Shown here piece by piece: positions 1-35,934 of a stretch of 35,934 nt of DNA. Both the position numbers and the translations under genes were made by a program. The notes below the pieces were generated by a model. The model was not told the DNA's origin, did not search any database, and worked only from the letters and a program-made list of their open reading frames with translations. Source of the stretch: Nitrososphaeraceae archaeon (lineage in GTDB: Archaea; Thermoproteota; Nitrososphaeria; Nitrososphaerales; Nitrososphaeraceae). Numbering within the stretch: position 1 is the first letter of the stretch; the number at the start of each line of letters is the position of its first letter. Location of the stretch: positions 1 to 35,934 of the forward strand of contig JALDRC010000014.1 in assembly GCA_031316115.1 (NCBI GenBank). The letters are read 5' to 3'.

Positions 1-2
1 TG

Positions 3-170
<168 letters not shown>

Positions 171-230
171 CAGGAGCCTTAATTTATTAATTATCATTTT
201 TATTATATTCTGTTCTTCATAATACCGTAT

Positions 231-509
231 TTGATAGTTTTATTTTCAGATAGACCAGTTAGAATTGTTACTTCTGTAAGTACATTAATATACATAGACA
301 ACAGGACTACAAGAGAAGATAGCTTTGCTATTGATCCACCTAATGCAGTATTAGTATTAGATGAAGCAGAAACACAAGGTATTGTAATAATGGAATTGTT
401 TAAACCTATTTTGTTTTTGATTTTTAGCAAAAATAAATTTTTACAGAATTATGTGAAAAACAGGAAAATTCCCAATATAGTAATATTATTATATTACTCT
501 AATAGCTAA
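231..509 (+). CDS. Small orphan frame, possibly a decayed secreted-protein fragment
   Basis: A 92-codon frame with a TTG start; the frame is open upstream to 183 but has no better start. The middle part (DRPVRIVTSVSTLIYIDN, then DPPNAVLVLDEAETQGIVI) looks like genuine protein with alternating hydrophobic beta strands. The last third (from about residue 60) is lysine/asparagine-rich and looks random, which suggests that the frame is lost there. I do not recognise the family with certainty; the DPPNAVLVLDE...VIMELF stretch is reminiscent of thaumarchaeal exported proteins of unknown role. The complementary strand carries a competing 75-codon frame (203-430) of lower protein likeness. The gene may be a remnant. 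Confidence 0.35.
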   Translation: MIVLFSDRPVRIVTSVSTLIYIDNRTTREDSFAIDPPNAVLVLDEAETQGIVIMELFKPILFLIFSKNKFLQNYVKNRKIPNIVILLYYSNS

Positions 510-514
510 GGAAC

Positions 515-1082
515 ATGTATAACCAATCTTCACTTTCGTATAAAATAATGTTTTGCGCTTTTTTACTGCTTGGTTTAATACATCCTGTTTCTATCTATGC
601 AGAAACACTCAACAAAACAAGTAATAACAACAATATAACTAAAATTGAAAATATACCGCCATTCTATGTTACAACAGTATTTGGACAATGCCTAGATCCG
701 AAAGTATTGAAATCTGATCCATATCTTGTGTTTCACAATAATTGTATTGAGGAAGCTATAATATCAAATGTTGGCCCAGTAACAAATAACTTAACCTTTA
801 CTAATATAGTAATAGATAATAAAACAGTTTTTGGGCAAGGAAATGGAACAATATTTACTCAAGATGGTCAAAAAATTGATTGGAACGCTTATGATGGCAG
901 TCCAGTATTAAACAAATCAAGTTTATGATGAACTAATATATTTGCCAGAAAAATACCAATATTATAATGGCTTAATATACTTTAATTCTACTTCAGACGA
1001 AAACCTTGCTTTCCTCAACAATGGTGTTGGAGTATATATAAATCCAGAAAATAGCGGTAGAATGATTTGGTTACTAAAATAA
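515..1082 (+). pseudogene. Secreted small beta-rich protein, frameshifted (paralogue of 19227-19751)
   Basis: The ATG at 515 opens a signal peptide (hydrophobic core FCAFLLLGLI, cleavage near IYA-ETL). The mature part shares with the protein at 19227-19751 two cysteines about 21 residues apart (QCLDP...NNCIE), a G-x-V turn, NKTVFGQGNGTI and a W near the break. The frame ends at 926-928, but the next frame (+1) continues from about 921 to the TAA at 1080-1082 with YNGLIYFNSTSDENLAFLNN and GRMIWLLK, matching the paralogue's GTIYFNATMDDKFAFLNN and SIWLWD. A single indel between about 900 and 923 therefore splits one ancestral gene of about 188 codons. Function is unknown; the protein would be exported and probably folds as a small beta barrel (inference). 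Confidence 0.8.
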
Positions 1083-1596
1083 ATTTTAAACTTTATTTTA
1101 CTAATTTTCCCTATTTTCAAATCCGTTTGTAAGCAAAACACAAATTAGTAAAAAGGCAAAATCAGTTCTTAATACTGCTATAGATATCGTCTTAGGAGAC
1201 TAATGTTACTTTTACTATTGGTTTTATGACTCAAGTAATAAGATACATATTTGAATTAACTTTAAATGGCTTTGATTCTTCCAGACTTTAATTTTTTGGG
1301 ACTTTATGTAATAAATCAAATAATCACTACTAATTTTTTTATTGAATAGATTTGTAAATGCAGATTTTTATTATATATCCTATATTTTTCCTATAATTCT
1401 TTTTGAAATAGCTTTTATGGTTCCAATTTAGAACAATATGAATTTGAAAATAAAATTAATTGTATGATAATTGTGCTTAGAAAAGAGTAATACATAAAAT
1501 TTAGATAATCCTATAGATATACCATGATATTTAATTTGTCAAAATATAAGCATTTTTTAATGAAAATTTATTTATCTATGTAACTTTATTCTATAT
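1083..1596. other. Intergenic, AT-rich, promoter of the next gene
   Basis: I see no gene in this stretch. Near its right end an ATTTATTTA box at about 1566-1574 lies about 25 bases before the ATG at 1597, which fits an archaeal TATA box and a nearly leaderless transcript. Confidence 0.5.
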
Positions 1597-2376
1597 ATGG
1601 AAGAGATCAATAAAACTAATTATTATAATAAAGATATCAATGTTGACATTTCTGAAATTACTGATGGAATCTATAGAATAGCAGGTTTTTCTAATGAATT
1701 TGGAATAACATTTAATCAATTTTTAGTTAATGATGAAAAGCCCATGTTAATCCATACAGGCCCTATCGGGATGTATGAAAGGATAAAAGAAAAAGTCAAA
1801 GAATTAATTCCTTTACAAAAATTAGCATACGTATCCTTTTTGCATTTTGAAAGTGATGAATGGGGTGGAATGGCATTTTTGGAATCAGCATCTGCAAAAT
1901 TAGTGTGCAGTGACTTAAGTTCCAAGCTGAATATTATGGGATGGTATAATGTTCCTGTAGATCATATCTCTGTATGGGATAACGATATTTTAAAGACGGG
2001 CAAAAGACAATTTAAATTTATTATGACTCCACATGTTCATCATTGGGATAGTATGATGATATATGAAGAAAATACAAAGTCATTATTTACATCTGATTTA
2101 TTTATTCAACCAGGAAACAATAAACCTGTTCTATCGGAAGACCTAACAGAATCAATGATTAATCTCTATAAAGGTGCAGGAATATTTGCCAGTGAAAAAC
2201 CTGTAAGAATCACAACTTTAAGACTTGAAAATTTATTACCAAACATGGTATATCCTATGCATGGTTCATGTATTGAGAAATCATTATTTTCAAATTATAC
2301 TAAAGCAATAATGAAAAATGATTTTGCTTATTCTGGTATTTTATTAGGACAAAAGTTAGGAAATACAATATCTTAG
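1597..2376 (+). CDS. Flavodiiron-like ODP/metallo-beta-lactamase-fold protein
   Basis: 259 residues resembling the diiron (ODP) domain of flavodiiron proteins but without a flavodoxin domain. Visible metal-ligand motifs in order are H83-x-E85-x-D87 (HFESDEWGG), H146-x-H148-H149 (TPHVHHWDSM), D167 (FTSDLF) and H222 (YPMHGS). This matches the HxExDH...H...D...H pattern of the family, except that the residue after the aspartate is Glu88 instead of the usual His. Family members reduce O2 or NO, or sense oxygen; stand-alone ODP domains act as oxygen sensors or partner with separate flavoproteins. The protein is cytosolic, with no signal peptide or membrane segment. The start is supported by the TATA box 25-30 bases upstream. 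It stands alone, with the OsmC redox protein next on the same strand. Class assignment is firm; catalytic activity is not established. Confidence 0.85.
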   Translation: MEEINKTNYYNKDINVDISEITDGIYRIAGFSNEFGITFNQFLVNDEKPMLIHTGPIGMYERIKEKVKELIPLQKLAYVSFLHFESDEWGGMAFLESASAKLVCSDLSSKLNIMGWYNVPVDHISVWDNDILKTGKRQFKFIMTPHVHHWDSMMIYEENTKSLFTSDLFIQPGNNKPVLSEDLTESMINLYKGAGIFASEKPVRITTLRLENLLPNMVYPMHGSCIEKSLFSNYTKAIMKNDFAYSGILLGQKLGNTIS

Positions 2377-2495
2377 TTTCTTTGTTTTGAAGATTTTATA
2401 AAATGATAAGTGACCAAATCAAGTAAAATGCACTGATGAAATCGAAGCCTAATATAGTACAATACTATATTATATTGAGATTTTATTATTATAAA

Positions 2496-2651
2496 ATTAA
2501 ATAATTTTTAACAATCAAAACCTGTGACATATACTGCAGAGATAAATATACTTTATTTGATTTTGGAAATGTCTATATTATTGGTGGTTATGTTCGTCTT
2601 CCTAATTTAGATAATAATATATACAATCGAAATTCGTATGTTTTAGAATAG
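2496..2651 (+). pseudogene. Short gene remnant in the 2377-2847 gap
   Basis: Between two stops the frame reads as protein-like sequence (YTLFDFGNVYIIGGYVRLPN and then YNRNSYVLE, TAG at 2649-2651) but has no start codon. It is probably the tail of a decayed gene. The family is not recognised. The rest of the gap is AT-rich and holds only the OsmC promoter and operator. Confidence 0.25.
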
Positions 2652-2788
2652 TAAATAATTGCATTTTCATCATTTATTTTAGGAATATCTTTATCTAAAA
2701 TTTTATCAAGATAATAATAAAAGAATGTGAGTTTAGATTTTACCAATCTCGCATACTTTTAAAATCCTTATAAGTGTTGTTATTAATT

Positions 2789-2843
2789 TGCTATCATGCT
2801 ATCATAAATTACTAACATTTATATAATGCTATCATGATAGCAT
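2789..2843 (+). promoter_or_regulatory. OsmC-gene promoter with palindromic operator
   Basis: The octamer TGCTATCA occurs as tandem direct copies at 2789-2796 and 2797-2804, again at 2827-2834, and inverted (TGATAGCA) at 2835-2842. The last two form a perfect 18-bp palindrome, ATGCTATCATGATAGCAT, at 2826-2843. A TATA-like box (TTTATATA, 2818-2825) touches the palindrome, and the ATG of the OsmC gene follows only four bases later (2848). A dimeric regulator bound to the palindrome would cover the transcription start region and probably repress. The regulator is not identifiable from the window. Confidence 0.7.
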
Positions 2844-2847
2844 AGAT

Positions 2848-3450
2848 ATGAATCAAACAATAAATCAAACAACAATAAATAAAGAAAAGAATGAAAAAGA
2901 AGAACAAATTGTTAATGGAGTCAATGTGACAAAACTATTTGAGACAGTTGGAGTAATCAAGGAAAAACCACAGATTGCAAAATTCAATTTCAGAGCAAAA
3001 GGTAAATGGATTGATGGTGCCCATGGTAAAACCACTATTAATGAGTTTGATGGAGCATGTCAGACTTTTAAAAGAAGTCAACCATATGTCTTTGAAAAAG
3101 ATGAACCACCAGTACTATTAGGCAAGGATCGTGGAGCTAATCCTGTTGAATATGTCTTTGCAGCACTTGATGGATGTTTGACTACATCTCTGATATATCA
3201 TGCAGCAGCTAGAGGAATAAAGATAGATGAAGTTGAGACATCATTGTCAGGAGATATAGACTTGCATGGTTTTCTTGGATTAGATGACAATGTAAGAAAT
3301 GGATATGAAAAGATAAAGGTTACATTTAAAATAAAATCAGATGCACCAGAGGAAAAACTACAAGAATTAGTAGAACTTGCTCAGAAAAGATCCCCGGTAT
3401 TTGATATAGTATCACATCCAACCCCAGTAGAAGTAAGTTTAGAAAAGTAG
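2848..3450 (+). CDS. OsmC/Ohr-family peroxide-related protein
   Basis: 200 residues. The C-terminal two thirds fit the OsmC fold: a beta-rich start, the NPVEYVFAALDGCLTT helix with the peroxidatic Cys110, and the closing SPVFDIVSHPTPVEVSL strand. The second, resolving cysteine of classical Ohr/OsmC enzymes is not present (the equivalent position in SPVFDIV lacks Cys). This is usual in the YhfA-like subgroup, so thiol-peroxidase activity with the classical two-cysteine mechanism is doubtful. The N-terminal 40 residues are polar and probably flexible. The protein is cytosolic. The gene sits directly behind the palindromic operator at 2826-2843, so expression is probably switched by a stress or ligand regulator, and it follows the ODP protein, another oxygen/redox gene. 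Confidence 0.88.
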   Translation: MNQTINQTTINKEKNEKEEQIVNGVNVTKLFETVGVIKEKPQIAKFNFRAKGKWIDGAHGKTTINEFDGACQTFKRSQPYVFEKDEPPVLLGKDRGANPVEYVFAALDGCLTTSLIYHAAARGIKIDEVETSLSGDIDLHGFLGLDDNVRNGYEKIKVTFKIKSDAPEEKLQELVELAQKRSPVFDIVSHPTPVEVSLEK

Positions 3451-3474
3451 TGTATTAGGATATGACACTAGTGA

Positions 3475-3783
3475 AATAGCAAAAAAAATATCTATTATGT
3501 TGAGGGTTTGGAAACTTCAATCCCTGGAATCAATATAATACATTACATAGTACAAGAATATAGTAATGGGAAAGACCTGACTCTTATTGATTCAGGTTTT
3601 ATTTCTTAGATCCCTAAATTTGAAACATATATCGACAGCTTCGGGTTGAAATTAAAAAATATCAAAAGGATAATTTTAACTCATCTACACACAGATCATA
3701 TTCAAGCTGCAAACTATATCAAGAAAAATTTATATATATTTAAAATACGAATTATTTTACATATCTATCTTCTTTATAATTAA
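3475..3783 (+). pseudogene. MBL-fold hydrolase, amber-interrupted and truncated
   Basis: One frame runs from 3475 to 3783 and reads as the N-terminal third of a metallo-beta-lactamase-fold hydrolase: strands with IIHYIVQEY and LTLIDSGF, then IILTHLHTDHIQAANYIK, which is the zinc motif T-H-x-H-x-D-H. An in-frame TAG at 3607-3609 lies between the LIDSGF strand and the helix before the metal motif. After YIKKNLY the sequence becomes random, and the rest of the enzyme is missing. It therefore has both a nonsense codon and a 3' deletion. It lies directly behind the OsmC gene on the same strand and may once have been co-transcribed with it. Confidence 0.75.
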
Positions 3784-4216
3784 TTATAATATAACTATTG
3801 GTTCTCAAGTTATGGATAGATTAACCAATATCCTCAATTGTGATATTTTTTCCTATGCTTAATTTTGAAAGATTTTGCATCCATCGTCGTGTATTTTCCT
3901 TAACTTAATACATTTATTATATATTAGTGACATTAATCTTGAACAAGGAATATAAAATAAAAAACTTTCTAACATGTCCAGATCACTCGAAACAAATTCT
4001 TAATATTTTATTGACATTAGGACAATATGATAGATTTAATATTATTTAAGTGCTTGATAATGTGTAATGACATATTCACAATTATCAGTCGAGATTGAAT
4101 TCAAGGAAAGAACTACTAATCTTAAAGCATTCATTTTTGAAGAAGTGAAGAAAATAATTTAGTATCCAAAGCTAAAAAGAAAAAATATCTTAAATTTGTT
4201 TGAATTTCTTTTTCCA
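3784..4216. other. Intergenic, nothing recognised
   Basis: AT-rich sequence with stops in all frames. I see no gene, repeat or clear promoter. Confidence 0.4.
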
Positions 4217-4633
4217 TTATTTCCATTCCCATACCTTGGCAGTATAATTTCCAGATTTTTCTGGTTCGTATTCGAATATTCCAACCAATTCGTTCAGGAA
4301 TGAAAGTTTTCCATTTGAAGATGTCGAATAAAAATCTGTTCCGACAAAGCGCAAAATTCCTGACTCGGTAGTCTTTCCTATTCCTTGTCCCTTAATGTAG
4401 ACTGGCTCGTTAATTTCTTTGATAGTCATAATGCCTATTCCTTGCCCAAATTGGACACCATCTAACCTTTGTTCTGTAGTATAAGTCCATATCTCTGTAT
4501 ATTCTATTTTTCCTCTAATCTTTCCTTCACCTGTTGCCGATATCTCTATTCTTGGTTGACCGTGTATATCCGCTTCTAAAACCCTCTTTCCAGTAATCAA
4601 ACCTTTTTCTTCAGCTAGTAGATCTCCTAGCAT
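4217..4633 (-). CDS. Cytosolic small beta-barrel protein, family unknown
   Basis: 138 residues with no signal peptide. The sequence is a series of short beta strands with glycine-rich turns (FGQGIGIMTI, IKGQGIGKTT) and ends KLSFLNELVGIFEYE...YTAKVWEWK. This tail matches the ends of the two secreted proteins of the window (KFAFLNNTIGVYKS...SIWLWD at 19227-19751, and the broken copy at 515-1082), so all three are distant members of one family. The present copy lacks their signal peptide and cysteine pair and probably acts inside the cell. A calycin-like barrel is my guess from the strand pattern. It stands alone. The start codon is ATG at 4633. Confidence 0.7.
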   Translation of the reverse strand: MLGDLLAEEKGLITGKRVLEADIHGQPRIEISATGEGKIRGKIEYTEIWTYTTEQRLDGVQFGQGIGIMTIKEINEPVYIKGQGIGKTTESGILRFVGTDFYSTSSNGKLSFLNELVGIFEYEPEKSGNYTAKVWEWK

Positions 4634-5644
4634 ATCTATTCATTTGGATTGAGATTATATTATTTATGTAGTTTTCTAAATATTATTTTGTTGTGGTATT
4701 TATTAATCATAATATGATAGATTTTTTCTTTTCCAAATTCTTTATTCTATTTTTCAACCGATTTCACATATTTTTTATGAAATGTAAAACTTCATATATG
4801 ACTACAATGTTTACTTCTTATTGAGTCAGATTATTTTATTTATTTATTTTAAATAAATATATAAAAAAATACAGATATATTATCACCTAAAATCTCATAA
4901 ACTAAAATTCATGGTGATTTATGTGAGGTTTAAGATAAGAATTTTAAACATTTGCTTGAATACCACGCATTTAATGATGATATCGATTCAAACGAGTAAA
5001 TAATTAATTTCTTGATAAAAAAGATGGAACTAACATAGAAGAAAGATGAACTTGGTAGATATTCGTTCTACGTATTAAATCTTGCTGTTAGAATTCTGTT
5101 GTTGTTATAATACTAATCTGGTCCTATTAACTTTCATTTGCTGATCTTAATGAACAATCTTGTGGAAAATTTCATTTAAAAGTCTGATTCCTAAGATGTT
5201 TCAATTAGAAATTATATAAATAGAACTAGAATAAGGAATATGTTATTTCTTTAAGATTCATTATAATTGTTATTACGACAAAAATATTATGGTTAATCCA
5301 ATTTTGATAGCATGGGTAAAATGTATTAATGTGGATATATTTAAAATAGCTTAGATATGCCAACAGCTGACTTTGTACTCCGATATAAAGCATTACATGT
5401 GTGTGCTTACCTATTTTACGCTGAAAACAATCTAAAGAGCATTTGAATGTCTCTGAAATTTAAAAAAAGGAGATGTTATGCTACTTGGTATATTTTTTAA
5501 CTCTATTTTTATATTATATTTTTTAAAACTTCTTTCGTAATTGTTATTATTTTACTTTCATTTATGATATCTCTTCAATATTTTCTTCTTTTTTTGTATT
5601 GTAAGATATTTCTATTTATTTGTATACATGTGACCGGTTGATTG
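4634..5644. other. Long AT-rich intergenic region
   Basis: No convincing gene. The only translatable item is a 20-codon plus-strand frame at 5478-5540 (hydrophobic peptide starting MLLGIFF) placed five or so bases behind an AAGGAGATG Shine-Dalgarno-like stretch (5468-5475). It could be a micro-peptide or chance. The remainder has no visible repeats. Confidence 0.35.
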
Positions 5645-6844
5645 TTATGTTATACCCATTTTCTTAGCTATCTTGTCTAGACACTTAATAACATAAAGTA
5701 ATTGTGGCTTAGAGAAGGAAGCATTAATAGAAATACGGAGTCGAGCCTCTCCAACCGACACTGTAGGATATCGAATCGCCTGGATAAATATACCATTTTT
5801 GAATAATTCTTTTGAAAAATCTAGAGCTAACTTTTCATTTCCAACTATAATTGGTATTATTTGACTAGCAGAATTACCTACATTAAATCCAGATTCTTTT
5901 AATTGATCACGAAACCAATTAATAAGTGAAATAAAATCTTTTTGAATATTTTTATTCTTTTTTAGAAAATGAATAGCAGCCATCGCTGCAACACATAAAT
6001 GTTCTGGAATAGCTGATGTATAAATAAATTGTCTTGATCTATTTATGAGAAAATTATAAACTAGCTCTGATGACGCTACATACCCACCAAAACATCCTAA
6101 ACCCTTACTGAGACTGCTAATATGGATGTCAACCTGCTTTTCTACTCCATAATATTCAGGAATTCCACCATAATTACCAGATCTCCCAAAAATAAAATCA
6201 GAGTGGGCATCATCTACTACTAAAATCGCGTCGTATTTCTTGGCTAGTTCTGATAATTCATTAAGTCTTGCAATATCTCCATCCATGCTAAATACACCTT
6301 CAGTCACAATGATCTTTTTAAATTTAGAATTTTTTTTAAACAATAAAGACAGATGCTCGATATCGTTATGTCGGAAAATTTCAATCGCATTTGATCTTGC
6401 CAACCGACATGAATCTATAATACTAGCATGATTAAGACTGTCGCTGAATATGACATGATCTGGTGAAGACAAAGAGGTGATTGCGCCTAGGTTTGCCATG
6501 TAACCAGTTGGATAAACTAATGCACGTTTGGTGTTCCTATGTTTAGCTAAGATACTTTCTAACTTTATTATATTTTTGTCATTTCCAGAAATAAGCCGAG
6601 AACTACATTGTGAAATCTGTTTAAGCGATCCTTTAGTTATAGAAATAACTAAAGGATTTTGAGATAATCCTAAATAATCATTGGAACAAAGATTTATTGC
6701 TTTTTTATTACCAAGATAAAAAGAATTACCGCTATCGCCTTTTCCTTTTTTCTTTTTTATACTAGATATTAGTAGCTCTCTATAGATGTTTTTTTCTTTA
6801 TAACTCTCAAGCTGTTTGTAAATATGGTCATATTTTGAGACCAA
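5645..6844 (-). CDS. bioF: 8-amino-7-oxononanoate synthase
   Basis: 399 residues, full length. PLP-dependent alpha-oxoamine synthase that condenses pimeloyl thioester with alanine to give 8-amino-7-oxononanoate (KAPA), the first committed step of the biotin ring pathway. Visible motifs: NDYLGLS (residues 55-61), the SSRLISG loop (81-87), the PTGYMANLGA cofactor region, DSLNHAS (135-141), DDAHS (211-215) with the PLP-binding Asp and His, and the Schiff-base Lys247 in SSLSKGLG. The start is a TTG lying inside the end of bioB (17-base overlap, 6828-6844), so the two genes form a translationally coupled operon. The proposed start gives the usual distance to the N-terminal helix. Cytosolic. Confidence 0.93.
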   Translation of the reverse strand: MVSKYDHIYKQLESYKEKNIYRELLISSIKKKKGKGDSGNSFYLGNKKAINLCSNDYLGLSQNPLVISITKGSLKQISQCSSRLISGNDKNIIKLESILAKHRNTKRALVYPTGYMANLGAITSLSSPDHVIFSDSLNHASIIDSCRLARSNAIEIFRHNDIEHLSLLFKKNSKFKKIIVTEGVFSMDGDIARLNELSELAKKYDAILVVDDAHSDFIFGRSGNYGGIPEYYGVEKQVDIHISSLSKGLGCFGGYVASSELVYNFLINRSRQFIYTSAIPEHLCVAAMAAIHFLKKNKNIQKDFISLINWFRDQLKESGFNVGNSASQIIPIIVGNEKLALDFSKELFKNGIFIQAIRYPTVSVGEARLRISINASFSKPQLLYVIKCLDKIAKKMGIT

Positions 6845-7880
6845 TTTCTTTTATCATTTCTATGTCTTTATTGTGTTTATTTCCACCAGTAGTAAGATAT
6901 CCTCCAGATATTATTCCATTAGCTCCGGCCTGAAGTACGTATTTTCCAGAATCTCCAAGATAAACCTCCCTTCCTCCAGCTATTTTTAGTATAGTCTTAG
7001 GCATAATAAATCTCCAAACAGCAATTGTTTTTATAATGTCCTCATTAGTTAGCTGGTTTTTATTACAATTATCCATAAGCGGTGTTCCTTCACGGGGAAT
7101 CAATATGTTAACGGGTACTTCATCTGGTTCCAATTCTGCAAGTGAAAAAGCAAGTTCGAGTCTTTGTAAAGGAGTTTCTCCCATACCTATAATTCCACCA
7201 GAACACAATTCAAGTCCAGCATCTTTGACAATTTTGGCAGTATTCACTCTATCCTCGTAGCTATGTGTGTTACATATTTTTGAAAAGTGACTTTTTGCAG
7301 TCTCTAGATTATGATTATATCTTTTAACCCCTAAACTTTTTAGTCGTTTTGCGCGTTCTGGTGTCATAAATCCCAACGAAACATTAACCTCAATTCCTAC
7401 TTGGTTTTTGATCTCTCCAATAGATCGGCATAAATGTTCAAAATCTCTTTCAGGGGGAGACCTGTAAGCACAAACAAGGCAAAAACTTGTTGATCCTCCC
7501 TCCTTCGCATTTCTCGCTTGTTCTAGCAGTTTTTCAGAAGACAAGAGAGTATATTTAGATATTCCAGTATCATAAAATGATGATTGAGCACAAAATGAAC
7601 AATCTTCTGGGCACCTCCCTGACTTTGCATTAACCAAGGATTCAATATCTACAACATCACCGCAAAACCTTCTGGTTATATTATTGGCACATTTTGCTAA
7701 AGTAATAATATCATTAGATAAAAGCAAAGATTGAGCCTCTTCAAAAGAAATCTTCCCACCTTCAAGTACTTTATTCATTATTTTTTCAATAAAATCAGAA
7801 TGTTGATTTTTATCAGTTGATATTTCTGTGGCTTGGGTAGTATTTTTATCCGACAGATTTTCCCCACTGCTTTTGCTCAT
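6828..7880 (-). CDS. bioB: Biotin synthase (radical SAM)
   Basis: 350 residues. Converts dethiobiotin to biotin by radical sulfur insertion. The radical-SAM cluster motif is C90-x3-C94-x2-C97 (GRCPEDCSFCAQS), followed by CAYRSPPERDFEH, the EVNVSLGFMT segment, YNHNLETA (with the second-cluster region around ICNTHSYEDRV and ELCSGGIIGMGE), PVNILIPREGTP and the C-terminal ILKIAGGREV...GANGIISGGYLTTGGN, all typical of BioB. The N-terminal 30 residues are an unusually polar extension. First gene of a bioB-bioF operon. The promoter carries a 30-bp perfect palindrome about 45 bases upstream (7926-7955). bioD, needed for dethiobiotin, is not in the window. Confidence 0.95.
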   Translation of the reverse strand: MSKSSGENLSDKNTTQATEISTDKNQHSDFIEKIMNKVLEGGKISFEEAQSLLLSNDIITLAKCANNITRRFCGDVVDIESLVNAKSGRCPEDCSFCAQSSFYDTGISKYTLLSSEKLLEQARNAKEGGSTSFCLVCAYRSPPERDFEHLCRSIGEIKNQVGIEVNVSLGFMTPERAKRLKSLGVKRYNHNLETAKSHFSKICNTHSYEDRVNTAKIVKDAGLELCSGGIIGMGETPLQRLELAFSLAELEPDEVPVNILIPREGTPLMDNCNKNQLTNEDIIKTIAVWRFIMPKTILKIAGGREVYLGDSGKYVLQAGANGIISGGYLTTGGNKHNKDIEMIKEIGLKI

Positions 7881-7925
7881 TAACTTTCTTTCCTGAATCC
7901 TATACTTAATCTTTATTTTTAAAGA

Positions 7926-7955
7926 AATATTTCTAAACTCGAGTTTAGAAATATT
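7926..7955 (-). promoter_or_regulatory. 30-bp perfect palindrome in the bioB promoter (candidate biotin operator)
   Basis: The arms mirror around the centre between 7940 and 7941; the inner 20 bases read TTCTAAACTCGAGTTTAGAA. A minus-strand TATA-like box (TTTAAAAATAA, about 7912-7922) abuts it, so a bound protein would compete with TBP/TFB. A 22-base imperfect version (18 of 22 positions equal) lies upstream of bioA at 10526-10547, which makes the pair a likely regulon operator. Confidence 0.75.
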
Positions 7956-7971
7956 ACGATATTTTAATTAA

Positions 7972-8181
7972 ATAGAGTTTAATTTTCTTTTTAAAATTCA
8001 TTCAGAATTACTCTAACACAACCATCTAGAAGAATTTATTTTTTGCTAATGTTGTTATCTTATCATTATAGTTTCGAAGTCCTTTGTCTTTTCATTTTTC
8101 CATTTTTTTTACGATAAACCAGGGGGTTTACGGCATTTTAATGACAAAAAACGATATCGGGGGATAAGAATTAAACTCTAT
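7972..8181. repeat. Inverted pair of 13-mers with biotin-operator half-sites
   Basis: ATAGAGTTTAATT at 7972-7984 and its exact reverse complement AATTAAACTCTAT at 8169-8181 flank 184 bases of the gap between bioB and the recombinase. Each contains the TTAAACTC/GAGTTTAA half-site of the bioB palindrome. The enclosed stretch has a small GC-rich hairpin (TAAACC at 8115-8120 with GGTTTA at 8125-8130) and no gene that I can see; it may hold a second promoter or a short RNA. Confidence 0.5.
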
Positions 8182-8365
8182 ATTATAGCATACGATTTTC
8201 GTTATTTTTACAATGTTCAAGATCAGTTCAAAAAAGGACCGATTTTTGAAAGGTCTAAAAAAATGTACCTTTTTTTTACCTTTACAATCTATAATATGAC
8301 AGAGAAAAATAGTATAAAAAATAATCCCTTTTTTAAACTATTTGTCTTTTTTTTTTAACATTGAG

Positions 8366-8374
8366 TTATATAAA
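8366..8374 (+). promoter_or_regulatory. TATA box of the serine recombinase
   Basis: TTATATAAA is centred about 26 bases before the ATG at 8396, which predicts transcription starting at or next to that ATG. This leaderless arrangement favours the 8396 start over the longer TTG reading at 8342. Confidence 0.6.
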
Positions 8375-8395
8375 AAATTTTTAATTTTTATAATA

Positions 8396-9046
8396 ATGCA
8401 AAAATATGCAGTAGCCTATCTTCGTGTCAGTACCGAAGAACAGACTGTACAAAACCAGAAAATTTCACTAACAAAATGGGCTCAAGATCATTCTTTTCAA
8501 ATATTGTATTTTTTTGAAGATCCAGCAGTAAGTGGTAAGACTCCCGCCATCCAAAGGAGGGGTTTCCGAGAACTAATGGATTTTGTAAAAACCTCAAATG
8601 TTGATGCTGTATTAGTTTATGAACTTTCAAGAGTAGGAAGAACTTTTTGGGATACACTTGATGCAATCAAGGCAATAGAGGAAAATAGTCCTTTGATATC
8701 TTGTTCTCCAAGAGAATCATTTTTACAGACTACAGATCCAAGTATTAGAAAATTGATGATAAGCATTTTGACTTGGGTTGCTGAAAGAGAAAGAGAAATG
8801 TTGGTACAAAGAACAAAAGATGGAATGAAAAGAGCTAGAATAGCTGGTAAGGAAATAGGGAGACCGGAGAAAATTATCAATAAAGATAATCTCATTAGTC
8901 TTCTATCCAAAAATCTATCTAGAGGAAAGATAGCAAAAGAGCTAGGTATTTCCAAAGCGACCCTTTATAAAGAGTTTAGACGTTTGGATATTCAGTATAA
9001 CATTAGAATAAATGATAGGGAAATAATGTCATCATCAATTCTGTGA
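8396..9046 (+). CDS. Small serine recombinase (resolvase/invertase type) within the biotin locus
   Basis: 216 residues from the ATG at 8396. The catalytic resolvase domain is complete: AYLRVSTEEQ with nucleophile Ser12, the DPAVSGKT and QRRGF region, VLVYELSRVGR with catalytic arginines, and the long dimerisation helix AEREREMLVQRTKDGMKRAR. The end is a short helix-turn-helix (GKIAKELGISKATLYKEFRRL). Such proteins cut and rejoin DNA at short palindromic sites. There is no TnpB partner or visible transposon end. It lies between bioB and bioA on the opposite strand; its 3' end overlaps that of bioA by 12 bases (9035-9046). All key residues look intact, so activity is plausible. A role as DNA-binding regulator of the biotin genes would be speculation. 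Confidence 0.88.
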   Translation: MQKYAVAYLRVSTEEQTVQNQKISLTKWAQDHSFQILYFFEDPAVSGKTPAIQRRGFRELMDFVKTSNVDAVLVYELSRVGRTFWDTLDAIKAIEENSPLISCSPRESFLQTTDPSIRKLMISILTWVAEREREMLVQRTKDGMKRARIAGKEIGRPEKIINKDNLISLLSKNLSRGKIAKELGISKATLYKEFRRLDIQYNIRINDREIMSSSIL

Positions 9047-10465
9047 TTTCTCAATAGTTTTAAGAATTTCATAATTTGTATTCAGTAATATTTCCAGTTT
9101 TTCTTTGGAAATAGCAAGGGGTGGAATCATTGTAATTATATTTCCCAATGATCGTAAAAATACTCCTCTTTTAAGCGATTCTTTCATAATATAATGGTTA
9201 ACAGGAAGGCCTTTCAAAAATAATAATGGTTTTTTCTTGATTTTTGATTCTCCTTTAGGATTATTATTTGGTCTTATTAATTCAATTCCCAACAAAAGAC
9301 CCTTGTGTCTGATCCTATTTACAAAATTAAAATCTGCTAATTCTCTTGTTCTTTTATTAATATATTCACTATTTTTTTGAATCTGTTGGATCAGCTTTCT
9401 TTTTTCATACAATTCAAGATTCGTGAGACATGCAGTACATCCAACAGGATGACCCGTATATGTATGCCCATGAAAAAATTGTTTGTTGTCATCAAACGGG
9501 GCTAAAAAAGCATCGAATACTTCTTTTGTAGCCAATGTAACTGCTATCGGAAAGTAGCCACCATTTAACGCCTTTCCATAACAAACAATGTCTGGCTCAG
9601 AATTCTGTGCTAAATATTCAACCATATTTCCTAAACGACCAAAACCAGTTGCAATTTCGTCCAGTACTAACAAGATATCGTATTTTTTACATAGTTCTGA
9701 CAGTTTTTTTTGATATTTTTTTGGATAAATAGATACGCCCCCTGCAATTTGTGCTCCACTTTCCATAACAAATACGGCTATTTTCTGTGATTCTTTTTGA
9801 AATAAAGATTCTGTTTCTGCAAGACACTTTTCTACTATTTCTGACTCACTCATAAAACAGTCAAGGTTTTTTTCAAATGATGAGGGTGCTGATACTTTCA
9901 TTGTATTTATTAACAAAGACTTGTAGGGATTAAAATAACTGTCCACATATCCCATTGACATTGTAGCAATAGTATCACCATGATATCCATTTTCAAGGGA
10001 AACAATTTTAGTTTTTTTTGTAAATCTTTTATTTTTCCAATATTGAATGGCCATTTTTAGTGCTACCTCCATCGCAGTAGATCCATTATCTGAATAAAAG
10101 ACTTTTGACATCCCTTTAGCCAATTTGACTATTTTTTCTGCAAGTTGTATCGACGGTTTATTTGCTAACCCAAACAGGGTAGAATGAGGGAGTTGTTTAT
10201 ATTGATCACATATAGATTTAATAACTGGATTGGAACTATATCCCCAAACACTACACCACATGTTTGCTATACCATCAAGATATCTGTTATTTTTTTCATC
10301 GATAAGATAAAAATCCGATCCAGAAGTAATTACTTTATTATTTTGGGCATTCCACAGTTGCATTTGAGTATAAGGATGCCATACATATTTTTTATCCTGA
10401 TTGGATAAATCCTTATTATTTTCTAGATTAATAATATTTTTAGTATTCTTATTATTATCTTTCAT
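9035..10465 (-). CDS. bioA: Adenosylmethionine-8-amino-7-oxononanoate aminotransferase
   Basis: 476 residues. PLP enzyme that moves the amino group of S-adenosylmethionine to KAPA, giving 7,8-diaminopelargonate. Class-III aminotransferase landmarks are all visible: WHPYTQM near the start (BioA-specific), MWCSVWGY, FYSDNGSTAMEVALK, NGYHGDTIATMSMG, LVLDEIATGFGRLG with the cofactor Asp, YGKALNGGYFPIAVT with the Schiff-base Lys, and HGHTYTGHPVGC. The N-terminal 25 residues are an Asn/Lys-rich extension. Transcribed from its own promoter, with a palindrome at 10526-10547 related to that of bioB. It converges on the serine recombinase with a 12-base tail overlap. Confidence 0.95.
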   Translation of the reverse strand: MKDNNKNTKNIINLENNKDLSNQDKKYVWHPYTQMQLWNAQNNKVITSGSDFYLIDEKNNRYLDGIANMWCSVWGYSSNPVIKSICDQYKQLPHSTLFGLANKPSIQLAEKIVKLAKGMSKVFYSDNGSTAMEVALKMAIQYWKNKRFTKKTKIVSLENGYHGDTIATMSMGYVDSYFNPYKSLLINTMKVSAPSSFEKNLDCFMSESEIVEKCLAETESLFQKESQKIAVFVMESGAQIAGGVSIYPKKYQKKLSELCKKYDILLVLDEIATGFGRLGNMVEYLAQNSEPDIVCYGKALNGGYFPIAVTLATKEVFDAFLAPFDDNKQFFHGHTYTGHPVGCTACLTNLELYEKRKLIQQIQKNSEYINKRTRELADFNFVNRIRHKGLLLGIELIRPNNNPKGESKIKKKPLLFLKGLPVNHYIMKESLKRGVFLRSLGNIITMIPPLAISKEKLEILLNTNYEILKTIEKSQN

Positions 10466-10525
10466 TTCAACTTGATGTATTTTCTTTAAGATAAATAAAT
10501 TTTATTGGAGTTTAATATTGGAATG

Positions 10526-10547
10526 TTGCAAAACTCGAATTTTGAAA
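10526..10547 (-). promoter_or_regulatory. bioA operator candidate, related to the bioB palindrome
   Basis: The minus strand reads TTTCAAAATTCGAGTTTTGC followed by AA, which matches the central 22 bases of the bioB palindrome at 18 positions. A further half-site (GGAGTTTAATA on the plus strand) lies at 10508-10518, nearer the start of bioA. Confidence 0.65.
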
Positions 10548-10556
10548 TATAATGGC

Positions 10557-10745
10557 TCATTTAATATCTTCTTCCTGCTTCTGTTTCGAATTCCTTTTAG
10601 GAGTTTTATGCTTTTTAATCCAATCATTTATAGCCTCGGTGATGGCTTCCTGAATTACTCCTCTATATAACCCTTTATTTGCAACTATTACTTTTCTAAA
10701 TTTATCATTTAGTTTTTGATTCAGTTCAAAGGTAATTTTTACCAT
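10557..10745 (-). CDS. Ribbon-helix-helix (CopG-like) small regulator
   Basis: 62 residues. It starts with a short basic beta strand (MVKITFELN) followed by two amphipathic helices (NDKFRKVIVANKG and GVIQEAITEAINDWIKKHK), the ribbon-helix-helix layout of small dimeric DNA-binding proteins. The tail is basic and glutamine-rich. It sits just upstream of bioA, divided from it by 91 bases that contain the bioA operator, and could read through into bioA. Its own promoter region carries a 12-mer repeated at exact 40-base intervals, one copy covering its start codon, as expected for autoregulation. The targets are unknown; no toxin gene lies next to it. Confidence 0.75.
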   Translation of the reverse strand: MVKITFELNQKLNDKFRKVIVANKGLYRGVIQEAITEAINDWIKKHKTPKRNSKQKQEEDIK

Positions 10746-10833
10746 ATTGATCAGATATTATTAAACCGTATTAATGTTTTACTGTATTACCATTAGAATG
10801 TTATAACATTAACACGTTTTACCATATTACCAT
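10737..10833 (-). promoter_or_regulatory. Phased 12-mer repeats in the ribbon-helix-helix promoter
   Basis: TTTTACCATATT at 10737-10748, TTTTACTGTATT at 10777-10788 and TTTTACCATATT at 10817-10828 are spaced by exactly 40 bases. The second and third extend to 18-mers agreeing at 16 positions. A perfect 14-bp palindrome AATGTTATAACATT (10797-10810) lies between the second and third. The first copy overlaps the start codon of the gene (10743-10745). This looks like a cooperative operator array. Confidence 0.6.
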
Positions 10834-11482
10834 CATACTGGGTTGTTGTATCATATTAATAAATAATTCTTAAAATATACACATATATAAAAATAAATGG
10901 AAAAAATCATAAAATAGAAAAAAATATGCAAAAGATATAAAGAAAGATAGAATCTAAGCATATCAATAAAAGAAAATAAATTAAAAAATTGAGTTTTAGA
11001 AAGGAGATTCTATCTGAATTTTTAACAGAAATAAAAACGAATTATATAAAGATAAAAAAAAGTCGTTTAACTTAAATTAATTTTTTCGAATTAAAAAATA
11101 TTAAAGACATTCAATTATTAATGTTAAATAATCCTTAATTAAAGTTGTTCAAGATCGATAAAAAATATTTTAAAATGTTAATCTAATCACGATCATCTTT
11201 GATGTGTAAGTAAACAATTTATATATAATGAATATATTGTGAGCAAAAATTGCAAGTCTAAGATCAAAATAAATTGTCTAGTTTAATAATTAATAAGAAC
11301 ATATCCATTGCAAGGCTCAAGGAGCTTATAAACGTGGTAATACGTTGTTGTAGGAACTGCTAAAATAGTTTATTTCTATGAATAAATAATCTCTACATAT
11401 TAATAGAACTGCAAATGACGATTTCATAAATCTGTTCTTTACTCATTTTAAATATGAGTTCTGAAAAAATAGAATTAACCAT
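10834..11482. other. Intergenic, one locally GC-richer stretch
   Basis: Mostly A/T-rich with no gene. The segment 11311-11370 (CAAGGCTCAAGGAGCTTATA and following ACGTGGTAATACGT) is clearly richer in G and C than its surroundings and can form small stems, so a short structured RNA is possible but unsupported. Confidence 0.3.
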
Positions 11483-11899
11483 TTGAATCCAAATTCAGAT
11501 ATATTCATTAAATCTGCAAAATTATTGGATTTTTCAATTTTACTGATATTAATATTTATATTAATCGACTTTCTAGCCTACGATTATAAATATATTCATT
11601 TAGAAAAACCAGTAATCCCGATTTCAAATGAAATGAAACATTATTTCGAGTTCTTGCCATGGTTACTTTTTATAGCTCTAGTTTTAGACCTATATTTAAA
11701 ATATTTAATAGTAGGGAAAAATTGGGATAAATTTGTTAAGAAATACTGGTTAGACATATTATTAACCTTACTTATACCACTTATGTATCCCTTAAAAATA
11801 ATAAAGGCCTCAATAAAATCATATAAATTAATAAAAACAACTAAATACAGTTTTAAGATAGTTCAAAAGTTAAAAAAATTTAATTTTTTTAAAAAATAA
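11483..11899 (+). CDS. Small membrane protein resembling an isolated voltage-sensor domain
   Basis: 138 residues. Three hydrophobic helices are visible (about residues 14-35, 56-78 and 88-107), followed by a helix with basic residues at regular intervals, KIIKASIKSYKLIKTTK (Lys at steps of three or four). This is the S1-S4 layout of voltage-gated channels: the second helix ends LVLDLYLKYLIV, the third starts YWLDILLTLLIP, comparable to the ID-LAI-P signature of S3, and the fourth would be the sensor. No pore helices follow before the stop or downstream. The start is uncertain: TTG at 11483, or an upstream ATG (11454, MSSEKIELT) reached only through a one-base shift. Function is unknown; the voltage-sensor reading is an inference from pattern. 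Confidence 0.6.
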   Translation: MNPNSDIFIKSAKLLDFSILLILIFILIDFLAYDYKYIHLEKPVIPISNEMKHYFEFLPWLLFIALVLDLYLKYLIVGKNWDKFVKKYWLDILLTLLIPLMYPLKIIKASIKSYKLIKTTKYSFKIVQKLKKFNFFKK

Positions 11900-12675
11900 A
11901 CCATCCAGAAATCACCTTTACAAAATGATGTTATATAATTTGATAATCCTAATTATTGCAAAGTCTTGCATGGTATTTTAGTTATCTGAGAATATAGCGT
12001 TGTTGTTTATGATTTGTCATACAATATGGTACTATTGTCCTTGAAAAAATACCTGAAAACCTGATTAGAATTGTCTTGTATTTTATAGCTCACTTGGCAT
12101 ATTGATATTTGATTCAATCACTATTTTTATATGAAATAATTTGAGCAAACAACAAAAATACAAAATCGTATTTTTTGGGAACCATCAAAAAAGAAATACG
12201 AATATAAAATAAATTTGACAATGATGATATCATCTTCCTTCTCTTATTCTATATTGTCTTAGTAGGTTAGGAAAATTTCCACACAACAGAGAATTCAAAT
12301 TGACTCAGCTTGCTCAAATGCACATGTAATTAATTTTACCATCTTAAAGATCTACCTATTTACGTTAAATTTTTAAATTAAATTTTCATATAATTTCTTT
12401 GTCTTCCAGTCAAAGAAAAATTATTCTTTAATCAACTTTAGGTTTAGATATAGGTATAATATTTCTATATTCCTAACTAATTTTTTTGCAAAGCTATACT
12501 TCTAGTTTCCATCTTGGCAGTAGCATTCAATAAAACAGTCTTGCTATTAAAAACATCATTAGCAATCTCCTGCTATAATTAAAATTCAGATGACATATCT
12601 ATAAAACCCACTTGAACAAAATCAATATGTGATGGATTAGATTATGTCTTTATAGTATAAGGATTAATAATCTAT
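11900..12675. other. Intergenic with a tiny possible gene remnant
   Basis: Mostly AT-rich without genes. On the minus strand around 12475-12580 a start-less frame reads QEIANDVFNSKTVLLNATAK then METRSIALQKN, which looks like real protein and may be the last trace of a lost gene. A TATA-like box (TTTATAGTATA, about 12649-12659) serves the next gene. Confidence 0.3.
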
Positions 12676-13605
12676 ATGAAAGTTGGACTAGTAGTTCCTC
12701 AATTTGGGATAAAAGCTACAAAAGAAAATCTGGTTAGATTTGTTCAAAATGCAGAAAAAGAAAGATTCGAATCACTTTGGGTTTATGATCGAATGTTATA
12801 TCCCATCAATCCCCAACAACCATATCCGAACACTCCAGATAAGAAAGAATGGCCTGAATTTTTCAAGAATAATTTAGATGCACTTACTACCCTATCGTTT
12901 GTTGCAGCAAATACTACACGGATAAACCTAGGAACTTGTATTATTGACATGACTTTTCATAACCCTATAACTCTTGCTAAAGAATTTACTACAATTGATC
13001 GTTTGTCTGAAGGAAGAACAATCTGTGGTTTTGGTATTGGATGGTCAAAAGATGAATACCTTGCAGCCAATATTCCTTTTATTAAACGGGGAGAAAGAGC
13101 AAACGAAATTCTGCAAGCTTTAAAAAAGGTATGGACAGAGGATGTTGTGGAATTTGATGGTAATTTTTATAAAATTCCAAAATCAATAATCGAACCAAAA
13201 CCTATTCAAAGACCACATCCTAAGATCTTGTTAGGTGGTTTCTCCACAAAAACGTTTGAGCGTATGACCAAATATGGCAATGGTTATATAGGAGTGTTAT
13301 CGGGTTCGTTTGAGTATTTTCACAATTCGATTAAATTGTTCGATGAATCTATTGAGAAAAGCTCACGATCTAGAGAGGATTTTGATTTAACCATCCTAAC
13401 ATTCCCATATCTAGTAAAAAATAGTTCTGAAAACCAAAAGAATAGATCTCCTATGATTGGTAAAACAATAGATGAAATTGGATCTGATCTATCTGAACTC
13501 AAAATTTCTGGAGTAAATAGAGTAATACTGGGGATAAATGCAGAAAAGGATTATGATGTTAACGAAACGATTGAATTTGCAAAGGAGCTACGGAAATTCT
13601 GTTAG
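12676..13605 (+). CDS. Luciferase-like (LLM) flavin/F420-dependent oxidoreductase
   Basis: 309 residues, complete TIM barrel of the bacterial-luciferase superfamily. Typical segments: MKVGLVVPQFG (first strand), RFESLWVYDRM, LDALTTLSFVAANTTRINLG (strand with cofactor contacts), HNPITLAKEFTTIDRLSEGR (nearly invariant in the family), GFGIGWSKDEYLAAN, RGERANEILQALKKVWTED, and PIQRPHPKILLGG. Archaeal members of this type generally use reduced F420 rather than FMN; ammonia-oxidising archaea make F420, so that is the likely cofactor. The substrate cannot be told. The protein is cytosolic and the gene stands alone behind its own TATA-like box. Confidence 0.9.
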   Translation: MKVGLVVPQFGIKATKENLVRFVQNAEKERFESLWVYDRMLYPINPQQPYPNTPDKKEWPEFFKNNLDALTTLSFVAANTTRINLGTCIIDMTFHNPITLAKEFTTIDRLSEGRTICGFGIGWSKDEYLAANIPFIKRGERANEILQALKKVWTEDVVEFDGNFYKIPKSIIEPKPIQRPHPKILLGGFSTKTFERMTKYGNGYIGVLSGSFEYFHNSIKLFDESIEKSSRSREDFDLTILTFPYLVKNSSENQKNRSPMIGKTIDEIGSDLSELKISGVNRVILGINAEKDYDVNETIEFAKELRKFC

Positions 13606-13977
13606 TCGTTATTAGACAAAAAATAGTTTAAAGCTTGGTATAAAAAATGTAAGTGATTTATAAACAAAATTTCTTGGATTATAAATCCTAATTGCTATTT
13701 TTTTAAAAACATAATAGATAGCTTGTCTTAGTAATTTAGCTTGAAGGAGAAGTGATCGCTATAATATGATCAAAATATTATCGAAATTAGGTCACTTTCA
13801 ATTCCAGATATTTATAATATTATGAGAAAATTTCGAAATTTCCATTTTTAAGATTAAAGTATTTAGTCACGTTTTCTTTTCTTGTATTCCATTAATATAT
13901 CTTGTTTCAAGAATTAAAAAAGAGTATAAAACATATGCTTTATGGACCAATATAATCTATTATAGTAGCATATTATT
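13606..13977. other. Intergenic, nothing recognised
   Basis: AT-rich with stops in all frames. No gene or repeat seen. Confidence 0.4.
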
Positions 13978-14136
13978 TTACTCTATACTTTCATTCTGTG
14001 TGAGAAACTCAACAATTATTTCATTTATGCTAGTAATTTTATATTTGAATGTTTCAGTAATATCGATCTGTTTTCCTTTGGTTCTGGGATTAAAACTAAG
14101 TCCTATATTTGTTATATAATTAACAAGTTTTCTCAA
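13978..14136 (-). pseudogene. Gene remnant, C-terminal piece
   Basis: A 52-codon frame with TTG as first possible start, preceded directly by TAG TGA. It reads VNYITNIGLSFNPRTKGKQI, then DITETFKYKITSINEIIVEF and LTQNESIE, which has the composition and helix/strand alternation of real protein. It probably belongs with the piece at 14294-14493 as parts of one decayed minus-strand gene. The family is not recognised. Confidence 0.35.
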
Positions 14137-14293
14137 TCACTAAAAAAAATTCAGAAAACAGGTGTTTTAATCGTGTATGCTCCAAAGTTAGGTAACCCAC
14201 CCTAGAAGGAATTTATTATTGAAGGCTTTTAAAAAGTAGCGATATTTTTGCATTTTTCACCTATTGGAAATTTGTAATATCGATATATTAAAA

Positions 14294-14493
14294 TCACAAA
14301 AGACCCATTCCACCATTTGTTAATAAAGATTTTTCTTTTTCAATAACAATAAAATTCACCTCTCCAGCCATTTTACAACTGTCCAAGGCCGTCACATCAA
14401 AAAGTTTTAAATGCTTCTTATTTTGAGTATAATGCATATGATACATAATCTGGACATTATTAGTAATTATTTTTGTAATTTCTAAAGATCGTT
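14294..14493 (-). pseudogene. Gene remnant, upstream piece
   Basis: Minus-strand frame from just after a stop (RSLEITKIITNNVQI) through an ATG at 14446 to the TGA at 14294-14296. The part from the ATG has 50 codons (FDVTALDSCKMAGEVNFIVI, then EKEKSLLTNGGMG). It could be a small gene by itself, but the coding-like sequence before the ATG argues for a broken larger one. The family is not recognised. Confidence 0.35.
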
Positions 14494-14936
14494 AGATATT
14501 TGATATAATTTAAAGACTTTAATAGATTTAATTCATGATAATCATTATTTTTATGAAAAAATATAATCCCATGATAATTCTCAATTTTTTTATAATAAAA
14601 TTGTTTTTATGAGCTTTCTTCTGTTAACAGCCAGTGATAAAACTAACACTTCCTTAAGAAATAAACAAAAATAATAAATTTGTGAAGAATAAAATTTTAT
14701 AATACTTTAGCGCACAAAATGATAAAATTTTTTGTATATGATATTATATCCTTGTAAAAGTGAGTCATTTAACAGAAGTAGAAAAAAGAAGGGAAACATT
14801 AAACTATACTTAATTTTTCATAATTTTGATCGCAAATAAAATTTTACGTGAATAGAAATAAAATTAATCGAGACTACTGTTATTGTATTATTATTGATAG
14901 ATAGATTCTTAAGAGCAACCTAAGTTTTATTGTTTA
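14494..14936. other. Intergenic, nothing recognised
   Basis: Very AT-rich. I see no gene. The last 40 bases include TTTTATTGTTTA just before the TTG start of the zinc-ribbon gene, a possible TATA region. Confidence 0.4.
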
Positions 14937-15149
14937 TTGGTATGTAGAGGAATATGTATACGTCATAAAGCTTTCAAACCAAAAAATGGTCAACGTTATA
15001 CCACAGGACAAAAACGTTGCCAGGTTTGCCAAATTTTTATCAATTGGAAAGACACATGGTGTCCTTGTTGTGGATACAAACTAAGAGCAAAACCAAGAAA
15101 TAGCAAATTCAAAGAAAAGATGTTATTAAATACAATTCTTAAGACTTAG
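14937..15149 (+). CDS. Small zinc-ribbon protein of the thaumarchaeal MVCRGIC family
   Basis: 70 residues beginning MVCRGICIRHKAF. Cysteine pairs are spaced as in a treble-cleft or zinc-ribbon protein: C3 and C7, then the RCQVCQIFI pair, then WCPCCGYKLR, followed by a basic tail (KPRNSKFKEK). I know this pattern as a recurrent, often multi-copy, family in ammonia-oxidising archaea, where the start is the M before VCRG; here that codon is TTG (14937), so the TTG start fits. Binding to nucleic acid is likely from the basic residues and zinc sites, but no function is established. It stands alone in a gene-poor stretch. Confidence 0.75.
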   Translation: MVCRGICIRHKAFKPKNGQRYTTGQKRCQVCQIFINWKDTWCPCCGYKLRAKPRNSKFKEKMLLNTILKT

Positions 15150-15243
15150 GATATAGGTGTATTCCTTCGATAGATACACAATACGTCAAGGATTCTACAG
15201 CAACATTTAGTTTACTGTGTTTCTACTTTTATATTACATGACG

Positions 15244-15501
15244 TTATATTTCATTGTAATTACTAAGATCAACTTCAACGAAAATAGTCTCTTTTTTCTT
15301 TGCATCGTTAATCCATTTCTTTAATTCTTTTTTCCAGTCTATTTCATTTTCATCTTCTATCTGATCAAATGCATCAACAAATCTTGTGTAATATTCGCCT
15401 TCCTTTGTAACTGCTCTAAACTTCTTATCTTCCTTTAATCCAATAGCAAATTCATTTCTATCCTTATTTGTATACACACATATAAGTGATTTTTGACTCA
15501 T
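15244..15501 (-). CDS. Small acidic protein, function unknown
   Basis: 85 residues from the ATG at 15501 (MSQKSLICVYTNKDRNEF); a GTG six codons earlier (15519) is less likely. The first half is a mixed strand pattern, followed by a charged helix (EIDWKKELKKWINDAKKKE) and a closing strand (TIFVEVDLSNYNEI). There are no membrane segments, cysteine pairs or other motifs. I do not recognise the family. It faces the zinc-ribbon gene tail to tail, with 94 bases between. Confidence 0.6.
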   Translation of the reverse strand: MSQKSLICVYTNKDRNEFAIGLKEDKKFRAVTKEGEYYTRFVDAFDQIEDENEIDWKKELKKWINDAKKKETIFVEVDLSNYNEI

Positions 15502-15519
15502 AGAAGCTGTTATTATCAC

Positions 15520-16642
15520 TATTATTCTTTTTTAATTTTCTCACTAATTACAAACGGCATATTATATAATCACATCTACATAATTATTAATAGACAGGAA
15601 TTTTGCATGTACTACCAAAAGATATAAGTAGAATTTCGATGAATATATTTGAGAAAATATAATAGCTAAATACAAAATTTGGGATTTATTCTAAAAGGTA
15701 ATTAAGGTATTGCTTGTAGGACTAAGGTACACATTATTTGCATGCAAGAACCACTCAATTATAAATGTAAAAGATGGAGAATTGTTATTATAAATCCAGT
15801 AAAAAATTTCTCAATACAATGCTATGAAAATTATGTATTGTATGTATTGTTTTTGAAGGTGTGAATTTAAAGAAAAAATTCTCTTTTATGTTTAGTAGAA
15901 TTTCGATAAACTTTAGCCCGCTTTTCCTCAATGGCTTTAAAAATAGTTTAATTCTTTTTTTTAATGAATAGTTTGTATTTCTTTGTGGTTTTTTCAATTA
16001 CTATTTTATAATTATTCAATTTTTAAATAGGTAGGATTATATCATTTTTTCATTTTAATTTAAACTTTAATTTGAACACTATTTCTCATTAGATAAAATA
16101 TTATTATATATTCATTTAAAATTGAGATTAAAGATCCAACAATAAATATTATAAAAACGATGAGTTCCTCTAATTTCATTGATATATTAAAATCACGATG
16201 GATATCTCTATCTGCTATGTATATTCTAGATCATATTATTTCCTGAATAGGAAAAATATTACTCTAACAGGTTAAAAAATATATAGAGTATAGTAAAGAA
16301 TTAAAATTTCTTTGATAGACAAAAATAAATTCTTAAAAAATCTACATTTTATGAATTAAGAGAAGATAGTTCTGCAATCATATTTACTATTAAATAAATT
16401 TAATAAAAAGTTAAATTTAATTTATACCAATTAGCATAACTATGCTTACAATTATTATCATTATTAAATCTATAAAACTACATATTTTGTAATCGATCTT
16501 TTGCTAACTGGTATATTTTGGCTATTTTTGATTAAAAAATAATATAAAAACCAAATCGAATATTTTTATAATTTCATTTGTGTAATATTTTTACTCTACA
16601 ATCGGTCAAAGTTGAGAAATATTTGTTAATTATTATAAAAAC
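15520..16642. other. Long AT-rich gap with an inverted repeat
   Basis: No convincing gene; a 69-codon minus-strand frame at 15788-15997 has no protein-like features. The notable item is TATACCAATTAGCA at 16423-16436 and its near reverse complement TGCTAACTGGTATA at 16502-16515, a 14-base inverted pair with one mismatch and 65 bases between. Inside the left arm, AGCATA and TATGCT form a further six-base stem (16433-16446). Confidence 0.45.
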
Positions 16643-16993
16643 ATGAACAAATCAATGCTATTTTTGTTAGGTTCATTTGTAATTCTGTTACCTATTGGTG
16701 ATAGTATCAGTCTAGTTTCAAATGTGATGGGAGAAAAATCTCCTGAAGATTTTTTAAAGACTACTGATTATTCTCAAAGATATGAAAAATTCTATAAAGA
16801 TGAAAGTTTCAGAGAGAATTATTATAATTATCATAAACAAAGTCATAATCAAGGACAACATCAAAAAGATGTCACAACGGAATTAAAGCACACCTCCCAA
16901 GAACAACAACAATTTATGTCAAGTATTTCAGGTGAAACGATGTATCCACAACAAAAAATAAATCTACAGCAATTATTGACCCCCCGAAAATAA
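16643..16993 (+). CDS. Exported Q/H-rich small protein, unknown
   Basis: 116 residues. The N-terminus is a signal peptide or membrane anchor (MNKSMLFLLGSFVILLPIGD), after which the protein is polar and apparently disordered: YSQRYEKFYKDESFRENYYN, then HKQSHNQGQHQKD and many glutamines toward the end. There are no cysteines or catalytic motifs. It probably sits outside the cytoplasmic membrane. The histidines could bind metal, which is only a guess. It stands alone with long flanking gaps. Confidence 0.6.
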   Translation: MNKSMLFLLGSFVILLPIGDSISLVSNVMGEKSPEDFLKTTDYSQRYEKFYKDESFRENYYNYHKQSHNQGQHQKDVTTELKHTSQEQQQFMSSISGETMYPQQKINLQQLLTPRK

Positions 16994-17619
16994 AATCTAT
17001 TATATCTATATTTTTTCTTAGTTGTTAATAGATAGAATTATGTACCTAAAGAAGTCAAGTTTAGACTTTTTACATATCAAGAATTACAAAAGGAACATAT
17101 CCAAAACTCGATAATTTTTCATTGAAGGTATGAGGATAAATCAAATTATAAACCACCATCACTGGTTGATTATAGAAGATAGAATTATACATAATCAGAT
17201 TTAATATCGAAAAAATTAATTTAACAATTCTTATAGCATATCGGCCTTTATCTAATATCATTAAACTAGTAGTAAGCGTGTCAAAAAAAGATACCATAAA
17301 AAATCCAATATATTTTCAATGCCTTGAAGTATGTATGTTCTGAGTTTCATTTTTCTTATTTTGCAATTTTTGTTCATTTTACATCATTGCATTGATCTAC
17401 AAACTGTGCAGTACTTAGATAATAAAGTCGGTTTTATCACTTTGAATTAGCTGCCATCCTAAACATTATTTAATAATAAAAGTTAGTTGGTATATCAATT
17501 TTTGATATTAAATTTGATTAGTTTTCTGAATCGCCTATTGTAATATATTGTCATTGTATTTCAGATATGACCTAGTTGATAATAATACAAAATCGATAAA
17601 TTGTAGTATTGAAAAACAA
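16994..17619. other. Intergenic, nothing firm
   Basis: A 75-codon minus-strand frame at 17070-17297 (hydrophobic, e.g. VKLIFSILNLIMYNSIFYN) is the only candidate, and I do not think it is supported. The rest is AT-rich. Confidence 0.35.
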
Positions 17620-17639
17620 GTAATATTTTTACAATTATG

Positions 17640-17960
17640 TAAGTACATAGATTCATAACTTGTCCAAAAAAATCGCATCCATTTTTGCTAGAGTACTACT
17701 CTTTTCTTATCATTATCAATGCATCTTTTGATACATCTGGCGATCTACCTGTTCTTGGTTGATCTTTTCATTTTCTAATCCATATTCGACGTATCTATTG
17801 TATTATTTGTATGCCCATGTTCTGTATCTGTGTAATTAATTTGCTGCATCCATTCTTAGTTGTTTATCTCCTTGTAATAGTTTTACCAGTTGTAGTAATG
17901 TTCAATGTCTGCATTAGATTGCTGTTTGTATATCTTGTCTAGTCTATTAATATTACATAA
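17640..17960 (-). pseudogene. IS630-type transposase N-terminal fragment, heavily decayed
   Basis: The DNA aligns base by base with the first part of the IS630-type relic at 33080-33400, for instance TTTTGATACATCTGGCGATC against TTTTGGTACATCTGGAGGCC and GTCTGCATTAGATTGCTGTT against ATCTGCATTAGATTCTTGGT. All frames are broken. Only the helix-turn-helix half is left; the catalytic half is absent. Confidence 0.7.
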
Positions 17961-18124
17961 ATATAGTATTGAGTATGAAATTGTTATCTAAATATATATT
18001 CAAGTTTAGTTAGGTAGTATAAATTTTTGAACTCTATTCAGATCGATATGTTTAGAACGTACATTTGAGATTCATCCCAAGTTCAGACATCTAAATATCT
18101 CAAATAATTATCAGGCTATTGATG

Positions 18125-19059
18125 TATTATCCCACCACATGTGTTACACTCCTATTATATACTTGTACTGGTGTCATGTAGTTCAATGACATATGTACTC
18201 TTTTGTTATTATAGTATTTAATAAATTGTTCATGTCTTTTGAATCTAGGTCTTTCTAAATCATATGTACGATGCCATCTCTCTATCTTTCCTAGTGTAGT
18301 AGGTTTTCCTATACCACCCATAATATGTTGTATATCATTTTCCTTGCAGAAAGAATCAAAATCTGATTGCAATGTAGAATGTGAATTATAGAATTGTGAA
18401 CCATGGTCTGTTAGTATCTGTAATGGTTTCCATATTTTCTGATTGTGCGTTTTAAGAGGTAAATAATTTTGTCTGATGTACCTTCTATACATTTTGATAG
18501 ATGATAATACATATCTGTGATCATCGAAAATAGATATCAACCATTTTCCTTCGTTTTCTATAACTTTCAGGTCAATTTGCCATAATTCATTTGGAAATTT
18601 ACGCTCAAATCATATCTGTTCCTTTTATTTCTGGGTTTAGTGATAGGATTGTTGTTTAATCCATTTTCGCATAAAATTCTGTATACTGTCATATGACCGA
18701 CCTTTAGGTTGTATTGATTTATGAAGTTCCCTGTATTTTGTGTGGACAGTAATTGTATTTCTTTCTTAAATTTACTATTTTCTGTTCTATCTTTTTATCT
18801 ATCTTATGGATTGTATGTAGTCTTTAGATCTATCTTTAGTCCATCAATCCCTCTTTTTTGCTCACTGTTCCAGTATCTATAGAAACTCATTCTGGATTGT
18901 GCGTATATGTTTACAGATGTCAGTTACTTTCCATCCTTCGAGTTTACGTCTTATACACCATCTTCTTATCTTTTCTAAATCTCACTATACTGCATCTGGT
19001 GTAACAACACTCCTTACTCTCGCCAAGTAAAAGAGTGTAACCGATGTTATGGGATATGC
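18125..19059 (-). mobile_element. IS481-like insertion sequence relic with terminal inverted repeats
   Basis: The ends are imperfect inverted repeats of 24 bases: 18128-18151 begins TATCCCACCACAT and ends GTTACACTC; the reverse complement of 19033-19056 begins TATCCCATAACAT and ends GTTACACTC. A 19-base direct repeat, AATTATCAGGCTATTGATG, lies just outside both ends (18106-18124 and 19060-19078) and would be an unusually long target duplication. The single transposase gene inside is broken, so the element cannot move by itself. Confidence 0.75.
18127..18996 (-). pseudogene. IS481-like DDE transposase, multiply frameshifted
   Basis: Reading from about 18996 down, three or more frames together give a complete transposase. 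The helix-turn-helix start is LEKIRRWCIRRKLEGWKVTD. It continues after shifts with SFYRYWNSEQKRGIDGLK, then HMTVYRILCENGLNNNPITK, then FPNELWQIDLKVIENEGKW (first catalytic Asp), LTDHGSQF (second Asp) and GKIERWHRTYDLERPRF (Glu), ending with YYNNKRVHMSLNYMTPVQVY. The last 138 codons (18127-18540) are an unbroken frame; frame changes lie near 18610, 18730 and 18890. The catalytic residues are kept but the gene is not translatable as one protein. Confidence 0.85.
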
Positions 19060-19226
19060 AATTATCAGGCTATTGATGATAGAGATAAATACAAGATAAT
19101 AGGAAAGTATATAGAGATATTTCTAGGAACCAACAACTACTAATGTTTTTTAATTCATGTTTGATATAGTGAATCCTTTTTTTGCTCATCATAAAATTAT
19201 TATACTTCATTTCTTTTGAAAGTATT

Positions 19227-19751
19227 GTGCAAAAATATCTTTATGTTCTTGCAACTTTGGTATTAGTTGGTTGTGTTAGCATGATTACAAGTGCAGGATA
19301 TGCTAGTGGTGAAAATACTTCTCTGATATCAAACGATTCAATTAACAAAATTAATGAATTGGAACCAGTTTATAATGCTACATCCTTAGAATGTCTGGAA
19401 TCAAAACAAATACAGGCTCACCCTTATGTAGTAACAGAAGATAATTGTATAGAAAAAGCTACAATAAAAGGAATAGGACAGGTTTTTAATCATGAAACTT
19501 TTTTAAATACCGTCTTAGAAAATAAAATAGTAGTAGGTCAGGGAAAAGGTATAATTTCTACAATAGATAATAAATCATCAATAGGTTGGAAATCTTTTGA
19601 TATAAATTTGTTAAAAGGGAAATATCCGGGCTACAGAGGTACTATATATTTTAATGCTACAATGGATGATAAATTTGCCTTTCTTAATAATACCATAGGA
19701 GTCTATAAAAGTGATACAAATCCTATTAGATCTATTTGGTTATGGGATTAA
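19227..19751 (+). CDS. Secreted small beta-rich protein (intact paralogue)
   Basis: 175 residues from a GTG at 19227; a TTG start at 19182 would add 15 residues. The GTG start gives a classic signal peptide (QKYLYVLATLVLVGCVSMIT, cleavage around GYA-SGE). The mature part holds two cysteines (LECLESK and DNCIEKA), GQGKGIISTIDN, and ends GTIYFNATMDDKFAFLNN...SIWLWD. The broken gene at 515-1082 is a close relative, and 4217-4633 a distant cytosolic one. The cysteines may form a disulfide outside the cell. Function is unknown. It lies between an IS481-like relic and the interrupted plastocyanin-like gene, which is also exported. Confidence 0.75.
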   Translation: MQKYLYVLATLVLVGCVSMITSAGYASGENTSLISNDSINKINELEPVYNATSLECLESKQIQAHPYVVTEDNCIEKATIKGIGQVFNHETFLNTVLENKIVVGQGKGIISTIDNKSSIGWKSFDINLLKGKYPGYRGTIYFNATMDDKFAFLNNTIGVYKSDTNPIRSIWLWD

Positions 19752-20157
19752 ATTAACATGATTATAGATTTAGTTATCGTGTAAAAAATAAGAGTTTATA
19801 TCAAAAATTCAAATGGTTTTTATACTTAGAATAATTTGATATTTTAATAAACATAGGTATTTTCACCATATCTAGTATCTATAGACAGTTCATGGTAAAA
19901 TCCTGAAGTAACAGCTGAATATAGATTATATTTATGCAACAAAATTTCTAGTATACTAAATTAATCTTCCAAAATTGAGCAAAAAGAATAATATCTGATG
20001 CTAGCATATTTCTTGTTTATTATTTCTGTTTAAATAGCCAATTATCCAATTATCTTAAAATAACTTAAAAGTAGTTCTATCTGCAGTATCTTTATCTAAT
20101 TTTTGATATTTTTTTAAAAGATTTATTTATATAGATCAATATTAAAAGATTGTAATT
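19752..20157. other. Intergenic, nothing recognised
   Basis: AT-rich gap before the copper protein gene. No gene or repeat seen. A TTTATATA box at about 20127-20134 is the likely TATA element of the next gene. Confidence 0.4.
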
Positions 20158-20832
20158 ATGAAATATATTTTATTGTCTATAGGAATTTTATCAACATTAC
20201 TTTTTTTTACGATGACATCATCAGTTTCAACTGTATTTGCATTAGAAAATCAAAATGAAACATCATTTTAGACAAATACTTTTTTTAGTGTAAATACAGG
20301 TGGCGGAAATGCATCCTCACCACTCACAGTTTTTTTATTATCCACTATAGAAATTGATGCAGGAGATACCGTAATTTGGAATAACCCTACTATAGTATCT
20401 GAACCACATACTGTTACTTTTATTAAAGATGAAAAATTCTTTGCACCACCAATAGCACCTATCAATGTTTCAAATTCTGTTGAATTTTTAACAAATCCGG
20501 CCAATGCGAATGTTGAACCAATGATCTTGAATAATGATGAAATGAATACAGGTAACAAAACAAAAACAATAATGATAGATAATGCAAGATCAACCTATCC
20601 AGTCATCATCGATTTGACTGGAAAAAATGTCACCTATCTTGATGTGAATACTAAATATACTTTCCTTGGTGATGAGAAATATGTGAATTCTGGATGGATA
20701 TGGCCAGAAGGTATGTCACCACCAGGTTATCCTAAAATTGACCAATTTTCAATGAAATTTCAAAATCCAGGAACATATTCATATTTATGTCTAGTCCATC
20801 CATGGATGACAGGAAGTATGATAGTAAATTAA
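20158..20832 (+). pseudogene. Plastocyanin-like type-1 copper protein with an in-frame amber codon
   Basis: From the ATG at 20158 one frame runs to 20832 (224 codons) with a single TAG at 20269-20271 (codon 38). Before it is a clear signal peptide (YILLSIGILSTLLFFTMT, cleavage near VFA-LEN). After it comes a cupredoxin: GDTVIWNNPT, SEPHTVTF (first copper His), and PGTYSYLCLVHPWMTGSM with the Cys, His and Met of a type-1 copper site. Small blue copper proteins are thought to carry electrons outside the membrane in ammonia-oxidising archaea. All ligands are intact, so the nonsense change appears recent, or the codon is read through. Without the signal peptide the downstream part would not be exported. 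Confidence 0.88.
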
Positions 20833-20986
20833 TCTCTAAATTTCACATTATTAGTTTGATGTAATCAAAATTTTTATAATTAATCCAGCAAAATATTCCT
20901 TATCCGACCCTGATTTGACAGAAAAAAAAGAAATATTTTTTATTTTATTCTAATTAATTTTTAAGATTTCACATCACTCGTTTAAT

Positions 20987-21382
20987 TTAGACTTTTGCAA
21001 CACATCTTATTTCGATCAAAAGTTCAGGAAATGCTAATCGTTCTATTTGTACAATTGTGCTTGCAACAATAGGATTTCCTGAAAAAACCTTTTTTCTTAT
21101 ATTTACTGCAGCTTTAAATGCAGATTCCATATCCGTAACAAATAGAATTTCATCAACTATATTATCTATCGTTGCCCCGTATCTTGTAAGTAATTTTTTA
21201 ATATTCCCGTATGCCTGAGACATCTGAACTTCCATGTTATTTCTTCCAACTATTTTACCATCATCATCATGACTAACTTGTCCAGAGAGATAAATTGTAT
21301 CATTTACTTTAACAGCTTGCGAATAACCATATGTCTCTTCCCATGGCATACCAAAGTTTTTAGTCTCTTTTTCGATTGTCAT
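20987..21382 (-). CDS. RidA/YjgF-family protein
   Basis: 131 residues with the RidA fold signature: GYSQAVKVNDTIYLSGQVSH near residue 19, the AYGNIKKLLTRYGATIDNIV helix, and the end LLIEIRCVAKV containing the conserved Arg that binds the carboxylate of imine/enamine substrates. RidA proteins hydrolyse reactive 2-aminoacrylate-type intermediates; some relatives act on other substrates, and the ending VTDMESAFKAAVNIRKKVFS suggests a divergent subgroup. Cytosolic. It is convergent with the plastocyanin-like gene, with 154 bases between. Confidence 0.88.
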   Translation of the reverse strand: MTIEKETKNFGMPWEETYGYSQAVKVNDTIYLSGQVSHDDDGKIVGRNNMEVQMSQAYGNIKKLLTRYGATIDNIVDEILFVTDMESAFKAAVNIRKKVFSGNPIVASTIVQIERLAFPELLIEIRCVAKV

Positions 21383-22472
21383 ATTTTAGATATGATTTAA
21401 ATTATTTATAATAATATCCCCTTCGTATTTAAATTAAGAATATTTTTTAGGCGATGTTTAGATAAACAGTGAAAATATAACTTGTTTGTTAATGAGAAAT
21501 ATGAAAATTTGATTTGAAAAAATCGAACACCTACTTTTATGTAATGCATTATCTTTCTATATAATTTCTTTACCTTCGTTAAAAAATGTTCTAAATCTTT
21601 TACCATCTTTAAAGATGACTAATAACGAATTCACCTATTCGCATAAAATCGAATATAAAGAGTTCATGATAGAGATAGGAAGAGTATTTTTGTTTATGAT
21701 CTGGCATTTACACATTCGAATACTCTGTGTCCGTAATGTTGTTCTCATAAGATGAGAATGATTGTTCTTGAAAAATTAACTCTTATATCTATCTCTAAAA
21801 ACATACAAGGTACAAAAATAATAATATTAAAAAAGATTAAATAATTTAACATGGTCATTAAAAAATATTCCTAAAGTGTACAACTAGTAAAAATCTAAAT
21901 ATTATATGGTTTAGTATTTAAATAAGTTCGACAATTTTAGTATGCTTAGAGCCTCTATATTATTGCTGTAAATCAATGATTTTCAATTTACTAGATTTTG
22001 GATCGAGCTACTGACAGGATACATTAATCTGTTTAGTGAAGCATATTTGGAAACTAATGATAAATGCACAAATTTATGGTTAAAAGTTTCGAAATATGAA
22101 GTTGATGTGAAGATACATTTATTTTTCTCAAAACTAGTATGGTTTTAAAAATATGCTTAAGACAGCTCGATTTTCCGATACGCAAAATGGTCAAGGTAAC
22201 AGAAATATTATCAAAATGTTAGATGATGTAATAATAATTATTTTAAAAAGTTAGCTGGGGTAAAGTCAATGCAAGAAATAGATGCAAAAAGTTTTTTGTG
22301 TGTTAGATCAAACAGTTTACAATTCATTTCAGAGAAATCCATATGTTAATGTAAAAATCTTTAACACCTTCTCCTACGTTGTAATTGGGATTTGAAGACA
22401 TTGAAAAAAATAAATCAAAAAAAGAAGAAATAAATGCAAAAGTCTTTTTTTAATGAGTAGGAGATCTTATTA
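21383..22472. other. Long gap with local hairpins
   Basis: No convincing gene; a 66-codon minus frame at 21406-21606 looks random. Around 21681-21758 two stems stand out: AGAGTATT (21681-21688) with AATACTCT (21719-21726), and TTCTCAT (21742-21748) with ATGAGAA (21752-21758) around a three-base loop. A small structured RNA is possible. A good Shine-Dalgarno GGAGAT (22460-22465) precedes the next gene. Confidence 0.4.
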
Positions 22473-23171
22473 TTGAACAACAATACAAATACAAACCTTA
22501 ATAATAAACCAATGATTGTGCCATTACCAAATGGACCGTTATACTTAATCAATGATCGAGAATATAAAATAATTGAAAATCTTGAAAATTCAAAAGGTGA
22601 AAAATTATCGAATACAATAGGAATAGCGTTATGTAGATGTGGAGCCTCTAAAAATAAACCATTTTGTGATGGATCTCATAGTGTCATCGGATTTTCAAGT
22701 AAGAATGATAAATCAAATAATTCCAAAGACAGAGGAACAATAACAAAAAAAAGTTATCCAGGTAAAAAAATTACAATTCATGATAATAGAAGGATCTGCT
22801 CACATGCTGCTGAATGTGTAAATAATTTACCAACAGTATTTCGTTTAAATGAAAAGCCTTGGATAGATCCGGATCAGGTAAACAGCATTCAGGAAATTAT
22901 TAGAACTATCAAAAAATGCCCATCGGGTGCATTGAGCTATTCTATTGATGAAATTGAATACAGAGATTATGATGGAAAACAATTGGTCAAAGTAAGTAAA
23001 AATGGACCTTATTATGTTAGTGGAGAAATAGATTTAATGTTAGAAGAAGGAGATTTTCCTGATGATATGTCAAGAGAGCACTATACCCTTTGCCGTTGTG
23101 GAGCATCTAAAAATAAACCATTTTGTGATGGAGCTCACTCTTCAATAAATTTCATAGATGAAAAAAACTGA
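22473..23171 (+). CDS. Double CDGSH iron-sulfur protein with central ferredoxin-like domain
   Basis: 232 residues. Two nearly identical CDGSH motifs, CRCGASKNKPFCDGSH (Cys54, Cys56, Cys65, His69) and CRCGASKNKPFCDGAH (Cys207, Cys209, Cys218, His222), each hold a [2Fe-2S] cluster by three Cys and one His. Between them is a divergent ferredoxin-like domain of the Fer4_19 type (ICSHAAECVNNLPTVFRLNE, with KCPSGALSY at Cys149). The protein is cytosolic and probably shuttles electrons or clusters. The start is TTG, supported by a Shine-Dalgarno GGAGAT seven bases upstream; a later ATG (codon 14) would cut into polar sequence only. It stands alone. Confidence 0.9.
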   Translation: MNNNTNTNLNNKPMIVPLPNGPLYLINDREYKIIENLENSKGEKLSNTIGIALCRCGASKNKPFCDGSHSVIGFSSKNDKSNNSKDRGTITKKSYPGKKITIHDNRRICSHAAECVNNLPTVFRLNEKPWIDPDQVNSIQEIIRTIKKCPSGALSYSIDEIEYRDYDGKQLVKVSKNGPYYVSGEIDLMLEEGDFPDDMSREHYTLCRCGASKNKPFCDGAHSSINFIDEKN

Positions 23172-23737
23172 TCTAGAATAACAACTATTAATAAATAATG
23201 AAAATTCACGTTTTAAAAGATTTTTAACAATTAAATTATTGATCAGAATATCCAATTAATATTTTTATACGATCATTTTTTTTACAATGTTATCTCTCCA
23301 TTCTATTTTCTACCTTGGTGTTGAAATTAGATAATTTCTCTCGGATGTCGATTTTAATTTAGTTATATTCTACCAAATTTTCAAATTTACTATAAAGTCA
23401 TTGAGTACTCAACTTATTTTCCAAGGTTAGCAAATTATTCAATTAGAAAAGTCTCGAAATTTTCTTGATTAAAAAAAATCCTCTTATAGGATGACCAACA
23501 ATCGTTGCTTGCGTATTTCTTTTTCTTATTGTTTCCATTATGGAACAACTTTGATTTGAAAATACACTTTTTTGTTCTTTTTGTTATGATTAATCTCTTT
23601 CTGTTATAAAAAAGACAGAAGACTTGGAGAACTGTATGAGTATATTTTTTAAATCAGAATTGAAAATATCCTAGAAATAATTTCTAGAAAAAAATAGGAT
23701 AGTCAATATATAATAATATTCTAGTTTAATTTGTAGA
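23172..23737. other. Intergenic, nothing recognised
   Basis: AT-rich. Short protein-like snippets exist (minus strand near 23290-23350, IREKLSNFNTKVENRMER) but no frame of useful length. Confidence 0.35.
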
Positions 23738-24916
23738 TTGGTACTAAGTTTTAAAAAGATTTCATTATTTTTCTTATTTTCTTCCTCAATTTTCATAATG
23801 ATGGTAAGTTTTTTTAATTATCATCACGTTACAAATCAATCCATACGTTATACCTATGCAGAATCATCTAGCGAAAATCAAACAGAGAATGACAAGAATA
23901 AACCAGACTATGGTAAAAAATTAGAAAAAATGGTGATAGAAAAAACAATAAAAGACATAACGAAAGTCAAAAGTTCTAATAATAAAAATAGTATTTATTC
24001 GGTTGAACAACTAAATGATTATTATAGATATTACCTACCTCCAAAAGTAATAAAAAAAATAGATATTCCAAAAGTTTATGAAACCAAACCCAATGGTGAA
24101 ACGTATAGATTTAATATTTCTAATCCAAATGGTTTAATTCAAGTTGATGAAAGAGAAAACGAAAATGTTTTTACACAACGCAATATAGATGGAGGCTGGA
24201 GAATAGATTATGGAAAACCAAGAATAGATATCCATACAAAAGATGGGGGAATCATACCAGATAAAGCATTTCTGGAAGAGAATTTATCAAAGAATCCTGT
24301 AAAACATTGGAACTTTTCTGAACTAAAAAAACAAGGGTATTGGTATAAACCAACTGATTGGACGAATGTAGAGGTTACCCTAATTTTTAAATTACTTGAC
24401 TCATCCCGTGAGGATGATGAGCAACATTCTATATCTATAGTAACAAGGTCCGTAACTCATGCACAACTAGATAACGAATATAAAAAGTCAAGTGGTAAAC
24501 TCAAGTTCTTTTGTGGAGGATCAAGTTACCATAATAATATCTCAAATGAAGGACATATAAGAATGAAGAAAGAACAATTTCATATAGATTATGAATGGGA
24601 ACGCTATAATCAAAGTTTAACTGTAGGTAATATTTATGATAAAAAAATTGGATTTAAAGGAATAGTTTACAATATTAATGACACAGCGGTAAAACTTGAA
24701 AGTTGGGTTGATGTTGAAAATAAGGGAAAAGGTCCATACCAAAAAGTACATGAATTCATAGATAATGGTGATTGGGGAGACAATATGAGAAAATGTGGTG
24801 CAAAAACAGATACTCAAGCAATTACATGGGGATCCCCCGAGGTAATAATCAAAACCAATGATTTTAAATTTGATATATATGATATAGAAGTGAGGGAGAT
24901 AGTTCCACCTAATTAA
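23738..24916 (+). CDS. Large secreted protein, possibly lectin/glucanase-fold
   Basis: 392 residues. It begins with a signal peptide (FKKISLFFLFSSSIFIMMVS; cleavage probably after TYA-ESS), then a charged linker to about residue 100. The remaining 290 residues are rich in aromatic strands: NVEVTLIFKL, KLKFFCGGSSYHNN, HIDYEWERY, IGFKGIVYNINDTAVKLESW, and KVHEFIDNGDWGDNMRKCGA. The alternation suggests a beta-sandwich such as a concanavalin-like lectin or polysaccharide-binding domain, which I cannot confirm; no glycosidase catalytic motif is clear. Two cysteines (FCGG and KCGA) may pair. The start is TTG (23738). It acts outside the cell. It stands alone. Confidence 0.65.
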   Translation: MVLSFKKISLFFLFSSSIFIMMVSFFNYHHVTNQSIRYTYAESSSENQTENDKNKPDYGKKLEKMVIEKTIKDITKVKSSNNKNSIYSVEQLNDYYRYYLPPKVIKKIDIPKVYETKPNGETYRFNISNPNGLIQVDERENENVFTQRNIDGGWRIDYGKPRIDIHTKDGGIIPDKAFLEENLSKNPVKHWNFSELKKQGYWYKPTDWTNVEVTLIFKLLDSSREDDEQHSISIVTRSVTHAQLDNEYKKSSGKLKFFCGGSSYHNNISNEGHIRMKKEQFHIDYEWERYNQSLTVGNIYDKKIGFKGIVYNINDTAVKLESWVDVENKGKGPYQKVHEFIDNGDWGDNMRKCGAKTDTQAITWGSPEVIIKTNDFKFDIYDIEVREIVPPN

Positions 24917-25199
24917 AATAATTTGGTAAATTAATATAAAATTCATATTCTCTACATTAAATTATTAATATTAAACTAATCTAAATACACTTATACAATT
25001 TGTTAGATCTATATAAGATTGTGTTTCGATTTCTTCAATATTTTGATGGTAATCATTAGATTGCTCTATTTGGTTTTTTGTATATACTTCTCTAGGAAAT
25101 ATATAATAATATTTAAAATGCTCAATATATATTGTATTATAATCTAATTATGGTACCTGCTTCATTAAACAAATGTCTTTTATGTAGCAACTTCGTATT
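24917..25199. other. Intergenic, nothing recognised
   Basis: AT-rich spacer between the secreted protein and the IS6 relic. Confidence 0.4.
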
Positions 25200-25646
25200 T
25201 ATCCTTTTTTAGGATATATTTTATAATTATTTGCATAAAGTCAGTTTTCTATCGATATACACTTTACAAGCAAATAACTAGGAATCGGTTAAATAGATAT
25301 CACCACCCATGTAGAGTTATTTCTGATTTTAATAATTGTTCTATCTGCTATGATTTGTGGTCCCCTTTTTAAATTTACTAAAACAACATCTGATAATTTA
25401 TGGATTTTTTAATTTAAATAACTTAGATAGTTTTAGAATCGTCAAACCAAATACGAGATAAAGACTACATTTATTTCTCACAATTCTTAATCTCAGCAAT
25501 AGTTCTGAGTATAACTCCCATAGCATGTTAATTTCTTCAATATACTGGCGAGAACAATGGTTCCTGTTACAGAACGGATATTTTATATTGAAAAATAGAT
25601 AAAACGAACATTCCATTACCTTATTAAGATAAATGAAAATTGACAT
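25200..25646 (-). pseudogene. IS6-family transposase relic
   Basis: The minus-strand frame 25398-25646 contains RIVRNKCSLYLVFGLTILKL followed by SKLF, which aligns with the N-terminal part of the intact IS6 transposase at 30543-31202 (NYIVMYSLYLYFLGLSLRNT). Further down, another frame reads IIADRTIIKIRNNSTWVVIS, then after a stop PIPSYLL, aligning with FVIDETVIQIGNQHFWLWIC and PINSSVLG of that protein. Only about the first half is left, with stops and shifts. Confidence 0.65.
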
Positions 25647-26122
25647 TGTTCATTTCTAGATCCTGTGATATCTTATAACTATGTACTTCGAGGTTATTTG
25701 CATCTTTTAATTTATGGCTAAGACTTTGTTTAAATACCAAATATATTATTCGCCTATCTATCAATGTTTAGAAATTTTTTTAAAAAGAAAATATCAAATC
25801 ATTTTTTTGATAATGGATATATGTTTTTTATTTAAAATTTAAGTTACCAATAATTGGATTGGATCTAAATTGAAAACATATAATAAAGATAAAATAAATT
25901 CTCCAACCCTATTAACCTTAAAACTATTTAATATTATATGTTTTAATTTCATTACTATTAAGAGTACAACTTGTAAGCATCGTAAAAATTAACACTACGG
26001 TTACTCTCATGATTTCGTGTTTTATAACTATTAAAACTAGGCATAATCTCATAACAAAAAAATCTTGATTGACTTTAATAATACTACTAAATATTTAAAT
26101 TCATCGACAACTTCCTTGGTGT
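25647..26122. other. Intergenic, nothing recognised
   Basis: AT-rich. No gene. The promoter of the next gene is not obvious. Confidence 0.35.
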
Positions 26123-26530
26123 GTGACTGAGACTCGCCCAAGCGGAATTACCATAATAGCCATTCTTATGATAATTGGGGGCGTAATTCTCCTCTTTACT
26201 GGACTTGCTCCTTTATTTTTAGGTTCATTAATGAGCCTTGATTCTAATACTCAAACTAGTACAATAGGATTTGTTATTACAATAATTGGCCTAATATTAG
26301 TGACGTTAGGAATAGCTAGTTCAGTTGTGTCATGGGGTTTATTAAAAGGAAAAGGATGGGCTCGTGTAATCACACTCATAATCAGCATAATTGCGATAAT
26401 ATTTGCAATTATTTCCTTTGTCAACATAGGAGATTTAATACAACTGATTCCGATAATAATTTATGGTATAATAATTTACTATATGTTTACATATAGAGTA
26501 AAATCATTTTTTGAAAGAGTTACAAAATAA
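26123..26530 (+). CDS. Small four-helix membrane protein
   Basis: 135 residues with a GTG start. It begins TETRPSGITIIAILMIIGGV, a signature I associate with a widespread archaeal and bacterial family of unknown function. Four membrane helices are visible: about residues 9-33, 46-72 (FVITIIGLILVTLGIASSVV), 80-100 (RVITLIISIIAIIFAIISFV) and 107-125 (LIPIIIYGIIIYYMF). The loop between helices two and three is WGLLKGKGWAR, also typical of that family. No catalytic residues are evident. It stands alone. Confidence 0.75.
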   Translation: MTETRPSGITIIAILMIIGGVILLFTGLAPLFLGSLMSLDSNTQTSTIGFVITIIGLILVTLGIASSVVSWGLLKGKGWARVITLIISIIAIIFAIISFVNIGDLIQLIPIIIYGIIIYYMFTYRVKSFFERVTK

Positions 26531-26920
26531 AGTATTTGACTTTATTTTTTTAAATATAGATACCATTTCCTTAAAGTATTTTTACCTAATAGTAATCAAG
26601 ATAAATAAAATCGTTTTATTGAGATATCGCCTTAGAATACAAATGTAGTAAATATTTTTTATCAAATATGATATTAAATTCTTGCACCTTGAGTTATTTC
26701 CCTTTCAAAATCAACAAAAGAAGATGATGAATATAAAAATAATTTTTGTCGATGTTTAAATCAAATTTGAGTTAAAAAATTAACTACCTTTATCATATAT
26801 TTCTATTAATTCTATTGATAATCTAAATATAATTGATATCTTGTTCTTTACGTTTATATCACTAATATTGTAATTTTTGACTCTAATGCTATGTTCGTAT
26901 TATGATTTTTTTGTGGATTG
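26531..26920. other. Intergenic, nothing recognised
   Basis: AT-rich. No gene or repeat. Confidence 0.35.
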
Positions 26921-27067
26921 CTATGTAACTCCTAATTTATCTAGGAGAGCTGTTATGAAAATGGTCTTTATATTTAGGTTGTTTTTTGTTGTTCTGAGTT
27001 GAACCTTTCCTCCCAGTCTTGTTATTTCTTCTATATCCAAGTTTGAGGTAACATTATTTTTCCTCAA
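26921..27067 (-). CDS. Possible 48-residue small protein
   Basis: From a TTG at 27067 the minus-strand frame gives MRKNNVTSNLDIEEITRLGG, then KVQLRTTKNNLNIKTIFITA and LLDKLGVT, with clear protein-like helix and strand character. It lies 35 bases behind the phosphoesterase gene on the same strand in another frame, so it is either a small downstream gene or the trace of a lost one. The frame is open further upstream to a TAA but without another start. The family is not recognised. Confidence 0.35.
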   Translation of the reverse strand: MRKNNVTSNLDIEEITRLGGKVQLRTTKNNLNIKTIFITALLDKLGVT

Positions 27068-27102
27068 ATGATGGATAATTATTTACTGGGAATTAACCAG
27101 TT

Positions 27103-28581
27103 TTAATTCTTCTTTGATTGAAGTTGTTGATGTTCTAATGTATTTTTTTCGTCAGTTGATGTTTGATTTTTTTTAATCGTAAATTGGTCAATTATCTTTG
27201 GTTTTTCATTACCTGAAGGTAAACAGGATTTTAGATCTATTGTTTCTTTTTTCTTTTTCTCCGTTATCTTTACTTGACAATTAAGGTTTATATCATAAAA
27301 AGTACCATCTAATATATTATCTTTTATATTTAAGTCTAGAAAACCGAATCCATCATTATAATAATTAGCAATATAATCAGGATTATCTACTATTCTATGG
27401 ATTTCTTCTCCTCCTAATCCAACAACCAAATAGACTGTTCCATTTGGATTAGTAAATGTTACATCATCTTTGCTAGTCGAAGAATCTACTACAGGTTGAG
27501 AAATATCTAACTTGTTAAACATCAATGGAAGAGTTCTACTATAAATATGGTTATGACCTTGTATCACAAGATCTACTCCGTATTTGTCAAAAATTCCCTG
27601 ATACTTATCTCGAACTATATACTCTTCGAATTGTTTGGATAAAGATGAATACAATGGCTTGTGCAACATCACAATTATCCAATCAATATCTTTATTGTTA
27701 CTGGTTTTTTTCAAATCATCAAGCACAAATTGATACTGTTTTTTGTCTACTTTAATATCTGGAACTAAAGAATTTAATTCCAGATATTTTTTAAGTTTAG
27801 GAATTTTTATATCTACTGATTCCTCTTGTAATAAATCTTTTATAGGAATTTCTGGGTATCGGCCTAGGAGTGGTTCTGTTTTTTCTAAATCTACTTTAGA
27901 TTTAGGTTTAGCACTTACTTTTTCTGTTAATTTTGCATTTGACTCCAATGTATCTACAGAAAGCTCCAATTGCGTATCCATGACTAACACATGTACATTC
28001 TGGTAATCGAAGGAATAATAGGAAGAATTCATTCCATAGTGGTCCAAGAATGCATTTTTAAGTTTCTCCCCAGTTATTCCTTCCTCTTCATAGGAATCAT
28101 GATTTCCTATTGCTATCTTGGTTTTTGAATCTAAGGATTTTGTCATATCAAACCAACAATCAGGTGTCTTTTCATAGCTAAGATCCCCTACAACTAAGAA
28201 TAGTTCAGGATCTTTTTCTTCTATATTTTTAATATTTTCCTGAGCTCTTAAAGAACAACCAACGTCGGAAATAGCTATGATATTAAAATCATTTTGATTC
28301 AGATTAGTTGTTTCAAGTTCAGAATCTTCTATATTTTTATTACCAACATTATCATAAGCAACGTACTCTGAATCATTTTGATTCAGATTAGTTGTTTCAA
28401 GTTCAGAATCTTCTATATTTTTATAGTCATCACTATTATATTCAACGTATTCTCTGTCGATTGATTTTCCATAAGAAAAAGAATCTTTTGGTATAGAATA
28501 TACAGCCAAAGTAATTAGGATTGAAATTACAAAATATAATGAAACAGATGAAAAATTTCTATATAAATTATTCATAATCAA
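27103..28581 (-). CDS. Secreted metallophosphoesterase (purple acid phosphatase-like)
   Basis: 492 residues. A signal peptide or anchor (VSLYFVISILITLAVYSI) precedes a polar stretch with a tandem duplication (two copies of KNIEDSELETTNLNQND). From about residue 97 the calcineurin-like metal motifs appear in order: IAISDVGC, VVGDLSYE, IAIGNHDSYEE, VMLHKPLYSS and IQGHNHIYSRTLPL, followed by GTVYLVVGLGGEE. These hold a dinuclear metal centre for phosphomonoester hydrolysis; the ending resembles purple acid phosphatases. Between GNHD and HKP lies a lysine/glutamate-rich insertion of about 60 residues. It acts outside the cell, perhaps in phosphate scavenging (inference). The C-terminus is a charged tail. 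Confidence 0.88.
   Translation of the reverse strand: MIMNNLYRNFSSVSLYFVISILITLAVYSIPKDSFSYGKSIDREYVEYNSDDYKNIEDSELETTNLNQNDSEYVAYDNVGNKNIEDSELETTNLNQNDFNIIAISDVGCSLRAQENIKNIEEKDPELFLVVGDLSYEKTPDCWFDMTKSLDSKTKIAIGNHDSYEEEGITGEKLKNAFLDHYGMNSSYYSFDYQNVHVLVMDTQLELSVDTLESNAKLTEKVSAKPKSKVDLEKTEPLLGRYPEIPIKDLLQEESVDIKIPKLKKYLELNSLVPDIKVDKKQYQFVLDDLKKTSNNKDIDWIIVMLHKPLYSSLSKQFEEYIVRDKYQGIFDKYGVDLVIQGHNHIYSRTLPLMFNKLDISQPVVDSSTSKDDVTFTNPNGTVYLVVGLGGEEIHRIVDNPDYIANYYNDGFGFLDLNIKDNILDGTFYDINLNCQVKITEKKKKETIDLKSCLPSGNEKPKIIDQFTIKKNQTSTDEKNTLEHQQLQSKKN
28287..28424 (-). repeat. Tandem duplication, 54-base exact copies with an 84-base period
   Basis: 28287-28340 and 28371-28424 are identical over 54 bases; the 30-base segments that follow each copy are also similar, so the unit is 84 bases (28 codons). 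It lies inside the phosphoesterase gene, just after the signal peptide, and keeps the frame. The identity implies a recent duplication. Confidence 0.85.
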
Positions 28582-28795
28582 TACTCCATAACCACGTCTG
28601 TAAAACGGTTATTAAAATCATTCTTTTGGAAATAACTTACTGAAATTCAATGGTATTATTGTCACTGTATTAAAGTTTTAAAATAATCTATAAAATTTTA
28701 ATTTTTTAATTTAGAAAAATATTAAAAAAGAGGAAAAATTCAAGTATTTTACTTTCGTGTTTAAAGTTTTTGATAATTTAATCTGTTTTATGGTT

Positions 28796-30208
28796 TTAAG
28801 ATGGCACTATTCTATAAATAGCTCCATTTTTTTCTCCTTTTGACTTTAAGCCTGAAACTACATAAAGAGAACCATCAGGACCATGTTTCAAGTCTGTAAT
28901 TATACTAAAACCCTCCGCAAATAAAATATCACCATATTCTGTACTGTCGGTAGCGATTTTATCGGCTAAAGAACCTTGTAAATCTAATCCAGTTCGATTT
29001 TTATTTAGATCAAAGTGAAATATACGTCCGGCATCCACAGAACCAACAAAGATATCGTTTTTATACTGGGAACCTAACTTGTCAGAGTCAAAAAACAATA
29101 ACGCAGTAGGTGCGACTGATTTATCCCATATAAATTCTGGATGGATATAATGTCCTTTTCCATTAAAATAAACAAGATCTTCTGGATGATCTTGCATTAC
29201 AGTTACAAATTCGCCATTTTCTTTTCCATTTGTTTCTTTTAGTTGTTTGCCTTTTTCATTATCATCTGCATTTAATTTTTTACCCTCCTCATTCACTCTC
29301 CATATTCCAAATATTTTATCGGATCCACTATTTGATCCTGGCTCTGCCAAGTTAACCTCGTCTCCATATTTAGGCCCATTCTCTGTAAACCATAGTTTTC
29401 CGGTTATAGGATCAAAATCAATTCCAAAACTATTTTTTACTCCATATGCATAGTACAAATTTAAAGGAAATTCATTACCAAGTATTCCTTCCCCGATTGG
29501 TTTACCTTCTTGAGTCATTCTTAAAATTCCTGCTCTGCCATCAACTGGTTTTCCATCCTCAAAATTCTGGGTTTTGGTTTTATAAGGTTCGTCTGGAATA
29601 GTATTTTGAAAATTGCCTACAGTAAAATAAAGGTTGTTATCTGGTCCGATATCTATTATTCCACCAATGTGAGCCGGGTCTGGAAACGAAGGAATGGCTA
29701 ATAATAGTTTTTGATTGACTAGGGCATTATTTTTATTGTCTAATTCATATTTATTAATTTGATTTTCACAATCTGTGTTTTTTGATTTGCATATTGTATA
29801 ATAAAGAAAAACATTATGGGTTAGATCTGTATTTTGGGTAGTTTTAGTATTAGAACTATTTTCCTTCTTGCTAACAGCTATTCCCAATAAACCACGTTCG
29901 TCTTTTACGCTTACATCAACCTTCAAAAGTGGTTTATCTATTACTTTACCATCCATAACTCGTTTTACTGTGCCAGATTTTTCCAAAATTAAAAAATCAG
30001 AAGGTCCAAGAAAAGCCATTGTTGTAGGAAAATCTAGACCAGATGTTACTAGTTCTACCTTCAAATTAGGATCGTAGAGCTTAATCCCTTCTATGGTTTG
30101 AATGTCGCTATCCTCTTGAGAATATATATACGAATAACTAGAAAATATAACAGCTATAGATAAAAAAAATAAAGCCGATGCATAAGATAACCTGGTTATA
30201 TTCTTCAT
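28796..30208 (-). CDS. Secreted PQQ-type sugar dehydrogenase (GSDH/YliI family)
   Basis: 470 residues. An N-terminal signal peptide (YASALFFLSIAVIFSSYSYI) precedes a six-bladed propeller of the glucose/sorbosone dehydrogenase family: VTSGLDFPTTMAFLGPSDFL, RGLLGIAVSKK, HNVFLYYTICK, DPAHIGGIIDIGPDNNLYFT, NSFGIDFDPITGKLWFTENG, GDEVNLAEPGSN, and SVDAGRIFHFDL. The usual HNGG substrate motif is HIGG here. Family members use PQQ and sometimes calcium to oxidise aldose sugars; ammonia-oxidising archaea are not known to make PQQ, so the substrate and cofactor are open. It is exported and forms a same-strand pair with the phosphoesterase (214 bases between), each probably with its own promoter. Confidence 0.88.
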   Translation of the reverse strand: MKNITRLSYASALFFLSIAVIFSSYSYIYSQEDSDIQTIEGIKLYDPNLKVELVTSGLDFPTTMAFLGPSDFLILEKSGTVKRVMDGKVIDKPLLKVDVSVKDERGLLGIAVSKKENSSNTKTTQNTDLTHNVFLYYTICKSKNTDCENQINKYELDNKNNALVNQKLLLAIPSFPDPAHIGGIIDIGPDNNLYFTVGNFQNTIPDEPYKTKTQNFEDGKPVDGRAGILRMTQEGKPIGEGILGNEFPLNLYYAYGVKNSFGIDFDPITGKLWFTENGPKYGDEVNLAEPGSNSGSDKIFGIWRVNEEGKKLNADDNEKGKQLKETNGKENGEFVTVMQDHPEDLVYFNGKGHYIHPEFIWDKSVAPTALLFFDSDKLGSQYKNDIFVGSVDAGRIFHFDLNKNRTGLDLQGSLADKIATDSTEYGDILFAEGFSIITDLKHGPDGSLYVVSGLKSKGEKNGAIYRIVPS

Positions 30209-30488
30209 TCTATTTAATCAAAATAATTGTAATATCTTGCTATATTTATAAATTAGACTCAAATAACTTTTTTAGATTATATTTTTTCTAAATAAAGTGT
30301 ATTTCTGGGCTTAAAATTACCCAGATATTTTATCCAAATAAACTCTTCATTCTTGAGATATGTTTATTAAGATTTACTGCTTCAAGATTTTTTATAAAAT
30401 TCTATTCTTGTAAGATAAATTTAATTAATCGATGGCAATTTCATTTGTTAAAAACAAGTTGTAATCCTATTTTTATAACATATAATTA
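30209..30488. other. Intergenic, nothing recognised
   Basis: AT-rich spacer up to the IS6 element. It ends with TATAATTA (30481-30488), the left copy of the target duplication. Confidence 0.4.
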
Positions 30489-31209
30489 GGCTCTGTTAAC
30501 TTAAGCAGAAACAGCTATAGCTAAGAACATTCTATTTATCATATGAATCAAATCAAATTTGAAAGAACTAGAACATCTAACTATATTGTAATGTATTCTC
30601 TTTATCTGTACTTTCTTGGTTTGAGTTTGCGGAATACATCTAAAGCATTGACTATATTTAGAGATGATAAAAGAAGTTATGTTTCTGTTTGGAATTGGAT
30701 ACAAAGATTTGGTTCCTCCCGGATCTACAAAAGAAAAAGAGTAACTGCTTTTGTTATAGATGAAACAGTTATTCAGATTGGTAACCAGCATTTTTGGTTA
30801 TGGATTTGTATTGAACCAATTAACTCTTCAGTGCTTGGAATCTATATTTCTGAAGAGAGAAACATGTTTGTGGCAGAGAATTTTATCAGATCATTAGTTT
30901 CAAAATATGGAAAACATACTGTCTATTCAGATGGTGGTACCTGGTATAATCAAGCATGTAACGTAATTGGATTGAAACACTATCTACATTCACCAATTCA
31001 GAAAAGTTTGATGGAAAGAGTAAACCAGTATTTGAAGGACAGAATTGAATCATTTGATGATTACTATCCATGTAGACAGCAGGAATGCAATCTATTTCAT
31101 GTACATAACTGGATACAATTCTTTATCTCTATGTACAATGATACCATAGCAAATAATAATCATTTTGAGTTAGAAAAGGAGGTGAATATTATTTTATCTT
31201 AACAAAGCC
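30489..31209 (+). mobile_element. Intact IS6-family insertion sequence with 8-bp target duplication
   Basis: The element is 721 bases. It starts GGCTCTGTTAA (30489) and ends TTAACAAAGCC (31209): inverted ends of 11 bases with one mismatch, typical of IS6. TATAATTA flanks it on both sides (30481-30488 and 31210-31217), an exact 8-base target duplication as expected for the family. With an unbroken transposase, this is a recent insertion and the only intact IS in the window. Confidence 0.93.
30543..31202 (+). CDS. IS6-family DDE transposase
   Basis: 219 residues. N-terminal part with a helix-turn-helix (SLRNTSKALTIFRDDKRSYV then SVWNWIQRFG), then the catalytic core: FVIDETVIQI (Asp73), VYSDGGTWYNQA (Asp130), and SLMERVNQYLKDRIESF (Glu159), with FHVHNWIQFF at the end. 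It catalyses replicative movement of the element. Two relics of this protein are in the window (25200-25646 and 31463-32120, both on the minus strand). The stop codon lies within the right end of the element. Confidence 0.92.
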   Translation: MNQIKFERTRTSNYIVMYSLYLYFLGLSLRNTSKALTIFRDDKRSYVSVWNWIQRFGSSRIYKRKRVTAFVIDETVIQIGNQHFWLWICIEPINSSVLGIYISEERNMFVAENFIRSLVSKYGKHTVYSDGGTWYNQACNVIGLKHYLHSPIQKSLMERVNQYLKDRIESFDDYYPCRQQECNLFHVHNWIQFFISMYNDTIANNNHFELEKEVNIILS

Positions 31210-31462
31210 TATAATTAGATTATTTTTTTATTCTACCAAATTTATGTTAAAGTATTAAATCTCCTAAATACTATAATAACATACATGTTGTTTTTTATTC
31301 AAACTACTCTTCTAAGGTTTTTTACATTGTTATTATACTTTGCTATATTAAAAAAAACTTTTCCGATGTTATTATTAAAAAAATATTTAGTTCTATTTAA
31401 GAAAACAACAATTTTTTCTACACCTTATATGTTAGGAGAAACCGTGATTATTGAGTAATCGG

Positions 31463-32120
31463 CTCCATTAAGATAAGATAATATTCACCTCTTTTAATTC
31501 AAAATTATTATTGATTTGCTATCTCATCGTTGTACTTAGATGTAAATAATTGTTTCTAGTTATGCAATTTAAATAGCTTACAATCGTTTTTAATACAAAG
31601 TAATCGTCAAAACATTCTATGCTATCTTACAAATACTGTTAACCTTGTTCATCAAACTTTGCTAAAATGCGGAATGTAGATAGTGTTTTATTTTAATTTC
31701 CTTACACGCTTTATAATACCACGTACCTGGATCAATGTAAAAGGTATCTTTTTAGCAGGTATATATCAAAGATTGAATAAATCAAACAACAACAAACATC
31801 TTTCTTATGAGATAGTTTCTAAGCACTGATTGATGTAGGGTTTAGATACGGAATCATAACCAGCAACACTGGTTGACAATTTGAATGATCGATTCCTCTA
31901 TAATTAATAAAGTTAGATTTGCTTTTGTAGCCAGGACAGGATTCAACCTTTGAATCCAATTTTATATAGAAACATAACCTTTCTTCTCATCTTTAAATAC
32001 TGTTACCACTCTAGATCGATCACGTAAGCTCAAACCAAGAAAATATAGATAAAGATAATAAATTAATACAAATGAAGTTTTATTTCGTTCAAATAATAGA
32101 ATGCTATTAGTCATATCCAT
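31463..32120 (-). pseudogene. Older IS6-family element, inverted and decayed
   Basis: The DNA aligns along its length with the reverse complement of the intact element. It begins GGCTCCATTAAGATAAGATA (intact: GGCTTTGTTAAGATAAAATA), then TAATATTCACCTC, later ATCAAACTTTGCT and GGAATGTAGATAGTGTTT, and near the end ACGTAAGCTCAAACCAAGAA for GCAAACTCAAACCAAGAA. All frames are broken. The right end fades out by about 32120-32150. It stands 253 bases from the intact copy in opposite orientation. Confidence 0.85.
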
Positions 32121-32394
32121 CGATGATTAAATAACCATAAGAACATCTATTGGTTTTTTTTAATGGTAATAGAAAAATGATCAAGATGGAATGAATAGTA
32201 ATCGACTATTCCTTAAATTAATAAATCTGTAAATGACATAAATCAATACTTTTCTAATTTGTAACTATTAAGCTAGATGATAGTTTAGCAATATTCTTCA
32301 ATTAAGGATAAATTCTGTAGTTATTTTTAAGATTTATCTAATATATTCTAACAAATACTTTATCTTAACTAAATCTTAATTATATTTAATATTA
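32121..32394. other. Spacer between IS relics
   Basis: AT-rich sequence between the IS6 relic and the left end of the IS630-type element. No gene seen. Confidence 0.4.
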
Positions 32395-32396
32395 TA

Positions 32397-33463
32397 TACT
32401 AAATAACATTAATCCGTAGACCTTGTGAGATATTTTATAACATCTAGATTAAATCTTCTTGTTTTATAGTAACTAGAAATTGCACCCTTTAAAGAATCAA
32501 ATGTAGGATAATAATAAGAAAGTATGTTGTACTTTCCCTGTCTCCAACATTCCTCTACTGCATTAAATTCTGGGCAACCAACAGGAAGATATTCTAATCT
32601 GATAGCATCCTTGTGATGTGCAAGATATTGTTTTGTTATCTTAGGACAATGAGGTGTTGCTCTATCAACAAACACAATGGATTTACCAAATTGTTTTTAT
32701 ATCTGTTTCAGATAATCAACAAATGTAATACTTTTAAAATTATCATATTGTAAAAATAATTGCTTACCTTCTATAGATAAACAACCAAATACAATAGTCT
32801 TTTTACGACAACCTGTAACTGTAACTATTGGTCTTTTATCTGCAGAAATCCACTTCTTTCGCTTGAAGATATAATCATAAACAAATATTGATTCATCTTG
32901 TACTATTATATTCCAATCATCGTTTTTATTTTTCAGAATATGGTTTACTCTTTTTTGAAACTCTTCTTTTCCTTTGTAGAAACAGTATTAACAAATCTTT
33001 TCTTTGGTACCTTGGATTTGAATCCCCACTTGTGTAACAAACGATGGATATGTACTTCATGATATCTTACTCCAGTTTTGTTGTAGATAAGATCCATCAC
33101 TTGTCTGAAATCCCATCCTGCATTGCTTTCTGCTAGTTCATTTTTTATTTTTAGCATTGTTTCTTTTGGTACATCTGGAGGCCTACCTGTTCTTGGTTGG
33201 TCTTTCAATCCTTCTAATCCATTTTCGTTGTATCGTTTGTACCATTTGTAAGCCCATGCTCTACATCTGTGTAATTCTTTTGCTACATCTTCTATGTGTT
33301 GTTTATCTTGTATTATACGTCTTACAAGTTGTATTCTTTCTTTAATATCTGCATTAGATTCTTGGTTGTAAATCTTATCTAGTTTAGTATAATGACGCAA
33401 TTATGATATGTGTAGGATGCTGGTTAGCTAAAAATGTATCTACGAAGTTTAGTTAGTCAGTAT
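32397..33463 (-). mobile_element. IS630-type insertion sequence relic
   Basis: The ends are imperfect inverted repeats: TACTAAATAACATTAATC (32397 onward, then CGTAGA) against the reverse complement of the right end, TACTGACTAACTAAACTT (from 33463, then CGTAGAT). Each end is flanked by TA (32395-32396 and 33464-33465), the target of the family. The transposase inside is broken. The right end lies inside the 3' end of a ribbon-helix-helix gene. Confidence 0.75.
32409..33400 (-). pseudogene. IS630-type transposase, one frame change and one nonsense codon
   Basis: The N-terminal half (32945-33400, 151 codons) has the homeodomain-like helix-turn-helix region (HIEDVAKELHRCRAWAYKWY), the linker DQPRTGRPPDVP and a winged part (VRYHEVHIHRLLHKWGFKSK). 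In the A-rich stretch just before its stop the reading shifts by one, continuing EEFQKRVNHILKNKNDDWNI, then IVQDESIF (first Asp). That frame meets a TAA near 32700 (DYLKQI stop KQFGKS) and continues VFVDRATPHCP (second Asp) and FNAVEECWRQGKYN (Glu). The first shift could be the programmed one some IS630 elements use; the TAA is plainly a lesion. Confidence 0.85.
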
Positions 33464-33635
33464 AGTTTCTCTTATCAAGATATTCATAACATGCGTCATT
33501 GATCACTCCAGACAAAGTCTGATCGCTATCAATTGCATGACACTTTAACTTCTTTAGCAAGTCATAACTCAGGTGAAAACTAGTTTTTGTTATTATCTCA
33601 TTTAATGGAAGTGTTTCTTTATTAATTTCAGACAT
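33453..33635 (-). CDS. Ribbon-helix-helix small regulator, 3' end replaced by IS insertion
   Basis: 60 residues. A strand (ITKTSFHLS) and two helices (YDLLKKLKCHAIDSD and TLSGVINDACYEYLDKRN) match the ribbon-helix-helix plan. The last codons (YTD, then TAG-side stop in the repeat) come from the terminal repeat of the IS630-type element, whose boundary is at 33463. Joining the sequence at both sides of the element at the TA would give a C-terminus ending RNYNIKYN instead, so the core fold is unaffected. The gene lies at the edge of the integrase-bearing region and is divergent from the 33751 gene, with 115 bases between. Confidence 0.7.
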   Translation of the reverse strand: MSEINKETLPLNEIITKTSFHLSYDLLKKLKCHAIDSDQTLSGVINDACYEYLDKRNYTD

Positions 33636-33750
33636 ATTACCATTATATCATTATCTATCATTAATAAATATTCACTTATTCAAGTACACAAATATTCGAT
33701 AGAGTACACTTAAATATTTTGGATATGGTATAAAGTCACACAGAAAGAAA

Positions 33751-34450
33751 ATGGCTAACAAAAAAGATCAGCATAACAATCCAACAGCAGATTCATTAAT
33801 AGAACAAAAACCAAAAGAAATTCCAGACGTTATAAAAGACTGGAATCAAAAGACCAGTGAATCATACACAAAAAAAGGGTTTGAAATTCCTGATAGACTA
33901 GACGAAGAACAGAGACGCTTTTTGAAAGACGTAGATACTGAGAATTTCCCTGTAGAGAAAGAAGTTACTCACATATTTCGTATAAAGGCAAAAGACTACT
34001 CATCCAAGAGACAGGAACTGAAAGAATATGTTTATTGGTGGGAAAATTGGCATGGTAAAGACTATTTAGGGAGAAAGGTTGCACCTGTAGCAAGTCATGT
34101 AGAAAGCAAATATATGAAACAAGAGAGTGAACAGGTGTTTGAGAGACGACAGAAATTAATAGGTCATAATAGATCAGGACAACATGAAGTACATTATGTT
34201 CCATTTAGCAAAAAGACAGTAGACGATATTATTTCTAGAAGTACTATGGATAATAAGCATGAAATCAAATTCTATGTAAAGTTCCCAGACGGATTAAGAA
34301 ATGGAGATTATTCCTATGATCAGTTTACGAACTTCATTTGAAGAATGTTATACTGCTCTAAGGACAGATGGCGGTCCAGCAATGTACTTACACGATCAAC
34401 AGCAGAAAAAGCAAAAGGATGCTGAACTACTCAAGCAACAGAAACAATAA
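33751..34450 (+). pseudogene. Element-associated protein, frameshifted near the C-terminus
   Basis: The ATG frame encodes 196 residues (33751-34341): a polar N-terminus (VIKDWNQKTSESYTKKGFEI), then the well-formed charged sequence KAKDYSSKRQELKEYVYWWE and KHEIKFYVKFPDGLRNGDYS. It stops at a TGA, but the next frame (+1) continues directly with EECYTALRTDGGPAMYLHDQ and a QKKQKDAELLKQQKQ tail to a TAA at 34448-34450. A one-base change near 34335 explains this. If translated as is, the product would simply lack the last 35 residues. The family is not recognised; together with the integrase it is probably cargo of an integrated element or virus. Confidence 0.65.
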
Positions 34451-34459
34451 TCTGTTTAT

Positions 34460-34738
34460 TTATTTATTACCAATCAGATATTTTCTGAATAATTGTACTT
34501 CATTAACTACGGATATTTTAGATGCTGATTTACTTGCTAGTTTTTGTGTACTGCTATTGATATTATTCATTTCAGATAAAAGTTGTTGAATCTTGTCAAT
34601 CATAACTATATCATGATCTAATATAGAATAAGATGCTGACTTGGATCGAGTTGATTGAATGCTATGGTTCTTTGATGTTGGCTTTCCATGTAGTAGATTT
34701 CTGAATGCTTGTACTTGGTTAATATATTGTGTACTCAT
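34460..34738 (-). CDS. Small helical protein, unknown, next to the integrase
   Basis: 92 residues: a polar start (MSTQYINQVQAFRNLLHGKP), a serine-rich linker, then an amphipathic helix of coiled-coil character (MIDKIQQLLSEMNNINSSTQ) and a second one (KISVVNEVQLFRKYLIGNK). There are no cysteines and no known motif. It lies 52 bases behind the integrase on the same strand, with a TATA-like TTTATATA about 30 bases before its ATG, so it may have its own promoter. Possibly an accessory factor of the element; no function is evident. Confidence 0.55.
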   Translation of the reverse strand: MSTQYINQVQAFRNLLHGKPTSKNHSIQSTRSKSASYSILDHDIVMIDKIQQLLSEMNNINSSTQKLASKSASKISVVNEVQLFRKYLIGNK

Positions 34739-34790
34739 GTATTAATAAGATATTTTATTAGTGACTTAAATATATAAAAATTGTTGATAT

Positions 34791-35934
34791 TCATTTATTT
34801 TTCATTATATTCCTACCATTATCTACAAACTTAACTCCATATTTCTGTTGTAAATCTGGTCTATCCTTAATAAGCAAAAACCATTGTTTGTGAATATCTT
34901 CATTCATTTCCTTCTGTATTTTCTCTGACTCTGATAATGGTTCACCATTTGGAAACATTGCATAATACTTTCCTTTCGTCTCTGTTAGTTTCTGCAATTC
35001 CTTCTGGTGTTCTATTCTATCTACCTTTTCATACTTGTCAAAAATTTGTAGAATGAAATCTTCCATTGATTTTAGTTTCTTATCAATTACATAATTTTGA
35101 TATTCATACTTTTCATTTAGTTCTTTGACCTGCTTTGACAAGCGAAATTCTTCGTTTATTGTTAGGTCATTGATAGCGGCCTTGTAGCCTTTGCATTCTC
35201 CTGTACCTTCCAACAACGTATTCATATCCAGCTTGAAATAATGACTTTTCACACCTGGTAATTTATGACCCATTAGCAATTCAACAAAGTCTGGATATAC
35301 GCCTGCCTTTCTACACTCTGTATCAAAGAACTTGCGTAAGGCATGTGTCAGCATAGTTGGGTTTCTACCAATCATTCTCCTCTTTTCATAATCGTATTCA
35401 TGTTTCTCCTTTAATGTAGAATATTTGACCAATACTTCATTAACCAGATATTTTACAAGTCCAGTTCCAATGTGTCTTGGATTATTGACTTTGAACATAT
35501 CAGTAGAATCAAATTGTTCTCTGATTAATGGACTTGCATCCTTTAATTGTTCACCAGAATGTTTTCTATAGTCCAGATATGAATCTATAATATTAGTACA
35601 TTCAGGGGTACAAAATATTTTATAGTTAGATTTCCTGGAACCTTCATAAACTGATATCTGATAAATTCCTAGTTCTGGATTTTTGACTAGATTTCTTATC
35701 TTTATAGCAGCAATAGCACCCATTCGCATTCCAGAAGACGCTATAAGCAATATGATTATCTTGGTCCTGATATCGTTAGCACTTTTTAACATGGTATGAA
35801 TTTCCTCTCTAGTATAGGGCCTGTCCTCTTCTACTACTGCCTATGTGTCTGCAGTAGTAGTATCGTCATCTGGTCTGGACCCATTAAAAATGAGAACACC
35901 TTGTAATGGAGACTTTTTTACTTCTAACAGTGTC
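34791..35934 (-). pseudogene. Tyrosine recombinase (integrase), amber-interrupted, runs off the window
   Basis: The catalytic domain is complete: IASSGMRMGAI (Arg23 from the ATG at 35792), LTHALRKFFD (His150 and Arg153), ELLMGHKLPG (His176) and SHYFKLD (nucleophile Tyr185). A long C-terminal coiled-coil tail follows (NEKYEYQNYVIDKKLKSMED and onward to the end). The frame is open upstream of the ATG: EEDRPYTREEIHT, then a TAG at 35841-35843, then NGSRPDDDTTTADT and VKKSPLQGVLIF, to the window edge. So the DNA-binding N-terminus is separated from the catalytic part by one amber codon. It resembles archaeal element integrases; the att site is not visible. Confidence 0.82.

Follow-up and report, generated by a model that had tools for sequence, protein, structure and literature searches.

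The gene studied here, which lies in a 35,934-nucleotide stretch of DNA from a Nitrososphaeraceae archaeon (the window), encodes a protein that very probably descends from a sensor domain, and its putative kinship to the voltage sensors of ion channels, minus their pore, is well supported by sequence comparison. On balance we favour the reading that it is a stand-alone S1–S4 voltage-sensor domain, belonging to a lysine-type branch of an old pore-less family of the Nitrososphaerales and perhaps conducting by itself. The open reading frame (ORF) is real and is a member of a conserved membrane-protein family (~130 aa) of the Nitrososphaerales whose conservation is far above chance. The first-pass annotation of this DNA had proposed a voltage-sensor domain without a pore, and the proposal gains support from a chain of intermediate sequences with controls, from invariant acidic residues in S2 and S3 opposite an S4-like lysine series and from the absence of pores in the relatives examined.

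The ORF (11483-11899, plus strand) was reproduced at exactly these coordinates and comprises 138 aa from a TTG start, which is uncertain because an upstream ATG sits in a different frame (Table 1); the doubt that the first-pass annotation had cast on the start was thus justified. The gene is solitary in AT-rich DNA, with a class-III aminotransferase gene (9035-10465) on one side and a luciferase-like gene (12676-13605) on the other. By eye, the window has a mobile-element-rich look, with resolvase/transposase-like ORFs and fragments at 8342-9046, 18127-18540, 30543-31202 and 32409-33400. With the window protein as query, matches at E ≤ 0.001 were found in 25 of 70 genomes belonging to its taxonomic family (a count that includes its own genome), and internal stops were seen in three of the 26 places matched in that search. 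A family profile matched 39 of the 398 genomes in a sample of the phylum, 38 of which share the window's order, the Nitrososphaerales, plus one weak match outside it. The distribution is patchy, and members occur in Nitrosocosmicus, Nitrososphaera, Nitrosopumilus and Nitrosarchaeum. The out-of-order match is a 131-aa sensor-like ORF in genome G373 (L122:1215-1610, minus strand; profile E = 7e-4). When an arginine-type relative (L118, see below) was the sole query, the short family was recovered in 55 of 300 genomes of the class. Intact members measure ~129–168 aa from stop to stop, apart from one whose 5' part is open and which reaches 224 aa, and two frames from the L118 search, first taken as 412 and 376 aa, are 133 and 145 aa by this measure. 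The dN/dS ratio was 0.09–0.24 in the 14 closest usable pairs of relatives (a fifteenth pair, at 0.96, was distant and near-saturated and was set aside), and the short form is therefore kept by selection. Single-protein queries gave no matches in genome-contig and viral-contig collections, nor did L118 in plasmids, and none of the NCBIfam models represents the family (two matches, each confined to one member, were taken as chance).

Hydropathy averaged over 42 relatives delineated three hydrophobic stretches (residues ~15–37, 57–77 and 89–104), in agreement with the initial description of three membrane helices followed by a lysine-rich segment. The third helix starts with YWLDILLTLLIP (residues 88–99) and the lysine-rich segment reads KIIKASIKSYKLIKTTK (residues 105–121). 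Lysines stand at positions 105, 108, 112, 115, 118, 121 and 125, with a spacing of 3,4,3,3,3,4; they do recur every three or four residues, as first described, and the series is therefore not strictly one of every third residue. The longest i,i+3 run in the window protein (K112, K115, K118 and K121) has the minimum of four basic residues at every third position that we took to define an S4; when these 30 residues were shuffled 500 times, the longest run averaged 2.0 (p = 0.024). Across the family the mean run is 3.8 versus 2.0 after shuffling (42 of 44 rows measurable), and two relatives (L055 and L002) have six basic residues at threes in S4, versus four in the window protein. Among 42 lysine-type members, the residues at K105, K115, K121, K125 and K132 are always K/R, those at K108 and K118 are basic in 98% and position 56 is acidic in 95%, while both counter-charges expected of a voltage sensor, in S2 and S3, are in place (Table 1). 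The plug position, which precedes the S2 acid by three residues, is occupied by leucine (L66), invariant in 20 aligned lysine-type members, so that this branch does not have the aromatic plug of voltage-sensor domains, whereas the arginine-type relatives have F. Residues 105–138 contain 12 K/R and no D/E, a tail charge that, by the positive-inside rule, would fit a fourth membrane crossing that returns the C-terminus to the inside. The alignment (A5) excludes near-duplicates (L017, L032, L049, L052 and L057) as well as copies that are broken or partial (L019, L020, L022, L026 and L046).

Table 1 Features of the window gene and its predicted protein
Feature	Position	Strand	Basis or remark
Pore-less voltage-sensor-like protein, lysine-type, 138 aa	11483..11899	+	ORF, family, selection on relatives
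Upstream ATG, other frame	11454..11456	+	gene start left ambiguous
S1-like helix, residues 15–37	11525..11593	+	acidic at position 16 in 83% and at position 34 in 69% of 42 members
S2-like helix, residues 57–77; L66, D69, K73 (L..D...K)	11651..11713	+	alignment
D69 codon, S2 counter-charge	11687..11689	+	acidic in 42/42
S3-like segment, residues 89–104; W89, D91, P99	11747..11794	+	alignment
D91 codon, S3 counter-charge	11753..11755	+	acidic in 42/42
S4-like lysine segment, residues 105–121; K105, K108, K112, K115, K118, K121	11795..11845	+	alignment; low-confidence predicted helix
Lysine-rich C-terminal tail, residues 122–138, presumed cytoplasmic	11846..11896	+	sequence; positive-inside rule (inference)

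In the working that we propose, S1–S3 would form a bundle against which S4 would presumably pack, its lysines recrossing the membrane to the cytoplasm, with D69 and D91 as inner counter-charges and the invariant L66 in place of the usual aromatic plug. The membrane potential would then shift S4 and thereby move the lysine-rich tail; for such a voltage-driven movement we put the chances at about even. The output could be a voltage-dependent proton or cation leak by way of the sensor, comparable to that of Hv1 or of the Shaker sensor in isolation, the latter of which conducts with a preference for protons (excerpt of PMC5092046). A self-contained output was judged the most likely because no partner gene is conserved nearby; taken singly, conduction by the sensor is a tentative proposal and regulation of a partner a rather doubtful one. 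A stand-alone sensor might instead pass voltage in trans, without conducting, to a cyclase, an antiporter, a copper enzyme or a K+ channel of the same cell. Some Nitrosopumilaceae copies do adjoin cyclase, Na+/H+ exchanger or NirK-like genes, and the window's own genome also encodes a Kv-type channel (L059:1450-2370) and a 2TM pore protein, but a partner gene conserved family-wide was not found and the window copy is solitary, flanked by the aminotransferase and luciferase-like genes, which makes this the less probable course, at perhaps one chance in four.

The neighbourhoods themselves are varied. In two Nitrosopumilaceae genomes (G165 and G370) the sensor gene is separated by 4 bp from a class III cyclase gene ahead of it, and at two loci (L079 and L080) by 44–47 bp from a preceding dCache-HAMP cyclase gene; cyclase-then-sensor arrangements in the Nitrosopumilaceae span L133:4160-5368, L134:4205-5425 and L079:2056-4246 (all plus strand). 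Elsewhere (G231, L070 and L076) it lies immediately 3' of a multicopper gene that we take to be NirK-like, its Pfam domains being multicopper oxidase and cupredoxin, and this order is seen at L070:4671-6399 and L076:4644-6372 (plus strand) and at L129:5020-6748 (minus strand). The sensor gene of G345 precedes a Na+/H+ exchanger gene by 47 bp, an arrangement (L132:3238-5467, minus strand) reminiscent of the fused SLC9C1, and in G201 and G225 it is divergent from a Ca2+/cation exchanger gene. At L141:5400-5606 (minus strand; no Pfam match) and L072:5804-5989 (plus strand), the start of the sensor gene is directly adjoined by the frame of a conserved small protein with one helix.

The AlphaFold model of the window protein had a pLDDT of 82 overall, of at least 85 in each block of residues 11–100 and of ~60 past residue 100. 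In it S3 continues into S4 as a single helix, and S4 is unpacked against S1–S3. A second model, of the relative L079, was poorer (pLDDT 69), likewise had S4 unpacked and was left out of the fold search. Foldseek against the PDB returned nothing at E ≤ 0.001, its top matches being to a Nav chimera (E = 1.4) and KCNQ2 (E = 1.9). Structural alignment (VIA) placed the sensors of SLC9C1, KCNQ2, Nav, Cav and Ci-VSP over approximately residues 1–105 (Cav to 111) with Z 5.7–8.0, a range to be read beside non-sensor scores of up to Z 8.6 for de novo designs and 6.2 for ferritin/BAG bundles. These model-based alignments agree with the predicted S1–S3 and say little on S4. Because S4 is not packed, the model neither confirms nor refutes the four-helix sensor bundle for which the first-pass annotation had suggested a structure prediction. 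An S4 unpacked in both models, together with the leucine plug, the irregular lysine spacing and the lysines where the other group has arginines, would also suit a degenerate, voltage-blind sensor, with three membrane helices and, lying along the membrane surface, an amphipathic helix rich in lysine that binds lipid or a partner. We consider this improbable, at roughly a one-in-four chance, as counter-charges in S2 and S3 that are acidic in every one of 42 members would be difficult to account for if no charged S4 were paired with them, and as the 12 K/R, if left outside the cell, would violate the positive-inside rule.

Kinship of the window protein to channel S1–S4 emerged through arginine-type relatives. 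A second short protein of the window's own genome (L058:7310-7768, minus strand; 152 aa; the same as L002) has the S4 series RFLKLIRVLKLIKVVK. It is an arginine-type pore-less paralogue (G000, contig C17) lying, by eye, near a patatin-like gene, and no pore was found near it. The arginine-type group consists of this protein and four from other genomes (L118, L144, L145 and L146), all five having F..D...K in S2, W-D in S3 and P + R at the S3–S4 turn. Four of them match Pfam Ion_trans with E values between 1e-5 and 4e-3, along S1–S4 only and under the cut-off (L146: 0.16), the best relative scoring 24.9 bits against a curated cut-off of 25; since the Ion_trans model includes the pore, a pore-less protein cannot earn that part of the score. 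In profile–profile comparison, the lysine-type profile (46 sequences, none of the five arginine-type proteins among them) matched the arginine-type group with 99.6% probability, and this group in turn matched channel S1–S4 of the same order with 96.8% and the own-genome Kv-type channel with 95.2%, while three pore sets gave 0.1–0.4% and 30 column shuffles at most 2.1%. The profile comparison with Ion_trans and voltage sensors suggested in the first-pass annotation was accordingly positive through these intermediates and weaker when made directly, the lysine-type profile reaching only 50% against channel sensors and the window protein having no Ion_trans match in Pfam, let alone one at the curated cut-off. 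Its Pfam matches to Tra1_ring (0.012) and DUF4635 (0.46) were dismissed as chance, as was the sole PDB match of the family profile (a subunit of cytochrome oxidase; E = 0.26). Among PDB sequences, neither the window protein nor L146 had a match, and L002 matched Nav-type channels with E values no better than 0.6. That the protein is an unrelated membrane protein with a chance likeness to S3–S4 would accord with the lack of a significant Foldseek match and of a Pfam match above cut-off, but is very unlikely given the profile chain with its clean controls and the fact that Ion_trans is the commonest Pfam match of the family (E ≤ 0.1 in 10 of 44 members scanned singly, the lowest value being 1e-5; five each for the next two families).

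A K-type pore model, run in six frames over the entire window and 111 other loci, had no match, and a Na-type model run on the same 112 loci, many of which overlap or come from the same genomes, gave one weak match (E = 0.03, minus strand of L076), while four positive controls were found. The S5-P-S6 pore domain of a voltage-gated ion channel is thus lacking at these loci, and the missing pore helices, remarked on from the outset, are missing beside the homologues too. In a tree of 55 rows, for which the tool warned of long branches, the pore-less proteins fell on one side and the channels and a CorA-fused sensor on the other (96/96), with the arginine-type rows basal and the lysine-type rows plus L154/L155 forming a clade (99/97). 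The truncated or decayed channel gene that had been offered as an alternative at first reading can be set aside as highly improbable, its internal stops (3 of 26 places) and the pore-bearing channels of the same genomes notwithstanding, because every intact relative read is short, no pore adjoins the relatives at the 112 loci, the pore-less clade is separate from the same-genome channels and the short family is conserved under purifying selection (dN/dS as above).

As a stand-alone sensor, the window protein shares with channel S1–S4 (the N-terminal half of Ion_trans) the order of helices, an S2 acid followed by K, an S3 acid, a short S3–S4 turn and a basic S4, and the arginine-type relatives add the S2 and S3 motifs given above and R/K at about every third position of S4. 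The family differs from channels in having no S5-pore-S6, and the window branch further in its lysines only, its leucine plug, its S4 spacing and its scores below the Pfam cut-off; the own-genome Kv-type channel, related in its voltage-sensor part, has a pore and lies outside the pore-less clade. The SLC9C1 sperm exchanger sensor (8pd5) aligns with S1–S3 of the model (Z 8.0, 86 residues, rmsd 2.7), but it is fused to its exchanger, whereas the archaeal sensor is separate and has an exchanger gene of the same Pfam family adjacent in one genome seen. TMEM266 is a pore-less sensor domain, a trait that it and the voltage-sensing phosphatases have in common with the window protein, which has no phosphatase domain, its chain ending at residue 138, or other fused domain. 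The sensor domain of these phosphatases is described as pore-less in an excerpt of PMC10377628. Hv1 of eukaryotes is likewise a stand-alone S1–S4 without a pore, and the acid that lines the pathway in its S1 may have a counterpart in the mostly acidic positions 16 and 34 of the family, but the window branch is archaeal, has its acid in S1 close to what is predicted to be the inner end and has neither an arginine S4 nor the S4 tryptophan that the same excerpt gives as a criterion of Hv1 (residues 100–138 contain no tryptophan).

According to the excerpted text of PMC10377628, every prokaryotic voltage sensor known so far carries a pore domain and Hv channels are absent from eubacteria and archaea, the latter statement being repeated in an excerpt of PMC13095418. 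We found no paper on pore-less archaeal sensors in the open-access PMC literature, preprints being outside the scope of the search. A selected-for and widespread family of this kind would correct the reviews' view that prokaryotic sensors carry pores and, if our reading is true, would show that a sensor can exist without a pore in prokaryotes; it would also place channel-free voltage sensing in ammonia-oxidising archaea, organisms abundant both in soils and in the sea. As natural sensors of just 130 aa with lysine as the sole charge, such proteins could serve to probe the interdependence of gating charge, plug and proton conduction. More speculatively, and with the odds well against it, the ancient stand-alone sensors of the Nitrososphaerales might be proton or cation pathways, a counterpart of Hv1 of separate origin with lysine as the gating charge, which in some lineages lies beside genes for respiration and signalling in ammonia oxidisers (a NirK-like enzyme, cyclases or exchangers).

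Sensor domains in other settings were also observed in the course of the survey. At L111:3384-4865 (plus strand) and L112:2343-3869 (minus strand) a voltage-sensor domain and a CorA Mg2+ transporter are fused, each in one ORF, with Pfam matches above the cut-offs throughout (Ion_trans 5e-13 and 7e-12, CorA 5e-27 and 2e-29), and a literature search returned no description of a sensor-CorA fusion. In G511, G502 and G550 the S1–S4 part of Ion_trans lies within frames of 534–552 aa. A Kv-type channel at L116:1778-2582 (plus strand) occupies two overlapping frames, sensor then pore, and represents either a frameshift or a real split.
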